Source of the DNA: Planotetraspora mira
GTDB taxonomy: Bacteria > Actinomycetota > Actinomycetes > Streptosporangiales > Streptosporangiaceae
DNA: 64,000 nt
Direction of reading: 5' to 3'
Assembly: GCF_016863275.1 (NCBI RefSeq)
Contig: NZ_BOOO01000002.1
Location: forward strand, 62,001 to 126,000
Shown here: positions 1 to 64,000 of the stretch, piece after piece
Layout: every line of letters starts with the position of its first letter
Position numbering within the stretch: the first letter of the stretch is position 1
Notes under the pieces: model-generated
Seen by the model: only the letters and a program-made list of their open reading frames with translations
Database searches by the model: none
What the model was told of the DNA's origin: nothing
Made by a program: the position numbers and the translations under genes

Positions 1-2
1 AG

Positions 3-236
3 GGCAGTTACTTCCCGCTGCCGCACGCGACGCCCGGCTCGGAGGACTTCTCCTTCGTGCTCCAGGAGGTGCCGGGCGCCTTCCTGCTCGTCGGCGCCTG
101 CCCGCCCGAACGCGACCCGTCGTCGGCGCCCGCCAACCACTCCCCCGACGCGATGTTCGACGACTCCGTCCTGTCGGACGGCGCCACCCTGTTCACCGAA
201 CTCGCCGTACGGCGCCTGGCTCTCGCCGGTAGCTGA
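3..236 (+). CDS. M20 family amidohydrolase/peptidase, C-terminal fragment
   Basis: The last 77 codons of a gene that begins left of the window. The fragment carries the C-terminal signature of M20 metallopeptidases and amidohydrolases (hippurate hydrolase/IAA-amino-acid hydrolase type): TPGSEDFSF near its start, where the Glu-Asp lies in the metal-binding half, and then NHSPDAMFDD, a conserved His-Ser/Asp stretch just before the last helix. These enzymes hydrolyse N-acyl amino acids with a dinuclear metal centre. The substrate cannot be told from this fragment. It converges on the PGPGW gene on the other strand, with only a short low-complexity spacer between them. Confidence 0.85.
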   Translation, partial: GSYFPLPHATPGSEDFSFVLQEVPGAFLLVGACPPERDPSSAPANHSPDAMFDDSVLSDGATLFTELAVRRLALAGS

Positions 237-255
237 AGCCAGCCACCGCGAGTCG

Positions 256-300
256 CCCTCACCCTCGCGCTCGCGCTCGCCCTCACCCTCACCCTCGCCC
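256..300. repeat. Low-complexity CCCTCA/CTCGCG hexamer-like tract
   Basis: A run of near-hexameric units (CCCTCA, CCCTCG, CTCGCG) fills the gap between two convergent genes and reaches into the last codons of the minus-strand gene. It may be a slippage-prone remnant. No terminator-like hairpin with a T run is visible here. Confidence 0.6.
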
Positions 301-717
301 GAGGAGGTCGCGCGCCTTCTCGATCAGGTCGATCCCCAGGGTGAACTTGACCGTCGCCCACACGATGGCGGCCGCCACGATCAGGGTCAGCACCCCTGCC
401 ACGATGCGGACGACCCAGTTCTGCCGCTTCAGCCAGTCGGTGGCCGCCATCACCTTCTCCTTGGCGATCTGCAGCAGCCTCGACGCCCAGGCGAACTCCG
501 TGGCGAGCACGGCGAGGCCCGCGAAGACCACGAGCCAGCCCGGTCCGGGGAACGGCACCATGATGAGCCCGGTGACGATGATGGCCGTGCCGAGCACTCC
601 CACGACGATCTTGAGCGTCAGCCGGCCGGCCGGAGTGGCACGAATGCGATCGAGAAAGCCCATCTCCTCCGCCAGAACGACCTTCCCCGTGTCGCCGTGC
701 TCCTCGGTCGTCGCCAT
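289..717 (-). CDS. TIGR02611/PGPGW family transmembrane protein
   Basis: A small membrane protein of about 142 residues. The hallmark PFPGPGWL motif sits between two hydrophobic segments (about residues 35-80), followed by FAWASRLL, and a third membrane segment lies near the C-terminus (VRIVAGVLTLIVAAAIVWA). This matches the actinobacterial PGPGW family of unknown function. I chose the ATG at 717 over an upstream in-frame TTG (735) because a G-rich Shine-Dalgarno-like stretch lies just before it. The family name rests on the motif. No partner gene suggests a role. Confidence 0.8.
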   Translation of the reverse strand: MATTEEHGDTGKVVLAEEMGFLDRIRATPAGRLTLKIVVGVLGTAIIVTGLIMVPFPGPGWLVVFAGLAVLATEFAWASRLLQIAKEKVMAATDWLKRQNWVVRIVAGVLTLIVAAAIVWATVKFTLGIDLIEKARDLLGRG

Positions 718-766
718 ACGGCCCACCCCCCACAAATAAGAATAATGACCACCCCCACCCCCTGCG

Positions 767-978
767 CGTGATCATGCACAGGTTCGGAGAAGTAGGCCCT
801 GACCTGCGCAATCCCCCATCGTGATCATGCACGGATTCGGAGAAACCGGCTCCGACATGCACCGATCCCCGCCGTGATCATGCGCAAGTTCGTGAACCAC
901 TCACCCGACCTGGGCGTACAACAGTCGTGATCATGCACGAGAAGCACGCCGGGCGTCCACGTCTCACTCGTTCATTCC
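767..978 (+). repeat. 53-bp periodic repeat array, forward-oriented half (4 units)
   Basis: Four consecutive 53-bp units start at 767, 820, 873 and 926. Each begins with CGTGATCATGC, so the TGATCA cores lie at 769, 822, 875 and 928, exactly 53 bp apart. Unit 1 contains a near-perfect inverted repeat (TGCACAGGT ... ACCTGCGCA) around an 18-nt loop. Units 3 and 4 are increasingly degenerate outside the core. A C-rich tract (747-766) precedes unit 1. No ORF is credible here. The whole stretch 718-1290 is otherwise non-coding. Confidence 0.9.
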
Positions 979-1229
979 CCATCAGGTACACCACAACGGC
1001 CCGGCTGCATGATCACGCATATCGAATGCGCAGGTCAGCCGGGCCGTCCACGAAGGTGCGCATGATCACGATGGGGGATCGCGCAGGTCGGGGCTTACTT
1101 GTCCGAACCTGCGCATGATCACGACCGGGGTTTGCGCAGGTCAGGGCCCACTTCTCCGAACCTGCGCATGATCACGACCGGGGTTTGGGCACGTCGGACG
1201 GGCCGGACCCGAACCTGTGCATGATCACG
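965..1229 (-). repeat. 53-bp periodic repeat array, reverse-oriented half (5 units)
   Basis: Five units of the same repeat in inverted orientation, each ending CATGATCACG, with TGATCA cores at 1010, 1063, 1116, 1169 and 1222 (again exactly 53 bp). The unit at 1124-1176 is nearly the reverse complement of unit 1 of the forward half and has a perfect 9-bp stem TGCGCAGGT/ACCTGCGCA. The two halves face each other with an 82-bp step between cores at the switch point. A G-rich tract follows the last unit (about 1230-1265), mirroring the C-rich tract on the other side. Confidence 0.9.
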
Positions 1230-1290
1230 GCGGAGGGGTTGCGCAAAGGTTGGCGGTGGGGGTGGATTTGTCGGATTCGGGTGAGGCAGC

Positions 1291-2625
1291 ATGCCTTACA
1301 TGTTCGACCGGAAACGCCTCCACGCCCTGCTCGAACGCGAGCGCCGGAACTACGAAGCGCGACTGCCGCGCAGCCGCGCGGCCTACGACGGCGCCGGATC
1401 CCTTCTCGGTCGCGTGCCGATGACCTGGATGAACAAGGCCGCCGGGCGGTTCCCCGCCTACCTCGACGAGGCACGTGGCGCGCGCGTCCGCGACATCGAC
1501 GGCTTCGAGTACGTCGACTTCTGCCTCGGCGACACCGGCGCGATGGCCGGCCACTCCCCCGAGCCCGTCATGCGTGCCGTACGGAACCGTCTGGGGTTCA
1601 CCGCCATGCTCCCAAGCGAGGACGCCCAACTCGTCGGCGCCGAGCTGACCCGCCGGTTCAAGGTCGGCCTGTGGAGCTTCAGCCTGACCGCGACCGACGC
1701 CAACCGGTGGGCCCTCCGCCTGGCGCGCCAGATCACCCGCAGGCCGAAGATCCTGGTGTTCAACTACTGCTATCACGGCACCGTCGACGAGACCGTGGTC
1801 ACGCTCGGCCCGGACGGCACCCTGCCCCGCCCCGGCAACGTCGGTCCTCCCGTCGACCCCGCGGAGACCACCCGGGTGGTCGAGTTCAACGACCTGGAGG
1901 CGCTGGAGCGGGAGCTCTCCCACGGCGACGTCGCCTGTGTGCTGATGGAGCCCGCGCTGACCAACATCGGCATCGTGCTGCCGGCCCCCGGGTTCCTGCC
2001 CGCCGTACGGGAACTGACCCGGCGGCACGGGACCCTGCTGATCAACGACGAGACCCACACCTTCTCGGCCGGCCCCGGAGGGTGCACCCGGGCCTGGGAC
2101 CTCGACCCGGACATCGTGACCATCGGCAAGGCGATCGCCGGCGGCGTCCCGATCGGCGCGTACGGCGTCACGCAGGAGGTGGCCGACCGGATCCTCGCCG
2201 AGGAGGGGGCCGACCTCGTCGACGTGGGCGGGGTCGGCGGCACGCTCGCGGGCAACGCCCTGTCGATCGCCGCCGCGCGCGCCACCCTCGAGGAGGTGCT
2301 CACGGACGACGCCTTCGCGTACATGACCACGCTGGCGTCCCGCTTCACCGACGGCGTGGCCAAGGCGATCGAGGGCCTGCCGTGGTCGATCACCCAACTC
2401 GGCGCCCGTACGGAATACCGCTTCGGCACCCCGGCGAACGGGGGCGAGTCCGCGGCGCTGTCGGACGACGATCTGGACGACTACTTCCATCTCTTCATGC
2501 ACAACCGCGGTGTGCTGATGACGCCGTTCCACAACATGGCCCTGATGTGCCCGTCGACCACCACCGAGGACGTCGACCTGCACACCGAGCTGTTCACGGC
2601 GGCCGTCCGGGAACTCACAGGTTGA
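1291..2625 (+). CDS. Class-III PLP-dependent aminotransferase (glutamate-1-semialdehyde aminomutase-like)
   Basis: A 444-residue fold type I PLP enzyme. The core motifs are visible: an NYCYHG block for cofactor stacking, the LINDETHTFS segment (Asp contacting the pyridine nitrogen) and IGKAIAGG with the Schiff-base lysine at about residue 280. This is the layout of class-III aminotransferases and of glutamate-1-semialdehyde 2,1-aminomutase. No haem pathway gene is nearby, and the usual SGTEA loop reads TATDA, so a housekeeping hemL role is unlikely. The substrate is unknown. A patatin-like gene follows after 41 bp, possibly co-transcribed. Confidence 0.8.
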   Translation: MPYMFDRKRLHALLERERRNYEARLPRSRAAYDGAGSLLGRVPMTWMNKAAGRFPAYLDEARGARVRDIDGFEYVDFCLGDTGAMAGHSPEPVMRAVRNRLGFTAMLPSEDAQLVGAELTRRFKVGLWSFSLTATDANRWALRLARQITRRPKILVFNYCYHGTVDETVVTLGPDGTLPRPGNVGPPVDPAETTRVVEFNDLEALERELSHGDVACVLMEPALTNIGIVLPAPGFLPAVRELTRRHGTLLINDETHTFSAGPGGCTRAWDLDPDIVTIGKAIAGGVPIGAYGVTQEVADRILAEEGADLVDVGGVGGTLAGNALSIAAARATLEEVLTDDAFAYMTTLASRFTDGVAKAIEGLPWSITQLGARTEYRFGTPANGGESAALSDDDLDDYFHLFMHNRGVLMTPFHNMALMCPSTTTEDVDLHTELFTAAVRELTG

Positions 2626-2666
2626 GCCCTCCTGTTTTCGGCGATCACGTCCCACATAATCGGGAT

Positions 2667-3494
2667 ATGACAAGTGCATTGGTGCTCGGCGGCGGAGGAG
2701 TCGCCGGGATCGCCTGGGAAGCCGGGATCGTCGCGGGCCTGCGCGAGCGTGGAATCGACCTCGGCACGGCCGACCGGATCATCGGGACGTCCGCGGGCTC
2801 GGTCACGGGCACGCTCATCGCCACGGGCGCCGACCTCGAGGCCGCCGTCACCCGCCAGGTGTCCACCGACACCGGCCCGGTCCAGACGGTGGCCTCCGAG
2901 GCCGTCATGGAGGCCTTCGGCATCCTGTTCGACCCGAACCTCGAGCCTCAGGAGGCGCGGCGGAGGGTGGGGCAGATGGCCCTCGCGGCTCCCACCGGTC
3001 CGGCCACGGCCCGGATCGAGAGAATCGGCGACCGGCTCCCGATCAAGGAGTGGCCCGACCGTGAGCTCCTGATCACCTCCGTGAACGCCGCGACCGGCGA
3101 GTTCGTCGTCTGGGACAAGGACTCCGGCGTCCCGCTGGTGCTCGCCGTGGCGTCCAGTTGCGCGGTCCCCATGGTCTACCCGCCCGTCGAGATCGCGGGT
3201 GAGCGCTACATCGACGGCGGAGTGCGTTCCCCCACGTCCGCGGACCTGGCCTCAGGGGCCGACCCCGTGGTGGTGCTGGAGCCACTGGGCCACATGTCTC
3301 CCCACGCCACGCTGGAGGCTGAGTTGCTCGCCGTCGGCACGGCCTCGACTCTGGTGATCCGGCCGGACGAGGCGACGATGGCCGTGTTCGGCGAGAACGT
3401 CCTCGACCCGGCCCTGTGGGGTCCGGCGTACAAGGCGGGAGTGGCCCAGACCGACGCGCTCGCCGAGTCCGTCGCGGCGGTGTGGAACGCGTAA
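2667..3494 (+). CDS. Patatin-like phospholipase family protein
   Basis: 275 residues with the complete patatin catalytic apparatus: the glycine-rich oxyanion hole GGGGVAG at residues 8-14, the nucleophile elbow GTSAG (Ser at about 42) and the dyad aspartate in DGG (about 183). Patatin-like enzymes hydrolyse acyl esters of lipids. No signal peptide is seen, so it is probably cytosolic. The ATG at 2667 puts the glycine-rich strand at the expected distance from the N-terminus. An upstream extension would run into the preceding gene. It follows the aminotransferase in the same direction. Confidence 0.85.
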   Translation: MTSALVLGGGGVAGIAWEAGIVAGLRERGIDLGTADRIIGTSAGSVTGTLIATGADLEAAVTRQVSTDTGPVQTVASEAVMEAFGILFDPNLEPQEARRRVGQMALAAPTGPATARIERIGDRLPIKEWPDRELLITSVNAATGEFVVWDKDSGVPLVLAVASSCAVPMVYPPVEIAGERYIDGGVRSPTSADLASGADPVVVLEPLGHMSPHATLEAELLAVGTASTLVIRPDEATMAVFGENVLDPALWGPAYKAGVAQTDALAESVAAVWNA

Positions 3495-3546
3495 AACAGG
3501 CCCCTACCTGACACATGGCGGCAGGAATTCAGGTCAGTATGCCCTC

Positions 3547-3966
3547 ATGGACGACATCCGTGAGATCAACCGGAAGACGATCGACGACTTCCGCGCCCAT
3601 GAGGGCGGCGGGCCCTTCGAGGGGCGGCCGATCCTCCTGCTGACCACGCGCGGCCGCAGGACCGGCAAACCGCACACCACCCCGATGATGTACATGAGGG
3701 ACGGCGACACGCTCGTGGTGTTCGCCTCCAACGCGGGCGGTGCCGCCCACACGGACTGGTACCACAACCTCCTCGCCGAGCCCAAGGTCACCGTCGAGAT
3801 CGGGCCGGAGGTGTACATCGCGATCGCCACGGCCACGTCGGGCGCGGAGCGGGAGCGCCTCTGGACGGCCGCCAAGCGGGACTACTCCTTCTTCTCCGAT
3901 CACGAGAAGTCGGCCGCGCCACGTGAGATCCCCGTGATCACCCTGGAGAGGATTCCGGAGATCTGA
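3547..3966 (+). CDS. Deazaflavin (F420)-dependent nitroreductase family protein
   Basis: 139 residues with the Ddn/PF04075 pattern: ILLLTTRGRRTGKPHTTPMMY (split-barrel strand plus basic cofactor loop), then FASNAGGAAHTDWYHNLLAEPKVTVEIG, which is highly typical of F420-dependent quinone or nitro reductases such as mycobacterial Ddn. The family uses reduced F420 to reduce quinones or nitroaromatics. The start at 3547 is the only reasonable one. It follows the patatin gene in the same direction after 52 bp. Its physiological substrate cannot be inferred. Confidence 0.85.
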   Translation: MDDIREINRKTIDDFRAHEGGGPFEGRPILLLTTRGRRTGKPHTTPMMYMRDGDTLVVFASNAGGAAHTDWYHNLLAEPKVTVEIGPEVYIAIATATSGAERERLWTAAKRDYSFFSDHEKSAAPREIPVITLERIPEI

Positions 3967-4043
3967 TCCGTTGAGTACCTGCCCGCCGTAATTCGACGGG
4001 GTACGCGTGTGAGAGGAGGGCGGTCAGGGGTAGCCGACCTCCC

Positions 4044-5329
4044 GTGCCCGATCATCTCTTACTCGCCGCGCAGGATCTGCGGCTGGACGTCAACGTCCTC
4101 GACTACGCGATCCTGGCGCTGTACTTCCTCGTCGTCCTCGGCATCGGCCTGGCCGCGCGCCGTGCCGTACGCACCAGCCTGGACTTCTTTCTGTCCGGCC
4201 GGTCCCTCCCGGCCTGGATCACCGGTCTGGCCTTCATGTCGGCCAACTCGGCGCCATCGAGATCCTCGGCATGGCCGCCAACGGCGCCCAGTACGGCCTG
4301 ATGACCGTCCACTACTACTGGATCGGCGCGGTCCCCGCGATGGTGTTCCTCGGCGTCGTCATGATGCCGTTCTACTACCGGTCGAAGGTGCACAGCGTCC
4401 CGGAGTTCCTGCGCAGGCGGTTCAACGGGCCGACGCAGCTGTTCAACGCGGCGACGTTCGCGATCGCGCAGATCCTCATCGCCGGCATCAACCTCTACGC
4501 CCTGGCGCTGGTCATGGACGCCCTGCTCGGCTGGCCGCTCTGGTCGTCGATCGTCGTCTCGGCGGCGATCGTGCTGGCGTACATCACACTCGGCGGCCTC
4601 TCCTCGGCGATCTACAACGAGGTCATGCAGTTCTTCGTCATCGTCGCCGGGCTCGTCCCCGTCGTGGTCATCGGGCTGATCCGCGTCGGCGGGTTCTCCG
4701 GCCTCGGCGAGAAGGTACGGCAGAGCGTGCTGGGCGACGGCGGACTGCACACCTGGGCGCAGACGGCGACATCCGGCAACCCCCTCGGCGCGAACTGGAT
4801 CGGCATCGTCTTCGGCCTCGTGCTCTCCTTCGGCTACTGGACGACGAACTTCGCCGAGGTCCAGCGCGCCCTGTCCGCGCGCAACACCAACGCGGCACGG
4901 CTCACCCCTATCGTGGCGGCCTATCCGAAGCTGGTCATCCCCATCGTCACGGTGATCCCCGGCCTGATCGCGCTCGTGCTGTTCAGCGACATCGGGAAGG
5001 ACGGCGGCCCCGAGTACAACGACGCCATCCCGCTGCTGATGGACCAGTTCCTGCCCAACGGCGTGCTCGGCATCGCCGTGACCGGCCTGCTCGCCTCGTT
5101 CATGGCCGGGATGGCGGCCAACATCAGCGGCTTCAACACGGTCTTCACCTACGACATCTGGAAGTCGCACATCCAGGGCGACCGGCCCGACGGCTGGTAC
5201 GTCCGGCTGGGCCGCCTGGCCACCGTAGGCGGCGTGCTCGGAGGCATCGGCACCGCGTTCATCGCCGCCGGGTTCAGCAACATCATGAACTACCTCCAGT
5301 ACATGCATTCACGCAACTCTTATGCGTGA
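4044..5329 (+). pseudogene. Sodium:solute symporter (SSS family), frameshifted and 3'-truncated
   Basis: The N-terminal part (4044 to about 4250) reads NVLDYAILALYFLVVLGIGLAARR...FFLSGRSLPAWITGLAFMSAN in one frame. The rest (from about 4250) continues in another frame with MAANGAQYGLMTVHYYWIGAVPAMVF and many membrane helices. One missing C in the AACCTCGGC-type context near 4246 explains the shift. The homology then stops at NIMNYLQ, followed by nine unrelated codons and a stop at 5329. The family is normally 480-550 residues with 13 helices, so several C-terminal helices are gone. The break lies about 370 bp before a tRNA-Pro fragment, so truncation by an integrative element is likely. Confidence 0.8.
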
Positions 5330-5690
5330 GGCCGTACGAGGTTTGCACAAGGCATCAGCACGAAGATCGGCAGTCCGCAGATCAGGCACTAGCAGGCCAA
5401 TCACCGACAGGCGCACCGACCAGGATGCGCACGGCACGTGATCATAGCGGCCGCTCAGGGCATGATTGGCGAGAACCTTCTCTACAAGGTCAAGGCGGCC
5501 CTAACCGGGCCGCACGCGCCGCCGGCACGGCGCACGCCGCCGCAGAGAGAGCGCCGGCCCGCAGGCCACGTGTAGCGGACTGGGGACCATCTGGTGACCA
5601 CACGTCATGCGCGTAGCCGAACAACCTGCACGTCACCAAACGTCGTGCATGACTGCCTGAAGGCTGTTGAGCTGCAAAAACGCCTACCCC
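5330..5690. other. Non-coding relic between truncated symporter and tRNA-Pro fragment
   Basis: No gene with credible coding structure is visible. The stretch lies on the element side of a tRNA-derived attachment site, so I infer it is the leftover right end of a lost integrative element. It contains one isolated CGTGATCAT near 5438 resembling the 53-bp repeat core, but without neighbours at 53-bp spacing. Confidence 0.4.
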
Positions 5691-5696
5691 CACTTC

Positions 5697-5738
5697 CTGG
5701 GGGTCAAGGGGTCGCAGGTTCAAATCCTGTCGTCCCGA
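5697..5738 (+). other. 3' half of a tRNA-Pro(GGG) gene (attR-like scar)
   Basis: From CTGGGGGTCAAG (anticodon loop with GGG plus the 3' anticodon stem) through the T arm GCAGG-TTCAAAT-CCTGT to the acceptor 3' strand CGTCCCG and discriminator A, this matches the 3' half of a bacterial tRNA-Pro(GGG). The 5' half is absent: the sequence before it cannot form the D arm or acceptor 5' strand. pSAM2-like actinobacterial integrative elements insert in tRNA-Pro genes and leave such 3' halves at one boundary. No intact tRNA-Pro lies to the left within the window. Confidence 0.75.
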
Positions 5739-5749
5739 CGCAGCTCAGA

Positions 5750-5780
5750 GGGCTGATCCGATTGATCGGGTCGGCCCTTT
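5750..5780 (+). terminator. Hairpin terminator after the tRNA-Pro remnant
   Basis: Arms GGGCTGATCCGAT (5750-5762) and ATCGGGTCGGCCC (5765-5777) pair over 13 positions including two G-U pairs, followed by TTT. Its position just past the tRNA 3' end suggests it was the terminator of the original tRNA-Pro gene. Confidence 0.6.
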
Positions 5781-5929
5781 CGGCGTCTTGGGGACCACGA
5801 TCATCTTGCGGCTGGCCTGCTAACGCTACTTGACCTGCGTCAAGGGGAGTCCGGCTGGTCAGGTCCCAAGCGTTCTCGATACATCAACTACTGCATCAAG
5901 GACCGAGCCTCCATCGAAGCCGGAGCGAC

Positions 5930-6400
5930 TCAGTTCCTTCGTTTGGCTTGTTCGTGGGCGATCAGGGCTTCGACCGCCGCGATGAAACCGGGTTCGAAGT
6001 CGCCGTAGGAGTGGTTTTTGACGATTTCCCAGCGGGCTGCGTTCTCGGGGATGGCCAGCATCCGGCATAGCGAGTCGCCGTCGCGTTTCATCTCGCGGAG
6101 CATGCGGTCGAAGTCGCCGCCCGTTCGCAGGTCATGAGCCACGAGGTAGCCGTCGAGGAGGACGCTCAGATAGACCAGGGCGCGTGCTTCCCGCTCGGAC
6201 GTCTCCGGAGGGATTCCGTGGACATCCATCCACAACTCCGGGTGATCCAACGCCGCCTGGTTGGCGAGGAAGAGATTCTGGATGTGCCCGGCACGACTGC
6301 TGAGCCGGGCCGTTCGCGCGCTCGACCACGCGATGAAAGCGCTGACGATCGCAACCACCAACGCCGCGACCGTCACCGAAATCGACAGAGCGTCGTTCAC
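5930..6400 (-). CDS. Hypothetical protein with one N-terminal membrane segment
   Basis: 156 residues. Residues 5-25 (ISVTVAALVVAIVSAFIAW) form a single membrane anchor. The rest is soluble and helical, with an ANQAALDHPELWMD motif and conserved-looking tryptophans (WMD, RWEIVKNHSYGDFEPGF). The GTG start at 6400 has a good AAGGAGA ribosome site five bases upstream. The layout resembles small actinobacterial proteins of the DUF6082 type (membrane anchor plus a domain recognising leaving-element regions), but I cannot confirm that from sequence alone. No functional partner is adjacent. Confidence 0.65.
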   Translation of the reverse strand: MNDALSISVTVAALVVAIVSAFIAWSSARTARLSSRAGHIQNLFLANQAALDHPELWMDVHGIPPETSEREARALVYLSVLLDGYLVAHDLRTGGDFDRMLREMKRDGDSLCRMLAIPENAARWEIVKNHSYGDFEPGFIAAVEALIAHEQAKRRN

Positions 6401-6495
6401 ACATTCTCCTTACGCGCTCACCTGTGAACCGCCTCACCATGAGACCCGATCCTTTACGCCCGTGTAGGGGCGGTCAACGGCCGATATCTTGAGGT

Positions 6496-6864
6496 GTGGA
6501 TGTGCATCGGTCAGATCTGATCCATACGGGGTGGATCTGGGAGGAGAACACGAGAGTTCTCTGTGAAGTTCTCGCGTGGCTGGTCGGCTATACATTCGAT
6601 GATCTTGACTGGATGGCGATCGGTGCCGCCCTGCCGGATACGGATGATGAGAATGAGGGACGTTGGTACAGCTACCCCTTGGTGGGTGGCAAGGCCACAC
6701 TCGAATTGCGACTGGCACAGGCGGTAGGCGGTTGTGAGTTGTCCTTTGAGGTCTTCGGATCTGCCGATGAGGTTCTCTCTGCGCAGATCAGGCTCGCGGG
6801 GGACATGGCCGCTCAGTATGTGATCATGAGCCGGAGGGCACAGCAAGGGCACATGACACTGTGA
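6496..6864 (+). CDS. Hypothetical protein, 122 residues
   Basis: Starts with GTG at 6496. The protein is acidic, rich in Trp and aromatic residues in its first half (GWIWEENTRVLCEVLAWLVGY), with predicted strand-rich segments (YSYPLVGGKATLELRLA, CELSFEVFG) and no membrane segment or signal. The size and composition are like small stand-alone proteins of actinobacterial accessory regions, some of which are immunity proteins. No recognised domain or motif supports a function. Its GC content is visibly lower than in the flanking core genes. Confidence 0.55.
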   Translation: MDVHRSDLIHTGWIWEENTRVLCEVLAWLVGYTFDDLDWMAIGAALPDTDDENEGRWYSYPLVGGKATLELRLAQAVGGCELSFEVFGSADEVLSAQIRLAGDMAAQYVIMSRRAQQGHMTL

Positions 6865-7120
6865 TCAGCTGCGAAATGCCGAGAACCACCGAGACGGCCG
6901 TTGCAGGTCAGCCCGGTGCTTCAGGGTCTTGTGGCAGGTCGCGGCGAGGGTCGATTACTTCAACCGCAAGTGACCGTGCGGAGCCGATCCGCTGCCCTCA
7001 CCGCATCCGATCCACGGCCAAGTCTTCTCATGCCAACTCCCGGAATGCCGGCAGAGCGTCCTGGCATCGAGCAGTTCCCCGCCACCGCCGCCGGGTATGC
7101 CACCCTTCTTCGCCCACCTC

Positions 7121-8008
7121 CTAGTGGTCCCTGGCCAGGGGCATCCGGAGGACGAAACATGCGCCACCCGAAGCGGAGTCTTCGACGTGGAGGCTGCCAT
7201 TGTGGGCGGAGGCGATGTCGTGGGCGATGGCCAGGCCGAGGCCGGTGCCTCCGCAGTCACGGCTGCGGGCCGAGTCCAGCCGGACGAAGCGATGGAAGAT
7301 CCGCTCGCGGTCGGCTTGGGCGATGCCTTCTCCGTCGTCGGCGATGGCCAGTTCGGCGCCGTCGCCTGCGGAGCGCAGGCTGATCCGTATCGTCTGTGCA
7401 GCGTGACGGTGGGCATTGTCGAGCAGATTGGTGAGCATTCGGTTGATATGAGATGGGACGGCATACACGGTCACCTCGGGGTCGAGGTGAAGCTGTATCT
7501 CCTGCCGCCCCGCGTCGCGGGCGACCACCTCACGGACCAATGCCGCGAGGTCCACCTCCTTCATCGTCGTCTCGTTGCCCGTACCCAGCCTGGCCAGCAG
7601 AAGAAGATCGGCGATGATGCTCTGCACCCGGCAAAGGTCACCGAGTGCCTCATCGAGGAGATCCGTCAGATCGATGTCATCCGGATACATCTGGGCGTCT
7701 TCCAGTCGCACGCGCAGCCCTGCGAGAGGAGTACGCAATTCATGTGAGGCGTCCAGAGCGAATTGCCGTTGCTGGTCGAGCGCTCGTTCCACGCGCCTGT
7801 CCGCCTCTTCCAGTCGCCCAAGGACCGTGTTGATCGTCCGGGCGAGCCGAACGATCTCGCCGTTCCCATGCACTTCCGGCAAGCGGTGGGACAAGTCGCC
7901 GACGTCGATGGCCGCCAGTTCGACACAAATGGCCGCGATGGCATCAATACATCCGGCCTCGGGCCCGCCACGAAAGACCTTTCTCATGTCCGCGCTCCCC
8001 TCCGCCAC
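7121..8008 (-). CDS. Sensor histidine kinase lacking the sensor/membrane part
   Basis: 295 residues. Residues 35-65 are a HAMP-like segment (GDLSHRLPEVHGNGEIVRLARTINTVLGRL). The dimerisation box follows with the phospho-accepting His in FALDASHELRTPL, then the ATPase core: N box LLDNAHRHA, G1 ADDGEGI, F box FHRFVRLD and G2 GGTGLGLAI. The usual N-terminal membrane helices and extracytoplasmic sensor are absent. The ORF starts only about 35 codons before HAMP. No response regulator is adjacent on either strand. It may be a soluble orphan kinase or a 5'-truncated gene. Confidence 0.8.
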   Translation of the reverse strand: MAEGSADMRKVFRGGPEAGCIDAIAAICVELAAIDVGDLSHRLPEVHGNGEIVRLARTINTVLGRLEEADRRVERALDQQRQFALDASHELRTPLAGLRVRLEDAQMYPDDIDLTDLLDEALGDLCRVQSIIADLLLLARLGTGNETTMKEVDLAALVREVVARDAGRQEIQLHLDPEVTVYAVPSHINRMLTNLLDNAHRHAAQTIRISLRSAGDGAELAIADDGEGIAQADRERIFHRFVRLDSARSRDCGGTGLGLAIAHDIASAHNGSLHVEDSASGGACFVLRMPLARDH

Positions 8009-8151
8009 GCACAGAGGTTGATTACGTGGCTGACGGGTGATCGACCGACGCTCGGCTGCACAACACCACAGTGATGGTGACCTCTCGGGCCGATCAGGTC
8101 GCGGCCAGCTTCCACCTGGAATGCTGGCACGCAGGCACCGCTGCCGTCAGA

Positions 8152-8167
8152 TGGACGATTTCGTCCA
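8152..8167. promoter_or_regulatory. Palindromic operator candidate TGGAC-N6-GTCCA (site 1)
   Basis: TGGACGATTTCGTCCA is a 16-bp inverted repeat (7-bp arms, 2-bp centre). A closely related site lies 288 bp to the right. It is in the spacer between two divergent histidine kinase genes, 144 bp upstream of the minus-strand kinase. Confidence 0.5.
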
Positions 8168-8410
8168 GCTTGGTCTTGTGGGTTGATGTTGTCAAGACCT
8201 TCCGACGCGACGATCCGAAACGGCCGAACCCAGACGTGATCCGGCCGCGATGCAGGATGAAAAGCTCTTGGCGTTCGCTCCCGACATGGCGCTGAACTGG
8301 GTCAAAGGTCACATTAGGAAAGATCGCTAGAAACGATCAGCGACAGCCTGCGATCCGTCTCGCCCGCATCGCGCCGAGTCATAGTAGCTTCGAGATCTTG
8401 ACATTGCGAG

Positions 8411-8455
8411 TTGACAAGCTCGGGCAACTGTGGGTTACATGGACTAAATCGTCCA
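8411..8455 (+). promoter_or_regulatory. Putative promoter overlapped by palindromic operator (site 2)
   Basis: TTGACA at 8411-8416 and TTACAT at 8435-8440 (18-bp spacing) look like a sigma-70-type promoter. The palindrome TGGACTAAATCGTCCA (8440-8455), matching site 1 at 8152 in its TGGAC...TCGTCCA frame, begins at the end of the -10 box. This is a classic repressor arrangement. It would read toward the plus-strand kinase, 337 bp further on. The rest of 8009-8791 shows no credible gene. Confidence 0.45.
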
Positions 8456-8791
8456 ATATAAGTCAGTGCGGCGACTGCTCGACCAGGCGCGCGAGCGCTG
8501 CCGGTGGCCGGTCATCATGCCAACCTCGAACCATGGCACCGCCCCACTGCACTGAGACTCCAGGGCTATGCGGCCCGCAGGTGGTGCCCGCCCAGGAAAG
8601 GGAACGGCGGCCACCCGAGAAGCAAATCGCGGATGGCTGAGGCTGTTCCTGAGCCACTCGACGTCCGTGTGGATCAGCGATCAGCTTGAAAGACACAGCA
8701 GCGATGAAACAACCAACCGAGATCGCCAATGACTTGCGGGCAGTGGCCCGCTCAGAAGAACTGGTCGGACACCCAGGAAAACGGTGAAGCG

Positions 8792-9988
8792 ATGCCGCCA
8801 CTGTGTCCCATTCAGGTGCGCTACACGACGGTAGCCACGCTGCTTGCCCTCGTGACCGCAGTCATGATCGGCGTGAGCATGGATCTGGCGGTCCGCCACC
8901 GGGTTCGAGACGAGGCGTTCCTCAACGCCGAGAAGACCACCCTCTGGTGGAGCGCGCATGTGCGGGTCGGGCAATTGCCACACCCCATCCCCACCTCCGC
9001 CGGCATCGATCTCATCCAAGTGGTGGACGCCGGGGGCAGGATTGTGAACGCCAGCCCTCAGACGGGCCGGGCGCCCCTCAGCATGTTCAGACCGGAGCCC
9101 GGCAACCGCGTGCAGCGGCGGACCGAGTGCCTCCCGGACGAGCGGTGTGTCCTGCTCGTGGCCGACAGGATCTCACTGGATGCGGATTCCCCTGTCGTGT
9201 ACGCCGGCGCGGTGGAGCCGTCGATTCTGTCGACGCACGACCTCGAGTACGCCATCGCGGCGTCCACGCTGCTGATGACGGTGCTGTCGGGATGGCTGAC
9301 GTGGCGGATGACGGGCCGCTCACTGCGCCCGCTGAAGCTGCAGTGCCAACTGGCCTCCACTACGTCCCACGAACTCCGCAATCCGATCGCCGGCCTGCGG
9401 GTGCAACTGGAGGAGGCACTGCTCTACCCCGATCAGATCAATCCGCGTGACACGATTCAGGGAGCCCTGTCGACCATCGACCGGCTCGAGGCGATTGTCG
9501 AGGACCTGTTGCTGCTGGCCCGACTGTGCGACGGTGAACCGGCGCCGTCCGAGCCGATCGACCTCGGAGCGCTGGTGACGGCGGAGGCGGGGACGCCCTC
9601 CCACACCATGCCGGTGCATGCTCAGGTGACCGGGGATGTGTGGGTGCACGGCTCACGAACCCAGCTGATCCGGCTGCTGAACAACCTGGTGAGCAACGCG
9701 CGGCGGCACGCCGAGACCGGCGTCACGGTATCCGTCACGTCCGCTGACGGCCAAGCGGTCATGGCGGTGACCGATGACGGAGCCGGCATCGAACCGGCCG
9801 ACCGTGAGCGAGTTTTCGAGCGGTTCGTACGTCTGGAAGACGGACGCCGCCGTGACGCCACCGGTAGCGGGCTCGGCCTTGCGATCTCCCGCGACATCGC
9901 CCATGCCCATCGCGGAAGTCTGCGAATCGAGGACTCCCCCCGCGGCGCCCGGTTCGTTCTCCGGCTGCCGTTGATGGGGGAAAAATGA
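8792..9988 (+). CDS. Membrane-bound sensor histidine kinase with a deleted HAMP linker
   Basis: 398 residues. The first membrane helix is at about 10-35 (YTTVATLLALVTAVMIGVSMD), an extracytoplasmic region carries two Cys residues (ECLPDERC), and the second helix is near 160-180 (YAIAASTLLMTVLSGWLTW). Only about 15 residues then separate RMTGRSLRPLK from the His box TTSHELRNPI, so most of the roughly 50-residue HAMP domain expected there is missing. The catalytic core is complete: NNLVSNARRHA, DDGAGI, FERFVRLED, GSGLGLAI. I chose the ATG at 8792 over an upstream start because it places the membrane helix near the N-terminus. There is no adjacent response regulator. Confidence 0.8.
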   Translation: MPPLCPIQVRYTTVATLLALVTAVMIGVSMDLAVRHRVRDEAFLNAEKTTLWWSAHVRVGQLPHPIPTSAGIDLIQVVDAGGRIVNASPQTGRAPLSMFRPEPGNRVQRRTECLPDERCVLLVADRISLDADSPVVYAGAVEPSILSTHDLEYAIAASTLLMTVLSGWLTWRMTGRSLRPLKLQCQLASTTSHELRNPIAGLRVQLEEALLYPDQINPRDTIQGALSTIDRLEAIVEDLLLLARLCDGEPAPSEPIDLGALVTAEAGTPSHTMPVHAQVTGDVWVHGSRTQLIRLLNNLVSNARRHAETGVTVSVTSADGQAVMAVTDDGAGIEPADRERVFERFVRLEDGRRRDATGSGLGLAISRDIAHAHRGSLRIEDSPRGARFVLRLPLMGEK

Positions 9989-10010
9989 ACCGCCGGCCCA
10001 GCAGCCCGTT

Positions 10011-10160
10011 CTAACCGACCAACTCCAGCCCTTCGGCGCGGGCCTGGTCGACCAGCTTGGCCACCAGCTCCCGGTCCGACGCTTCATGCTCTTCCGCGTC
10101 ACCGCGGCGTTCTCCAGGTCCATCGCTTCGGATGCCTGGATCAACGTACTCGTCACAGGT
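10011..10160 (-). pseudogene. Remnant of an IS256-family transposase N-terminus
   Basis: On the minus strand one frame reads ASDRELVAKLVDQARAEGLELVG, very like the N-terminal region of actinobacterial IS256-type transposases, where it is normally followed by a GEGGLL block. Here it ends in a stop at 10011. The preceding part is in another frame (ASEAMDLENAAVTRKSMK), so the piece is both frameshifted and truncated. Only about 45 codons remain. The family call rests on recalled similarity. Confidence 0.4.
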
Positions 10161-10491
10161 GTCTCCTTGATCAGGAGTTACACCGTTCGTCTTACAGTCC
10201 CGGAGCAAGAAGTCACAACCGTTGAGCCCGCCAGGCCGCAGCCCCGGAGGGACGAGCACCCGGGTTCGCGGCTACGTCCCAACAGGTCCCCAGTTCCGTT
10301 CCAGTTCCGTCCGAGGGCGTAAAACGTCAGAAGTCGACGGGAGACGTTGAGAGCTGTATTGCCTGGTCAGTGCACTACTCGACGTGATCGGCGCAGGTGA
10401 CGGAGTAGCAGGTGAGAGTTCGACTGGTGCTCAGGGAAACACGCGGGGCTGTGCATGTCAGAATCGCCGACGTCGTTCAGGAGGTTTCCCC
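10161..10491. other. Intergenic, no gene seen
   Basis: No credible ORF, tRNA or strong hairpin. It contains the upstream region of the small membrane protein gene at 10492. Confidence 0.4.
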
Positions 10492-10749
10492 ATGGCCGCA
10501 CCACGACGGCTCTTCGACATCCGCCGCGTGATCGGCGGGCTGTTCGCCGTGTACGGAGTGATCCTCACGGTGACCGGTTTCCTCGACGGCTCCTCCGCCA
10601 TCCACAAGGCGGAGGGCGTCCGCATCAATCTGTGGACGGGACTCGCCATGCTCGTGGTGGCCGCCGCCTTCCTGGTCTGGGAACGGCTGCGCCCGGCCGA
10701 CACGCCCGATTCCCCGGATGAGGAGCCGGACGGCTCGCTCAATGCGTGA
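10492..10749 (+). CDS. Small two-helix membrane protein
   Basis: 85 residues beginning MAAPRRLFDIRR. The ATG at 10492 is preceded by a perfect AGGAGG (10479-10484), which fixes the start. There are two hydrophobic helices (about residues 12-30, IGGLFAVYGVILTVTGF, and 45-65, NLWTGLAMLVVAAAFLVWERL) and an acidic, proline-rich tail. This pattern is common among actinobacterial hypothetical membrane proteins. No function can be assigned. It overlaps the end of the convergent sugar-binding protein gene by 11 bp. Confidence 0.8.
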   Translation: MAAPRRLFDIRRVIGGLFAVYGVILTVTGFLDGSSAIHKAEGVRINLWTGLAMLVVAAAFLVWERLRPADTPDSPDEEPDGSLNA

Positions 10750-11860
10750 CGCTCATGGACGGCCTCGCCGGCCCTGCGGGACGGCGGACGACTTCGCCGG
10801 GAGTCAGGAGCCCGTCCTTGACCACGGTCGCGATGACGTTGGCGCTCGTGACCACGACCGGCGGCGTGATCATCGCCGGGATCGCCACCGTGGTCCCGTT
10901 GACCACGGTGGCCGTGCCGTACACGATCCGGCCTGAGCCGAGGTCGACGGCGAGCCTGGCCGCGTTGCCCGCCTCCGGCGCGACGGGCTTGTACACGGTC
11001 ATCGTCTGAGCGCCGTTCAGGATTCGCTGGATGGCCGAGACCTCGGCGCCCTCGCCGGTCAGCGGGGTTCCGGGGCTCAGACGGGCACGCACCATGATCG
11101 CGGCCACCCCGGCCGCCATGCGGTCGTCGGCCACGTAGACACCGACGACCTTCTGCGCGCCGAGGACGGTGAACGCGTTCGCGGCGGCCGCGGCGGCCGT
11201 CTCCGGGCTGCGGGACGGGATGTCGTACTCCCTGCCGATGGTCACCTGGCCGTCCAGGACCGCGTGCGCGCCCGCCTTGACGTCGGCCGCGGCTCGGTCG
11301 GCCGGCGACCCGTTGATCATCACGATCGGACCGCGCCGGAGGTCGCCTCCGGCCCTGATCGCCTCGAGCAGCGCCTGCCCCTGCATCCGGCCGATCTGGT
11401 GGTCGTCGTAGGAGACGTAGGCGTCGATCGGCCCGTTCGCCAGCCGGTCGTACGCGACGACCTTGGCTCCGTGGAACTTGGCCCTGGCGACCGCCGACGC
11501 GATCGCCTTCACGTCCACGGCGCCGAGGATGAACACCTTGATCCCCTCGGACAACATCGCGTCCATCTGCCGTTCCTGACGGATGTGGTCACGCTCAGCG
11601 TTGGCGTAGACGACCTCACACCGGGGGCACAGAGCGGCCAGGGCCTTGGTGATGGACGGCCTGTCGTACTTGTCGTAGCGGCTGTCGCCCTTCTCCGGAA
11701 GCAACAGGCCGATCCTGAAGCCTTCGCGGACCGTGCCGACCGCGCCGAGCGGGCGTGGAGCACCACATGCCGCGAGGCCGATGAGGGAGATGAGGAAGAC
11801 GCCGGCCACCGCGAAGCGAAAACCCTGTCTCCCCACAGCAAAACCCCCAGGTAGCCGCAA
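10739..11860 (-). CDS. Sugar ABC transporter substrate-binding lipoprotein (XylF/ChvE-like)
   Basis: 373 residues. A signal peptide ends in a lipobox (LIGLAAC), so the mature protein is probably membrane-tethered. The following sequence has the type I periplasmic binding protein pattern of the xylose/ribose group: FRIGLLLPEKGDSRYDKYD, then EGIKVFILGAVDVKAIASAVARAKFHGAKVVAYDRL, VSYDDHQIGRMQGQALL and VVGVYVADDRMAAGV. No permease or ATPase genes are adjacent, so it is an orphan binding protein. It could serve a transporter elsewhere or act in sensing. The start is uncertain within a few codons. Confidence 0.8.
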   Translation of the reverse strand: MRLPGGFAVGRQGFRFAVAGVFLISLIGLAACGAPRPLGAVGTVREGFRIGLLLPEKGDSRYDKYDRPSITKALAALCPRCEVVYANAERDHIRQERQMDAMLSEGIKVFILGAVDVKAIASAVARAKFHGAKVVAYDRLANGPIDAYVSYDDHQIGRMQGQALLEAIRAGGDLRRGPIVMINGSPADRAAADVKAGAHAVLDGQVTIGREYDIPSRSPETAAAAAANAFTVLGAQKVVGVYVADDRMAAGVAAIMVRARLSPGTPLTGEGAEVSAIQRILNGAQTMTVYKPVAPEAGNAARLAVDLGSGRIVYGTATVVNGTTVAIPAMITPPVVVTSANVIATVVKDGLLTPGEVVRRPAGPARPSMSVTH

Positions 11861-12229
11861 GAGCCATCAACCCAGGCCGTACCCGAGCATTTGCCGCATG
11901 ATGCCCACGTATACCTCGTGCGGGCCGCACGCTGGGCTGTTCTTGGCGCTGATCACCCGAGTCGCGGCGCAATCCCGGCATCGGGGCGGCCAGAGAGAGG
12001 GGGAATCCCGGTGATCGCCACGATCAGCGGGCGTCAGGGCTGACGGGAGCCCGGTGTCCACCGGTCCGGGGTCCGGCTCCCGGCGATCTCCCGCCCGATT
12101 GCCCATACCGCCCCCGAGGCCGTACGTCTTCCCAGGCCTCGACCTCGGCTCGGGCTGATAACGATCAGCACGACTCCTCCGTTGGGACGATCCACACACG
12201 GACTAAGTTGTGAGAGACTCCTTCACTGC
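11861..12229. other. Intergenic, no gene seen
   Basis: Upstream of the sugar-binding lipoprotein gene and of the tRNA gene. No convincing ORF. Nothing else could be supported. Confidence 0.4.
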
Positions 12230-12306
12230 GGGGCGGTAGCTCAGCCGGTCAGAGCATCGGACTCATAATCCGTGGGTCGTGGGTTCAAGTCCCACCCGCC
12301 CTACCA
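12230..12306 (+). tRNA. tRNA with anticodon CAT (elongator Met or Ile2)
   Basis: A complete cloverleaf with encoded CCA: acceptor GGGGCGG/CCGCCCT, D arm with GCTC...GAGC, anticodon arm GGACTCATAATCC giving CAT, T arm GTGGG-TTCAAGT-CCCAC, then ACCA. A CAT anticodon can be elongator Met, or Ile2 if the C is modified to lysidine; sequence alone does not separate them here. The gene is the attachment site of the neighbouring element remnants: its 3' half is repeated at 18098. Confidence 0.92.
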
Positions 12307-12320
12307 AGTTTGATCAGGGA
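12261..12320 (+). repeat. attL-like direct repeat (tRNA 3' half plus 14 bp)
   Basis: From ACTCATAATCC in the tRNA anticodon loop to AAGTTTGATCAGGGA past the CCA end. The same sequence with one base change and one 1-bp deletion is at 18098-18156. Weaker similarity continues for about 160 bp beyond both copies, including shared GTATGCC and CATACG blocks, so what follows each copy has a common origin. Confidence 0.8.
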
Positions 12321-12550
12321 TTCGCGGCCTGAGCTGCGGAAACTACGATGATCGCCATCGCGGGGACATGCAGCCGAAGGCCGCCAAAAGCAGCCGTATG
12401 CCAGTGGTCGCGGAACATACGCGGAATGCTCGCGGAGCCGTTTTCCCAGGTGAGCATGGCGGTTTCGGCGCCTCGTTTGGCAATTTCTCGCCCATACGCT
12501 GAGGGACCCCAAGGGATCTCTCGAGGTCCTGTCGGATGGGTTTCAGCGCC

Positions 12551-13047
12551 TCATACGGCGAGCGCTTCCAAGATCCGGCGGTTAGCCAGCTCGCGTTGAC
12601 CTTCAATGCACTTGGCGTAGACCCGCAGCATCACGTCGACGCCATGCCCCGCCCGTTCCGCGGCTTCCGGTGCATGGACTCCCGCGTTGAGCCACAGGGA
12701 GGCGGCCGCGTGTCGCTGATCGTATGGCCGGGCCGCCAGGGCGAGGCGACCAGTTCGGGGGGCAGTGCGTAGCCCCGAACCTCTTTCCAGATCTTCGAGA
12801 CGGTCGAGCCGGAGAACGCCTTACCACTCTCGGTGCGGAACAGTCGTCCGTCATCGGCGACGCCGTGCCCCGCGATGTGGTCGCGCGGGATCGCCACGAG
12901 TTCCGGCGGGATAGGTACCGCTCGCGTCTCCTTGGCCCCGCGATGCTTGAGCCCTCGTTCGTCGTGGGTCTCCCCCGAGTCGGTGTATCGCTTGCTGCTC
13001 TCCGGCCGGGTCTTGGCCAAGGTGAGCAGTCCCCAGCCCTCTTGAGG
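12551..13047 (-). pseudogene. Tyrosine recombinase (integrase), decayed C-terminal part
   Basis: Reading right to left: WGLLTLAKTRPESSKRYTDSGETHDERGLKHRG...VPIPPELV in one frame, then FSGSTVSKIWKEVR. After a frameshift near 12740 it continues as RPYDQRHAAASLWLNAGVH...AERAGHGVDVMLRVYAKC and a stop at 12551. The RH of the second catalytic box and the final VYAK tyrosine motif are present. The N-terminal half and the first catalytic arginine are missing. It sits just inside attL in the orientation typical of actinobacterial integrative elements, so it is the decayed integrase of the element in tRNA(CAT). Confidence 0.8.
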
Positions 13048-13167
13048 CGCCCTGACTCACGCGGACATATTGGCCTTCACCTCAGACGCGGCAAAACGCT
13101 GCCTGATGCAGCACTAGATTTCCAACGACCTCACGGAATGATGCGGACCTCGGATCAGGCCGGATCG

Positions 13168-13698
13168 CTATGACGCCCCACCCTCATCAACCGGGTCTAT
13201 ATTCGATGCCTCCGGCAGATCGCCGCCGCAGAAGACACACACGAAGTCACCCTCGCGCACGATGTTGAGCTCCTGGCAGTGGGGACAGCACCGGAACAAC
13301 ACCGCCTGTGTGAAGCCAGACGGGTGCCTCAGCCCGGCTCTGTCCAATGCCTCCGCGACGACCGACCACGAGCTGATGTCCGGGCAATAGCCGGTCGATT
13401 GGTTGCTGACCTCTCCAACCACCCAGCGACCGGCCTCACGACTGACACTCATCTCGCCCGCGCTCAGGACCCGGGCGCCGCCAGCGCACGCCACATGCTC
13501 GCTGCGACGCGGCGCCAACCGCAGCACCCCGTCCATGTCGATGACGAAGGTAAATGGTTCAGCCAGTTCGGCCGACGGTAGCTCAGAAGCCCAGCCATCA
13601 AAGTCGGCTATCGAAACGATCATTCGGCCTTCACTGCCTGGCCGGGCCAAGGCCCTCAGGTCAGCAGGCCCCACGTACCGGTAACTCCGCCTCCCCAT
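13168..13698 (-). CDS. Hypothetical protein with C-terminal zinc ribbon
   Basis: About 176 residues starting MGRRSYRYVGP. The first 60 residues contain a RSYRYVGPADLRAL opening, the middle is globular, and the C-terminus has a CCPHCQELN ... FVCVFCGGDLP knuckle pair typical of a treble-clef or zinc-ribbon site. No membrane segment. It lies between two integrase stumps in the element remnant and is followed at 13881 by another zinc-ribbon gene in the same direction. Function unknown. Short stand-alone proteins of this style in actinobacterial elements are often orphan immunity proteins, but this is only a possibility. Confidence 0.65.
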   Translation of the reverse strand: MGRRSYRYVGPADLRALARPGSEGRMIVSIADFDGWASELPSAELAEPFTFVIDMDGVLRLAPRRSEHVACAGGARVLSAGEMSVSREAGRWVVGEVSNQSTGYCPDISSWSVVAEALDRAGLRHPSGFTQAVLFRCCPHCQELNIVREGDFVCVFCGGDLPEASNIDPVDEGGAS

Positions 13699-13722
13699 GT
13701 TCACGCAGGTCAACCTGGACCA

Positions 13723-13850
13723 TCAAAACAGACCCTGAGCATCCTCTATTCGCCGATTCGCGATCTCGCGTTGCCCTTCGATGCATTCGGCGTTGACCCT
13801 GAGCATGACGTCCACACCGTGGCTGGCACGCTGCCGCTCGGCGGTGGGTC
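13723..13850 (-). pseudogene. Second integrase C-terminal stump
   Basis: The minus strand reads ASHGVDVMLRVNAECIEGQREIANRRIEDAQG then a stop at 13723. This is the terminal helix of the same integrase family as at 12551 (AGHGVDVMLRVYAKCIEGQRELANRRI), but with Asn replacing the catalytic Tyr (RVNAE for RVYAK). An in-frame stop lies just upstream. It is an independent, diverged relic of another integration. Confidence 0.7.
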
Positions 13851-13880
13851 AGGCCTACGGGACGATCAGTCGGCGAAGGC

Positions 13881-14243
13881 CTACTTCGAGTTGGCGATGT
13901 CGCGTAGCCCGAGCGCTTCTGCGTCGGTCAGTCCTTCGCGAGCTGCCACCCGGAGCCGTGCCCGAACCTGCGCACTCGTGCGCGGGCGGTATTTCGGGTC
14001 TCTCGAGCAACCACAGGTCTCGAATCCCTCATAGCGCAGGCCGGCCCCCAGAACGGCCGCGACTGCCGCCCACTGGCTGTCGTCGGTTTTGCGTGGTGCG
14101 GCGAAGTCGTGGCCGGCGAAGACCATCGGAGTCCGGCAGCGCGTGCAAAGGTGCCCTGCGCTGTCCCATAGCAATTTGTGACTCTGGCGGCAGGGAACGC
14201 ACACGTAGTGGACCTTGTAGACGACCTCCGCATAGGTACACAC
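13881..14243 (-). CDS. Zinc-ribbon protein of the family often mislabelled deoxyxylulose-5-phosphate synthase
   Basis: 120 residues. VHYVCVPCRQSHK and HLCTRCRTPM form a CxxC...CxxC zinc ribbon in the first 45 residues, followed by the family-specific core FAGHDFAAPRKTDDSQWAAVAAVLGAGLRYEGFETCGCSRDPKYRPRT. I recall this core from short Streptomyces proteins that carry the DXP-synthase name in databases. It has no thiamine-enzyme motif, so that name is wrong. The real function is unknown. The start could be the Met at 14243 or an internal Val nearer VHYVC. Confidence 0.65.
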   Translation of the reverse strand: MCTYAEVVYKVHYVCVPCRQSHKLLWDSAGHLCTRCRTPMVFAGHDFAAPRKTDDSQWAAVAAVLGAGLRYEGFETCGCSRDPKYRPRTSAQVRARLRVAAREGLTDAEALGLRDIANSK

Positions 14244-14427
14244 GGAGACAGGATATGCGCGTCACGTACGCGTCCGTTGATCGCGATCTTTAACACGCTG
14301 ACCACGCGCCATGTAGGTGGTGGGCAGCGGAGCGCCCGGTTCACCTAGCTCTTATGATCAAGCGGTACGTCTCGTAGCCTGGCTGGCGCGAAGTCGACCA
14401 TGGCATTGCGCAGCAGGGAGCGGATAC

Positions 14428-14940
14428 GTGGGTACCAGCTACGAGTACTACCGGGCTGCGGATAGCGATGCCGCGCTAGTGGACCCGGAGACGCCAAGGG
14501 TCATCGAGCCAGGGGTCACACGCGGCTTCGATGCCGTCGACGCCGGGAAAATCGACCCTGAGAGCGAGTTCTGCGATCTGGTCGCGCTCGTCCTCGATGC
14601 CCCCCGCTCGCAGGGTCTTCTCGGCCTTACCTACTTGTATCCGCCGCCCGAAGGAGCTCCGCGGAGCCTTGAAGAGGCAGACGCCCTCCCCGAAGACTCC
14701 CCGTACTTGATAGGGCCAGGCATCGCTGAGTTTGCGGTGCACGTCCGGGATGCCCTCGCCGGGATCGACGATGAACGTCTCTCCGCTCTGGCGATCCAAT
14801 GGTCGGAGACCGAGCAGTTCACTCAATATCGCGGTGTGGATTCGCAGGACCTGTTGCTGTTGATCGAAGATTTCGTGGGCCTCGCCCGCCGAGCCAAGGA
14901 CAACGACCAGATGCTCTACTGCTGGATGGGCGGATGGTAG
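14428..14940 (+). CDS. Hypothetical protein, 170 residues
   Basis: The GTG start at 14428 is preceded by GGGAG nine bases upstream. The sequence opens GTSYEYYRAADSDAALV and has an acidic, soluble C-terminal half with QYRGVDSQDLLLLIEDFVGLARRAK and ends MLYCWMGGW. No signal or membrane segment. The N-terminal YEYYRAADxxxA pattern recurs in actinobacterial hypothetical proteins, and in overall plan it resembles DUF1877-like proteins, but I cannot confirm that. Located inside the integrative-element remnant. Confidence 0.55.
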   Translation: MGTSYEYYRAADSDAALVDPETPRVIEPGVTRGFDAVDAGKIDPESEFCDLVALVLDAPRSQGLLGLTYLYPPPEGAPRSLEEADALPEDSPYLIGPGIAEFAVHVRDALAGIDDERLSALAIQWSETEQFTQYRGVDSQDLLLLIEDFVGLARRAKDNDQMLYCWMGGW

Positions 14941-14961
14941 TGCGGGACGTGAATCGCCGAC

Positions 14962-15138
14962 ATGGATGACGCCCCACACTGCACAGACGAGTCCTCAGCC
15001 TGCCCGGCGTGCGGTGCTGGACCCGAGCAGTCCAGCGACCCCGAACGCATGTGGACAAGCATCTGCTACTGCGGCCATCCCCGCTACTACGACTACAAGC
15101 ACCGCGACGGCACCTGCCCATGCCTGACCGTCCGTTGA
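14962..15138 (+). CDS. Small cysteine-rich protein (58 residues)
   Basis: An ATG at 14962, 21 bp after the preceding stop, opens a 58-codon ORF with seven cysteines: one near the N-terminus, a CPAC pair (residues 14-17), CYC in the middle (about 35-37) and a CPC near the end. PRYYDYKHRDGTC lies between the last groups. The spacing suggests a compact double zinc knuckle. Its position directly behind the 14428 gene on the same strand suggests co-transcription. No family recognised. Confidence 0.45.
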   Translation: MDDAPHCTDESSACPACGAGPEQSSDPERMWTSICYCGHPRYYDYKHRDGTCPCLTVR

Positions 15139-15450
15139 CGGAGAGCCCTACATGGGGCACTCGGCTCCGGGATGATCGCCACGCCGCCGCCCACTGGCTA
15201 GTTGCCAAGCGCAGCACCGTGATCGTCGGGCCATTAGCGGGCCATTAGCCAGGGTGATGAGGGGTCAACCACGGTCACTCAGGACCGGCCCGAAGCCCAG
15301 CTCAGCGCCACCACAAGGCGTGATCCATACGCTTCCCAAGCTGACAGCCCGGATTCGGAGTCCCGTCGTCGTCGTTCAAGGACCCCATCCGTGCAGGCCA
15401 GAGCTAAGGAAGGCTCGCACAAGTGCACCTACGGGGCTAGTCTCCCGGCT

Positions 15451-15816
15451 ATGAAGCGATCTCCACTGATCACTCACATCTCTTGGGGCCGCATGGTCGT
15501 CGAGGGGGTGGGTGAAGGAAAGGACTTCAAGCTGTACCCCGGCGGTGGTCGAGCCTGGGACTGGAACGAGACGGGTACGCGTCACGCTCCAGGCATCCAG
15601 CCCGCCGACGTTAGCGAACTACTCGACCACGGCAGCCAGGTGGTCGTCCTCTCCCAAGGGATGGACTTGGTCCTTCAGACGTGCCCGGAAACCCTGGACT
15701 TGCTGAAGCAGAAGGGCATCGAGGTCTTCGTAGAGGAGACGAGGGCAGCGGTTGAGCGCTACAACGCTTTAGCTGAGACCACCCCAGTGGGGGGCCTGTT
15801 CCACTCGACATGCTGA
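15451..15816 (+). CDS. Mth938-like domain protein
   Basis: 121 residues with the Mth938/DUF498 (AAMDC-like) pattern: PLITHISWGRMVVEG at the N-terminus, then KDFKLYPGGGRAWDWNETGTRHAPGIQPADV, GSQVVVLSQGM and the C-terminal KGIEVFVEETRAAVERYNAL. The family has a small alpha/beta fold of unknown biochemical role. In actinobacteria it is a short stand-alone protein. I chose the Met at 15451 because the domain starts at its residue 5. Confidence 0.75.
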   Translation: MKRSPLITHISWGRMVVEGVGEGKDFKLYPGGGRAWDWNETGTRHAPGIQPADVSELLDHGSQVVVLSQGMDLVLQTCPETLDLLKQKGIEVFVEETRAAVERYNALAETTPVGGLFHSTC

Positions 15817-15873
15817 CCGCGCAAAGCTACATGCACTGATCTGGCAGCACGAACGACCCAAAGGAGCCGCCGC

Positions 15874-16350
15874 GTGACCGGCCGGAACGACACCGGAGGG
15901 CTGCCGGCCGACGACGAGCATCAGCGATTTGCTCGTTATCTGCAGGACCTGGCACAGGTTCGCGAGGAGAACGAGGCCGACCTAGTGAGTGTCGTCCTCC
16001 GCGATCCGGATGCGACGATGGCGCAGTCCGCGGTGGTCCGCCACCTGGATAACCGGGCAGCACGGTTGCTTACCTACGCGGGGTTCCCCGACTGGGCCCA
16101 GGGCATGGCGACGGTGATCGGAGAGCGGGAGTTCCTCATCCGCCGCCTGCGCGAATGGACCCTACTGAGGTCGATCACCATGGGCGATCCATGGACTCCG
16201 GAGGATCTCGCCACTTCCTCCGATTGGTTCCAGCGCAACGCTGTGGAGACCCTGACCTCACCCGCCGCCCTCACCCTGCTAGCTAGCGAGGGAAGGACAC
16301 GACGCGTTCGCGCCGCTGCCAGCCACCGGATCGCTCAACGACAGCAATAG
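15874..16350 (+). CDS. Hypothetical helical protein, 158 residues
   Basis: The GTG at 15874 has a strong AAAGGAG eight bases upstream. The protein is almost all helical and charged (HQRFARYLQDLAQVREENEADLVSVVLRDPDATMAQSAVVRHLDNRAARL), with a WTLLRSITMGDPWTPEDLATSSDWFQRNAVE segment and a basic C-terminus. There is no motif I can name; the opening resembles HEAT-repeat-like stand-alone proteins found near toxin genes. Located in the integrative-element remnant. Confidence 0.6.
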   Translation: MTGRNDTGGLPADDEHQRFARYLQDLAQVREENEADLVSVVLRDPDATMAQSAVVRHLDNRAARLLTYAGFPDWAQGMATVIGEREFLIRRLREWTLLRSITMGDPWTPEDLATSSDWFQRNAVETLTSPAALTLLASEGRTRRVRAAASHRIAQRQQ

Positions 16351-16522
16351 CCAGGCTCATTTGATCCACAGGTATTGACGATTCTCCGACGTGCCCGCTG
16401 CGTGCCCGTCAGGGTAGTGAATCGAGAGGAGTCACGGTGACTCCGGAGCAAAGTTTCACCCGATCTGAGCTGCTGCGGAGCATGTCAGCCAGTCGCGCGC
16501 CGAAATCTTCCAAACTGGTTGA

Positions 16523-16918
16523 TCACGGAGCGTCTTGGCTGTTCTCCGTACGGATAAGGCTCGCCAGCCAGCCCGACAGCATCTGACTCTCGCGCTGCTG
16601 AGCCTCAGCGTCGCCCTCGATGTAGACGAGAAGCGGAGGGTCGTCGCCCTCGTCGACCATGACGAACTCGAACATGTAGCCCTGCCACGTGGACACCACC
16701 AGAGCATCCGCCGGCAACTCGTAGGAGGTGGGCATGCTGGACACGATGGTTCTTGCCGCCAGACGATTTTCGAGAGCCTCGGGCATGTATGCGACACCAC
16801 CTTGCCTGTGAAAGACCGGGTCGTGCCCTGGGCCGCGGCCGTACCGCCGAAGCCAGTCCTGATAGGCATGCGGTAGATGACTTACCTCGTGGGTCTGGAG
16901 GATGGCATTGATATCCAT
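16523..16918 (-). CDS. SMI1/KNR4 (SUKH) family protein
   Basis: 131 residues starting MDINAILQTHEVSHLPHAYQDWLRRYG, the typical SUKH N-terminal helix-turn, then a variable middle (ALVVSTWQGYMFEFVMVDEGDDPPLLVYIEGD) that follows the family fold. SUKH proteins in bacteria are mostly immunity proteins against polymorphic or contact toxins. No toxin is adjacent, so it would be an orphan. The start at 16918 has GGAAGG upstream; a longer start at 16945 is possible. Confidence 0.65.
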   Translation of the reverse strand: MDINAILQTHEVSHLPHAYQDWLRRYGRGPGHDPVFHRQGGVAYMPEALENRLAARTIVSSMPTSYELPADALVVSTWQGYMFEFVMVDEGDDPPLLVYIEGDAEAQQRESQMLSGWLASLIRTENSQDAP

Positions 16919-17175
16919 GTCGGTGCATCCTTCCCAGATCAACATTCCACGATGGTACGGGTCGGCGGCACCATCGTCCGGTTCTTGGGACCCACCCTGG
17001 GAGCCACCGGAACGGACAATGCCGAATCGAGCCGTACTGGTCTGAACAGCCGCGGTGTCGACGACCAGCACCGCGAACTGATTTGGACGCGCTCGGAGAT
17101 CGTTTGGGAACCTTGTAAATAGAAAGTCCTGGCTCGATGGCCTGATGCACACGAGCCAGGATCGACCACAATCAG

Positions 17176-17775
17176 ATGGTGGATTCCCAGGATTCCCTTC
17201 TCCTCCAGGCCGCCCGGATGTGTCCCGCCGACGTTAGGACCGAGGAGGCCGGCCTCAGCGTGGCCGACGTGCTGGATTACCTGAAGTATGACGAGTGGGA
17301 GATGGCTCTCCTGCTTCTCGAAGACCTGGGGGATGCGCATCCTCAGCCGCCCGAGTTCTGGAGTCTGCTGGCCGAGGCCGCTCGCCTGATGTGGCTGCAG
17401 AGAGATGTCGCCTGGTGCGAATGGCGGGCGAGTGAGGCCCGCGTTGGTGCCGTTCTGGCGGAGCTCTGCCTGGCGCGCAGGGAGGATGGAGGTCGTGCGC
17501 TGTCCGTGCCTCCCGGCCACGTCCTCAAGCCGTTGTGGGACGTCGGCCTTCGCACACCCGAAGGAGATCCTCTGTTCTGCGTCGCTGGGCTCTGGGTCGA
17601 AGGACGTGATCCTCTGCAGCCGGGTGGGTGTGCGTCGGTGAGACTGGCACCGTTCACTTTCGAGCACTGGCAGCTCTTCAAGCCGGGCGACGAGGTCACC
17701 ATGCACGAGGGAGTGCCTCTCGTCGGCACGGCGCTCATCATCGAGGTCATCCCTCCTGTGGCCTCTGCTCCGTAG
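17176..17775 (+). CDS. Hypothetical protein, 199 residues
   Basis: The first half is helical (GLSVADVLDYLKYDEWEMALLLLEDLGDAHPQPPEFWSLLAEAARLMWLQRDVAWCEWR). The second half is strand-rich with GGCASVRLAPFTFEHWQLFKPGDEVTMHEG, reminiscent of a beta-barrel (EF-Tu domain 3-like) tail. I have seen this two-part layout in short actinobacterial orphan proteins but cannot name the family. It is probably part of the accessory cargo of the element ending at about 18142. Confidence 0.6.
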   Translation: MVDSQDSLLLQAARMCPADVRTEEAGLSVADVLDYLKYDEWEMALLLLEDLGDAHPQPPEFWSLLAEAARLMWLQRDVAWCEWRASEARVGAVLAELCLARREDGGRALSVPPGHVLKPLWDVGLRTPEGDPLFCVAGLWVEGRDPLQPGGCASVRLAPFTFEHWQLFKPGDEVTMHEGVPLVGTALIIEVIPPVASAP

Positions 17776-18097
17776 TTGCAGTTCTACTTGCAGTTCGCCG
17801 CCGTACCACCCCGTTCCAGGACGAGCGCCGAGCGGTGTTGGTCCAGGTGCGACTGATCTGGACGGTCATGATCCGAGCTGCTAATGCGGTTTGGTTTGCG
17901 GCGCTGCGGTGAGCCGATCGCCGTGGCGCTCCCTGGCCCGCTTCCAGCGGTTCGGGCCGGCGGATCATTCCGGTCCGCATTAGTACGAGGGCCAGTATTC
18001 AAGATCCGGAACATATGCGGAACGCCGTCGACAAGACGGGATCGAAGCCGTGTCGCACTGCAGGTCAGCCGCCCCTTCCCCTAACAAGATCCATTCC
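17776..18097. other. Intergenic before attR, no gene seen
   Basis: No credible coding region. GC content falls slightly. This is the end of the integrative-element remnant before the tRNA-derived repeat. Confidence 0.4.
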
Positions 18098-18156
18098 ACT
18101 CATAACCCGTGGGTCGGGGTTCAAGTCCCACCCGCCCTACCAAGTTTGATCAGGGA
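18098..18156 (+). repeat. attR-like copy of the tRNA(CAT) 3' half
   Basis: Direct repeat of 12261-12320 with one substitution and one 1-bp deletion in the variable/T-arm region. The 5' half of the tRNA is absent. It bounds a 5.8-kb segment containing the first integrase stump and the accessory genes. Sequence beyond it also resembles sequence beyond the left copy, as if a second related element had been integrated here. Confidence 0.8.
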
Positions 18157-18465
18157 AACACCGCCTGAACTGCGAAGCTCTCCTGATCACCATCGCAAGG
18201 GCATGCAGCAGAAACCCCGCCGTATGCCCCTGCTCCCGGCACATACGGGGGATGATGTTGGTCGCGTTTCCGCAGGTCGTATCACGGGGTTCCGGCGCCT
18301 CTCGTCCCGCCATCAGGATTGTGCGGCGACCTCTCGCTCTGCGAGAAATTGGTCGAGCAGCCCAAAGAGCACTCTGATCCCATCTTTACTGGTTCAAGGG
18401 CTCGCTGCGCTCGCCCCCGCCCGCGACCAGCGGTTCACAAGCACTAAACGCTCGAAGAACCCGTT
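18157..18465. other. Decayed element-end sequence, no gene
   Basis: The first 150 bp align loosely with 12321-12480 (shared CATGCAG, CGTATGCC, ACATACG and TCCGGCGCCTC blocks). The rest shows no coding structure. Confidence 0.5.
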
Positions 18466-18491
18466 GCCGGGAAAGCGCTGCGCTTCCCGGC
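18466..18491 (-). terminator. Hairpin downstream of the sigma/FtsX-like operon
   Basis: GCCGGGAAAGCG and CGCTTCCCGGC pair around a short loop with one bulge. It lies 10 bp beyond the stop of the minus-strand gene at 18502. No T run, as usual for GC-rich actinobacterial terminators. Confidence 0.5.
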
Positions 18492-18501
18492 TGCCAGATG
18501 T

Positions 18502-19053
18502 TCACGGTCCCGAGACAACGTTCGCGACTCCGGGCAGACCCTCTACGGCCCTGGCGACGGCTGCCAGGCCGGCCGCGGACTTGACCTTGACCCGGAAAGA
18601 CGCAGGCACCTCCTCGGGTCTCACCGAGGCCAGGAATTCCCGCTCCTGCGGATCGGCCGAGGCCACGATTTTGGCGCGGAAGTTTCGGTAGGCCTCCCCC
18701 TGATCCTCGAATTTGAACGATGCGACCTGAGGGAGCGACCTCAGGACCTGCTCGATCCTCCGGCGCTCGTCGATGGTTGCCTCCCTACGTCCCTTACACC
18801 GGGGAAAGGCGTCGTTCTTCAGGCACAGGAAGGCCGAGAGCCGAGGGGGTGGGCCGCTCGTCGCCGCTTCCATCGGGGGAGGCGTGAGCCGTACGAGAAC
18901 AAGGACGCCGATCGCGATCGCCGTGGGGACGGCGACCAGGAGAAAGACCCTCGGCCTGGGGCGCTTCGACGGGGTGCGGAGTGGCTGGATCGAGTGGAGG
19001 CGGGCCGTCTGGGCCGCCTCTGAGAGGGCCTCGCGTAGCCGCTGGTCGATCAT
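18502..19053 (-). CDS. Membrane protein with FtsX-type extracellular domain
   Basis: 183 residues. One membrane helix at about 35-55 (VFLLVAVPTAIAIGVLVLVRL) separates a short basic cytosolic part (MIDQRLREALSEAAQTARL) from an extracytoplasmic domain like the FtsX ectodomain: AFLCLKNDAFPRCKGRREATIDERRRIEQVLRSLPQVASFKFEDQGEAYRNF, then PEEVPASFRVKV and LPGVANVV. The FtsX permease helices are missing. Its ATG overlaps the sigma factor stop (ATGA), and the cytosolic head would suit a sigma-binding role, so I infer a sensor or anti-sigma function. Confidence 0.75.
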   Translation of the reverse strand: MIDQRLREALSEAAQTARLHSIQPLRTPSKRPRPRVFLLVAVPTAIAIGVLVLVRLTPPPMEAATSGPPPRLSAFLCLKNDAFPRCKGRREATIDERRRIEQVLRSLPQVASFKFEDQGEAYRNFRAKIVASADPQEREFLASVRPEEVPASFRVKVKSAAGLAAVARAVEGLPGVANVVSGP

Positions 19054-19619
19054 GTGTCCTCACCGAGTTGACGGCCGAGGGCGGCAAGCCCACGGGTGAT
19101 GGCTGAGCGCACGGAGCTGTCACCGACACCCATCGCGGCGGCGATCTCCTGATGAGAGAGGTCGAAGTAGTAGCGCAACACGATCGCCTCGCGCTGCCTG
19201 CGGGGAAGGCCGCTGAGCGCGAGCAACACCTCGCGCCGGTCTTCGCTCAGCATCGCGGCGCTCTCGGCGGACCAGATCGGCGCTTCGTACGGCAGAGGCC
19301 GCCGGAACGCGACGGATCTTCGGCGCAACACCGATCGGCAGCCGTTCAGCACTGCCGACCGCACGTAGGCGAGAGCCCGATCGGGATCACGTAATCGCCG
19401 CCGTCCGGCGTGGGTCCGGGCGAACGCGTCCTGCACCACGTCTTCCGCCGTCGACAGGTCCCCGACCATGAGGAGCGCCAGCCGCACCAGGCCCAGATGG
19501 TGATCGGCGAACAACACCGCGACGTCGACCCGATCCCGGGCTGAAGGCTCTCCGTGGGAGAGCAGTTCGACTTCCACATGACAGAGACGCGCCGAAGCCT
19601 CGTCCGCTGCTCTGGTCAC
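19050..19619 (-). CDS. ECF-type RNA polymerase sigma factor
   Basis: About 190 residues. Region 2: FADHHLGLVRLALLMVGDLSTAEDVVQDAFARTHAGRRRLRDPDRALAYVRSAVLNGCRSVLRRR. Region 4: LSGLPRRQREAIVLRYYFDLSHQEIAAAMGVGDSSVRSAITRGLAALGR, a typical recognition helix-turn-helix. This matches SigE-type ECF factors. The start is ambiguous between GTG codons at 19619 and 19577; an upstream extension would run into an integrase stump. The coupled downstream gene probably controls it. Confidence 0.8.
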   Translation of the reverse strand: MTRAADEASARLCHVEVELLSHGEPSARDRVDVAVLFADHHLGLVRLALLMVGDLSTAEDVVQDAFARTHAGRRRLRDPDRALAYVRSAVLNGCRSVLRRRSVAFRRPLPYEAPIWSAESAAMLSEDRREVLLALSGLPRRQREAIVLRYYFDLSHQEIAAAMGVGDSSVRSAITRGLAALGRQLGEDT

Positions 19620-19636
19620 TCGGAAATCTTTCAGGA

Positions 19637-19745
19637 TCAGCCGGTCGCTCCGTCGTTGAGGCGCTCCTGCGTCCGATGCACGCGGCGTAGACCCCGGAGC
19701 ATCACGTCCAGGCCGTGACCGGCTCGTTCGCAGTGCCAGACCTGC
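19637..19745 (-). pseudogene. Third integrase C-terminal stump
   Basis: The minus strand reads WHCERAGHGLDVMLRG and, after a 1-bp insertion, VYAACIGRR, matching the final VYA tyrosine motif of the integrase family at 12551. Nothing of the N-terminal catalytic part remains. It marks a further independent insertion, 1.5 kb beyond the attR copy. Confidence 0.65.
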
Positions 19746-19836
19746 ATCGAACTGTGTGGAACCGGCGTGCTCGCCATGCTCCATCTAGAGGGCGTGGACC
19801 GGTTCGAGAGCTGATACACGGCTGATACGCGGCCGA

Positions 19837-19850
19837 GCGTTCGCGAACGC
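19837..19850. promoter_or_regulatory. 14-bp perfect palindrome upstream of the PBP gene
   Basis: GCGTTCGCGAACGC is self-complementary over its full length. Flanking arms GAGGGCGTG (19788-19796) and CACGCCCTC (19850-19858) are also complementary. It is between the sigma operon and the carboxypeptidase gene and could be an operator for either. Confidence 0.35.
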
Positions 19851-19937
19851 ACGCCCTCGACGGCATGGACACCTGCACCGCACAGGGTGGCTGACGTGCG
19901 CGATTTCGGCGCACCGGTCTCCTGGAGGTGCTTTGCC

Positions 19938-20924
19938 ATGTGCTCTACCCGTCCGCTCGGCGGATCCAGTTCGCCCGGCCGGGAGGGTCGCCGGCTCCGT
20001 ACCGCCATGCGCACCACGGCACGGGTCTTGGCCGTCGCCGCGCTCGCCGTCGCCGTTTCCGGCTGCGTCGGCCAGGGCTCCAGCGAGGTGGAGGGCGCGG
20101 TCGTCGCGATGTCACTGCCGTGGCCGGCGGAGGGGCAGTCGAGTGTGGAGGTCGAAGGCCTCGGCAGCCTCGGCAGGCAAGGCGAGCGGGAGCCGGTGCC
20201 CATCGCGAGCGTCACCAAGGTGATGACCGCGTACGTGATCCTGAAGAACCACCCGCTGCGGGGAACCCAATCCGGCCCGGTCATCAAGGTCGACGAAGCC
20301 GCCGCCGAGGAGTCGCTTTCGCTCGAGGAATCCAGCGCGCCGGTCAGGGAAGGTCTGGAGCTCACCGAGCGGCAGTTGCTCGAACTGATGCTGATCCCCT
20401 CGGGCAACAACATCGCCCGGTTGCTGGCTCGATGGGACGCCGGCAGCCAGGAAGCCTTCGTGGCGAAGATGAATCGGGCCGCCGTCAGCCTCGGCATGAC
20501 TCACACCACCTACACCGGCGCGAGCGGCATCGAGCCGACGACCACGAGCACCGCCGTGGACCAGTTGAAGCTGGCCCGGCAGGTGATGAAGGACCAGGTC
20601 TTCCGCTCGATCGTCGCCAAGCCCAGCATCACGGTCCCCGGAGTTCCGGGCACGATCATCAATACCAACACGCTGCTGGGCACGTCCGGCGTGATCGGCC
20701 TCAAGACCGGCTCAAGCACCCCGGCGGGCGGCGCCCTGATGTGGGCGGCGGAGACCGAGGCCGGCGGCAGGACCCGGCTGATCCTCGGCGTCGTCCTCCA
20801 CCAGCGCGCGAACACCACCCCCGCGGAAGGGCTCCAGGCCGCTCTCGACAACAGCCGGAAGCTGGTCGTCGCGATCCAGCAGGCACTGCCTCAGTCCCTC
20901 TCGGCAGAGCACAACACCGAGTGA
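19938..20924 (+). CDS. D-alanyl-D-alanine carboxypeptidase (PBP, S11 family), lipoprotein
   Basis: 328 residues. A basic N-terminus leads to a hydrophobic core and lipobox AVSGC. The catalytic motifs of S11 low-molecular-weight PBPs are all there: SxxK as SVTK (Ser at about 91), SxN as SGN in LIPSGNNIARLLA, and KTG in GLKTGSSTPAG. The enzyme trims peptidoglycan stem peptides outside the membrane. I chose the ATG at 19938 because GGAGGTG lies eight bases upstream; a shorter start at 20007 is possible. Confidence 0.85.
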   Translation: MCSTRPLGGSSSPGREGRRLRTAMRTTARVLAVAALAVAVSGCVGQGSSEVEGAVVAMSLPWPAEGQSSVEVEGLGSLGRQGEREPVPIASVTKVMTAYVILKNHPLRGTQSGPVIKVDEAAAEESLSLEESSAPVREGLELTERQLLELMLIPSGNNIARLLARWDAGSQEAFVAKMNRAAVSLGMTHTTYTGASGIEPTTTSTAVDQLKLARQVMKDQVFRSIVAKPSITVPGVPGTIINTNTLLGTSGVIGLKTGSSTPAGGALMWAAETEAGGRTRLILGVVLHQRANTTPAEGLQAALDNSRKLVVAIQQALPQSLSAEHNTE

Positions 20925-21034
20925 GCAGCCGGGCCGAGGTGATCACGAAAGGGCCGCGCACCAGAAACCCATTGTCAGGAAACCTGAAGGTACGGGATAT
21001 TTACGCCCGTTCTGTCCTGATAGAGGAGTATCTC

Positions 21035-21733
21035 GTGTACCCCGCACCACCCCCCATCGCTCTGCGCCCCATTCATGGGCGAGCCGTCGCGGCCTCCGTC
21101 GCCCTGGCCCTGAACGCCCTTGTCGCATTGACGGCATCTGTCGTGGGCGTGCAGCGCGTCGCCCTCATCAGCGAATACTCCGCCGACCCGGAATCGGTGG
21201 ACATCGCCGATATCGAGGCCGGGGACTCGATCGCCGAAGCAGTGGCGATGGTCCAGTACGTCGCCTACATCCTCGCCATTTCCGCGTTCCTGGTCTGGCT
21301 CTACCGCGCGAGGAAGAACGCCGAACCGCTGGCCCTGTGGCCGCACCGGCTGTCTACACCGTGGCTGTTCTTCGGCTGGGTCGTCCCGGTGGTCAGCTTC
21401 TGGTTCCCGAAGCAGATCATGGATGACATCTGGGCCTCGTCCAGGCCGGGCGGCCTGCACCTGGCGCCCAGCTTCGCGGCAGCGCGGCGCTCGGGCCTCA
21501 TCTGGGCGTGGTGGCTGGCCTGGTTGGGGGCGGTCTGGGCGTCGAAGGTGGTGTCCAACGGTTTCCATAATCCTGACGACCTCGAGTCGATCAGGCAGGC
21601 GGTGCTGGTCGGCGTCGTCACCGACGCCCTGTTCGTCATCGCGGCCGTCCTGGCCGCCATGGTCGTCCTGCAGATCAGCCGTTTCCAAGAGGCGCGTCGG
21701 AGCATCGCGGCGCAGCAAGTCGCCGCCGCCTGA
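21035..21733 (+). CDS. DUF4328-type membrane protein
   Basis: 232 residues from a GTG with GAGGAG seven bases upstream. About five or six membrane helices, with the conserved DUF4328 features: FLVWLYRARKNAE after the second helix, then WLFFGWVVPVVSFWFPKQIMDDIWASSRP and IWAWWLAWLGAVW. The family is widespread in actinobacteria and of unknown function. A strong bidirectional hairpin follows the stop. Confidence 0.8.
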   Translation: MYPAPPPIALRPIHGRAVAASVALALNALVALTASVVGVQRVALISEYSADPESVDIADIEAGDSIAEAVAMVQYVAYILAISAFLVWLYRARKNAEPLALWPHRLSTPWLFFGWVVPVVSFWFPKQIMDDIWASSRPGGLHLAPSFAAARRSGLIWAWWLAWLGAVWASKVVSNGFHNPDDLESIRQAVLVGVVTDALFVIAAVLAAMVVLQISRFQEARRSIAAQQVAAA

Positions 21734-21750
21734 TCCGGTCGGCTTCCGCG

Positions 21751-21776
21751 GCCCCGTGTCGTAGGTGACACGGGGC
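21751..21776. terminator. Bidirectional terminator between convergent genes
   Basis: GCCCCGTGTC and GACACGGGGC form a perfect 10-bp stem with a 6-nt loop, exactly between the DUF4328 gene (+) and the zinc-knuckle gene (-). Confidence 0.8.
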
Positions 21777-21778
21777 AC

Positions 21779-22717
21779 TCAGTTGAATCTGAGCAGCGAA
21801 AAAGGGCGGCCTGGCGGCACGGACATCGTCCGGTGCTCCTCTCCGGGAGTGTTCGACCACCGGAAGGCCGGACCTGTCAACGAGATCGAGTCGAGAGCCA
21901 GTTCCTCGTGCGTAAGGGTGGCGTTTCGGGTACGCGCGCACGTTCGTTTGACGCGGCGTTCTGATTCACTTCCCGCTCGCAGGAGAACGAGGTCGACTCT
22001 GGTCAGTTGAAGCCCCGGGAAGGGCCGTGGAAAACGCCAGTGCCACATGGACGCCACGACGGGGATGTGGTGACAGGCGATCTGGCCCCTCATCGGCCCT
22101 CGGGCACCCATGCCGACACGAGTATTGGAAAGGGGAATGGCGAACAGCGAGAATCCGTCCCGCAGTCTCGCTCTTCCGGTGAAGGTCACCTTGGTCATCT
22201 CACCCTGTGTGGCGATGTACAGCCGGGGATAGGCGAGGACGTCGAGTGAGCTGCCATCCTCCCTGAACACCTCTTTGAGCGCCGGCAGATCCCCCAGGAT
22301 GTTCTCCGCCAGGGTGAGGCAGGAGACCAGCAGCGCCAGAAAGGCCACGGTGTTTCCCTGACCCCGCGGAATCACTCGGCGAAGCCCCGACACCTTCGGT
22401 TCTCTGTCGGCCAGCGCCGCGACCGCCTCCTCCACGCCGGCCTGGCTCTCTCGAAGCGCGTCGATCGCCGCCGCGAGCCTCGCGGTCTCCTCACGCCGCA
22501 GAGCGGCGGTGCGGACGGTGTAGATGATCGCAAGGGTGTCCCGTATCGCTTCTGAACCGTTCAGGAATCCACAGATCGGGCACGGTTCGCCCGCCCTGGG
22601 AATGCCACCCAATGGCATCTTGCGAGGATCGAACTCGAAAAGCGAAGAGGTGGGCGGTATATCCGTTCCTGACTGGAAATGTGTCCCACAGCGGGCGCAC
22701 AAAATCGGTAACTCCAC
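21779..22717 (-). CDS. Hypothetical protein with N-terminal zinc knuckles and a membrane segment
   Basis: 312 residues from a GTG at 22717. LCARCGTHF at residues 7-13 and CPICGF at about 46-50 form a paired CxxC zinc site. A coiled-coil-like helical stretch follows (RREETARLAAAIDALRESQAGVEEAVAALADRE), then one membrane helix (TVAFLALLVSCLTLAENIL) and a beta-rich C-terminal domain. No family recognised. It is alone between two terminator hairpins. Confidence 0.6.
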   Translation of the reverse strand: MELPILCARCGTHFQSGTDIPPTSSLFEFDPRKMPLGGIPRAGEPCPICGFLNGSEAIRDTLAIIYTVRTAALRREETARLAAAIDALRESQAGVEEAVAALADREPKVSGLRRVIPRGQGNTVAFLALLVSCLTLAENILGDLPALKEVFREDGSSLDVLAYPRLYIATQGEMTKVTFTGRARLRDGFSLFAIPLSNTRVGMGARGPMRGQIACHHIPVVASMWHWRFPRPFPGLQLTRVDLVLLRAGSESERRVKRTCARTRNATLTHEELALDSISLTGPAFRWSNTPGEEHRTMSVPPGRPFSLLRFN

Positions 22718-22757
22718 GAAATCTTCTTATCATCTGCCTATCTGGCAGAAAGAGCCT

Positions 22758-22803
22758 CCGAGCAGCCTGACCACGCGCATACGCCACGGGTCCGGCTGCT
22801 CGG
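22758..22803 (-). terminator. Long-arm hairpin after the serine hydrolase gene
   Basis: CCGAGCAGCC and GGCTGCTCGG pair perfectly over 10 bp around a 26-nt loop, 25 bp beyond the stop of the minus-strand gene at 22828. Confidence 0.55.
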
Positions 22804-22827
22804 GCCGGTGATCACCGGGAACCGGTG

Positions 22828-24090
22828 TCAGAAGTACTGCGAGGTGAGGTCGGTCGTCGGCCAGGTGGTGACCTTCCCGAAGGCCTCGTTCATGCGTGCG
22901 CTCAGCACGTCGTAGTCGAGAGTGCCGGTCTCCTCGCGCCGGTTGAAGAGCGCGGCGTAGGTGATGCCGTTCTGGAGCCTCGCCAGATAGGTGTAGGTCC
23001 CCGGCATCGAGCCGCTGTGCCAGGTGTTGAGGTGGCCGGTCACCTGGCGCACGTACCAGCCGCAGCCGTACCACGAACCGTCGGCGCTCATCCCGATCTC
23101 CGGCTTGGCGACCATCGTCGCGATCGACGCGGAGTTGAGCACCGGCCCCGCCGCGTCGAAGACGCCGGAGAACTTCACCAGGTCGACGGCGGACGCGAGC
23201 CAGCCGCCGTTGGCACCCTGGTTGGGCATGTTGAACCCGCCGTACGGGTACGGCACCACGGTCCGGGAATCGTCCATGACGGTGGTGTTCGTGTACTGGG
23301 AGTAGTAGCCCACCTCGCTCGCCGAGGCCTCCGCTCTCAGGCTGTGTCCGATGCTCATACGGCTGATGCCGACGGGCGTCAGAAGCTTCTGCTTCACGTA
23401 CGACTCGTAGCTCATGCCCGACACCTTCTCGATGATCTGGCCGAGCAGGAGGTAGCCGTAATTGCTGTAGACCATCTTCGAGCCGGGCGCGAAGTCGAGG
23501 GGTCGCGGCGTGGCGTACGCGACGATGTCGGACTGGCTGATCGGAAGCGGGACGCCCAGCACGGCCGAGATCGTGTGGTCCAGCCAGAGTTGGTCGCCGC
23601 TCACGTTCCTGTCCCAGCCCCCGAGGTGCTGCATCAGGCGGAGCACGGTCACGTCCTTCAACCGGGAGTCGCCGGCCGTGGACAGGCCCAGCAGCGTGGT
23701 GACCGGGGCCGAGAGGCTGAGCTTGCCTTCCTGGACGAGCCGCAGGATCGCGGTCGCAGTGATGTGCTTGCTCAGGCTGGCGATCCGGAACAGGCTGGTC
23801 GGCTGGACGCGCGCGAGGAACTGCTGTTCACCGGGCGGCGCGGGCGTGGTGTAGGTGCCGTACCCGCGGGCCAGCACGAGCTTGCCGTTCTTGGCGACCG
23901 CGAGTTGTGCACAGGTGATGCCGCGTTCGGCGATGTACGTCTTCACCACGGTGTCGAGTCCGGCGAGAGCCGTGGGGACGACGCCGGTGACCAGCACGTC
24001 GGCCGACCGGTCGGGAAGGGTGCCGGCCACGAGGACGGGCACCGTCCCCGCAGCCGCTTTGAGCAGGCTCCTTCGGCTGAGCAATACCAC
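22828..24090 (-). CDS. Secreted beta-lactamase-fold serine hydrolase (class C / EstB-like)
   Basis: 420 residues. The N-terminus (SRRSLLKAAAGTVPVLVAG) is a Tat-type signal. Catalytic motifs of the PF00144 family are intact: SLSK (SxxK), YSNYG (Tyr-x-Asn) and HSGSMPG in place of the KTG box. Such enzymes are esterases, D-amino-acid peptidases or, less often, beta-lactamases; EstB-type enzymes carry the same HSG motif. A resistance role is not implied. It stands alone with a hairpin behind it. Confidence 0.85.
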   Translation of the reverse strand: MVLLSRRSLLKAAAGTVPVLVAGTLPDRSADVLVTGVVPTALAGLDTVVKTYIAERGITCAQLAVAKNGKLVLARGYGTYTTPAPPGEQQFLARVQPTSLFRIASLSKHITATAILRLVQEGKLSLSAPVTTLLGLSTAGDSRLKDVTVLRLMQHLGGWDRNVSGDQLWLDHTISAVLGVPLPISQSDIVAYATPRPLDFAPGSKMVYSNYGYLLLGQIIEKVSGMSYESYVKQKLLTPVGISRMSIGHSLRAEASASEVGYYSQYTNTTVMDDSRTVVPYPYGGFNMPNQGANGGWLASAVDLVKFSGVFDAAGPVLNSASIATMVAKPEIGMSADGSWYGCGWYVRQVTGHLNTWHSGSMPGTYTYLARLQNGITYAALFNRREETGTLDYDVLSARMNEAFGKVTTWPTTDLTSQYF

Positions 24091-24362
24091 CCTTAACCCC
24101 CTATTTGATGATCTGTCAGGTAGATCAGCATCTTAGGGAGACTTCGCGATCATGCGATGCCTGATCCACATCACCGATCCGAGCGAATCGGGAATGGTGA
24201 CAGGCGGGCGTCCCGACCAGGCCACACCCCGTGAAGCTGGGGCCCCATCCTCTTCGCCGGCGTTTCGAGTCCACGCGCAACGAGACGGGAATATCCCATT
24301 TGACCGTTTCGGGTTGACCGCGCCGTCGGCGAAGACGTGGCCCCGATCGGGAGGAGGCGCCC

Positions 24363-24608
24363 ATGCGCAGCAAGCCTCGATTCCTGCTTCTCGGCACGGC
24401 ATTGCTCACGGCCCTCACGCTCACGCCCGTCGAGGCGTCGCCGGCTTCCGTGCCCTGCTCCGGGGCCGCGGCCGCGGTGAGCGCTCCGACGGGCACCTCC
24501 GCCACCGCGCGACGCTGCTGGTGGACAGGCCCCTACCGGTGCTGCACGTACGCCGTCGGCAAGCACCAGTTCGTCAAGCGGTGCATGCGCGCCAGGACCC
24601 GCTACTAG
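24363..24608 (+). CDS. Small secreted cysteine-rich protein
   Basis: 81 residues. A GGAGGAGG ribosome site lies six bases before the ATG, so the start is secure. Residues 1-25 are a signal peptide (FLLLGTALLTALTLTPVEA). The mature part is short and has five cysteines in the pattern C, CWW, CC and C, with WWTGPYRCCTYAVGKHQF and a basic tail. The gene is directly followed by a DUF4142 gene (20 bp), suggesting one secreted pair. No family recognised. It could be a structural, antimicrobial or inhibitor-like peptide, none of which is proven. Confidence 0.7.
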   Translation: MRSKPRFLLLGTALLTALTLTPVEASPASVPCSGAAAAVSAPTGTSATARRCWWTGPYRCCTYAVGKHQFVKRCMRARTRY

Positions 24609-24627
24609 CCCTGGGGGGGGATCCAGA

Positions 24628-25137
24628 ATGAGACGAATCATCGTCCTGCCGGCAGCCCTGGCGATCGCGCTCGCGGGCGGGACCGCAGGCCTCGCCGCCG
24701 CTCCCGACGTCAACGACCAGGACAGGTCGTTCCTCGTCGCGGTGCACGAGGGGAACCTCGCGGAGATCCAGTCGGGACGTCATGTCGAGACGCAGGCGGC
24801 CGGCAAGGCCGTCCGCGACGCCGGGACGACGCTCGTCGACGACCACACCAAGCTCGACGAGCACGTACGGAGGGTCGCGGACGAGGTGGGGGTCCGATTG
24901 CCCGGCGAACCCGGCGACACCCAGCGGGCGGACCTCCGGAGGTTCTCCGCCATGAGGGGCACCCAACTCGACACGGCCTGGGTGGCCGCCGAGATCACCG
25001 AACACAAGGAGGACCTGGCGGCCATCGCGAAGGAGCAGACCGACGGCTCCTCGGACAAGGTCATGCAACTCGCCCGCGACGCCGAGCCGGTCGTCGAGTC
25101 GCACCTCAAGCTGCTGGAGCACATCCGGACCGGCTGA
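24628..25137 (+). CDS. DUF4142 family secreted protein
   Basis: 169 residues with a signal peptide (RIIVLPAALAIALAGGTAGLAAA) and the DUF4142 four-helix, ferritin-like pattern: DRSFLVAVHEGNLAEIQSGRHVETQAAGKAVRDAGTTLVDDHTKLDEHV near the start and HKEDLAAIAKEQ...DAEPVVESHLKLLEHI at the end. Members are periplasmic or extracytoplasmic helical bundles of unknown function. A G8 run just before the start may be part of the ribosome site. Confidence 0.8.
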   Translation: MRRIIVLPAALAIALAGGTAGLAAAPDVNDQDRSFLVAVHEGNLAEIQSGRHVETQAAGKAVRDAGTTLVDDHTKLDEHVRRVADEVGVRLPGEPGDTQRADLRRFSAMRGTQLDTAWVAAEITEHKEDLAAIAKEQTDGSSDKVMQLARDAEPVVESHLKLLEHIRTG

Positions 25138-25237
25138 CCCCGATCAGCGAGACCAGAATGTGACATAGCGGTAAAGATCCTGGTCAGAGGCATATTGCAG
25201 GCATCCCGCGCGCTCGCCGGGTCGACTGCAAAGAATA

Positions 25238-25338
25238 TTTTCCACAGAGATATCCCCAGCATGTCCGCCTATTTATTGGGAGGTCCCCAGACGTTGCCCA
25301 CAACGTTGTCCACAGGCTGAGCCACAGCACTGTGGATG
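25238..25338. promoter_or_regulatory. Cluster of DnaA-box-like sites
   Basis: TTTTCCACA (25238-25246), TTGCCCACA (25294-25302), TTGTCCACA (25306-25314, the exact preferred actinobacterial DnaA box) and, on the other strand, GCATCCACA (25330-25338) lie within 101 bp. The stretch also contains A/T-rich pieces (AAAGAATATTTT, TATTTATT) unusual for this genome. No replication gene is adjacent; the MmyB-type regulator starts at 25421. Confidence 0.6.
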
Positions 25339-25420
25339 CCTGGGACGAGTCCGGGATGACAGCCTGCATAGGAGTATCAGGGCCACTTTCACGAACCGGC
25401 CGCCGCGTACCCTGGTCAAG

Positions 25421-26251
25421 GTGGACACGGACAGGCTCCTTGGAGACTTCCTCCGTGCTCGACGTCAGACCACCACCCTCGATCAAGTAGGTCTCTCACA
25501 CGGCGATCATCGTCGCCGGACACCGGGATTGCGCCGTGAAGAGGTGGCCATGCTGGCCGGCGTCAGCACGGACTACTACATCCGGCTGGAACAGGGCAGA
25601 GAGCGCCACCCGTCGGATCAGGTGCTCGACGCCCTCGCGCAGGTGCTCCAGCTCGACGCCTGGGCCACCGACCATCTCCACGAACTCGCGCGCCCGAAGG
25701 TGATCAAGCGCACGACGGAGGGGCGGACGGACCGGGTGAGCCCGACCCTGGAACGGCTGATGCTGGGCTGGCGGAACACGCCCGCGGTCGTGGTGAACCG
25801 CAGGCTGGACGTGCTCGGCGGCAACTCCCTGGGCGAAGCCCTCTACGAAGGGCTCGATTACAGGGACAACCTGCTGCGGCTGACCTTCCTCAATCCCGAC
25901 GCACGCGTCTTCTACCGGGACTGGGAGAAGGACGCCGCCTCGAAGACGGCCCAGTTGCACGCCGCCGCGGCGGCCGACCACGACGATCCCCTCCTGATCG
26001 AGCTCATCGAGGAACTCTCCCGCGAGAGCTCGGATTTCCGGCGCATGTGGGCCCGCCACGACGTTCGGGCCAAGACGACCGACTCCGTGCGTTTCCATCA
26101 CTACCTGGCCGGCGACCTGACCCTCTCCTACGAGGCCTTCACCGTGAACAGCTGCCCCGGCCAGGACCTGTTCATCTTCCAGGCGGAGCCGGGCAGCCCC
26201 TCAGAGGAAGCCCTGACCAGGCTGAAGAGCCGGGTCGCCATCGCCGGGTGA
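25421..26251 (+). CDS. XRE-family regulator with MmyB-like ligand-binding domain
   Basis: 276 residues. The N-terminal helix-turn-helix is typical: LGDFLRARRQTT, then RRRTPGLRREEVAMLAGVSTDYYIRLEQGRERHPSDQVLDALAQVLQL. The C-terminal part (LMLGWRNTPAVVVNRRLDVLGGNSLGEALY...FLNPDARVFYRDWEKDA, HYLAGDLTLSYEAF) is the MmyB/PAS-like fold that binds fatty acids or other ligands. Such regulators usually control an adjacent oxidoreductase gene; here the next gene is a convergent methyltransferase, so the target is unclear. Confidence 0.85.
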   Translation: MDTDRLLGDFLRARRQTTTLDQVGLSHGDHRRRTPGLRREEVAMLAGVSTDYYIRLEQGRERHPSDQVLDALAQVLQLDAWATDHLHELARPKVIKRTTEGRTDRVSPTLERLMLGWRNTPAVVVNRRLDVLGGNSLGEALYEGLDYRDNLLRLTFLNPDARVFYRDWEKDAASKTAQLHAAAAADHDDPLLIELIEELSRESSDFRRMWARHDVRAKTTDSVRFHHYLAGDLTLSYEAFTVNSCPGQDLFIFQAEPGSPSEEALTRLKSRVAIAG

Positions 26252-26254
26252 TCT

Positions 26255-27049
26255 TCAGCTCACCCTCGCGACGGTGAGCATGTGCCCGAATCCGAGAAGC
26301 TCCGGCTCGTTCTCCGTACGGCGGGCGACGTCGAGCAGCAGGGCCCTGCGTCCGGGATCGTCCAGCCACTCCTCCGCGTAGAGGGCGAACACGCCTTCCA
26401 GCGCGTATCGCTCGGCTCCGGGCAGACCGGCGTCGGCGAACTCCGTGAGGACCTCGCCGGGGTCGTGTAAATAGGCGGTGGTGAAGCCCACGCTCGCGTC
26501 TCCGTCGAGCGTCCCGGTGCGGGCGGACTCGTCGACCGCGCTCCGCACATGCTCCTCCGCATACCGACCCAGGCGGATCATGTCGTGCACCGCGGCCCAC
26601 CGGGCGATCGTCGCCGCCACGACCAGCCCGCCGGGCCTGGTGACACGGCGCGCCTGCGCCAGCGCCCGAACCCGGTCCGCCCGCTCGGTCAGGTGGTAGA
26701 GCGGGCCGAGAAGCAGGACTGCGTCGGCGGAGCCGTCCGGCTCGTCCAGGTGCCGCGCGTCGCCCACGCGGGCGATCACGCCGGGCAGACCTGACGCCTG
26801 CTCGACGTGCGCGGGCACCGGGTCGACGAGCTCCACCCGGTGCCCGTCGGCGGCCAGCCACTCGGCGTGCACACCGCTGCCGCCGCCGACGTCCAGGATG
26901 CGCGCCGGTACGGCCGGCAGCAGGCGGCGCAGCACGTCCTGGGTTCGCCAGAACTCCAGCCGGCCGCGCCCCGACCGCAGCCGGCCGTCCTCCTTGCCCT
27001 GGAGGTAGTAGTCCATGATCTTCGGTGCGAGCTGCCGCGACTCCGTCAT
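26255..27049 (-). CDS. SAM-dependent methyltransferase, class I
   Basis: 264 residues from MTESRQLAPKI. Motif I is ILDVGGGSGVHAEWLAADGH, motif II HRVELVDPVPAH, and DAVLLLGPLYHL follows, all typical of a small-molecule SAM methyltransferase. The N-terminal DYYLQGKEDGRL motif recurs in the same group. The substrate is unknown. The gene ends three bases from the convergent regulator at 26251. Confidence 0.8.
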   Translation of the reverse strand: MTESRQLAPKIMDYYLQGKEDGRLRSGRGRLEFWRTQDVLRRLLPAVPARILDVGGGSGVHAEWLAADGHRVELVDPVPAHVEQASGLPGVIARVGDARHLDEPDGSADAVLLLGPLYHLTERADRVRALAQARRVTRPGGLVVAATIARWAAVHDMIRLGRYAEEHVRSAVDESARTGTLDGDASVGFTTAYLHDPGEVLTEFADAGLPGAERYALEGVFALYAEEWLDDPGRRALLLDVARRTENEPELLGFGHMLTVARVS

Positions 27050-27215
27050 GACGCCGAGCATGCCGAACCGTCGCCGCCCGATTCAACCGAGTTCGGGCGG
27101 CGACGTCCGCTGCGGCGAGGGCCTCGCGATCTCCGTGGAAAACCCGTTGCCGCCGCCGGTGGCGGGGCGGCATGCTCGAACTCGACACCGCCTGAGCCTT
27201 CGGAAGGAGCGGGTC

Positions 27216-27296
27216 ATGCTGCGCCACCATCACTGCCGTCGCCGTGGTCACCGCGTCCATCGCCGAATGCGCATGCGCTTCGACACCCACATGTGA
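27216..27296 (+). CDS. 26-residue His/Arg/Met-rich small ORF with strong ribosome site
   Basis: GGAAGGAG lies seven bases before the ATG at 27216, one of the best ribosome sites in the window. The ORF encodes nine Arg, six His and four Met in 26 residues (19/26), with HHHCRRR near the start and RRMRMRF near the end. Six of nine Arg codons are CGC and four of six His codons CAC. It ends 70 bp before a cluster of three tRNA-like genes with anticodons CAT, GCG and GTG (Met, Arg, His). It may be a leader peptide or metal-binding peptide, or a chance ORF. Confidence 0.45.
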   Translation: MLRHHHCRRRGHRVHRRMRMRFDTHM

Positions 27297-27366
27297 TGCC
27301 CGCCGCGGCGAGGCCGGCTCGGACCACCCGGTCCTGAGCGGCTCCTCGATCACCCGGCGGGTTCCC

Positions 27367-27439
27367 GGCGGGTGAGGGCGCTGGTGTGCCCGGCGGTTTC
27401 ATAAGCCGCTCCGGGCGGGTTCGATTCCCGCACCCGCTA
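27367..27439 (+). tRNA. tRNA-like gene, anticodon CAT
   Basis: 73 nt fold into a full cloverleaf: acceptor GGCGGGT/ACCCGCT, D stem GGGC/GCCC, anticodon stem GCGGT/GCCGC with loop TTCATAA (CAT), T stem GCGGG/CCCGC with TTCGATT, discriminator A. Conserved U8 and A14 are replaced by G. CCA is not encoded. It differs strongly from the CAT tRNA at 12230. Confidence 0.65.
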
Positions 27440-27449
27440 CTCCTTTCAC

Positions 27450-27522
27450 GCCTCTGTGGCGCAGTGGAAAGCGCGCCTGCTTGCGGAGCAGGAGGTCGCT
27501 GGTTCGATTCCAGCCAGAGGCA
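27450..27522 (+). tRNA. tRNA-like gene, anticodon GCG (would read Arg CGC/CGT)
   Basis: 73 nt: acceptor GCCTCTG/CAGAGGC perfect, U8, D stem GCGC/GCGC with A14 and G18G19, anticodon stem CCTGC/GCAGG with loop TTGCGGA (GCG), T stem GCTGG/CCAGC with TTCGATT, A73. All conserved positions are present, so it looks functional. Bacteria usually read CGN with ACG, so a GCG tRNA is unusual. Starts 10 bp after the previous tRNA. Confidence 0.7.
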
Positions 27523-27524
27523 CT

Positions 27525-27598
27525 GTGACCGATCCCGAAGTGGACGAGGGGCCGGGTCGTGATCCCGGTTCAAGTGGGTTCGAGTCCCACCGGTCACC
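27525..27598 (+). tRNA. tRNA-like gene, anticodon GTG (His-like), degenerate
   Basis: 74 nt: acceptor GTGACCG/CGGTCAC, T stem GTGGG/CCCAC with TTCGAGT, anticodon stem CCGGG/CCCGG with loop TCGTGAT (GTG), base 73 = C as in tRNA-His. Position 33 is C instead of the near-universal U, position 8 is A, and the D stem has only three pairs. Two bases separate it from the previous tRNA. A near-identical copy is at 29474. Confidence 0.5.
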
Positions 27599-27880
27599 CT
27601 TTATTCAACCGGCGTGCTAGTGCGACGGTCCGATGATGCCGACAGCTCTGGCTGCTGACGGCGGCGGCCGGAGCTTGCGGTTCACCTGATCAGCAGCAGA
27701 GCTGGTTGCAATTGGTGACGGAGGCGCAGGTCTCGCGGCGTCCACTCCCCCAGGTCGACACCGTCCCCGACGATCCGTTCATGCGCATTCCACTGCTAGC
27801 TGGTCAGCCACTTGAAGGTCGTTAAGCCACGTAAGGCAAGTAGGCTGGCCGCGACTGCCGCGCCGGTGAAGGAGCAGTTC
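27599..27880. other. Intergenic, no gene seen
   Basis: Between the tRNA cluster and the TPR-like gene. Nothing supported. Confidence 0.4.
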
Positions 27881-28345
27881 ATGGTCACCGATCCAACGAT
27901 GGCCCGGATCGGCCAGGGTGTGGAGTTGCATCACCACCGAGGTCAGCGTGAAGCCGCTCGCGACTTGTTTGAGCAGATCTGGGATGACATCGGTGGCGAG
28001 CAAGGCGACCCGTTGCATGTTTGCGTCCTTGCCCATTCGATGGCCGACGTGCAGGACGACATGCACCAGGAGTTGATGTGGGATCTGCGCGCGCTCGCCG
28101 CCGCCGATCTGGTCACCGATGAGCGGGTGGGCCAAGCTGGGGTGACGCTTTCAGTGGCTGGCTTATATCCGTCGCTGCACCTCAATGTGAGCGAGTGCTA
28201 TCGCAAGCTGGGCGATCTCGGCCGCGCCCGTGAGCACCTCCGGCAGGCGCGGGCCCAGATCGGCGCACTTGGCGACGACGAGTATGGGCAGCTCATCAGA
28301 GGTGGCCTGGACCGGCTGGCCGAACAGTTGGATGAGGCCACCTGA
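27881..28345 (+). CDS. Short TPR-like helical protein
   Basis: 154 residues starting MVTDPTMARIGQGVELHHHRGQREAARDLFEQIWDDIG, with GGAG eight bases upstream. Two helix-turn-helix TPR-like pairs are visible: REAARDLFEQIW and, near the end, LHLNVSECYRKLGDLGRAREHLRQARAQIGAL. I recall closely similar stand-alone proteins in Streptomyces genomes. Role unknown, probably protein-protein contacts. It lies between two copies of a tRNA-derived direct repeat. Confidence 0.7.
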   Translation: MVTDPTMARIGQGVELHHHRGQREAARDLFEQIWDDIGGEQGDPLHVCVLAHSMADVQDDMHQELMWDLRALAAADLVTDERVGQAGVTLSVAGLYPSLHLNVSECYRKLGDLGRAREHLRQARAQIGALGDDEYGQLIRGGLDRLAEQLDEAT

Positions 28346-28459
28346 GTGTCGAACTGAGTGACTTCCGGGTTGCCCAGCCCAGCAGCACAGTGCAGTGCAG
28401 TGCACATCCGTGCATTGCACATGTGCCTTGCGTGCCTCGGGTACGGCGGCCAGCCGTTG

Positions 28460-29374
28460 TCAGTCCAGGATCGACGCGGCCCTTGCGTATGCCTGACTGG
28501 CTAGGTCGGTAAGCATGGCCCGCTCGCCGGCGAGGTCGTCGGGATCGTCTGCTGAAAAGGGGAGCACGATGAGGCGCACCTCGATGAGGTAGTCACCGTG
28601 ACGGACCAGGGCAGCCCAAGTCGTCGGATTGGCTCCGGATGGGTCCCACAACCGGTACGCCTTCGCGCCCGCAGGGCGCGGTAGCGCGACCTGCTCGTAG
28701 CGGTGCGTCCACGACTTCTGCCCGTCGGTCAAGCGCACGGTTGCACATGAATCGGGTGGGCCGGCCGCCAGGTGATCCAGGGCGGGTCCGGAGGCGTACA
28801 CGATCGACTCGCTCAGCACCGGCCCACCGAAGGCGCCCTTGGTGGAGTCGACGAGGAAGGCAGCGCCAAGCACTCCGTCGGGCTCTTTCTTCAGCGAGGT
28901 GACGGTGCTCCAAACGCCCTGGGTCCACTGCCGGCACTCCGGGTGGTCGACAGGCGGGGCGCCGATCTGCGTCTGGCCCATGTCCGCGATCCGCTCGCTG
29001 GTGTACGGCAGCGCCTCGGCTGGCACCCCGTCCAGGACCCCCGCGTCGTGGAATCGCCTCAGCAGGGCCCGCCGAACGAGGTCGCCCCGGCTTCCCGCAG
29101 GCCAGTCCCATGCGGAGGGCTGCGGGGCTATCGGGATCGTCGCGTGGATCTCGAAGTCGCTCGGCCACACGCGGGGCGATGAGCCTGCAGGTGAAGGCGT
29201 CGCAGGGGTGCCTGGCGAGAGCGGGGTCATGCCCGCTTGCCCTGATCCCGTAGCCGCGGCGCAGGCCGACGTAGCCGCACCGGCCAGGCACAGAGCCAGC
29301 AGGACTGCCATTGCGCCCCACCAACGTCGCCGCCCCTTGCTCGGCTCTTCCACATGCATACGCAGCTTGATCAT
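28460..29374 (-). CDS. Putative lipoprotein, 304 residues
   Basis: Starts MIKLRMHVEEPSKG (or a few codons later). A basic stretch and hydrophobic core (RRWWGAMAVLLALCLAGAATSAC) form a lipoprotein signal with a Cys at its end. A Pro/Thr/Ser-rich linker (PLSPGTPATPSPAGSSP) precedes the folded part, which resembles extracellular sensor domains of the PknH type only in layout. No catalytic motif. It lies within the 2-kb segment bounded by tRNA-derived repeats. Confidence 0.6.
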   Translation of the reverse strand: MIKLRMHVEEPSKGRRRWWGAMAVLLALCLAGAATSACAAATGSGQAGMTPLSPGTPATPSPAGSSPRVWPSDFEIHATIPIAPQPSAWDWPAGSRGDLVRRALLRRFHDAGVLDGVPAEALPYTSERIADMGQTQIGAPPVDHPECRQWTQGVWSTVTSLKKEPDGVLGAAFLVDSTKGAFGGPVLSESIVYASGPALDHLAAGPPDSCATVRLTDGQKSWTHRYEQVALPRPAGAKAYRLWDPSGANPTTWAALVRHGDYLIEVRLIVLPFSADDPDDLAGERAMLTDLASQAYARAASILD

Positions 29375-29428
29375 CCCGCCGGAGGCTACTGAATGCACCA
29401 GAGAAAGTCGAGAGGCCGCATGTCGCCA

Positions 29429-29471
29429 ACTGCTTTGCAGGAGGTCGCCGGTTCGAGTCCAGCCAGAGGCA
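29429..29471 (+). other. Diverged 3' half of the GCG tRNA-like gene
   Basis: ACTGCTTTGCAGGAGGTCG through GAGTCCAGCCAGAGGCA corresponds to the 3' half of the tRNA at 27450-27522, with a 5-bp deletion in the anticodon region and T-arm changes. The 5' half is missing. Together with the next feature it forms the right copy of a direct repeat. Confidence 0.65.
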
Positions 29472-29473
29472 TT

Positions 29474-29547
29474 GTGACCGATCCCGAAGTGGACGAGGGG
29501 CCGGGTCGTGATCCCGGTTCAAGTGGGTTCGAGTCCCCCCGGTCACC
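29474..29547 (+). tRNA. Second copy of the GTG tRNA-like gene
   Basis: Identical to 27525-27598 except for one change in the T stem (CCCAC to CCCCC), which breaks a pair. It shares the C33 and A8 oddities. Probably a pseudo-tRNA or part of an attachment-site repeat. Confidence 0.45.
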
Positions 29548-29592
29548 CTTCATTCGGACAGGTCTCAGCCGGCCAGTCGAGGTTGAGGCCGG

Positions 29593-30036
29593 TCAGGCGA
29601 CGACCTCCGGCACGCGTAGGCCAAGCTGACTCAGCAGCTCCAGCTGATCGTAGTATTCCCGGTCGCTGATGATCAGCCCGTTCTCGATGGTGCACATCCC
29701 GGCTGCGCGAACCGCGATGCGACGCCCAGTCGCCTTCAGCGCCGACCCTCCGGGCAGCAGGAACGGCCCGAGATGCGTCCCCGTCATGACGTACTCCGAG
29801 ACAGCCGAAACAGCCGGATCGCAAACGGGAACTTTGCACCACGGTGTGAGCTGTAGATCTGGAAAGGCTTCGAGCAGATGCTCGAAATACCAGCCGATCT
29901 GTTCGCGCCCTTCAGCCGTGCCCACCGGGCCGACGTAGACAGCGTCCGGGGCGAAGCACTGCTTGGTTGCTTCGAGATCGTGATCGTTTAGAGCGCCGAT
30001 CACTCGATCTTTCAATTCTCGAGCGGTGATCATCAT
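29593..30036 (-). CDS. SnoaL/NTF2-like protein (copy 1)
   Basis: 147 residues from an ATG with GGGGGAG upstream. SnoaL-like pattern: LKDRVIGALNDHDLEATKQCFAPDAVYVGPVGTAEGREQIGWYFEHLLEAFPDL, then GTHLGPFLLPGGSALKATGRRIAVRAAGMCTIENGLIISDREYYDQLELLSQLGL. The cone-shaped fold is used by polyketide cyclases, ketosteroid isomerases and many unknown enzymes. A clear paralogue is at 33301, with the same YDQLEL(L/Y)SQLG ending. No pathway neighbours fix the substrate. Confidence 0.8.
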   Translation of the reverse strand: MMITARELKDRVIGALNDHDLEATKQCFAPDAVYVGPVGTAEGREQIGWYFEHLLEAFPDLQLTPWCKVPVCDPAVSAVSEYVMTGTHLGPFLLPGGSALKATGRRIAVRAAGMCTIENGLIISDREYYDQLELLSQLGLRVPEVVA

Positions 30037-30067
30037 CTTCGCTCCCCCCGATGCGAGCGTCACCAGC

Positions 30068-30250
30068 TCATATGACAACCAGGCTAACGCGGTACTCCAG
30101 GTTCAGCCCACGCCCATCAGCCGGAAGGCGGATGAACATGGGTGATTTCTGGCGCTGCCCACGTCTTCCCTTTGAACGTCGCGCTCGATGTAGCGCCGCC
30201 TCCAGCAGGTTCAGGGTGGTGTTCACGATGCAGACCAGGTCGCGGATCAC
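30068..30250 (-). CDS. Possible 60-residue protein coupled to the methyltransferase
   Basis: A GTG starts one base after the methyltransferase stop and opens VIRDLVCIVNTTLNLLEAALHRARRSKGRR, a plausible amphipathic helix, then a basic tail. The close spacing would allow coupled translation. The second half looks less like coding sequence, so this may be a chance ORF. Confidence 0.3.
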   Translation of the reverse strand: MIRDLVCIVNTTLNLLEAALHRARRSKGRRGQRQKSPMFIRLPADGRGLNLEYRVSLVVI

Positions 30251-30251
30251 T

Positions 30252-30908
30252 TCAGCGCCGGCGCCAGACCAGTGTGTAGCGCCAGAACAGCCGTCGGCGC
30301 AGCCGTGCGCCGGGCAGTACACGGCGAGACTCGCGAACGATGTCGGGGAAGATCATGGTCGCCGGCCGGGTCGGGGCGGTCATCGAGGCCGGCCACGGCG
30401 CGTTGCGGCCCTTGTTCTTGATCCAGGCCATGGCGACATTCGACGGAATGGCGGCGGCGCCGAGCAGGTGATCGCCGGGAGACTGAGCGCGGGCGAGGCC
30501 GACGACGACCAGGGTCCCACCCGGCGCCAGGTGCTGACGGAATCTGGTGAGAGCGTCGCTGAACGGCAGGTGGTGGATGGTGGCGACACAGGTGATGACG
30601 TCGTGGGGGCCGGGCGGCATCTCGCGCAGCGCGTCCGCGACGGTGAAGGTCACCGGGACAGCCGGGGGCGTGAGTTCCCGTGCCCGGGCGACGATTGCGG
30701 GGTCCACGTCGATGCCGTGCACTGCCCTGGCCCGCGAGGTCAGGAGTCTGGCCAGGTCACCGCTGCCGCATCCGACGTCCAGAGCGCTGTCGAAGCTTCT
30801 GGGGAGCTGCCGCAGGATCCACCGGTGGTAGTGGGCGTTGTGGTCCCAGGGGTGGGCGGCATGGAACCGGTCAAGTGCTCGAAGGATGCGGGGCGACAGT
30901 GTCGTCAT
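30252..30908 (-). CDS. SAM-dependent methyltransferase, class I
   Basis: 218 residues from MTTLSPRILRALDRFHAAHPWDHNAHYHRWIL. Motif I is ALDVGCGSGDLARLL, motif II HGIDVDP, and VITCVATIHHLPF and LAPGGTLVVVGLARA follow. The C-terminal third (PATMIFPDIVRESRRVLPGARLRRRLFWRYTLVWRRR) is typical of a small group of actinobacterial methyltransferases annotated with ubiquinone-type names. Substrate unknown. The start is within the end of the VanZ gene, so the two are probably co-transcribed. Confidence 0.8.
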   Translation of the reverse strand: MTTLSPRILRALDRFHAAHPWDHNAHYHRWILRQLPRSFDSALDVGCGSGDLARLLTSRARAVHGIDVDPAIVARARELTPPAVPVTFTVADALREMPPGPHDVITCVATIHHLPFSDALTRFRQHLAPGGTLVVVGLARAQSPGDHLLGAAAIPSNVAMAWIKNKGRNAPWPASMTAPTRPATMIFPDIVRESRRVLPGARLRRRLFWRYTLVWRRR

Positions 30909-32073
30909 GGCGTGAGTCCACCAGGTCTTCGGTCGCCTGCGATAGTGCCGGCCTCTTTCCACGGCGGCGTGAGTCGGTGACGGTCAGCCCGGAAACCAGC
31001 CCGGACAACCCCCGGTGCGACCTCGGCAGGGCGAGCAACAGACAGGCCGGCAGCAGCAGATTCGACAACCCTCCCGCCGCCGGGACGAAGGGGTCGAGCC
31101 CGACGAGAACGAAATAGCCGAAACCTCCGAACAGCAGCGCAGGGACGATCCGGGCACCGGCCCGGGTTCCGTCCGCGCGGGTCCGGCGCAGCCGTACGGC
31201 ATGCTGCCCCAGCGTGGCGCCGTCCGCGCCGAGCGAGGGGAGGGCGAGCAGGAGCACCGCAGGCAACCAGGGGTTCAGCGCGGAGTCCGCCAGAGCGCCC
31301 CACGGCTGCGCTGCCAACTGGGCGCCGAGGCCGTACCGGACGGCCAGATGGAGGGCGGTGGCGAGGACTCCACCGAGCAGGAAGACCGCGACGAGGTCCA
31401 CCAGCATCCCCAGCAGTCGCCGCCTCGCGGTGAGCGGACGGGCGGCGTTCGCGGGAAGGACGGCATGCCGTCCGTAGACCAGGTGCAGCAGCGGCGCGAA
31501 CATGACGCCGACCGCCGCGCCGAGGCTGTTGGCGACCAGGTCGTCCACGTCGAACAGCCGGTAGGGGCACGAGAAGAGGAACCAGTTCCCGGTGAACTGG
31601 GTGACCTCGATCAGCAGCGACACCGCGGCCCCCGCCACCACCGCGGTGACCACACCGCGCCGGAAGTAGTGGCGGACGTACGCGCCGAGCGGGACGAACA
31701 ACGCCACATTGAACACGACCTGCTGCACCGCCGGATTCGCCGGCAGCCCCCGCAGTCCCGGCGTCCGCCGCTCCCGCGCGATGTCGTCGAGGAAACGCAG
31801 CGGGTCGAGTTGCGGATGACTCATCGCCGTGTTCGCCGCACACCAGGTGCCGTCGATCCGCGGCACGGGGAACAGCGTGTAGGCGACGAGCGCGAGCCCG
31901 TAAACGAGGAGGCCGAACGCGAGCAGTGCCGCCCCGAGCCCCATCTCCCCGCGCCGCCGATAGCTGAGGAAGACGAACGGCACGAACAGGATGACGGCGA
32001 GCAGTGCGCCGCCGAACAGCGCCGGCACGGCGGGCAACAGCCGGTCGGACAACAACGGTCGACTCCGTTCCAC
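30871..32073 (-). CDS. VanZ-like/RDD-domain membrane protein
   Basis: 400 residues. The N-terminal half is VanZ-like: LLVYGLALVAYTLFPVP, NVALFVPLGAYVRHYFRRGVVTAVVAGAAVSLLIEVTQF, and FDVDDLVANSLGAAVGVM, which includes the conserved FDVDDLxxNxxG motif. The C-terminal half has an RDD-like segment (RRRLLGMLVDLVAVFLLG, then DGATLGQHAVRLRRT). VanZ domains were first seen in glycopeptide resistance loci, but most such proteins have no known function. The fusion with RDD recurs in actinobacteria. The tail is basic and soluble. Confidence 0.8.
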   Translation of the reverse strand: MERSRPLLSDRLLPAVPALFGGALLAVILFVPFVFLSYRRRGEMGLGAALLAFGLLVYGLALVAYTLFPVPRIDGTWCAANTAMSHPQLDPLRFLDDIARERRTPGLRGLPANPAVQQVVFNVALFVPLGAYVRHYFRRGVVTAVVAGAAVSLLIEVTQFTGNWFLFSCPYRLFDVDDLVANSLGAAVGVMFAPLLHLVYGRHAVLPANAARPLTARRRLLGMLVDLVAVFLLGGVLATALHLAVRYGLGAQLAAQPWGALADSALNPWLPAVLLLALPSLGADGATLGQHAVRLRRTRADGTRAGARIVPALLFGGFGYFVLVGLDPFVPAAGGLSNLLLPACLLLALPRSHRGLSGLVSGLTVTDSRRRGKRPALSQATEDLVDSRHDDTVAPHPSST

Positions 32074-32130
32074 TCATTCTCGGTCTGCCCGATCAGACCA
32101 GAGCGTCCGGCCGTATCGATCATTGGAAAT

Positions 32131-33009
32131 CTAGTTCATCCGGTTTCGCGGCTTTGACGCGAGGTTCCGGAAGTCCGTGCCGACGGTAGCGACGGGGATC
32201 AGTCGCCGGACATCGGTGAAGATCCGCTCGTGCGCGGCCGCGGCGTCGGAACTGGTCAGATCCATGCCCTGGATGAATCCATGGACGAGGCCAGGTTCAC
32301 AGCGGTGGGTGACCTGGACTCCGGCCTCGGCCAGGCGGTGGGCGTAGACGTCGCCCTCGTCGCGCAGCGCGTCGTGTTCGGCGGTCACCACCAAGGCGGT
32401 CGGCAGGCCGGACAGGTCGGGGTGATGCAGCGGGCTCGCCGCACGGCGCCCCGCCGAGTCGGGCATCCACTGGGCGGCGAACCAGGCGAGCATCTCGGCG
32501 TCGAGCCCGTAGCCCGTGCCCTTCTCGGTGATGCTCGGCCGGGACAGCGTGAGGTCGGTGTTGGGGCATATCAAGATCTGTACGGCAGGCGACGGCCCGC
32601 CCTCGTCCCGCAGTCGCAGGCAGGCCATGGTGGCGAGATACCCGCCGGCACTGTCCCCCGCGACGGCCACCGGCCTGGCCCACCGGAGCACCTCGACGGC
32701 GTCGTCGATCGCGGCCGGGTACGGATGCTCCGGTGCCAGCCGGTAGTCGACGGCCAGCACCTCGACGTCGCACTCCTGGGCAAGACGGCGACAGGTCCTG
32801 TCATGAGTCTCCAGATCGCAGAAGACCCACCCGCCACCGTGCAGGAACACCACCAGCGGGCGCGGCTCGGCGGAAGGGCGGTAGTGGCGTAGCGGCAGCC
32901 CCGAAGGGCTGGTCAGGTCCTCGACGTGCGGCAGGTCGGGCCCCTTCGGGCGGGTACCGTTTCGCTTGCGCGCATCTTCACGCAGTTCGCTGACGAGATC
33001 TCGTGACAT
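32131..33009 (-). CDS. Alpha/beta hydrolase of the hormone-sensitive lipase family
   Basis: 292 residues. The HSL-type oxyanion motif HGGGW is followed by YRLAPEHPYPAAIDD, the nucleophile GDSAGG, the acid in TAEHDALRDEG and the final His in GLVHGF. All catalytic residues are in place, so an active carboxylesterase is likely. I chose MSRDLVSELREDARKRNG as the start; a longer ORF upstream looks non-coding. The gene is followed by the VanZ gene in the same direction. Confidence 0.85.
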   Translation of the reverse strand: MSRDLVSELREDARKRNGTRPKGPDLPHVEDLTSPSGLPLRHYRPSAEPRPLVVFLHGGGWVFCDLETHDRTCRRLAQECDVEVLAVDYRLAPEHPYPAAIDDAVEVLRWARPVAVAGDSAGGYLATMACLRLRDEGGPSPAVQILICPNTDLTLSRPSITEKGTGYGLDAEMLAWFAAQWMPDSAGRRAASPLHHPDLSGLPTALVVTAEHDALRDEGDVYAHRLAEAGVQVTHRCEPGLVHGFIQGMDLTSSDAAAAHERIFTDVRRLIPVATVGTDFRNLASKPRNRMN

Positions 33010-33300
33010 GCCTGCGAATGATAGGTGGCATCCGGCTGGAGCCATGCCGGGCCGCCTTGTGGCGTGGCTGGTGGAGCCCAAGGGACAGGCGTTGTTTCGG
33101 GCCGGCTCCGCGTTTCGATCACACGGAGGCAATCGTCCAGCGGCAACCGTTTTGCCGGTGTTGACACCCGGCTTGAGCGGACGAGAGACCACGACACGCC
33201 CCATGGTGCGCGCACGATACAACCGTGACCGGCGACCGACTTCTCACTGAGTAACTTGGAGATATTGGTTCGATTAGGCCCGATTCGCCTGGGGGCGTCC

Positions 33301-33879
33301 GTGCTTACTTACTGGGACCTCAAACATCGGCTGACCGACGCGATCAACGCGCACGACCTGCAGGGAGTGCTCGACTGCTACAGTCCGGACGCCGTCTACG
33401 TCGCACCGTCAGGCGTGGCGGAAGGACATGAGCAGATCGCCTGGCTCTACGAGCAATTCTTCAGGGGATTCCCGGACTTCCACGGGACCGCCTGGTTCGA
33501 GATCGCCGAATGCGACAACCCGGCCGTGACGGAATGGACCTATACCGGCACGCATACGGGACCCTTCCTTCTGCCGAATGGGCAGGAGATACAAGGAACG
33601 GGCCGCCGCATCACCATCCGCGCCACATGCGCCGCCCACGCCGAGAACGGCAAGATCGTCACACACCGTGAATACTTCGACCAGTTGGAGCTGTACAGCC
33701 AACTCGGCTTCGGCTTGGAGAAGCTCGAACCGGGGTCGACGGCGAACGAAGAAGGCGACGACCTGACAGCGTCGACGCCTGACGGAGGCGACGACCTGAC
33801 ATCGAAGTCCGCGCATCCTCAGCTCCGTTCTGATGCCGTCCGGCATCACAGGCCGCTGGGGATCTTCGGGAGACGTTGA
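33301..33879 (+). CDS. SnoaL/NTF2-like protein (copy 2) with a repeat-containing tail
   Basis: 192 residues from a GTG with GGGGG upstream. The SnoaL-like core (LKHRLTDAINAHDLQGVLDCYSPDAVYVAPSGVAEGHEQIAWLYEQF ... GTHTGPFLLPNGQEIQGTGRRITIRATCAAHAENGKIVTHREYFDQLELYSQLG) is about half identical to the protein at 29593. The last 45 residues are an added tail with an imperfect repeat (GDDLTAST, GDDLTSKS) and look unstructured. A hairpin separates it from the convergent TPR gene. Confidence 0.8.
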   Translation: MLTYWDLKHRLTDAINAHDLQGVLDCYSPDAVYVAPSGVAEGHEQIAWLYEQFFRGFPDFHGTAWFEIAECDNPAVTEWTYTGTHTGPFLLPNGQEIQGTGRRITIRATCAAHAENGKIVTHREYFDQLELYSQLGFGLEKLEPGSTANEEGDDLTASTPDGGDDLTSKSAHPQLRSDAVRHHRPLGIFGRR

Positions 33880-33890
33880 GCGCCATATCA

Positions 33891-33925
33891 CCTGGCCGGA
33901 GCGCCGATCGACGCTCCTGACCAGG
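33891..33925. terminator. Terminator between convergent SnoaL and TPR genes
   Basis: Inner stem GGAGCG/CGCTCC and outer stem CCTGG/CCAGG form a two-part hairpin between two convergent genes. Confidence 0.65.
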
Positions 33926-33939
33926 TCGCCGATCCCCCT

Positions 33940-36573
33940 TCACTCGTCGACGTGTTCGCCTTCGCCGGGCTCGCCGAGCATGCTGTCGAGCTGCCTCCGG
34001 GTCTCCGCGAGTTCAGCCATGACCTCCTCCGACGGACCGCCCTCCGCGAGCGACTCCAGTTCGGTCAGCACCGCGCGCATCGCGACCACCGCGGGCCACT
34101 CCGCCGCGTCCGAGGTCGCTCCGGCGTCTTCCGGGTCCGCGTCGTCCATCGCGTTCAGCAACAACCACGCGGCGGAGCGCAGGCAGCGCACGCGCGGCGT
34201 CACCTCGCCGAGCTCGCCCCAGAGCAGGGCCGCCTTCTGGTAGGCCGCCAGGGCCTCGTCGCTCTGCCCGGCGTCCCTGAGCGCCTCCGCCGCCGCCCAG
34301 GCCAGCCGGGCATGCGGGACCCGGTTGTCCGGGTCGTCCTGAAGCAGCCGTGCGGCCTCGAGGTACTGCTCGGCGGCCTCCCTCGGCCGTCCGATCTCCG
34401 CCAGCGAGTCGCCGTACTGCTTACGCGTCATCGCGATGCCGTGCGGGTCGTAGGGGATCTCCACCCGCGGCATGGCCTCCTCGAACAGCGCCGCGGCCTC
34501 GGCATGCCGGTCGAGGAAGTGGTAGGCGCGCGCCGCCACGAAGGTGTTGTGGAGGGTGTCGGGCTCGGACAGGCCGTCCCAGCGGGTGGCCGCGGTGAGC
34601 GCCGCGGTGACGAGGCCGAGTTCGCGGCCCTCCTGACGTGAGATGGTCTCGACGAGCAGGGAGCTGAGGTGCGCCGCCCGCTCGCGCTCGATGAGGCCGC
34701 CGCCGTACTCGAGCGCCCGGGAGGCGAGGTCCTCGGCCGCCTTCGCGTCCCCGTCCTCAAGGGCGAACTGCGCCAGCATGGCCGCCGGGTTCACGGCGTA
34801 CCAAGGCTGCCCGGCGTCGACGTAATTCGTCAGCGCGGACGACAGGTGGGCGCGGGCGGCGTTCACGTCCTCCAGCTGAAAACAGAGCTGGACGAGCATG
34901 TCGTGGTACTGGCCGGCGCGGTCGACGACCCCGAGTTCCCCGGCCAGGGCGAGCTCGGTCTCCAGCAGCGCGCGCGCCGCCGTGACCTCGGCGGCGGGCG
35001 GGTCCTCCTGCCGTGCGAGACCGTTCATCGCGCAGAACGGCGCGCCCTTGCGCACGGCCAGATATTCGGCGGGTGTGAGCGTGCCGCCCGCGTACTCGCG
35101 GTCCGCCTCCGCGAGCAGGGCAGCCAGTGGCGCCTCCACGGCCGCCCGCCCCTTCGCCAGGAGCAGGGCCACGGTCGCGGCCGCCCGCGCCTCCAGCGCC
35201 TTGGCCGGCGCACCGAGCTCCGCGAACCGCTCCGCGGTCGCCGACAACAGGTCGTGGGCCCGGCCGGGATCGGAGTCCATCAGTGTGGTCGCCCTGCTGC
35301 GCTCGACCTCGGCGGCCACGAACTCCGGCAGTGCCTCGCCGCTTTCCGCGACCCGGGCCCAGGCCTCTTCCGCGAGAGGGTGCCGGGCCGTGGTCAGCCG
35401 CCGCGCCTCGGCGATCAGCTCATCCAGCGTCGCGCCGGTTCGCCGTGCGGGCGCGGGCACGTCCGACGGCCGCGGCGCCGCCGGCAACGTCACCGGCACG
35501 CCGAGCGGCAGCCGATCGAGCAACGGTTCACGGGCGAGCCGCCGGGCGACGCGCTCGCTGTAGGCGGTGGTGCCGTGCCGGGCGTCGTACCGGGCGCACA
35601 GGTCCCCGACCTCCAGTTCCAGCGCGGCGAGCGTCGTCTCGACCGTCCCGGCGCCGACCGGCAGGTCACCATGACCGAGCGCGTTCAGGCGGCGCAGCAG
35701 GACGATGACCCCGCTCAGGAAATCGGCCCGCTGCGACAGGTCGTGCGGCTGCTCGGCCACCCATGACGCGTGCTCGGTGAGAATCTCGAGCCCACGTGCC
35801 TCGTTGCCGGTCAGGGCGCAGAACTCGATGTGGTTGCCGACCGACGCGCGCAGGCTCACGTTGTGGCGGACCAGTTGATACCCCTTGAGGAAGGCGCTGC
35901 GGGCCTCCTCGAGGCGCCCGGTCCGCACAAGGGGAAGCAGGGCCTGGGACAACGCCCGATGCGGCTCCTCCGCGCAGACCAGTTCGCCGCCGATCAGCGG
36001 CGTCCAGAACTCGAGCGCCCCCTCGTCGTCGCCGGCCGTCTCCCGCCACCAGCCCCAGGTGTTGCGCTCGCAGGCGTCGCAGTCGGCCATCTCGTCACGG
36101 GGAGCGGCGATGGACGACTCCATCGCGGCGGCGGCCGCCTCGTCGTCACCGACGAAGTGCGCCAGCTCCGCGCGCAGCGCGAGCACCGGGCGGGCGCTGT
36201 AGCCCCGTTGCCGGTAGCGGCTGTGGAGCTCGTCGAGCCAGCGGTACGTCGTCGCCAGCGGCACGGAGGGATTGTTCACCAGGTTGTGGGTCATCCACTT
36301 GAGCTCCCAGTGGATGGACTGCGACAACCTTCCCAGCTCCGCCGGGTGGTCGTCGAAGATGCGCAGCAGCCGTCCGAAGGCGACCGGCATGCGGTCCCGC
36401 TCGCCGCCGTAGGCGTAGGCCTCGATCAAGGTGAGCAGCACCTCGCCTTCGAGGCCCCGGTCCTCGGCCGCCTTGGCCGCCGCGGCGAGCGTCTCGAGGC
36501 GTTCGGCTTTCAGCCGTCCATTGGGGATCGTGTGGCTTTCGTGGAGCCCGGCGCGGATCTCTGCGGCGTTCAT
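33940..36573 (-). CDS. Large TPR-repeat protein coupled to an Hsp90-family gene
   Basis: 877 residues built almost wholly of helix pairs in TPR style (for example AAEQYLEAARLLQDDPDNRVPHARLAWAAAEALRDAGQSDEALAAYQKAALLWGELGE near the C-terminus). No membrane segment, signal or catalytic motif. A CDACERNTWGWW motif at about residue 175 may bind metal. The ATG overlaps the stop of the Hsp90-family gene (ATGA), so the two are translated together. Eukaryotic Hsp90 works through TPR co-chaperones, so a functional pair is a natural inference, but unproven here. Confidence 0.8.
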   Translation of the reverse strand: MNAAEIRAGLHESHTIPNGRLKAERLETLAAAAKAAEDRGLEGEVLLTLIEAYAYGGERDRMPVAFGRLLRIFDDHPAELGRLSQSIHWELKWMTHNLVNNPSVPLATTYRWLDELHSRYRQRGYSARPVLALRAELAHFVGDDEAAAAAMESSIAAPRDEMADCDACERNTWGWWRETAGDDEGALEFWTPLIGGELVCAEEPHRALSQALLPLVRTGRLEEARSAFLKGYQLVRHNVSLRASVGNHIEFCALTGNEARGLEILTEHASWVAEQPHDLSQRADFLSGVIVLLRRLNALGHGDLPVGAGTVETTLAALELEVGDLCARYDARHGTTAYSERVARRLAREPLLDRLPLGVPVTLPAAPRPSDVPAPARRTGATLDELIAEARRLTTARHPLAEEAWARVAESGEALPEFVAAEVERSRATTLMDSDPGRAHDLLSATAERFAELGAPAKALEARAAATVALLLAKGRAAVEAPLAALLAEADREYAGGTLTPAEYLAVRKGAPFCAMNGLARQEDPPAAEVTAARALLETELALAGELGVVDRAGQYHDMLVQLCFQLEDVNAARAHLSSALTNYVDAGQPWYAVNPAAMLAQFALEDGDAKAAEDLASRALEYGGGLIERERAAHLSSLLVETISRQEGRELGLVTAALTAATRWDGLSEPDTLHNTFVAARAYHFLDRHAEAAALFEEAMPRVEIPYDPHGIAMTRKQYGDSLAEIGRPREAAEQYLEAARLLQDDPDNRVPHARLAWAAAEALRDAGQSDEALAAYQKAALLWGELGEVTPRVRCLRSAAWLLLNAMDDADPEDAGATSDAAEWPAVVAMRAVLTELESLAEGGPSEEVMAELAETRRQLDSMLGEPGEGEHVDE

Positions 36574-38408
36574 GCCTGGCCATCCTCTTCGGCGAGTTCG
36601 GTCACGTTCTGGGAGGCCCAGCCGAGCAGCTCGTCGAAGGCCCGGTTGAGCAGCGCGGTGTCGACCGGCCGCAGCGGACGGTGGGTCATCAGCAGGGCCT
36701 GGCCGTACAGGGCCTCGACGGCGGAGACGAGCAGCGCCTGGTCACCGATGGCGGCGAGCCGGCGGACGACCGGACTGCGGTGGTTGAGCACGAGCTGCGC
36801 GCGCGGCTCCGCGGACTTGAGGGCGCCGAGGATCTCCGCCCACAGGTCGTCCGCTTCCGCCGCCGTCTCCTCCCGGGTGCGTTCGTTGCGCGCCTCGCGG
36901 GTGTCCAGGTGCAGGGCGGACACCGACGCGGGGAAGAAGGCGCGCAGGATCACGTCGCACCCCAGCGGGTCGAGCGTGGAGCGGGCCGTGGCGAGGAATC
37001 CGGCCATCGCGAGCTCGTCCGCACCCTCAACGGGGTCGAGCGCGGCGGTGACCACGTCGGTGCCGAGCTCCTCCACGGTCACCCCGGGCACGACCTCCGG
37101 GAGAAGGGCGACCAGCTCGCTCTCGTAGGTGTAGCCGCCGTTGACGACCCCGATGCCCTGGGCGGACGCGATCGTCGCGATCTGGCGGAACTCCTCGACG
37201 GTGGAGGTGACCCGCACGACGGGGTGTTTCCTGGCGAACTCCGCGAGTGTGACCCGCCCGTCGGTCGTCTCGAACGCGAGATACGGCAACATGATCCGGA
37301 ACAGGTCCCTGTCGTGCCTGGCCAGCGCCTTGACCCCGAGACTGTGCACGGACAGGAACGCGGCCAGGCGTCCCGGCTCCTGTGCGGCCAGCCCGGTGAG
37401 CCAGTCGCGCACCCGGACGCCGAGGGCCTCGCGGACCGCCGCCAGCGTCTCGTCCTCGTACAGTCCCTCGCGTGAGGCGGTCGGACGGAGCGTGTCCGTG
37501 TCGATCACACAGCGGACGAAGAACGCCCAGTCCGGCAGCAGGCCGGTCGTCACGTCGCTGAGCAGCATGCCCTTGAGGTACACGCGATGGCGGCCGCTGC
37601 CCGCCGGATTGGCGGCCTGCGGGAGCACGTAGGCGGCGCCGCGAACCCCCGCCAGCTCGACGTCGAACTCGATGACGTCGAGCGCGGTGAAGCCGAGCAC
37701 CCGCTCGCCGTACTCCATCAGCGCGGACCTGCGGGCGCCGGCGGAGGAATACGTGCGGTCCCACACCGAAGGGCTGTCGGTCGTCCTGGTGGTCCGCCCG
37801 TCCGCCTCCACCGTCACCTCGTAGGGCAGCAACGAGCCGAAATCACGGGCGAGGCCGGCCACGAGGTCGGGCGCGAACCAGCGCCCCGCCCCGGCCCTCG
37901 GCGTCAGGCGCACCGTCGTCCCCGGCTCCGCACGCTCGCCGGGTTCGAGACGGCGGACCGAGTACGTCCCGTCGGAGGCGGCCAGCCATTCGACGCCCGG
38001 CTCCTCCGGATCCGTGGCCGAACGCGTCAGGACCTGGATCCGCTCGGCGACGGTGAAGCAGGCGAGCAGGCCGATGCCGAACTGCCCGAGGAACTCCCTG
38101 CGGGCCCCCTCGAGGTCGTCGCGCTTGGACGAGCGGCCGATGGTCGCGAGGAACCGGTGCACGTCGGCCTCGGTCAGGCCGATTCCCGGATCGTCGATGC
38201 GCAGTCCCGCCTGGTCCACGGCGATCCGGATGGCCGTCGGCGCGGAGGGGTCGATCCGCCGGCGCGCTGTGACCGCGTCGACCGCGTTCTGCAGCAGCTC
38301 TCGCACGTAGACCCGGGGGCTGGAGTACAGATGATGCGAAAGGAGATCGACGAGACCTCGCAGGTCAACCTGGAACGAGTGGGACTTCGCCGACTTATCG
38401 TCCAACAT
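36570..38408 (-). CDS. Hsp90-family (HtpG-like) ATPase
   Basis: 612 residues. The N-terminal GHKL ATPase is clear: YVRELLQNAVDAVTARRR (N box), IRIDDPGIGLTEADVHRFLATIGRSSKRDD (DxGxG) and EFLGQFGIGLLACFTVAERIQV (the GQFGIG lid glycine motif). The middle domain has VYLKGMLLSDVTTGLLPDWAFFVRCVIDTDTLRPTASREGLYED, the Hsp90 catalytic-loop region with its arginine (SREGL). The C-terminal dimerisation part is diverged. This is a distinct actinobacterial branch, not standard HtpG. It leads a two-gene operon with the TPR protein. Confidence 0.85.
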   Translation of the reverse strand: MLDDKSAKSHSFQVDLRGLVDLLSHHLYSSPRVYVRELLQNAVDAVTARRRIDPSAPTAIRIAVDQAGLRIDDPGIGLTEADVHRFLATIGRSSKRDDLEGARREFLGQFGIGLLACFTVAERIQVLTRSATDPEEPGVEWLAASDGTYSVRRLEPGERAEPGTTVRLTPRAGAGRWFAPDLVAGLARDFGSLLPYEVTVEADGRTTRTTDSPSVWDRTYSSAGARRSALMEYGERVLGFTALDVIEFDVELAGVRGAAYVLPQAANPAGSGRHRVYLKGMLLSDVTTGLLPDWAFFVRCVIDTDTLRPTASREGLYEDETLAAVREALGVRVRDWLTGLAAQEPGRLAAFLSVHSLGVKALARHDRDLFRIMLPYLAFETTDGRVTLAEFARKHPVVRVTSTVEEFRQIATIASAQGIGVVNGGYTYESELVALLPEVVPGVTVEELGTDVVTAALDPVEGADELAMAGFLATARSTLDPLGCDVILRAFFPASVSALHLDTREARNERTREETAAEADDLWAEILGALKSAEPRAQLVLNHRSPVVRRLAAIGDQALLVSAVEALYGQALLMTHRPLRPVDTALLNRAFDELLGWASQNVTELAEEDGQA

Positions 38409-38476
38409 GGCGACGATCGTAGCGGTGGTCGGCGAAGCGATTCGATCAATATCGCAGGGTTCAGTGCCGACCGACG

Positions 38477-38504
38477 GACCGGCGGCGTGCGGGCCGCCGG
38501 TCCG
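38477..38504 (-). terminator. Terminator after the geosmin/encapsulin operon
   Basis: GGACCGGCGGC and GCCGCCGGTCC form a perfect 11-bp stem with a 6-nt loop, 18 bp beyond the stop of the last shell gene. Confidence 0.75.
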
Positions 38505-38521
38505 CGTCTCCGGTCCCCCGG

Positions 38522-42165
<3,644 letters not shown>

Positions 42166-43557
42166 CTAGCCGATCTCGACGCTCTCGAGGATGCCGAGAG
42201 CGTCCGGCACCAGGACCGCGGCCGAGTAGTACGTGGTGACCAGGTAGGAGATGATCGCCTTGTCGCTGATGCCCATGAAGCGGACCGACAACCCGGGCTG
42301 GTACTCGTCGGGCAGGCCCGTGCGGTGCAGGCCGATGACGCCCTGCTCGGCCTCGCCCACGCGCATCGCCATGATCGAGCTCAGCCCGCGGTCGCTGACG
42401 GGGATCTTGTTGCACGGCAGGATCGGCACGCCCCGCCAGGCCGGGACCCTGTTCCCGTGCAGCTCGGTGCTCTGCGGGTACAGGCCCCTGCTGTTGCACT
42501 CCCGTGCGAAGGCGGCGATCGCCTTGGGGTGGGCGAGGATGAAGGCCGGTTCCTTCCAGACCTTGGCGAGCAGGCCGTCCATGTCGTCGGGGGTGGGCGG
42601 GCCGGTCCGGGTGTGGATCCGCTGCCCCAGATCCGCGTTGTGCAACAGACCGAACTCACGGTTGTTCACCAACTCGTGCTCCTGCCGCTCCCGCAACGCC
42701 TCAATCGTCAACCGCAACTGCTGCTCGGTCTGATTCATCGGCTCGTTGTACAGATCAGCCACCCGCGAATGCACCCGCAAAATCGTCTGAGCCACACTCA
42801 GCTCATACTCCCGAGGCGACACCTCGTAATCCACGAACGTCCCCGGCAACGTCACCTCCCCCACATGACCCGCCGCCAACTCGATCTCCGCCTCGCCGTG
42901 GGCGTTCGCGGCCCGGTGCGTGCCCGAACGGAGATCCGCGAGATGGGCGCGCAGCTCGGGCGACTGGGCGGCGACGTCCTGGAACGCCTCACGCGTCATG
43001 ATCAGCACCGTGCACGGGGTGATGGCCTTCGCGGTGAAGTCCCAGACCTCCGCTTCCTCGGTCAGGAGTTGCTCGCCGAAGTGGTCGCCGTCCGCCAGGA
43101 CCGCCAGGGTCGTCTCGTGCCCGTACGCACCCGCCCCCAGCTTGTTCACCTTCCCGTGCGCGATCAGGACGACCTGGTCCACCGGGCCGCCGGCGGAGAC
43201 GATCACCTCGTCCGGCTCGATCTCCCGCTGGACGAACCGGCGGGCCAGCGCCGACAGCGCGTCGGTGTCGTCGAAACGCCGCAGGGCCGGCAACTCGCAG
43301 AGCTCGGCCGGGATGACCCTGACCTCCGCACCCGTGGAGACGAACGTGATCCGCCCGTCCCCCACGTCGTAGCTGAGCCGACGGTTCACCCGGTACGCCC
43401 CGCCGACCACCTGCACCCAGGGGAGTACGCGCAGCAGATGCCGTGAGGTGATCTCCTGCATCTGCGGCGCCGACTTGGTCGTCGTCGCCAGGTTCCGCGC
43501 GGCGGCCGTGCCCAGGCTCAGCTGCGACTGCTCGTTCGTGGGAGCTGTTTCGGTCAT
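42166..43557 (-). CDS. Family 2B encapsulin shell protein (shell B)
   Basis: 463 residues with the same architecture as the protein at 38522: [47 protein letters not shown], a cNMP-binding-like insert ([44 protein letters not shown]), then the shell core and [43 protein letters not shown] precedes the ATG. The two shells could form one mixed capsid or two capsids. Three bases separate its stop from the geosmin synthase start. Confidence 0.9.
42583..42886 (-). repeat. 304-bp block identical in both shell genes (copy 2)
   Basis: Partner of 38936-39239. Diverged bases start immediately outside both ends. Encodes residues about 225-325 of shell B. Confidence 0.95.
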
Positions 43558-43621
43558 GACGAAATCACCTTTTCTGTCGTGGTTGGAACTACCGGGGGCC
43601 TGAGCGTGGCCCCGGCGTGAA

Positions 43622-44557
43622 CTACCGGCTCCGGTCGCGGAGCCCAGGGGGAAGGGAGAACGTCAGGGTTTCCTCGGCGAGGGTGACCGGGGTGGTGTCG
43701 GCGTATCCGTGGCCGGCGAGCCAGTCGAGCAGCTCGCCGACGAGGTGCTCGGGGACCGAGGCGCCGGAGCTGACGCCGACGGTCTCCACACCGTCGAGCC
43801 AGCGCTCGTCGGCGTCGCCGACCCGGTCGACGAGGTGGGCGGCGCCGGCGCCCGCGCCGAGGGCGACGTCGACCAGCCGCTGGGAGTTGGAGGAGTTCGC
43901 CGAGCCGACCACGATGACGAGCTCGCATCGGGGAGCGATGGCGGCCACCGCCTCCTGCCGGTTCTGGCTCGCGTAACAGATGTCGTCGCTGGGCGGGTCT
44001 ATCAGGCCGGGGAACCGTTCACGCAGGCGGGCGACCGCGCCCATCGTCTCGTCGACCGACAGGGTCGTCTGGGACAACCAGCTCACCGGCACGCCCTCGG
44101 GCAGGCGGACGTCGTCGGGCCGCGCGGGATCGACGACGTGGATGCGGCCGGGGGCCTCGCCGAGGGTCCCCTCCACCTCTTCGTGCTCCGCGTGGCCGAT
44201 GAGCAGGATCCGATGGCCCGCCTCCGCGAACCGGACGGCCTCCTTGTGCACCTTGGTGACGAGCGGGCAGGTGGCGTCGACGGCCCGCAGCCCTCGCCGT
44301 TCGGCGTCCTGCCTGACGGCCGGGGAGACGCCGTGCGCGGAGAAGATGACCAGCCCGCCGTCGGGCACCTCGCCGAGTTCCTCGACGAACACGGCGCCCC
44401 GACGGGTCAGGTCGCCCACGACGAAGGTGTTGTGCACGATCTGCCGTCGCACGTAGACCGGCGGGCCGTACCGCCGTAAGGCCTCCTCCACGGTGACGAT
44501 GGCTCGTTCGACGCCCGCGCAGTATCCACGCGGGGCGGCCAGCAGTACACGCCCCAT
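43622..44557 (-). CDS. ispH: 4-hydroxy-3-methylbut-2-enyl diphosphate reductase
   Basis: 311 residues. All IspH hallmarks are present: [11 protein letters not shown] (first [4Fe-4S] cysteine), [28 protein letters not shown] (second cysteine), [21 protein letters not shown] and [10 protein letters not shown] (third cysteine), and [10 protein letters not shown]. It makes IPP and DMAPP in the last step of the MEP pathway. AAGGGGAAA precedes the ATG. Being inside the geosmin operon, it is probably a dedicated second copy; whether another exists cannot be seen here. Confidence 0.95.
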
Positions 44558-44632
44558 GAACTGGTTTCCCCTTTATCCGGTTTATCGGGCTTACCTGGGC
44601 TAACCGGTCTTACGGATCTCCGCTTCTCAAGG

Positions 44633-45703
44633 TCATCGGGTGCGGTTGATCAGACCGTCCGCCAGGACCGCCAGCCCGCCTCTGGCCTCGGGGCCGATCG
44701 GCGCGGCGTGGAGGACGCCGAGGGCGTCGCGGGCACGTTCGCCGATCATCGCCTCGACCCGCGCCAGGGCTCCGGTGGTCACCACGATCTCCCGCAGTTC
44801 CGCAGCCCGTTGCTCGGTCAACTCGGTGTTGCCGTGCCAGGCCCGGAGGTGGTCCGCCTCGCCCGGCGACGCGTGCTGGAAGGCATGGGCGATGAGAATC
44901 GTGTGCTTGCCCTCTCTCAGGTCGTCGAGGACCGACTTGCCGGTCACCGCCGGGTCGCCGAACATGCCGAGCACGTCGTCGCGGAGCTGGAAGGCCTCGC
45001 CCAGCGGGAGGCCGATCTGGGAGTACGTCTCGAGAAGATCCGGCCGCGCGCCGGCCAGCGCCCCGCCGATCTGCAGCGGGCGCTCCACGGTGTACTTGGC
45101 CGTCTTGTAGCGGATCACCGTCAGCGCCTGCTCGACCGTGGACAGGTCGCGGACCTGGGCGAGGATGTCGAGGTACTGCCCCGTGATCACCTCCGTGCGC
45201 AGCCGGTCGAACAGCCCGCGGGCGGTCCGCAGGCGAGCCGGTTCGACATCGCCGGCGGACAGCAGTTCGTCGGACCACGCCAGCGTGAGGACGCCCATCA
45301 AGATGGCCGCCGCCCGCCCGAACGACGCGACCCCCGGCCCCTCGTGCATGCCCGCCAGGCTGCGGTGCATCGTGGGGCTGCCGCGGCGCAACTCGCTGCC
45401 GTCCATGATGTCGTCGTGGATGAGCAGGCCCGCGTGGCACAACTCCAGCGCGGAGGCCGCCGAGATGATCTCGTCGCACTCCTCCCCGCCGGCTCCCCGC
45501 CATCCCCAGTAGCACAGGAGAGGCCGGATCCTCTTGCCGCCGCCCAGGATGAAGTGACGCAGGAGCCGATAGGCCCGGGCCACCTCCGGATCGGCGACCG
45601 GGGCGGCATGCTCGTCGAGGAAGCCCTCCAGGTGGTGGTCGACCAGCGCCCTCACCCGCTCGGCGGTCTGCACGATCGACGCCTGCTCGGTACCCACCGT
45701 CAT
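44633..45703 (-). CDS. Polyprenyl (farnesyl/geranylgeranyl) diphosphate synthase
   Basis: 356 residues. The first aspartate-rich motif is HDDIMDGS and the second QLRDDVLGMFGD. GGGKRIRPLL binds the allyl diphosphate, and KTAKYTVERPLQIGG follows. The chain length cannot be settled, but its context with geosmin synthase implies farnesyl diphosphate as product. GAGGGGG lies before the ATG at 45703. It is the first gene of the operon, facing the IclR regulator. Confidence 0.9.
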   Translation of the reverse strand: MTVGTEQASIVQTAERVRALVDHHLEGFLDEHAAPVADPEVARAYRLLRHFILGGGKRIRPLLCYWGWRGAGGEECDEIISAASALELCHAGLLIHDDIMDGSELRRGSPTMHRSLAGMHEGPGVASFGRAAAILMGVLTLAWSDELLSAGDVEPARLRTARGLFDRLRTEVITGQYLDILAQVRDLSTVEQALTVIRYKTAKYTVERPLQIGGALAGARPDLLETYSQIGLPLGEAFQLRDDVLGMFGDPAVTGKSVLDDLREGKHTILIAHAFQHASPGEADHLRAWHGNTELTEQRAAELREIVVTTGALARVEAMIGERARDALGVLHAAPIGPEARGGLAVLADGLINRTR

Positions 45704-45770
45704 GGCACGTCCCCCTCGAAGAAGATCCGATGCACACAGCAAGCTATTGACTGGCTACGGAAAGTTGAAG

Positions 45771-45792
45771 GTTCCATTCCGAAGAACGGAAC
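45771..45792. promoter_or_regulatory. Operator candidate between geosmin operon and iclR-type gene
   Basis: Arms GTTCCATTC (45771-45779) and GAACGGAAC (45784-45792) are complementary at eight of nine positions with a CGAA centre. It lies in the divergent intergenic region 45704-45866, about 68 bp before the prenyl synthase start, consistent with binding by the adjacent IclR regulator. Confidence 0.6.
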
Positions 45793-45866
45793 GTGTCATG
45801 GCGTCCCGCCACTACCGAGAGTGGTGTTACGTTGCCGGGGGTAGTCATGCTTTGCTTTGCTGATCC

Positions 45867-46769
45867 ATGGGACTGATCCGCACCGGGAGCATGACTTCTC
45901 ATCACCGGATGGGTGCCGAGCGAAGACCGCGGAGCATAGTCGACGAGGAATCACCACTGTCACGACATCTGACGCCTGACCAGCCGAGCAGTCTGGAGAA
46001 GGCCATAACGATCATCACTTCACTGAGCACGGCCCTCCAGCCGATGAGCCTGGCGGAGTTGTCGAGGAGGACCGGGTTGCCGAAGACGACCGCTCATCGC
46101 CTGCTCGGCGTGCTGTGCAGGAAGGGGTTCGCCAGGCGGATCGGCATCGACTACGCCATCGGTGACCAGCTGATCAGCCTGGCCGGTCCCGGGCCGAGGA
46201 CCATTCCCGGCACCCGGCGCATCGTCTTGCCGTACATGATCCGCTTATACGAGCTGACACGTCAGACGGTCAACTTAGCCGTCTCCCGAGGACTGGAGGT
46301 GACCTACATCGAGCGCGTCTACGGCCACACCCGCGTGAACTCGCCCTCGGACGACGTCGACCGCGCGCCTCTCCACTGCACCGCCACGGGCAAGGTGCTC
46401 CTCGCGTTCAACAACGAGCTCAACGCGAGCTTCCGCGAGACCGGCGCCATGCAGAAGATGACCCGCAGGACGCTCGCCGGGCCGGCCGCCCTCGACCGTG
46501 AGCTCCAGATGGTCCGGCGCAACGGCCTCGCCTATTCGCGGGAGGAGTTCGCCGAAGGAGTGGCCTGCGCCGCCGCCCCCGTTTTCGGGCCCGACGGCAG
46601 GATCTGCATGGCGGTGGGCGTGGCCGGCCCCTCGGCGAACTCGGTCACGCCGGAGGTCGCGGGGATGGTCAGGAAAACGGCGCACGCCATATCCGCGACC
46701 ATCGCCAAATCGATCGCCGGAATGGCGGGCAGGCAGAAGGCGGACGGTCCGGGCGTCTCCCTGCTTTGA
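45867..46769 (+). CDS. IclR-family regulator divergent from the geosmin operon
   Basis: About 300 residues, longer than the usual 250 because of a 40-residue N-terminal extension, so the true start may be later (for example MTSHHRM at 45891). The DNA-binding part is SSLEKAITIITSLSTALQPMSLAELSRRTGLPKTTAHRLLGVLCRKGFARR. The effector domain has YIERVYGHTRVNSPSDDVDRAPLHCTATGKVLLAF and VACAAAPVFGPDGRICMAVGVAGP. Divergent layout and the shared operator argue for control of the geosmin operon. Confidence 0.85.
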   Translation: MGLIRTGSMTSHHRMGAERRPRSIVDEESPLSRHLTPDQPSSLEKAITIITSLSTALQPMSLAELSRRTGLPKTTAHRLLGVLCRKGFARRIGIDYAIGDQLISLAGPGPRTIPGTRRIVLPYMIRLYELTRQTVNLAVSRGLEVTYIERVYGHTRVNSPSDDVDRAPLHCTATGKVLLAFNNELNASFRETGAMQKMTRRTLAGPAALDRELQMVRRNGLAYSREEFAEGVACAAAPVFGPDGRICMAVGVAGPSANSVTPEVAGMVRKTAHAISATIAKSIAGMAGRQKADGPGVSLL

Positions 46770-46878
46770 GGGTCCTGCCGAGATCACCGTCTCCCGCCGG
46801 CGGCAGAGGGCAATTTTCCGGGCTCGTTGCGCAACTTCCGGAAAGAAGCGGACCGGCACGACCGGACATCCTGCTGTT

Positions 46879-48084
46879 GTGCCTTCTCGCACCGCATACC
46901 GCGGCACCGCTCCGCTGCCCGCGCACCCAGCGCTGAGTGCGCCGGAGACGGGTTCCGCCCGCGCGGCCGGGGCGGACCGCGCCCAGCCGGTGCTCGGCCT
47001 GGCGGGGCTGACGTTCGTGATCCCGCTCGCCTTCCTTGTCGCCTTCGGCGCGGGCGGAGCGGAGGCGTCGCTGCGTGTGCTCGGGCCGCTGACCACGTTC
47101 GCGCTGCCGGCCGTCGCCATGATCGCGTTCTGGTGGGAGGACTGGCCGGGCAGCGCGCTGCGCGCCGGCTGGTCGGGGCTCACCGACACGCTCATCGTGG
47201 CGGCGGCCGGGGTGGCGCTCGCCGTCACCGGCCAGGCCGTCGTGAGCCGGATCGATCTGCGGGCTCTCGTCGACGCCCAGCCGGGCACCGGGCACGTCCC
47301 GACGTTCCCGAGCACGATGCCGCTGGCCGTCGGCGCGTTCACGGCGATCCTGCAGCTGACCCTGGTGTCCGAGGGCTGGCCGCTTCGCGGTCTCGGCCGT
47401 TTCCGGTCCGGGCTGGCGGCTGTGGCGCTCTCCTACGCGGCCGGCGCGGCCGGATACCTGCTCCTCGTCGACGTGGACGACGCCACGGCGGCGGGGACGC
47501 ACCTTCACGACCCCGGCGGGCCGTTCCCCGCAGGGGTCTACGGCGCCTGGCTGGCGGCGCTCGGCGTCTGGCAGATGGTGTTCTTCGTCGCCCTGCGCGG
47601 CCGGCCGTTCTCCGGCATCCGGCGGCGCGGGCATCGGCTGGCCGCCGGCAACATGGCGGTGATCGTCCTCGGCTGGGCGACCTACGCGGTCCTGCGTCAC
47701 GCGCTCGGCTGGGAGACCGACCGGATAACAGCGGTCTGCGGTACGGTGATCACCGCTGTCCTGATTGTGGGGATGCTCTTCGAGGCGTGGCCGGCGACCC
47801 GGCTGCGGCCCGTGCCCGGCCGCACCTGCGCCCTGGTTCTCATGGGGGCCGTCGCGGCTCTGCTGTACTGGACGCTGTCCGCCTACGCGCGGAGCGTCGT
47901 CTGGCTGCACGCGACGCCCGACGAATGGGTGACGTTCACGGCGCTGAACGCCATCGGCTCGGGAGTCATCCTCCATGTGGCGATCTGGCGGCGCTGGCCG
48001 GTGATCGCCGGAGAGGCGGGGCGCCCGGACGGGGCCAGGCCGGCCGCCGACAGGCAATCCGACAGAGACGGGGAACCGACATGA
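46879..48084 (+). CDS. Multi-pass membrane protein, unknown
   Basis: About 401 residues with ten or so hydrophobic helices (VLGLAGLTFVIPLAFLVAFGAG, PLTTFALPAVAMIAFWW, LIVAAAGVALAVTGQAVV, AVGAFTAILQLTLV and others). No transporter motif recognised. The start is uncertain: I used a GTG at 46879 that leads into the first basic segment. The stop overlaps the start of the small NTF2-like gene (ATGA), so the three genes to 49000 form an operon. Confidence 0.65.
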   Translation: MPSRTAYRGTAPLPAHPALSAPETGSARAAGADRAQPVLGLAGLTFVIPLAFLVAFGAGGAEASLRVLGPLTTFALPAVAMIAFWWEDWPGSALRAGWSGLTDTLIVAAAGVALAVTGQAVVSRIDLRALVDAQPGTGHVPTFPSTMPLAVGAFTAILQLTLVSEGWPLRGLGRFRSGLAAVALSYAAGAAGYLLLVDVDDATAAGTHLHDPGGPFPAGVYGAWLAALGVWQMVFFVALRGRPFSGIRRRGHRLAAGNMAVIVLGWATYAVLRHALGWETDRITAVCGTVITAVLIVGMLFEAWPATRLRPVPGRTCALVLMGAVAALLYWTLSAYARSVVWLHATPDEWVTFTALNAIGSGVILHVAIWRRWPVIAGEAGRPDGARPAADRQSDRDGEPT

Positions 48085-48404
48085 CGTACGAGATCGACCC
48101 GGCGGTCCAGGCATTGCTGGACGCCGCGAACGCGGGTGACCTCGCCGCGTTCCTCGCGGGGTTCACCGACGACGGCGTCGTCGACGACTGGGGCCGCGAG
48201 TTCCGCGGCGCGAGCCGGATCACGGCGTGGAGCGACGCCGAGTTCATCGGCAAGCGGGTCACCCTGGCCGTGGAGGGGGTCAAGCGGTTCGGCGACGACA
48301 CCGTGGTCGCCGCACAGGTCGGCGGCGACGGCTTCAACGGCCCGAGTCACTTCACCTTCCGCGTCGCGGGCGACCGCGTGTCCCGCATGACGATCCGGGC
48401 GTAG
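48081..48404 (+). CDS. Small SnoaL/NTF2-like protein (copy 3)
   Basis: 107 residues: PAVQALLDAANAGDLAAFLAGFTDDGVVDDWGREFRGASRITAWSDAEFIGKRVTLAV, then a beta-rich half ending FRVAGDRVSRMTIRA. It is a typical minimal NTF2-like nuclear-transport/SnoaL fold protein. It is translated with overlap after the membrane-protein gene and followed by another membrane protein gene at 48416. Catalytic role unknown. Confidence 0.8.
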   Translation: MTYEIDPAVQALLDAANAGDLAAFLAGFTDDGVVDDWGREFRGASRITAWSDAEFIGKRVTLAVEGVKRFGDDTVVAAQVGGDGFNGPSHFTFRVAGDRVSRMTIRA

Positions 48405-48415
48405 CGGAACCCGGC

Positions 48416-49000
48416 GTGCGCCTCCCGCGATTCCTCCTGGCCGGAGTCCTGCTGCTCGCCGCGGTCTTCCTGCTGACCTCACTGTTCGCCCAGCCCCCCT
48501 TTCACGGGGTGGGCGTGACGGCCGCCGCGGTCTTCCTTCCTGTCTGGTGCGTCATCTCGGTGGTCAACGCCCGGCTCGGAGTCGTGTCGGCGGGCTACCG
48601 CCCGGCGGAGGAGGCACTGGTCCTGCTGCCCGTGTTCGGCGTCCCCGCCGTCCTCGCCGGTCTCGGCTGGCTCGCGTCCTCCACACTCTGGGACGGCGGG
48701 CCGGTCATCCAGACCGGACGGGCCCCGGCCCTGTTCGCCGCGGGACTGGCACTGTGGGGCGCCATTCTTCTCATCGCCGGGCTCCTGACGCGCAAGCCGT
48801 CCCCGGCGCGGAGCGCGGCGACCGCGGCGGCCGTCCTCGTCCCGCTATGGGTGCTGCTGTGCCTCGTCAACCTGACGATCGGGGTGCTGGCCGCGGGTTA
48901 CACGGTGGCCGAGGAGATCCCCGTCTTCCTCCTCAACGTGGCCGTGCCGGCGGCCGTGGCCGTGGCGGCCTGGGGACTCGCCAGGCGCACCGCCTCCTGA
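48416..49000 (+). CDS. Membrane protein with internal duplication
   Basis: 194 residues from a GTG. Six helices in two similar halves: CVISVVNARLGVVSAGYRPAEEALVLLPVFGVPAVLAGLGW in the first and VLLCLVNLTIGVLAAGYTVAEEIPVFLLNVAVPAAVAVAAW in the second. The repeated VN...GV..AGY..AEE motif marks an internal gene duplication with the two copies in the same orientation. Function unknown. Last gene of the small operon. Confidence 0.75.
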   Translation: MRLPRFLLAGVLLLAAVFLLTSLFAQPPFHGVGVTAAAVFLPVWCVISVVNARLGVVSAGYRPAEEALVLLPVFGVPAVLAGLGWLASSTLWDGGPVIQTGRAPALFAAGLALWGAILLIAGLLTRKPSPARSAATAAAVLVPLWVLLCLVNLTIGVLAAGYTVAEEIPVFLLNVAVPAAVAVAAWGLARRTAS

Positions 49001-49152
49001 CCCGCATCAGGGTCGTGCACGCACGGCCGCATGGCCGTACGGCGGCGCACGGCGGACGGCACATCCGCCGTCCCGGTCTGGCATGGCGTCGTGATCCTTG
49101 AGCGGAGGAACGACGCGCGACGCCCGAATGGCTCACGACCGCCAGGGACGTC

Positions 49153-49344
49153 ATGGACGAACTGTGGGTCTGCGAACGCCTGATCCACGTCCTGTTCGGC
49201 ACCGTCATGCACGAGCGCGCCCGCGCCTACGTCGTCGCGATCGACGACGTCCTGTGGGGGGAGTCCGCCGGCGTCTCCATGGGGGATCACCTGAGGGGCC
49301 CCAAGATCGCCTTCCTCGACGCCGCCCGAGCCGAGCTCGCCTGA
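49153..49344 (+). CDS. Possible small protein or gene fragment
   Basis: 63 residues: MDELWVCERLIHVLFGTVMHERARAYVVAIDDVLWGES...GPKIAFLDAARAELA. The frame stays open upstream as TPEWLTTARDV without an obvious start, so it may be the tail of a decayed gene. No family recognised. Confidence 0.3.
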   Translation: MDELWVCERLIHVLFGTVMHERARAYVVAIDDVLWGESAGVSMGDHLRGPKIAFLDAARAELA

Positions 49345-49413
49345 GTTCCCGCGGAAGCGCTCGAAACGATCAGCCAGTGGAGAGCGCACCTCCGCACGCG
49401 TAGCGTTTCCCCC

Positions 49414-50370
49414 ATGACGCCCACCCAGCTCCGCGCATTCGCCGCCGTGGTCAGACTCGGATCGGTCAAGCACGCGGCGGCGGAGCTCGAGGTGTCGGAG
49501 GCCGCCGTCTCCCTGCACGTCAGCCAGTTACGCAAGGAGCTGGGCGACCAGCTCTTCACGCGGACGGCGTCCGGGCTGGCCTTCACCCCCGGCGGCCTGC
49601 GGCTCGCGAGCCGCGCCGCCGAGATGCTCAGCCTCCAGGAACGCACGATCATCGAGGTCGGCCAGGCGGCACGCGGCCGGCGACTGCTGCGCATCGGCGC
49701 GTCGAGCCTGTTCGCCGAGCACGCGGCGCCCGGGCTGATCGGGCTGTTCGCCGGCCGGGCGGCCGACCTCGACGTCGAGCTGAGCGTGCACGATCCGCGG
49801 ACCTTCGGCACCCTGCTGAGCTCGCGGGCCGTGGACGTGGCCATCGGCCCTCACATCGGGAACGTCGACGACTCGCTGGTCCGGCGGCCGTTCCTCAACT
49901 ACCAGGTGATCGTCGTGTCCAGCCCCGACCATCCCCTCGCCAAGGCCGACGTCACCGCCCGCCAGTTGCGCGACCAGACGTGGCTGCTCGGCCCGTCGGC
50001 CGCGGTGGACATCGGCGTCATCCCCGCCGTCCTGCGCCGGATCAACGTCCCCGAGTCCCGGCAGCAGATCTTCCAGAGCCACGCGGCGGCCCTGGAGGAG
50101 GTCATGCGCGGCAACGGCGTCGCGCCGACGGTCTCCTTCGCGGTGTCCCGCGATCTGGCGAACGGCCGCCTCGTCCGGCTCGCCGGACCGTCACTCCGCT
50201 TCGACGGCTCCTGGGCCACGCTGACGCTCGACGAGCGCGGCACTCCCACGACGGCCGACGAGCTGGTCCGGTTCGTCACCACCCCGCGTGCCACCCAGGC
50301 GATGTTGCGCGGCCCCGGGGTCAACATCAGCCGGTTCCGCCCGTCGATCCACGTCACCCTCTGGAGCTGA
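49414..50370 (+). CDS. LysR-family regulator next to the CO dehydrogenase cluster
   Basis: 318 residues. Winged helix at the N-terminus: TPTQLRAFAAVVRLGSVKHAAAELEVSEAAVSLHVSQLRKELGDQLFTRTASGLAFTPGG. The effector domain is the periplasmic-binding type (LRIGASSLFAEHAAPGLIGLF). It is convergent with coxE. LysR regulators are found beside CO dehydrogenase operons in other actinobacteria, so control of the cox genes is likely. A small imperfect hairpin lies between the two genes. Confidence 0.85.
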   Translation: MTPTQLRAFAAVVRLGSVKHAAAELEVSEAAVSLHVSQLRKELGDQLFTRTASGLAFTPGGLRLASRAAEMLSLQERTIIEVGQAARGRRLLRIGASSLFAEHAAPGLIGLFAGRAADLDVELSVHDPRTFGTLLSSRAVDVAIGPHIGNVDDSLVRRPFLNYQVIVVSSPDHPLAKADVTARQLRDQTWLLGPSAAVDIGVIPAVLRRINVPESRQQIFQSHAAALEEVMRGNGVAPTVSFAVSRDLANGRLVRLAGPSLRFDGSWATLTLDERGTPTTADELVRFVTTPRATQAMLRGPGVNISRFRPSIHVTLWS

Positions 50371-50407
50371 GTCCGGCGAGCCGCGAAGCTCGGACGGGGC
50401 ACCGGGG

Positions 50408-51610
50408 TCAGCGGATGCGGGAGACCTCGTCGATCACCTGCCGCAACGACCGGAAGGTGTCGGCGGGCAACAGCCGGTCGCAGTACGGCAGGGCGGCGGC
50501 CATGCCCGCGACGCTCGGTTCGAAGCCCGGAGCGGACGCCCGGGGGTTCATCCAGATCACGCGGTGGGCACGCCGGCGAAGCCGCGCCATCCCGGCCGCC
50601 AGGGACTCCGGCTCATCGCTGTCCCATCCATCCGACCCGATGATCACGATGGCGCCTCGCAGCTTGCCCCCGTGGTGGGAGGCCAGCAGCGCGTGGACGT
50701 TCGCGGCGATCCGCGTCCCGCCGAAGCGGTCGGCGACCTTCTCCGTGGCCTGCTCGACGGCGACGGCCGCCGACCTGTGCGTCAACACCGGGGTCAGGCG
50801 CGTCAGCGACGTCGCGAACGCGAACACCTCCGCACCCGCGACCAGGGCGAGGGCACGCATCATGTGGAGATAGCCCGCCGCCTGCGCCTGCATCGACTGG
50901 CTGACGTCGCACAACATGACCACACGCCGCGGTTTGTCGACGGGCCGCTCCCGCACCAGGTGGAACGGCTCCCATCCGGTGCGGCGGGACCGCTCGGCCG
51001 TGGCGCGCACCGAGATGCGGCGCCCCCGGGGACCCGCCGCCAGCCGCCGGGTGCGCCGGGTGGGCCAGGCCGCGACGGCCGCCCTCAGCCACTCGCCGAG
51101 CACCTCCATCGCCCGGTCGTCGAGTTGCTCGAACGGCACGTCGGCGAGCCCCGCGACATCGCTGGGGAGCCGCTCGGGGACGGCCTGCGCGGCGCCGGAC
51201 GTCTCGGCCTCGGCGACCACCGGAGGCAACGTCACCCACGGCAGGCCGCCCCCGCCCTCGGTCTCGGCGGACGGCGCCGGGAGAGGGGCGAAGGCGTCGT
51301 CACCGTGGGGTTCGGGGGCTCTGCGCCGCCGCGCGTTCGGATCGAGCGCCGTGACCACCCCGCCGAACACGGCCGCGAACACGGCGTCGAACGCCTCCAC
51401 CTCCGTGTGCCGCCGGACGAACGTGATGCGCGCCGTCCAGTACAGGCGCGACACGGAGTCCAGCGGGGAGACCGCCAGCGCGCGGACGAAGTCCTCCGTC
51501 GCCGTGAAACCGACCGGCACACCCCGCTGCCGGAGCCGGGCCGCCAGCGCGACGGCGAGCGCCGCGCGATCGACGCCGGGCAACAGCACGGCCGGGCGGT
51601 CAGCGGGCAT
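50408..51610 (-). CDS. coxE: CoxE-like VWA-domain protein (CO dehydrogenase maturation)
   Basis: 400 residues. The C-terminal von Willebrand A domain has the metal-site motif DVSQSM (DxSxS) followed by AGAEVFAFATSLTRLTPVL and IVIIGSDGWDSDEPE. The N-terminal half is helical and charged. CoxE with the AAA+ ATPase CoxD is required to build the Mo-Cu active site of CO dehydrogenase. Last gene of the cox cluster. Confidence 0.85.
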   Translation of the reverse strand: MPADRPAVLLPGVDRAALAVALAARLRQRGVPVGFTATEDFVRALAVSPLDSVSRLYWTARITFVRRHTEVEAFDAVFAAVFGGVVTALDPNARRRRAPEPHGDDAFAPLPAPSAETEGGGGLPWVTLPPVVAEAETSGAAQAVPERLPSDVAGLADVPFEQLDDRAMEVLGEWLRAAVAAWPTRRTRRLAAGPRGRRISVRATAERSRRTGWEPFHLVRERPVDKPRRVVMLCDVSQSMQAQAAGYLHMMRALALVAGAEVFAFATSLTRLTPVLTHRSAAVAVEQATEKVADRFGGTRIAANVHALLASHHGGKLRGAIVIIGSDGWDSDEPESLAAGMARLRRRAHRVIWMNPRASAPGFEPSVAGMAAALPYCDRLLPADTFRSLRQVIDEVSRIR

Positions 51611-51670
51611 GACGCGCGGGTGCGCGGACCGCCCGCACCGGCATGCCGTACGGCTCAGCCCCTGGCCGGC

Positions 51671-52450
51671 TCACGAGACGAGGAGATAGACGGCGACGCC
51701 CACGACGACGATGAGCACCACGAGCACGGGAATCGCCCGTTTGTAGACCGAGCCGCCCGCCATGCTCATCACGTCGAGCGGCTCAGGCTCCGGCGCGACG
51801 ACCCGCCTGGCGGTGGGCTCGGGCTTCGCAGCGGATTCCTCCGTCATGGGGGCCGGAGCGGCGGCCGCGCCCGTTCCTCCCGGCGCCCCGGGCGCGGCGG
51901 CGATCGGCGTGGCCGTACCGTCGCCGGTCTCCCCGGCCCCGTGCTGCCCGGCTTCCACGGAGACGGCCTCCGCTTCCCCTGACGAGAGGCTCGCCGCGCC
52001 GGCCATGTCGGTGGCCAGCTTCTCCTCCAGGCGCTCGACGAACTGGCCGAGCAGCTTCTGCGAGACCTCCTTGATCATCCCGCTGCCGAACTGGGCGATC
52101 CTGCCGGAGATCTTCAGGTCCGTGTCGACGGTGACGACCGTCCGATCGCCCTCGGGCGTGAGGTGGGCGGTGATGACCGCGGCCGCCGTTCCCGCCCCCC
52201 GCGAGTCGCGCCCCTTGGCGTCGATCACCGCGTGATGGTTCACGTCGTCCTTCTCCGCGAAGCGGACGGTCCCGGCGTACTCGGACACGACCGGGCCGAC
52301 CTTCACCTTCACCTTGCCGGAGTAGACCCCGCCCTCCACGCCGGTCAGCTGGGCTCCGGGCATGCAGGGCGCGACGGCCTCCAGGTCGGTGAGCACCGCC
52401 CAGGCCCGCTCGGCCGGAACGCTGACGGTGAAGTCATGGGTGATCTTCAT
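51671..52450 (-). CDS. coxG: CoxG-like SRPBCC protein with C-terminal membrane anchor
   Basis: 259 residues. Residues 1-150 are the SRPBCC/CoxG domain: DFTVSVPAERAWAVLTDLEAVAPCMPGAQLTGVEGGVYSGKVKVKVGPVVSEYAGTVRF, then SGRIAQFGSGMIKEVSQKLLGQFVERLEEKL. A Pro/Ala/Glu-rich linker follows, then one membrane helix at the C-terminus (AIPVLVVLIVVVGVAVYLLV). CoxG is thought to recruit CO dehydrogenase to the membrane, where electrons enter the respiratory chain. Confidence 0.85.
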   Translation of the reverse strand: MKITHDFTVSVPAERAWAVLTDLEAVAPCMPGAQLTGVEGGVYSGKVKVKVGPVVSEYAGTVRFAEKDDVNHHAVIDAKGRDSRGAGTAAAVITAHLTPEGDRTVVTVDTDLKISGRIAQFGSGMIKEVSQKLLGQFVERLEEKLATDMAGAASLSSGEAEAVSVEAGQHGAGETGDGTATPIAAAPGAPGGTGAAAAPAPMTEESAAKPEPTARRVVAPEPEPLDVMSMAGGSVYKRAIPVLVVLIVVVGVAVYLLVS

Positions 52451-52504
52451 GGGCTCTTCTCCCTGTGCCTTCTCCCGACGTGCCTTCTCCGGATGTGCCG
52501 CCGC

Positions 52505-53401
52505 TCAGGCGGTCGCTCCACGGGCGCCTCCCACCAACTGGTCGAGTGCGCCGGTGATCGTCTCCCGGTCGTCCGGTGTCTTGGCGATGGTGCTGAGCGT
52601 CCGGACGACGTCCGCCCTGACCAGGTCGGCGGCCCCAAGCGCGGACAGTGCCGAGACCCAGTCGATGGCCTCCGCCATGCCCGGCGCCTTGTCGAGGTCG
52701 AAGCCGCGTACCCGGCCGACGAACTCGGCGGCCGACCGGATCAGCGGCTCGTTCGCCGCGGGGACGGAACGCCGGAGGATCTCCACCGTCCGCTCGGCGG
52801 ACGGGAAGTCGATCCAGTGGTAGAGGCAGCGCCGCCGGAGCGCGTCGTGCAGGTCCCTGCTGCGGTTGGAGGTCAGGACGACGATCGGCGGGCGTTTCGC
52901 GGTGAACGTGCCCAGCTCTGGGATCGTGATCGCGGACTCGCCGAGGAACTCGAACAGCAGGGCCTCGAACTCGTCATCCGCCCGATCGATCTCGTCGATG
53001 AGCAACACCGGCGGGACGGGCCCGTCGTGCCGGATCGCCCGCAGGATCGGCCGCTCCTGGAGGAACTCCGCGGTGAACAGGTCGGCATCCCGCAGCCTGT
53101 CCTGCCGCGACTCCGCCAGCCGGATGGCGAGGAGCTGGCGCTGGTGGTTCCACTCGTACAGCGCCTCGCTCACCGTCAGCCCCTCATAACACTGCAGCCG
53201 GATCAGCGGCGTCCTCAGCGCACGGGCCAGGGCCTTGGCCGCGGTCGTCTTCCCGACGCCCGGTTCGCCCTCGAGCAGGAGCGGACGGCCGAGCGTGAGC
53301 GCGAGGAACAGGGCCGACGCCGTGCCCTCGTCGACCAGGTAGTCGACCTCGTCCAGCCGCCGCCTGATGTCAGCGGTGTCGGTCACGACGCGATCCCCCA
53401 C
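52505..53401 (-). CDS. coxD: CoxD-like MoxR-type AAA+ ATPase
   Basis: 298 residues. Walker A GEPGVGKTTAAKALA, Walker B VLLIDEIDRADDEFEALLFEFL, sensor 1 VVLTSNRSRDLHDALRRRC. This is the MoxR branch that works with VWA proteins. With CoxE it matures the CuSMoO2 centre. The start may be the GTG at 53401 or one five codons later. Confidence 0.87.
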   Translation of the reverse strand: MGDRVVTDTADIRRRLDEVDYLVDEGTASALFLALTLGRPLLLEGEPGVGKTTAAKALARALRTPLIRLQCYEGLTVSEALYEWNHQRQLLAIRLAESRQDRLRDADLFTAEFLQERPILRAIRHDGPVPPVLLIDEIDRADDEFEALLFEFLGESAITIPELGTFTAKRPPIVVLTSNRSRDLHDALRRRCLYHWIDFPSAERTVEILRRSVPAANEPLIRSAAEFVGRVRGFDLDKAPGMAEAIDWVSALSALGAADLVRADVVRTLSTIAKTPDDRETITGALDQLVGGARGATA

Positions 53402-53405
53402 GCCC

Positions 53406-54344
53406 CTACCGCCCGCCGCCGGCCGCGTACCGGTCGCGGCAACCGGTGCCGCAGAACCACACGTGCTCGCCGCCCGCGACCAGATGCGGCGTGTCCGGGG
53501 ACACGGTCACGGTCATGCCGCAGACCGGGTCGACCACCTGCGTGCCGAAGGCGACCCCGGGAGCCTTCTCGGGATCGGCTGCGGGATCGGCTGCGGGATC
53601 GGCTGCGGCCCCCACGGGAGCCGGGGCGAGCCCCTGGGTGCGGACTGCGGCGACGATCTCCGCCAGGACCGACAGCGCGATCTCCTGCGACGTGCGGGCG
53701 CCGATCCTGAGCCCGACGGGCGTGTGGACCCGCCGGAGCTCGGCCTCACTCAGCCCCATCTCGGCGAGCACGGCCGTACCGCGTCTGCTGCTTGCCACGA
53801 GCCCGACGAAGCCGACTCCGGCGTCGAGCGCGGCGCGGATGGACGGGATCTCGTCGCGCCCGTGGCTCGACACCACGACCGCGGTCGCGCCCGCGGGCCC
53901 CCGTTCGTCGCGCGTCCGCCGTACCGAGAAGTCCAGTGAGCGCGCGAGCCCGGCCAGCGCCTCGGCGATGGGCGAGTCGCCGACGATCCACAGCACCGGT
54001 GGCGGCAACAGCGGCTGCAGGAAGATCTCCAGAGCGCCTCCGGAGAGGCAGGGGTTCACCACGACCCGGGCCCCCGGGGACTCGGGAAAGTCCAGCTCAC
54101 CCTCGGGAAGCACCCTGAGCAGCACGGACCGGCCGTCCTGGAGTGCGCCGAGAGCCGCCGTGCGTACGGAACTCTCGGCGCACTGGCCGCCGACGAAACC
54201 CTCGATGGACCCGTCGGGCAGGACGATCGCGTCGTCGCCGGCGCTCACGGCGGTCGGGAACTGGGCGCGGACCACGACCGCGTGGACGAAGGGAACCCGG
54301 TCGTCGGCCAGTTCCTTCATCCGTGCCGAGATGGTGGGGGCCAT
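53406..54344 (-). CDS. XdhC-like maturation factor fused to a YHS domain
   Basis: 312 residues. The XdhC N-terminal motif (GSIEGFVGGQCAESSVRTAAL) and Rossmann C-domain (VLWIVGDSPIAEALAGLARSL) mark the molybdenum-cofactor insertion chaperone family (CoxF/CoxI). A linker with a threefold ADPA-type repeat (encoded by a tandem 15-bp DNA repeat near 53575-53608) leads to a C-terminal YHS domain: VDPVCGMTVTV...GEHVWFCGTGCRDRY. YHS domains bind metal such as copper, which fits the Mo-Cu enzyme. Confidence 0.85.
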   Translation of the reverse strand: MAPTISARMKELADDRVPFVHAVVVRAQFPTAVSAGDDAIVLPDGSIEGFVGGQCAESSVRTAALGALQDGRSVLLRVLPEGELDFPESPGARVVVNPCLSGGALEIFLQPLLPPPVLWIVGDSPIAEALAGLARSLDFSVRRTRDERGPAGATAVVVSSHGRDEIPSIRAALDAGVGFVGLVASSRRGTAVLAEMGLSEAELRRVHTPVGLRIGARTSQEIALSVLAEIVAAVRTQGLAPAPVGAAADPAADPAADPEKAPGVAFGTQVVDPVCGMTVTVSPDTPHLVAGGEHVWFCGTGCRDRYAAGGGR

Positions 54345-54360
54345 GGGCGCTCCGCCCCGG

Positions 54361-56751
54361 TCAGACCGGCGGCCGCGGCACGCCGCGCATGGCGTCCCAC
54401 ACCCGGGAGGGCGTGAGCGGCATGTCGGCGTGGCGGATGCCGAAGGGTCTGAGCGCGTCGACGACCGCGTTGACGATCGCCGGTGGAGAGCCGACCGTGG
54501 CGGACTCCCCGACGCCCTTCGCGCCGATCGGGTGATGCGGCGACGGTGTCACGGTGAAGCCGGTCTCCCAGTCGGGAACCTCGAGCGCCGTCGGGATGAG
54601 GTAGTCCATCAGGGATCCGCCCAGGCAGTTGCCGTCCTCGTCGAACGCGATCATCTCCATGAGCGCCATGCCCACGCCGTCGGTCAGGCCGCGGTGCACC
54701 TGCCCCTCGATGATCATCGGGTTGATGCGGGTGCCGCAGTCGTCGACCGCGACGAATCGTCGGACCTTGACCTGGGCGGTGCCCGGATCGATGTCGACGA
54801 CGCAGATGTAGGCCCCGTGGGGGTAGGTGAGGTTCTCGGGGTTGTAGCAGATCTGCGCCTCGAGCCCGCCCTCGATCCCTTCCGGCAGGTCGCCCGCACC
54901 ATGCGCTCTCATCGCGATGTCCTGGATGGTGACGGACTTCTCCGGGTCGCCCTTGACGTGGAAGGCGCCCTTCACCCACTCGAGGTCGGCGACCGACACC
55001 TCCAGCATGCCCGAGGCGATGATGCGCGCCTTGTCGCGCACCTTGCGGGCCACCAGGGCGGCCGCCGCGCCGGACACCGGGGTCGAGCGGCTGCCGTAGG
55101 TGCCGAGCCCGAAGGGCGTCTGGTCGGTGTCGCCGTGCACGACGTCGATGTCGGCGGGCGGGATGCCGATCTCCTCCGCGACGATCTGCGCGAACGTCGT
55201 CTCGTGCCCCTGGCCCTGCGACTGCACCGAGAGCCGGACGACCGCCTTGCCGGTCGGATGCACCCGGAGCTCGCATCCGTCGGCCATGCCGAGGCCGAGG
55301 ATGTCCATGTCCTTGCGGGGGCCTGCCCCGACCGCCTCGGTGAAGAAGGCGACGCCGATCCCCATCAGCTCGCCGCGGGCACGCCGTTCCGCCTGCTCCT
55401 TGCGCAGGTCGTCGTAGCCCGCGATCTCCAGCGCCTTGCGCATGGTCGGCTCGTAGTCGCCGGAGTCGTACAGCCAGCCGGTCTTCGTCCGGTACGGGAA
55501 CTGCTCGGGCTGGATGAAGTTCTTGATGCGAAGCTCGACCGGGTCCATCTTCAGCTCGTACGCCAGGCAGTCGACGATGCGCTCGACGAGGTAGACCGCC
55601 TCGGTGATGCGGAACGAGCACGCATAGGCCACGCCGCCCGGCGCCTTGTTGGTGTAGACCGCCGTCATCTTGCAGTAGGCGGCCTGCAGGTCGTAGCTGC
55701 CGGTGAACACGCCGAAGAACCCGGCGGGGTACTTGACCGGCGCCGCGACGCCGTTGAACGCGCCGTGGTCGGCCAGCACGTTGGTGCGGACGGCCAGGAT
55801 CCTGCCGTCCCTGGTGGCCGCGATCTCGCCCCGCATGATGTAGTCACGGGCGAAGCCCGTGCTCGTGAGGTTCTCCGAGCGGTCCTCCATCCACTTCACC
55901 GGCTTGCCCGTGACGATCGATCCCACGATCGCGCAGACGTAGCCGGGATAGATCGGGACCTTGCCGCCGAAGCCGCCGCCGATGTCGGGTGAGATGACCC
56001 TGATCTTGTGCTCGGGCAGGCCGGCGACGATCGCGTACAACGTCCGGTGGGCGTGGGGCGCCTGGCTCGTGGACCACAACGTCAGCCTGCTGTCGATCCG
56101 GTCGTAGTCGGCGACGCATCCGCACGTCTCCATGGGGGCCGGGTGCACACGGGGATAGACGATGTCCTCGCTCACGACGACGTCCGCGCTCGCGAACACC
56201 GCCTCGGTGGCCGCCTCGTCGCCGGTCTCCCAGTCGAAGATGTGGTTGTTCCGCTTGCCGTCCAGGTCGTCGCGGATGACGGGCGCGCTCGGATCGAGGG
56301 CCTTGCGCACGTCGATCACCGGATCGAGCACGTCGTACTCGACGTCGATCAACTCGAGCGCGTCGCGCGCCGCGTAGCGGTCCTCCGCCACGACGAACGC
56401 GACCTCCTGCCCCTGGAAACGCACCTTGTCCGTCGCGAGCACGGCCTGCACGTCGCCCGACAACGTCGGCATCCACGCCAGCCCCAGGCCCGTCAGCGTG
56501 GCTCCGGTGACGACCGCCTTGACCTTCGGATGCGCCTCGGCCGCACTGGTGTCGATGCTCACGATCCTCGCGTGTGCGACGGGGGCCCGCAGGATCGCGC
56601 AGTGCAGCATGCCCGGCAGTTGCACGTCGTCGACATAGCGGCCCTTGCCCCGGATGAACCTCGGATCCTCCTTGCGGAGCATCCGGCCGTGGCCGACCGG
56701 CTTGTGGTCGTTCTTCTCGAATCCGGCCGGCCGTTCGTCGGTGGTGGTCAT
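54361..56751 (-). CDS. coxL: Aerobic CO dehydrogenase, large (Mo-Cu) subunit, form I
   Basis: 796 residues. The active-site loop reads AYACSFR with Cys at about 378, the AYxCSFR signature of true form I CO dehydrogenases, as opposed to AYRGAGR of form [26 protein letters not shown] and [21 protein letters not shown] bind the molybdopterin cofactor. The enzyme oxidises CO to CO2 in the cytoplasm near the membrane. I chose [10 protein letters not shown] as the start; it overlaps the coxS stop (ATGA). Confidence 0.95.
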
Positions 56752-57233
56752 GAGGCACCTCCAGCGGGTGTGCTCGCCTCGTGCGCGGCGGCCCATCTCA
56801 CCGAGCGGACGATGGTGGCGTAGCCGGTGCACCGGCAGATCTGACCGGAGATCGCCTCGCGGATCTCCCCCTCCGACGGGTCAGGATTGCGGTCCAGCAG
56901 GGCCCGGGCCGTCATCATCATGCCGGGGGTGCAGAATCCGCACTGCAGGCCGTGGCACTCCATGAACCCGCGCTGCACCGGATCGAGTTCGCCGCCCTGC
57001 TCGAGGTCCTCGACCGTGCGCACCTCGTGGCCGCCGGCCATCGCGGCGAGCACGGTGCACGACTTGACCGGCTCCCCGTCGAGCCACACCACGCACGTGC
57101 CGCAGTTGCTCGTGTCGCATCCCCAGTGGGTGCCGGTCAGGCCGAGATCGTCGCGCAGGAAGTGCACGAGGAGCAGCCGGCCCTCGATCTCCCTGGTGAC
57201 TTCCTCGCCGTTGACGATCATGGATACCTGCAT
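56748..57233 (-). CDS. coxS: Aerobic CO dehydrogenase, small (2x[2Fe-2S]) subunit
   Basis: 161 residues. The plant-type ferredoxin cluster is [22 protein letters not shown] and the second cluster CGFCTPGM...CRCTGY. Both sets of four cysteines are intact. It passes electrons from the Mo-Cu site to FAD. Sits between coxM and coxL with overlaps of one or a few bases. Confidence 0.95.
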
Positions 57234-57234
57234 G

Positions 57235-58110
57235 TCAGCCCCTCTCGTTGATCCGGGCGACGGATCGGCGCAGGGCGCGCCTGGTGAGTTCCTTGGCGAG
57301 GTGCCGCTTGTACTCGGCGCTGCCGCGCATGTCGGTGACCGGGCTGCAGGAGTCGGCGGCCAGAGCTCCCGCCTGTTCGTAGAGCTCCTCCGAGGGCTCC
57401 CTGCCGCGCAGCGCGTCCGACACCGCCGTCAGCCCGGTCGTGTTCGGCCCGACCGCCGCGAGGCCCACCCGCGCGTCGGCGATCAGCCCGCCGTCGAGCC
57501 ACACCGCGGCGCCCGCGGACACGATCGCCCAGTCCCCCGCGCGGCGCTCGACCTTCTCGTACGCGCTGGACCCGCTGGGCCGTACCGGGACGCGGATCTC
57601 GACGAGCATCTCGGCGTCCTCGACCGCGGTCTCATACGGCCCGCGGTAGAACTCCTCCATCGTCACGACCCGCTCCCCCGAGCCGCCCCGGATGACGCAG
57701 CTCGCCCCGAGGGTGGTGCACACGGCCGACAGGTCCTCGGACGGGTCGGCCTGGCACAGCGAACCGCCCAGGGTGCCGCGGTTGCGGACGACCGGATCGG
57801 CGATGACGCGCTCGGCGTCACGGAAGATGGGGAAGACCTCGGCCAGTTCGCCGGACTCCAGCAGTTCCCTGTGCCGGGTCATCGCTCCGATACGGACCTC
57901 CGCCGGCTCCACCCGGATGTATCCGAGTTCGCCGTGAAGGTCGTTGATGTCGATCAGGTACTCCGGGCTCGCCAGCCGGAGCTTCATCATGGGGAGCAGG
58001 CTGTGGCCGCCCGCGACGAGCCGGGCCGAGCCTCCCAGCCGCTCCAGCAGGCCGATGGCGTGATCGACACTGGTCGCGCGCTCGTACTCCACCGGCGCGG
58101 GAACCTGCAT
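57235..58110 (-). CDS. coxM: Aerobic CO dehydrogenase, medium (FAD) subunit
   Basis: 291 residues from [29 protein letters not shown]-binding motifs [13 protein letters not shown] and [14 protein letters not shown] (TIGGS type) are intact. First gene of the cluster; the divergent region 58111-58253 should hold its promoter, but no clear operator is visible there. Confidence 0.94.
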
Positions 58111-58253
58111 GGCGGACCCCCTTGACTTGTGGGTGGTCGGCCAAGTGGACCCCTGCACGGCGGCACTGTCAACGGCCACCTAAGGATTCACTTAATCCAC
58201 TGCTCCACCGTGAGCCGCCCGTTTTGTCGGTGGCCGCGGCCATGATCTGCTCC

Positions 58254-58718
58254 ATGGGACTGGACGTGTTCGTCGGCATCCTCACGGCTCTGGACGACGA
58301 GGAGGGAGTCGCGCACTATCGGGGCGAGCTCGCGATGGTCACCGCGACCCTGAAGGCGGCCGGCCTTCCCACCTGGCACGAGCCGGACGTCGACCCTGAT
58401 GAGGCCTACGACGAGCAGATGTACGGGTACTACGTTCCCGTCGACTTCCAGCCGGTGATCATCGATGAGCGGGTCTCCGGCGGTTACCTCGGCTCGTCCC
58501 ATCGGCTGCTGGACGAATGTCTCCGGCTCGCCCGCTTACTCGAGCTTCCCGACGATCTGGACCCGTGGTCGGACGCCGTGTGCGACGCCGCGGAAGGCGC
58601 CATCAGCGACCCCTCGGCACTGTGGCAGCAGTACAGGGTGGAGTCGTTCAGCTGTCTGCGGTTGATCGCCGCCGCCCGTACGTCGATCAGCACAGGGGCC
58701 GCGATCACTTTCGCGTAG
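58254..58718 (+). CDS. Hypothetical protein, 154 residues
   Basis: MGLDVFVGILTALDDEEGVAHYRGELAMVTATLKAAGLPTWHEPD, then YYVPVDFQPVIIDERVSGGYLGSSHRLLDECLRLARLLELPDDLDPW. Soluble, no motif known to me. The GYLGSSHRLLDECLRLA part recalls short actinobacterial hypothetical proteins. An alternative start is 12 bp upstream. Divergent from coxM. Confidence 0.6.
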   Translation: MGLDVFVGILTALDDEEGVAHYRGELAMVTATLKAAGLPTWHEPDVDPDEAYDEQMYGYYVPVDFQPVIIDERVSGGYLGSSHRLLDECLRLARLLELPDDLDPWSDAVCDAAEGAISDPSALWQQYRVESFSCLRLIAAARTSISTGAAITFA

Positions 58719-58721
58719 GCG

Positions 58722-59255
58722 TCATCCCGCCCGATCGGGCACGTCGACCACACCGACGACGTCCGCAACCGAGATCGTCCCCTTATCCGAGTCGGCTAGA
58801 TGAGCCCGCGAATCCATGGACACGTCGCGGCTGTCCCCCATGACCCACAGGCGCCCCGGAGGGACGACGACGTCGAAATCGACCGCGGACGCGGCGCGCG
58901 TGGCGAGATAGGGCTCGCTGAGCGGCTTGCCGTCCAGATCGAGATGTCCGGCGTCGTCGCAGCATCGCACGTCGACCTCCGGCGTGCCGATCACTCGGGA
59001 GATGCGAAGCGCACTCTGATTCCCGTTGCTCCAGGACGGCGGGGCCTTGTACACGATGACGTCGCCCTCGTGCGGCGCGTAGTCCCCATCCGTCAGATGG
59101 GCGACGACGCGTTCCCCCTTCTTGATCGTCGGCTCCATGGAAATGCCGGGGATGTCGAACGCCTCCCTCCCCGTCAATCGGTACGCGACACCACAGCCGG
59201 TGGCCGAAAAAGTGATCAATCCGACGATAAGGGCACTCAGCCCACGAGAGTTCAC
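58722..59255 (-). CDS. Signal-peptidase-I-like protein with missing catalytic lysine
   Basis: 177 residues. One N-terminal membrane segment ending near a Cys (ALIVGLITFSATGC), then box B with Ser39 (GISMEPTI), box E GDSRDVSMDSR. Where box D of active S26 peptidases reads VKRVIG, here it reads ISRVIG, so the general-base lysine is replaced by Ser. It may be inactive, use a different base, or have another role. It ends 4 bp from the convergent gene at 58718. Confidence 0.7.
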   Translation of the reverse strand: MNSRGLSALIVGLITFSATGCGVAYRLTGREAFDIPGISMEPTIKKGERVVAHLTDGDYAPHEGDVIVYKAPPSWSNGNQSALRISRVIGTPEVDVRCCDDAGHLDLDGKPLSEPYLATRAASAVDFDVVVPPGRLWVMGDSRDVSMDSRAHLADSDKGTISVADVVGVVDVPDRAG

Positions 59256-59262
59256 CCAGGCA

Positions 59263-59715
59263 TTATCGGGCTAGTACCCCACATCGGTGGATACGGCTCC
59301 GGGCAACCTGATCGGAATCGATGTCGCCCTCCGCCAGGCGGAGGCACAGGTCGGAATACCAGTCGAGAGCAAAGCGCCGCACCTGCTGGACGTCGTCGGC
59401 GTTCAGGCCGTAGTCCGTGAAGACGGGGTCGTCCAGGGACAGCCCCGTTTCCAGGCGGAACACCAGATTCTCCAGCTGAAAGCCGTCCTCGAACAGGCCC
59501 CTTCATCAGGTCTACCGCGCAAGACTGCTCGATCACTGGATCGGTGACGATCAGCCGGCCGAGCCGGGGCGTGCCACGCACGTTGTGAACGTCGAACCCA
59601 TGCCGCCGGTAGGCGCTCGCCATGCCCTCAGTGGCGTCCGTCAGCGACGCAGCGGTCACGGTAGCGAAATCGAGGTCCTGACTTGGACGCCCTGCGCCAG
59701 GGCTTCAGTCCCAGC
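59263..59715 (-). pseudogene. Nucleotidyltransferase (AbiEii/AbiGii-like), truncated and frameshifted
   Basis: The minus strand reads GRPSQDLDFATVTAASLTDATEGMASAYRRHGFDVHNVRGTPRLGRLIVTD, with the nucleotidyltransferase DxD motif as DLD. After a frameshift near 59505 it continues FRLETGLSLDDPVFTDYGLNADDVQQVRRFALDWYSDLCLRLAEG to a stop at 59263. The N-terminus is missing where the 53-bp repeat array begins. The intact family includes the toxin half of AbiE-type systems. No partner is seen. Confidence 0.6.
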
Positions 59716-59723
59716 GCGCCCGT

Positions 59724-59843
59724 TCATGCATGATCACGAACGGTATCGCCGCAGGTCAACGGCCATTTTCCCGAAAGTATGCATGATCACGGCAGAGAAA
59801 GGCCTGGTCGGGGGACGTTCCCACGAACCTGTGCATGATCACG
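59724..59843 (-). repeat. Second locus of the 53-bp repeat (3 units)
   Basis: TGATCA cores at 59731, 59784 and 59836 (53- and 52-bp steps) in the context TGCATGATCACG, the same unit end as the reverse half of the array at 965-1229. The last unit shares CGAACCTGTGCATGATCACG with the first locus exactly. The units are otherwise more degenerate. Confidence 0.85.
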
Positions 59844-59896
59844 CGGGGGTGGCGGGCGGGGGGTGGTGGTGGCGGTGGGGAATGGCGGGTGGGGGG
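59844..59896 (+). repeat. G-rich tract flanking the second repeat array
   Basis: A run of G2-G6 groups (GGGGGTGGCGGGCGGGGGG and onwards) on the plus strand, able in principle to form G-quadruplexes. A comparable C-rich (forward half) and G-rich (reverse half) tract borders the first array. Confidence 0.7.
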
Positions 59897-60156
59897 ATAA
59901 ATCGGTAATGGACCGACGGTAATGGTTTTGGTGCTTACGAGATAGGCGCATACGGGATAGGTCACTACGAGGCAGCAGCCCGAGTGACGGATCGTACATA
60001 AAGACATAATTCAGTCGCACGGAGGAATTCGGCCCGCCATGCGCGCGATTCGACAAGAAACCTTCTGAATACACACGTCTGCCCAGCTCAACCAGCTCGT
60101 ACGGCAACGCCTGCCACACCTCTCTCCTCCCGTCGATTAGCCCCACACCCAAAGGG
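59897..60156. other. Intergenic, unusually A/T-rich for this genome, no gene seen
   Basis: Contains GATAAATCGGTAATGG and several repeats of GGTAATGG/ATAGG type but no credible ORF. Confidence 0.4.
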
Positions 60157-60232
60157 TTGACATGACCTATTTCGGGTGTAACCATCGCGAAAATAGTGCA
60201 GAAATATGAAAATGGATTCGAGTTACTCGAAT
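60157..60232 (+). promoter_or_regulatory. Promoter and palindromic operator of the iclR-ALDH-ABC operon
   Basis: TTGACA (60157-60162) and TAACCA (60179-60184) are 16 bp apart. ATTCGAGT-T-ACTCGAAT (60216-60232) is a perfect 8-bp inverted repeat with one central base that overlaps the regulator's start codon, suited to autorepression. ACACCC/GGGTGT arms flank the promoter. Confidence 0.6.
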
Positions 60233-61046
60233 GAAGAGCGGGCGGAAATCCTCAAGTGTCGACAAGGCCTTCGAGCTCATCAATGCCGTGTCGGAAGCCG
60301 GCCAGGCCGGCGTCTCGCTGGGTGAGCTCGCGGGCCAGGCCGGCATCGCGGTCAGCACGGCGCACCGGTACGTGACGTCGCTACTCGAGCTGGGCGTGCT
60401 CGACCGCGACGCGGCGGGCTCGTACCGCCTGGGCGTCACCCTGATCACGCTGGCCGGTCAGTACCTCGAGGAGGACGGCCTGCGCGCGGCGGCCCGGCCG
60501 TACCTGGTCGAGCTGGTCGAGCTGAGCGGCGAGACCGTCCATCTGGGTGTGCCAGTCGGCAACCAGATCGTCTACGTCGACAAGGTCGAGAGCGCCAAGT
60601 CGGTCCGGCTGGTCTCCCGGATCGGCAGCCGGTCCCCCCTGCACTGCACCGCGATGGGCAAGGCCGTCCTCTCGCTGGACGACCGGCGGGCCGAGGAGAT
60701 CCTGGCCGGCCCCCTGGACCGGCGCACCCCGAAAACGTTCACGGGCGACGCGCTGCTCGCCGAGCTCCGCGTCGTGCGGGACCGCGGCTACGCGATCGAC
60801 GACGAGGAGAACGAGGAGGGCGTGCGCTGCGTGGGGCTGCCCATCATGAACGCCTCCGGCCAGCCCGTCGGCGCCTTCAGCGTCTCCGCGCCCGCCAACC
60901 GGTTCAGCCTCGACGACTGCCACCGCCTGGCGCCGACCGCGCTCGCCATGGCCGCCGACATCAGCCGCCGGATCGGTTACGTGATCCCCCGGCGCGCCAG
61001 AGCAGACGCCAGAACACCCAACGGACGCGACAACACACGAATCTGA
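60231..61046 (+). CDS. IclR-family regulator
   Basis: 271 residues. SSSVDKAFELINAVSEAGQAGVSLGELAGQAGIAVSTAHRYVTSLLELGVLDRD is the winged helix. The effector domain carries YVDKVESAKSVRLVSRIGSRSPLHCTAMGKAVLS and GVRCVGLPIMNASGQPVGAFSVSAP. It is upstream of and in line with an aldehyde dehydrogenase and a sugar ABC transporter, 13 bp from the first. No ribosome site precedes the ATG, so the message may be nearly leaderless or the operator sequence replaces it. Confidence 0.87.
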   Translation: MKSGRKSSSVDKAFELINAVSEAGQAGVSLGELAGQAGIAVSTAHRYVTSLLELGVLDRDAAGSYRLGVTLITLAGQYLEEDGLRAAARPYLVELVELSGETVHLGVPVGNQIVYVDKVESAKSVRLVSRIGSRSPLHCTAMGKAVLSLDDRRAEEILAGPLDRRTPKTFTGDALLAELRVVRDRGYAIDDEENEEGVRCVGLPIMNASGQPVGAFSVSAPANRFSLDDCHRLAPTALAMAADISRRIGYVIPRRARADARTPNGRDNTRI

Positions 61047-61059
61047 GGAGTCGACCAGG

Positions 61060-62469
61060 ATGTCCCAATCGTCAGCGGGACCGGCCATGACCGTCCGCAA
61101 TCCCGGCACGGGAAGAGCACTCGGGGAAGTGGAGGCCATGACCCCGGAGGCGGTGGCCGGGGTCGTCGACGACGCCCAGGAGGGGCAGCGTGCGATGGCC
61201 GCCATGCCCGCCCACCAGCGAGCCGGCCTGTTGCGCCGGGTGGCCGACCTGATCGAGGCCGAGCAGGAGGGCCTCGCCACGTTGCTCGCCGAGGAGAACG
61301 GCAAGCCCGTACAGCAGACGAGGGGCGAGGTCGAGGCCGCGATCCGGATCTTCCGGGGATACGCGGGAGAGGCCACCCGGCTGTTCGGCCGCCAGATCCC
61401 GCTCGACGCCGTTCCGGGCCTGGAACGACACCTGGCGGTGACCATGCGGGAGCCGCTGGGGGTCGTGGCGGCCCTCGTGCCGTTCAACTACCCCGTCGAG
61501 CTCTACGCGCACAAGGCGGCCGCGGCGCTCGCCGCCGGGAACGCCGTCGTCGTCCAGCCCCCCGCGCACTGCCCGCTCGCGCTGATCCGGGTGGCCGAGC
61601 TCGTGGAGCAGGCGGGCGCGCCTCGCTACGCCCACCAGCTCGTCACCGGCCGGGTGGAGGTGTCCCAGACATTGGCGGATCTGCCCGGCATCGCGGCGGT
61701 GAGCCTCACCGGCAGCACCAACGCGGGTCGCGAGATCGCCCGCAGGGCGGCGGGCACGCTGAAGAAGGTCCTCCTCGAGCTCGGCGGCAACGACGCGCTC
61801 ATCGTCTGCGACGACGCCGACGTGGACGAGGCCGCCCAGGCGGTGGTGCTCGGCCGGCTCGCCCGCGGCAACGGCCAGATCTGCTGCGCGGTCAAGCGGG
61901 TCTACGCGCAGGACGGCGTGCACGACGCCTTCGTCGCCTCGCTGCTCGCGCAGACGGCGAAGCTCACGGTGGGCGACCAGTTGCTGGAGTCGACCGACGT
62001 CGGCCCGCTGATCACCGAGGAGGCGGCCGAGCGCGTGGAGGCCGCCGTGGGCAGGCTCGTCGAGGACGGCGCCCGCCTGGTCGCGGGAGGCACCAGGCGC
62101 GGGGCGTTCGTCGACCCCTCCGTGCTGGTGGACGTCCCGGTGTCCAGTCCCGCGTTCGCCGAGGAGATCTTCGGCCCGGTCGCGCCGATCGCCAGGTTCG
62201 GTGACCCCGCCGATGCGGTGCGGATGGCCAACGAGTCGCCGTACGGCCTGCACGCCGCGGTGTTCACGCGGGACGTCTCCCGGGCGTTCACCCTGGCCAG
62301 GAACCTCGACGTCGGCGGCGTGGTCATCAACGGCTCGACCGCGCTGCGCGCGGAGAACCTGCCGTTCGGCGGCACCAAGGACACCGGGGGTTACCGCGAG
62401 GGCCTGCACGAGACGGTCCTCGACTTCACCCGCCAGAAGACGGTGCTCGTGATGGAGGCGTTCGGATGA
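61060..62469 (+). CDS. NAD(P)-dependent aldehyde dehydrogenase
   Basis: 469 residues. PFNYPVELYAHKAAAALAAGNAVVVQP (Asn of the oxyanion hole), LTGSTNAGREIARRA (cofactor glycine region), LELGGND (catalytic Glu) and NGQICCAVKR (catalytic Cys). Its pattern is that of the succinate-semialdehyde/lactaldehyde/glycolaldehyde branch. Together with a sugar importer it may oxidise an aldehyde formed in the catabolism of the imported sugar. Stop overlaps the ABC gene start by ATGA. Confidence 0.85.
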   Translation: MSQSSAGPAMTVRNPGTGRALGEVEAMTPEAVAGVVDDAQEGQRAMAAMPAHQRAGLLRRVADLIEAEQEGLATLLAEENGKPVQQTRGEVEAAIRIFRGYAGEATRLFGRQIPLDAVPGLERHLAVTMREPLGVVAALVPFNYPVELYAHKAAAALAAGNAVVVQPPAHCPLALIRVAELVEQAGAPRYAHQLVTGRVEVSQTLADLPGIAAVSLTGSTNAGREIARRAAGTLKKVLLELGGNDALIVCDDADVDEAAQAVVLGRLARGNGQICCAVKRVYAQDGVHDAFVASLLAQTAKLTVGDQLLESTDVGPLITEEAAERVEAAVGRLVEDGARLVAGGTRRGAFVDPSVLVDVPVSSPAFAEEIFGPVAPIARFGDPADAVRMANESPYGLHAAVFTRDVSRAFTLARNLDVGGVVINGSTALRAENLPFGGTKDTGGYREGLHETVLDFTRQKTVLVMEAFG

Positions 62470-63953
62470 CCCTCGAGCTCCGCGGCGTGCGCAAGGACTA
62501 CGGCGGCGTCGAGGTGCTCCACGGGGTCGACCTCGTGGGGCGTCCCGGTGAGGTGCTCGCCGTGGTCGGCGCGAACGGAGCCGGCAAGTCCACCCTCATC
62601 AAGATCCTTTCCGGCGCGCAGTCCATGAGCGCCGGCGAGATGCGGATGGACGGCGAGGCGGTGGAGTTCCGGTCTCCGCACGACGCGCACGCGCGCGGCA
62701 TCCGCACCGTCTACCAGGAGCTCTCCATCGTCCCCGGTCTCTCGGTCACCGAGAACCTGCTGATGGGGAACTTCCCGAAGCGGCGGGGGCTCATCGACTG
62801 GGCGGCGGCGCACGCCCGCGCGAAGGAACTACTGGAGAGCATCGGGTTCGGCGCGATCGACCCGCGCACCCTCGCGGGCCGGTTGTCGGTGGCCAGGCAG
62901 CAGATGGTGGAGATCGCGAAGGCGCTGGTCAGCGAGCCCAGAGTGTTGGTGCTCGACGAGCCCTCCGCCGTCCTCGCGGGAAGCGACCTCGCGTCGCTGT
63001 TCGCGCTCATCCGGCGGCTTCGCGAGCGCGGAGTGCTCGTGATCTACGTCTCCCACCGGCTCGCCGAGGTGATGGAGCTGGCCACGTCCATCGTCGTCGT
63101 CAAGGACGGCCGCGTGATCGCGACGACCGAGCCCGCGCGGACCAGCGAGAGCGAGCTCATCGGTCTCATGGCCGGGCGGCGTCTGGAGCAAATCTACCCC
63201 GACCGCCGCACCGAGCCGGGCGAGGTGAGGCTGAGCGTCCACGGTCTCACCCGCCGGGGCGAGTTCGAGGACGTCTCCTTCACCCTGCGCGCCGGGGAGA
63301 TCGTGGGACTGTTCGGCCTGGTCGGCTCCGGCCGCAGTGAGCTGGCCAGGTGCGTGTTCGGCGCCGAGCCCGCGACGTCCGGGCAGGTCAAGATCGCGGG
63401 TGGAGACGTGCGGTTCCGCGCGCCGTCCGACGCGATCGCGGCCGGGCTCGCGCTGGTGACCGAGGACCGCAAGCGCACGGGCCTGGTCGGCGGCATGAGC
63501 GTGCTGGACAACATCGGCCTCACCACGATGTACGGCATGCGGCGCGGCCCGCTGATCGACGCCGCGCGGCGGCGCGAGCGGGTCGAGGAGATGATCGATC
63601 GGCTGAGCATCCAGCCGGCCCACTGCGCCTCGATGCGCGTCGTCAACCTCAGCGGCGGCAACCAGCAGAAGGCCGTCCTGGCCAAGTGGCTGCTGGCCGA
63701 GCCGCGGGTGCTCATCCTCGACGAGCCGACGCGGGGCGTGGACATGTCGACGCGGATCGCGATCTACCGCATGATCGACGATCTCGCCCGCGACGGCCTC
63801 GCCGTCCTGCTCATCTCCTCCGACCTCACCGAGGTGCTGGGCGCCACCGACCGGATCCTCGTGATGAACCAGGGCCGTGTCACCGGCGAGCTGCGCTCGG
63901 ACCGGACCACCGAGGACGAGATCCTCGCGCACGCGATTGGACAGGCCGCATGA
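62466..63953 (+). CDS. Sugar ABC importer ATPase (RbsA/MglA type)
   Basis: 495 residues, two ATPase domains. First: Walker A GANGAGKST, Walker B VLVLDEPSAVL, but a signature reading LSVARQQ instead of LSGGxQQ. Second: degenerate Walker A GLVGSGRSE (normal for this type), signature LSGGNQQ and VLILDEPTRGVD. This is the fused ATPase of pentose/hexose importers (CUT2). The permease gene starts at 63950 with ATGA overlap. The binding protein must lie to the right of the window. Confidence 0.9.
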   Translation: MTLELRGVRKDYGGVEVLHGVDLVGRPGEVLAVVGANGAGKSTLIKILSGAQSMSAGEMRMDGEAVEFRSPHDAHARGIRTVYQELSIVPGLSVTENLLMGNFPKRRGLIDWAAAHARAKELLESIGFGAIDPRTLAGRLSVARQQMVEIAKALVSEPRVLVLDEPSAVLAGSDLASLFALIRRLRERGVLVIYVSHRLAEVMELATSIVVVKDGRVIATTEPARTSESELIGLMAGRRLEQIYPDRRTEPGEVRLSVHGLTRRGEFEDVSFTLRAGEIVGLFGLVGSGRSELARCVFGAEPATSGQVKIAGGDVRFRAPSDAIAAGLALVTEDRKRTGLVGGMSVLDNIGLTTMYGMRRGPLIDAARRRERVEEMIDRLSIQPAHCASMRVVNLSGGNQQKAVLAKWLLAEPRVLILDEPTRGVDMSTRIAIYRMIDDLARDGLAVLLISSDLTEVLGATDRILVMNQGRVTGELRSDRTTEDEILAHAIGQAA

Positions 63954-64000
63954 CCGGGCAGCTCACCGAGCCGGCGCCGACCACGACCGATCCCCGGGGG
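63950..64000 (+). CDS. Probable sugar ABC transporter permease, 5' end only
   Basis: Starts ATGACCGG, overlapping the ATPase stop, and runs out of the window after 17 codons (TGQLTEPAPTTTDPRG). The permease call is from gene order (CUT2 operons) and not from its own sequence. Confidence 0.55.
   Translation, partial: MTGQLTEPAPTTTDPRG

Follow-up and report, generated by a model that had tools for sequence, protein, structure and literature searches.

The window analysed here, a stretch of 64,000 nucleotides (G000:C2:62001-126000) from the 9.03-Mb genome of the soil bacterium Planotetraspora mira (G000), carries near its left end a repeat array between two divergent genes, one for a small membrane protein on the minus strand (289-735, PGPGW-like by eye) and one for a class-III aminotransferase-like protein on the plus strand (1291-2625, also by eye), both of which turn their 5' ends to the array. 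Nine TGATCA cores make up the array, four in a plus half (769, 822, 875 and 928) and five in a minus half (1010, 1063, 1116, 1169 and 1222), with a spacing of 53 bp within both halves and of 82 bp at the switch, exactly as the first-pass annotation had placed them. On the left, an AT-rich block (732-749, minus strand), near-unchanged by eye in three sister species, may be the promoter of the left gene. It is followed on the plus strand by a C-rich, G-poor leader (749-767), a composition that also holds on average over 85 half-arrays of G000, then by three 53-bp units (768-820, with the core GTGATCATGC at 768-777; 821-873; 874-926) and by an innermost plus core (927-936) with neither TTCG nor the second module described below on its 3' side. 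The centre between the facing halves measures 70 bp (937-1006) and has an ortholog in P. silvatica (G022) and P. kaengkrachanensis (G125). Beyond it, on the minus strand, lie the innermost minus core (GCATGATCAC, 1007-1016), three further units (1017-1069, 1070-1122 and 1123-1175), the outermost unit (1176-1228) and the C-rich leader of this half (1229-1265, G-rich on the plus strand), which holds an inverted copy of 749-762 at 1252-1265. The arms 760-839 and 1051-1130 are 85% complementary, and several units of the array share filler because of a recent duplication across the two arms.

The orthologous array comprises 5 plus and 4 minus cores in P. silvatica, 5 plus and 5 minus cores, one of them at another spacing, in P. 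kaengkrachanensis, and only two exact plus cores with a degenerate one between them in P. phitsanulokensis (G104). At the outer edge of the P. kaengkrachanensis ortholog (L128, about 3870-4000), short GTGATCAC-type repeats mark a possible site of array growth. The window harbors a second array of three minus cores, 53 and 52 bp apart (59728-59842), G-rich on the plus strand to its right; it is one-sided and lies about 390 bp before an IclR-like gene (by eye). The 19-mer TGATCATGCRCAGGTTCGG, with up to 3 mismatches, matches the window 9 times vs. 0.02 expected, with 7 of these matches in the array at 769-1222 and 2 in the smaller array at 59728-59842. Other features of the window include a TCGCCC 6-bp tandem repeat at the 3' terminus of the left-hand gene (253-300), a match to Rfam RF02735 (Saccharopolyspora sRNA 350; 43028-43534, 149.8 bits vs. 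a gathering score of 50) and an ARAGORN tRNA of unknown type with a two-base anticodon, adjoining tRNA-Arg and tRNA-His (27356-27440).

Based on 109 units taken from contig C1 of G000, the window and P. kaengkrachanensis, and picked by their exact cores so that the core itself is uninformative, the unit is bipartite, reading cGTGATCATGCRCRGRTTCG, N12, CYGACCTGcgc, NN, ACNC and then variable bases. The words CAGGTTCG and CYGACCTG are inverted half-sites, with a dyad that, by arithmetic, is 21 bp away from the TGATCA dyad on one side and 32 bp away from that on the other, about two and three helical turns. Position 7 of the core is T, though C would finish the palindrome; among 249 internal positions flanked by exact cores, 241 were exact and 8 were variants, 2 of them with C. 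In the nine arrays inspected, most halves have an innermost core with neither TTCG nor the second module. The spacing is rigid in the G000 pieces, with 316 of 352 same-strand core distances of up to 130 bp being exactly 53; distances of 21, 30 and 31 bp occur at array edges, and those of 18-19 and 34-35 bp where an extra core splits a unit. The first-pass annotation had regarded the whole unit as related, a view contradicted by the filler, which agrees between random units at 0.335 vs. 0.334 from column composition, and at 0.357 within a half.

The arrays form a real, genome-wide and conserved system. Defining a pair as TGATCATGC occurring twice within 30-58 bp, we counted 664 pairs in G000 (319 forward and 345 reverse) vs. 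0 for the reversed pattern, nearly all of them 53 bp apart among the matches listed. In 36 pieces of this genome (1.106 Mb, partly chosen for arrays), there were 72 groups of at least 2 cores, 70 of them with at least 3, which contain 335 of the 664 pairs and yield, by extrapolation, about 140 array groups in G000; exact cores in these pieces were grouped in 462 of 472 cases, with 10 solitary. The unselected contig C1 (370 kb) carried 13 groups. A search of related genomes for such core pairs found the arrays dense in Planotetraspora: 23 of 200 sampled family genomes had at least one pair, with dense sets in five genus members (150 to 765 pairs) and in Planotetraspora sp. A-T 1434 (G059; 556 pairs), which falls in another genus in the grouping used, weaker ones in G051 (26) and G186 (15), and single digits in the others. 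By strand, the pairs numbered 345+332 in P. silvatica, 287+314 in P. kaengkrachanensis, 87+63 in P. phitsanulokensis, 277+279 in Planotetraspora sp. A-T 1434 and 15+11 in Streptosporangiaceae bacterium NEAU-GS5; 15 of the 20 named-record genomes, including Acrocarpospora, Microbispora and Microtetraspora, were without pairs. In a phylum sample of 396 genomes, 8 had a pair, and outside the genus only G281, the sole sampled genome of its family (3.1 Mb), was dense, with a unit made of TGATCATGCAATCCCGCCACCC and a C-rich spacer.

The array period is not the same in all of these genomes. Spacing is less strict in G059 (19 distances of 53 bp and 9 of 52 bp), is mostly 41 bp in NEAU-GS5 among the pairs listed, and varies from 23 to 59 bp in G281. 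Thus, the expectation that spacing stays constant while the sequence diverges held within the genus, where we saw no random spacing, and failed in the distant G281; periods tend to whole helical turns, and given G281 this phasing is not universal. Simpler facing palindromes (TGATCATGC..GCATGATCA) occur in 46 of 297 genomes of an order sample and in 36 of 200 family genomes, being numerous in genera g1, g25, g48, g50, g51 and g59; among 20 palindrome loci from other genera, 13 followed a predicted stop codon by no more than 60 bp (by eye). In G025 (L117, L118), the palindrome around TGATCATGC can reach about 67 bp, and changes in one arm are matched in the other. A regulator gene beside the single-copy palindromes of genus g52 was considered and rejected, the neighbour being panB-like in three genomes (by eye). 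Origins outside the chromosome were likewise discounted: 1) none of 62 viral stretches matching the loose pair pattern had an exact 53-bp pair, which speaks against a phage origin, 20 of the 62 having more than 2 cores; 2) plasmid records were unmatched at E 1e-5 and the arrays sit on many contigs beside ordinary genes, which speaks against plasmid iterons or partition sites. Two viral contigs carried repeats of their own, an 18-bp repeat that contains GCATGATCA and is unrelated to the 53-bp unit (L257, 3352-3576) and a 17-bp tandem repeat (L251).

Comparison of species points to selection on the motif. Twelve of the 13 arrays on contig C1 have an ortholog in P. kaengkrachanensis, where there is no array in the place of the 13th. 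Across these 12 orthologous arrays, the motif is 91% identical, the filler 56% and the flanks 81%, against a background of 90% identity in genomic matches longer than 500 bp. Exact-core picking in G000 biases core identity upward; positions 36 and 38 of the second module, which were not used for picking, are 91% and 86% identical between the two genomes. We therefore conclude from the 91% vs. 56% contrast between motif and filler that the motif is under purifying selection. The combination of motif selection and fixed spacing is what a cooperative array would display, and the arrays very probably represent selected protein-binding sites. Accordingly worded, the original suggestion of a cooperative phased binding platform fits best, with the exception of its plasmid-maintenance or segregation variant, which does not agree with dozens of gene-border loci on many contigs. 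A CRISPR-like array, excluded from the outset, or a chance satellite repeat would share the regular spacing and the variable filler; we give this reading practically no credence and consider it refuted by structure and distribution, since a second conserved module lies inside the supposed spacer, the halves face each other, and the arrays recur at dozens of loci with conservation across species.

The position of the arrays relative to genes was surveyed with a home-made gene caller, in intergenic regions of at least 120 bp between predicted genes, with 103 of the 110 half-arrays of the G000 pieces assigned to such regions. A half-array typically consists of a C-rich leader followed by 2-6 cores and points from the gene border into intergenic space. 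All 36 regions with both types of half had the plus half before the minus half, so that they face inward; of the further G000 regions, 29 had one half and one had two minus halves. Two successive minus halves on contig C1 show that the facing rule holds per intergenic region and not along the chromosome. The outer gene points into the array in 68 of 103 halves (toward halves) and away from it in the other 35, where the array abuts a gene 5' end (away halves). Among the 68 toward halves, 14 supply the stop codon of the gene through the TGA of their core and 39 begin 10-40 bp past the stop (median 20); the away halves keep a median distance of 96 bp from the gene, leaving room for a promoter. 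In G000, arrays occupied 23 of the 52 regions between convergent genes, 37 of the 196 between tandem genes and 6 of the 131 between divergent genes, rates that are inflated by the choice of pieces in a manner that leaves the contrast between classes unaffected, and the window array, lying between divergent genes, belongs to the rarest class. On an unselected G125 contig, the corresponding counts were 6/25, 7/78 and 0/46, and in the G059 pieces 6/9, 7/27 and 0/12. Gene adjacency at array places yielded only 3 ortholog pairs between G000 and G059 in the sequence compared. At typA, G000, G022, G125 and G077 have an array at either end of the gene, and G104 and G059 have one only downstream; in NEAU-GS5 one core precedes the gene, and Acrocarpospora has none. 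In 400 kb of the distant G281, 10 of 10 two-sided regions face inward and 5 more are one-sided, with 17 halves starting from a gene 3' end, 8 from a 5' end, and 3 stop codons inside a core; this genome, from a distant family, obeys the same placement rules with another unit.

The sequence that leads into the arrays is biased in composition. Read along its own half up to the outermost core, the leader averages 55% C against 20% G in toward halves (n=52) and 52% C against 18% G in away halves (n=33), after dropping toward halves less than 10 bp and away halves less than 35 bp from the gene. In the first 30 nt past the stop codon, the C/G ratio was 1.97 at array ends (n=77) vs. 1.06 at array-free ends (n=339), and 0.95 where only the opposite gene has an array (n=18). 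Hairpins below -18 kcal/mol within 100 nt past the stop were found at 17 of 77 array ends vs. 212 of 339 array-free ends, and at 14 of the 18 whose array belongs to the opposite gene alone (G000 and G125 pooled, with some orthologs counted twice). Part of this deficit is due to the lower GC content in arrays (mean 0.64 vs. 0.69); with GC restricted to 0.60-0.72, the counts were 17/67 vs. 91/180. Compared with shuffled sequence, array ends show almost no excess of hairpins (median -13.8 shuffled vs. -14.5 and -14.2 observed), against -18.1 shuffled vs. -22.1 (convergent) and -19.2 (tandem) observed at array-free ends. The array sits exactly where the hairpin would. A hairpin with a U-tract, the mark of an intrinsic terminator, was present in at most 6% of any class of ends, and array ends do not qualify as such terminators; C-rich, G-poor and unstructured RNA past the stop is the composition associated with Rho-dependent terminators, a resemblance that is compositional.

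These features of the transcribed strand could also suit an element that works as RNA, in which the transcribed half-array, be it a Rho-loading site, an RNA-protein site or stacked hairpins, stabilises or ends mRNAs and the DNA spacing is incidental. The sense strand is C-rich, with G281 units containing 50% C and 18% G, and in the first 60 of 98 strictly 53-spaced half-arrays the sense RNA folds better than dinucleotide shuffles (mean z -2.37) and better than the antisense RNA (-1.00). However, a candidate stem within the unit showed no covariation over 318 units (z -2.1 to 1.5) and was rejected; the T at core position 7 is kept though C would pair better, C being found in only 2 of the 8 variants among 249 cores; and a fixed 53-nt period is not needed by an RNA. 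The sense z-score, which leaves some likelihood for an RNA role, could come from self-complementary cores that contain a G-U pair. Pairing between facing halves was also discarded, as filler agreement hardly differed between symmetric (0.396) and asymmetric units (0.372). We regard an RNA-level element as distinctly unlikely, and the transcribed hairpin array put forward in the first-pass annotation finds no backing in the covariation of the unit, even though the sense RNA is more structured than its shuffles (mean z -2.4).

With respect to mobility, the arrays change over time. The C30 array of G000 is nearly absent in P. phitsanulokensis, where 489 bp stand opposite only 26 bp; this near-empty site retains two GTGATCACGC words without a clean boundary, and the stop codon of the upstream gene lies inside a core in both genomes (by eye). 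A segment of the same array has 88% identity with a different locus of P. silvatica, and an array of P. kaengkrachanensis contains two identical adjacent units. Taken together, these three observations indicate that arrays grow by duplication, shrink, and are sometimes copied between loci. A REP- or MITE-like repeat, mobile or selfish, lacking host function and kept by copying, would account for the facing ends, for the C30 segment at its other place in G022, for the MITE-like elements with a common interior in G281 and for the palindromic TGATCATGC elements of other genera; it agrees poorly with 12 of 13 C1 arrays at orthologous places under motif selection, and with a near-empty site that keeps two cores and a stop codon instead of presenting a clean target. 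Between nine separated pairs of facing halves lie ordinary genes (TypA, P450, an acetyltransferase, a short Rho and others, by eye), again a poor match to a selfish repeat, with the exception of a transposase fragment (by eye) that one of these intervals also holds. In addition, the RAYT transposase family (PF01797) was unmatched in G000, G022, G125, G104, G059, G051 and G281. It was matched in 7 of 24 genomes, i.e. G077 (4 matches, one with internal stops), G089 (1) and the array-free G003, G027, G203, G209 and G214; G077 bears arrays, G089 bears palindromes and both have TGATCATGC elements. None of four RAYT loci inspected, including that of G089, contained a core. With arrays present in RAYT-free genomes, the system is therefore not REP/RAYT by that test, and the absence of RAYT from G000, G022, G125 and G104, though not from the array-bearing G077, further weakens the selfish reading, which we consider quite improbable. 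Of the earlier proposal of a new mobile repeat, what survives is that arrays grow, shrink and have been copied between loci at least once, and what does not is mobility as the rule, given 12 of 13 arrays at orthologous places. In G281 (L270-L289), TGATCATGCAATCCCGCCACCC end repeats surround the common interior (CAGAATGCTGG..CCAGCA) in a MITE-like fashion and still follow the same gene-border rules. A short second Rho gene (395 aa) lies between arrays (L077 5635-7898, G000:C59); as a trans factor, this paralog was dismissed because array-free genomes have it too and G281 lacks it.

What such binding sites might do at gene borders can be approached from their polarity. We speculate, tentatively and with somewhat less than even confidence, that they are polar transcription-stop and insulation elements, in which protein-bound arrays stand behind a Rho-like leader. 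A sequence-specific protein would bind the GTGATCATGC core, on one face of the helix, and a partner or second domain would bind the inverted CAGGTYCG half-sites on the same face, turning the bound array into a polar roadblock. RNA polymerase leaving the gene, or moving outward from the promoter of the neighbour, would transcribe the C-rich, unstructured leader, on which Rho could load; the polymerase would stall at the bound array and then be released, possibly by Rho. Two facing halves would close the intergenic region from both sides, so that the array might replace a hairpin terminator and insulate neighbouring genes. For the release step there is precedent, as DNA-bound H-NS can trigger Rho-dependent termination according to PMC6797219; the Rho step in our scheme is inferred from composition. 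Support for this polar-stop reading comes from the facing order in 36 of 36 regions, the placement relative to stop codons, the C-rich leader, the fewer hairpins, the selection on the motif, the many exactly spaced pairs, the preference for convergent regions, the same rules in G281 and the presence of arrays at either end of typA in four Planotetraspora genomes. Several findings weigh against it: 1) the 35 halves at gene 5' ends and the window array itself, placed between divergent genes; 2) the half downstream of typA, which is oriented wrongly for halting the transcript of typA; 3) against exact phasing, the variable spacing in G281 and the looser one in G059; 4) the share of the hairpin deficit owed to GC content, and the array taking up the site of the hairpin; 5) the successive minus halves on C1 and the short Rho paralog in array-free genomes. 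Alternatively, the arrays might be a chromosome-structuring platform bound by a nucleoid protein or topoisomerase, which would bridge loci or relieve supercoils at the meeting points of transcription units; gene borders would then be merely tolerated or topologically useful. The 53-bp phasing, the selected motif, the many loci and the enrichment between convergent genes are all compatible with such a platform, and BIMEs, which are reported to bind several proteins, are proposed chromosome organisers (PMC2817692). On its own, however, a structuring platform predicts neither the polarity of the halves, nor the C-rich leader, nor the scarcity of hairpins at array ends, and we judge it rather unlikely.

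Returning to the polar-stop reading, the conservation of the motif suggests a gene-boundary element of an undescribed kind, which may help to stop transcription. A broader version, which we entertain as possible and rather doubtful, is a polar boundary element in which a dedicated, predicted DNA-binding protein occupies GTGATCATGC arrays every five helical turns and replaces hairpin terminators at many genes, and which would have emerged or spread in two or more distant lineages of actinobacteria with unit lengths of 53, 41 and variable bp. To our knowledge, transcription termination is poorly understood in high-GC actinomycetes, where U-tract hairpins are rare, and a genome with polar selected arrays at many gene ends and hairpins at others would constitute a natural experiment on termination. 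If a protein binds every five turns, this would be an unusual bacterial system, phased and insulator-like across the genome, and since the distant G281 shows the facing and stop-codon rules as well, they may reflect a general principle. A published description was not found in the titles and abstract beginnings searched, which does not in itself establish its absence from print.

Among known systems, the Sal boxes bound by TTF-I in mammalian rDNA are repeated polar protein sites downstream of genes that act as orientation-dependent terminators. The Planotetraspora arrays resemble them in placing repeated polar sites 3' of genes and differ in that Sal boxes are eukaryotic and confined to rDNA. 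DNA uptake sequences are short conserved words found genome-wide, with inverted pairs after genes; unlike these, the cores in the G000 pieces are grouped (462/472) with a long fixed spacing. We know of no Rho-dependent terminator with a phased binding array or facing halves. The likeness to Rho-dependent terminators with roadblocks (PMC6797219) lies in RNA that is C-rich, G-poor and less structured, with a putative DNA-bound block beyond it. Mycobacterial MIRUs are intergenic tandem repeats, with 77- and 53-bp units at ETR-D/MIRU04, and the units of one locus are described as copies that differ by few bases (PMC2453075). The Planotetraspora arrays share with them the intergenic tandem layout and a similar unit length, and copy number does vary between species; their units are not the near-identical tandem copies of a MIRU/VNTR locus, as filler agreement is at chance level (0.357 within a half vs. 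0.335 at random), with the motif alone kept and the halves facing. REP sequences occur in many extragenic copies, mostly between convergent or same-direction genes, and are defined as palindromes of 20-40 bp ending in GTAG or CGTC (PMC3733652), and REP/BIME elements bind proteins, with proposed roles in chromosome organisation and termination (PMC2817692). Like these, the Planotetraspora arrays are extragenic and present in many copies, with 60 of the 66 array-bearing regions of G000 convergent or tandem; unlike them, they are built on a 53-bp unit consensus that lacks a GTAG or CGTC end and is not one hairpin of 20-40 bp, and their halves are homopolar, facing and set at a fixed 53-bp period. 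Phased facing arrays match no interspersed extragenic element known to us, and we class them with this group because the simple palindromes of related genera link the arrays to it.
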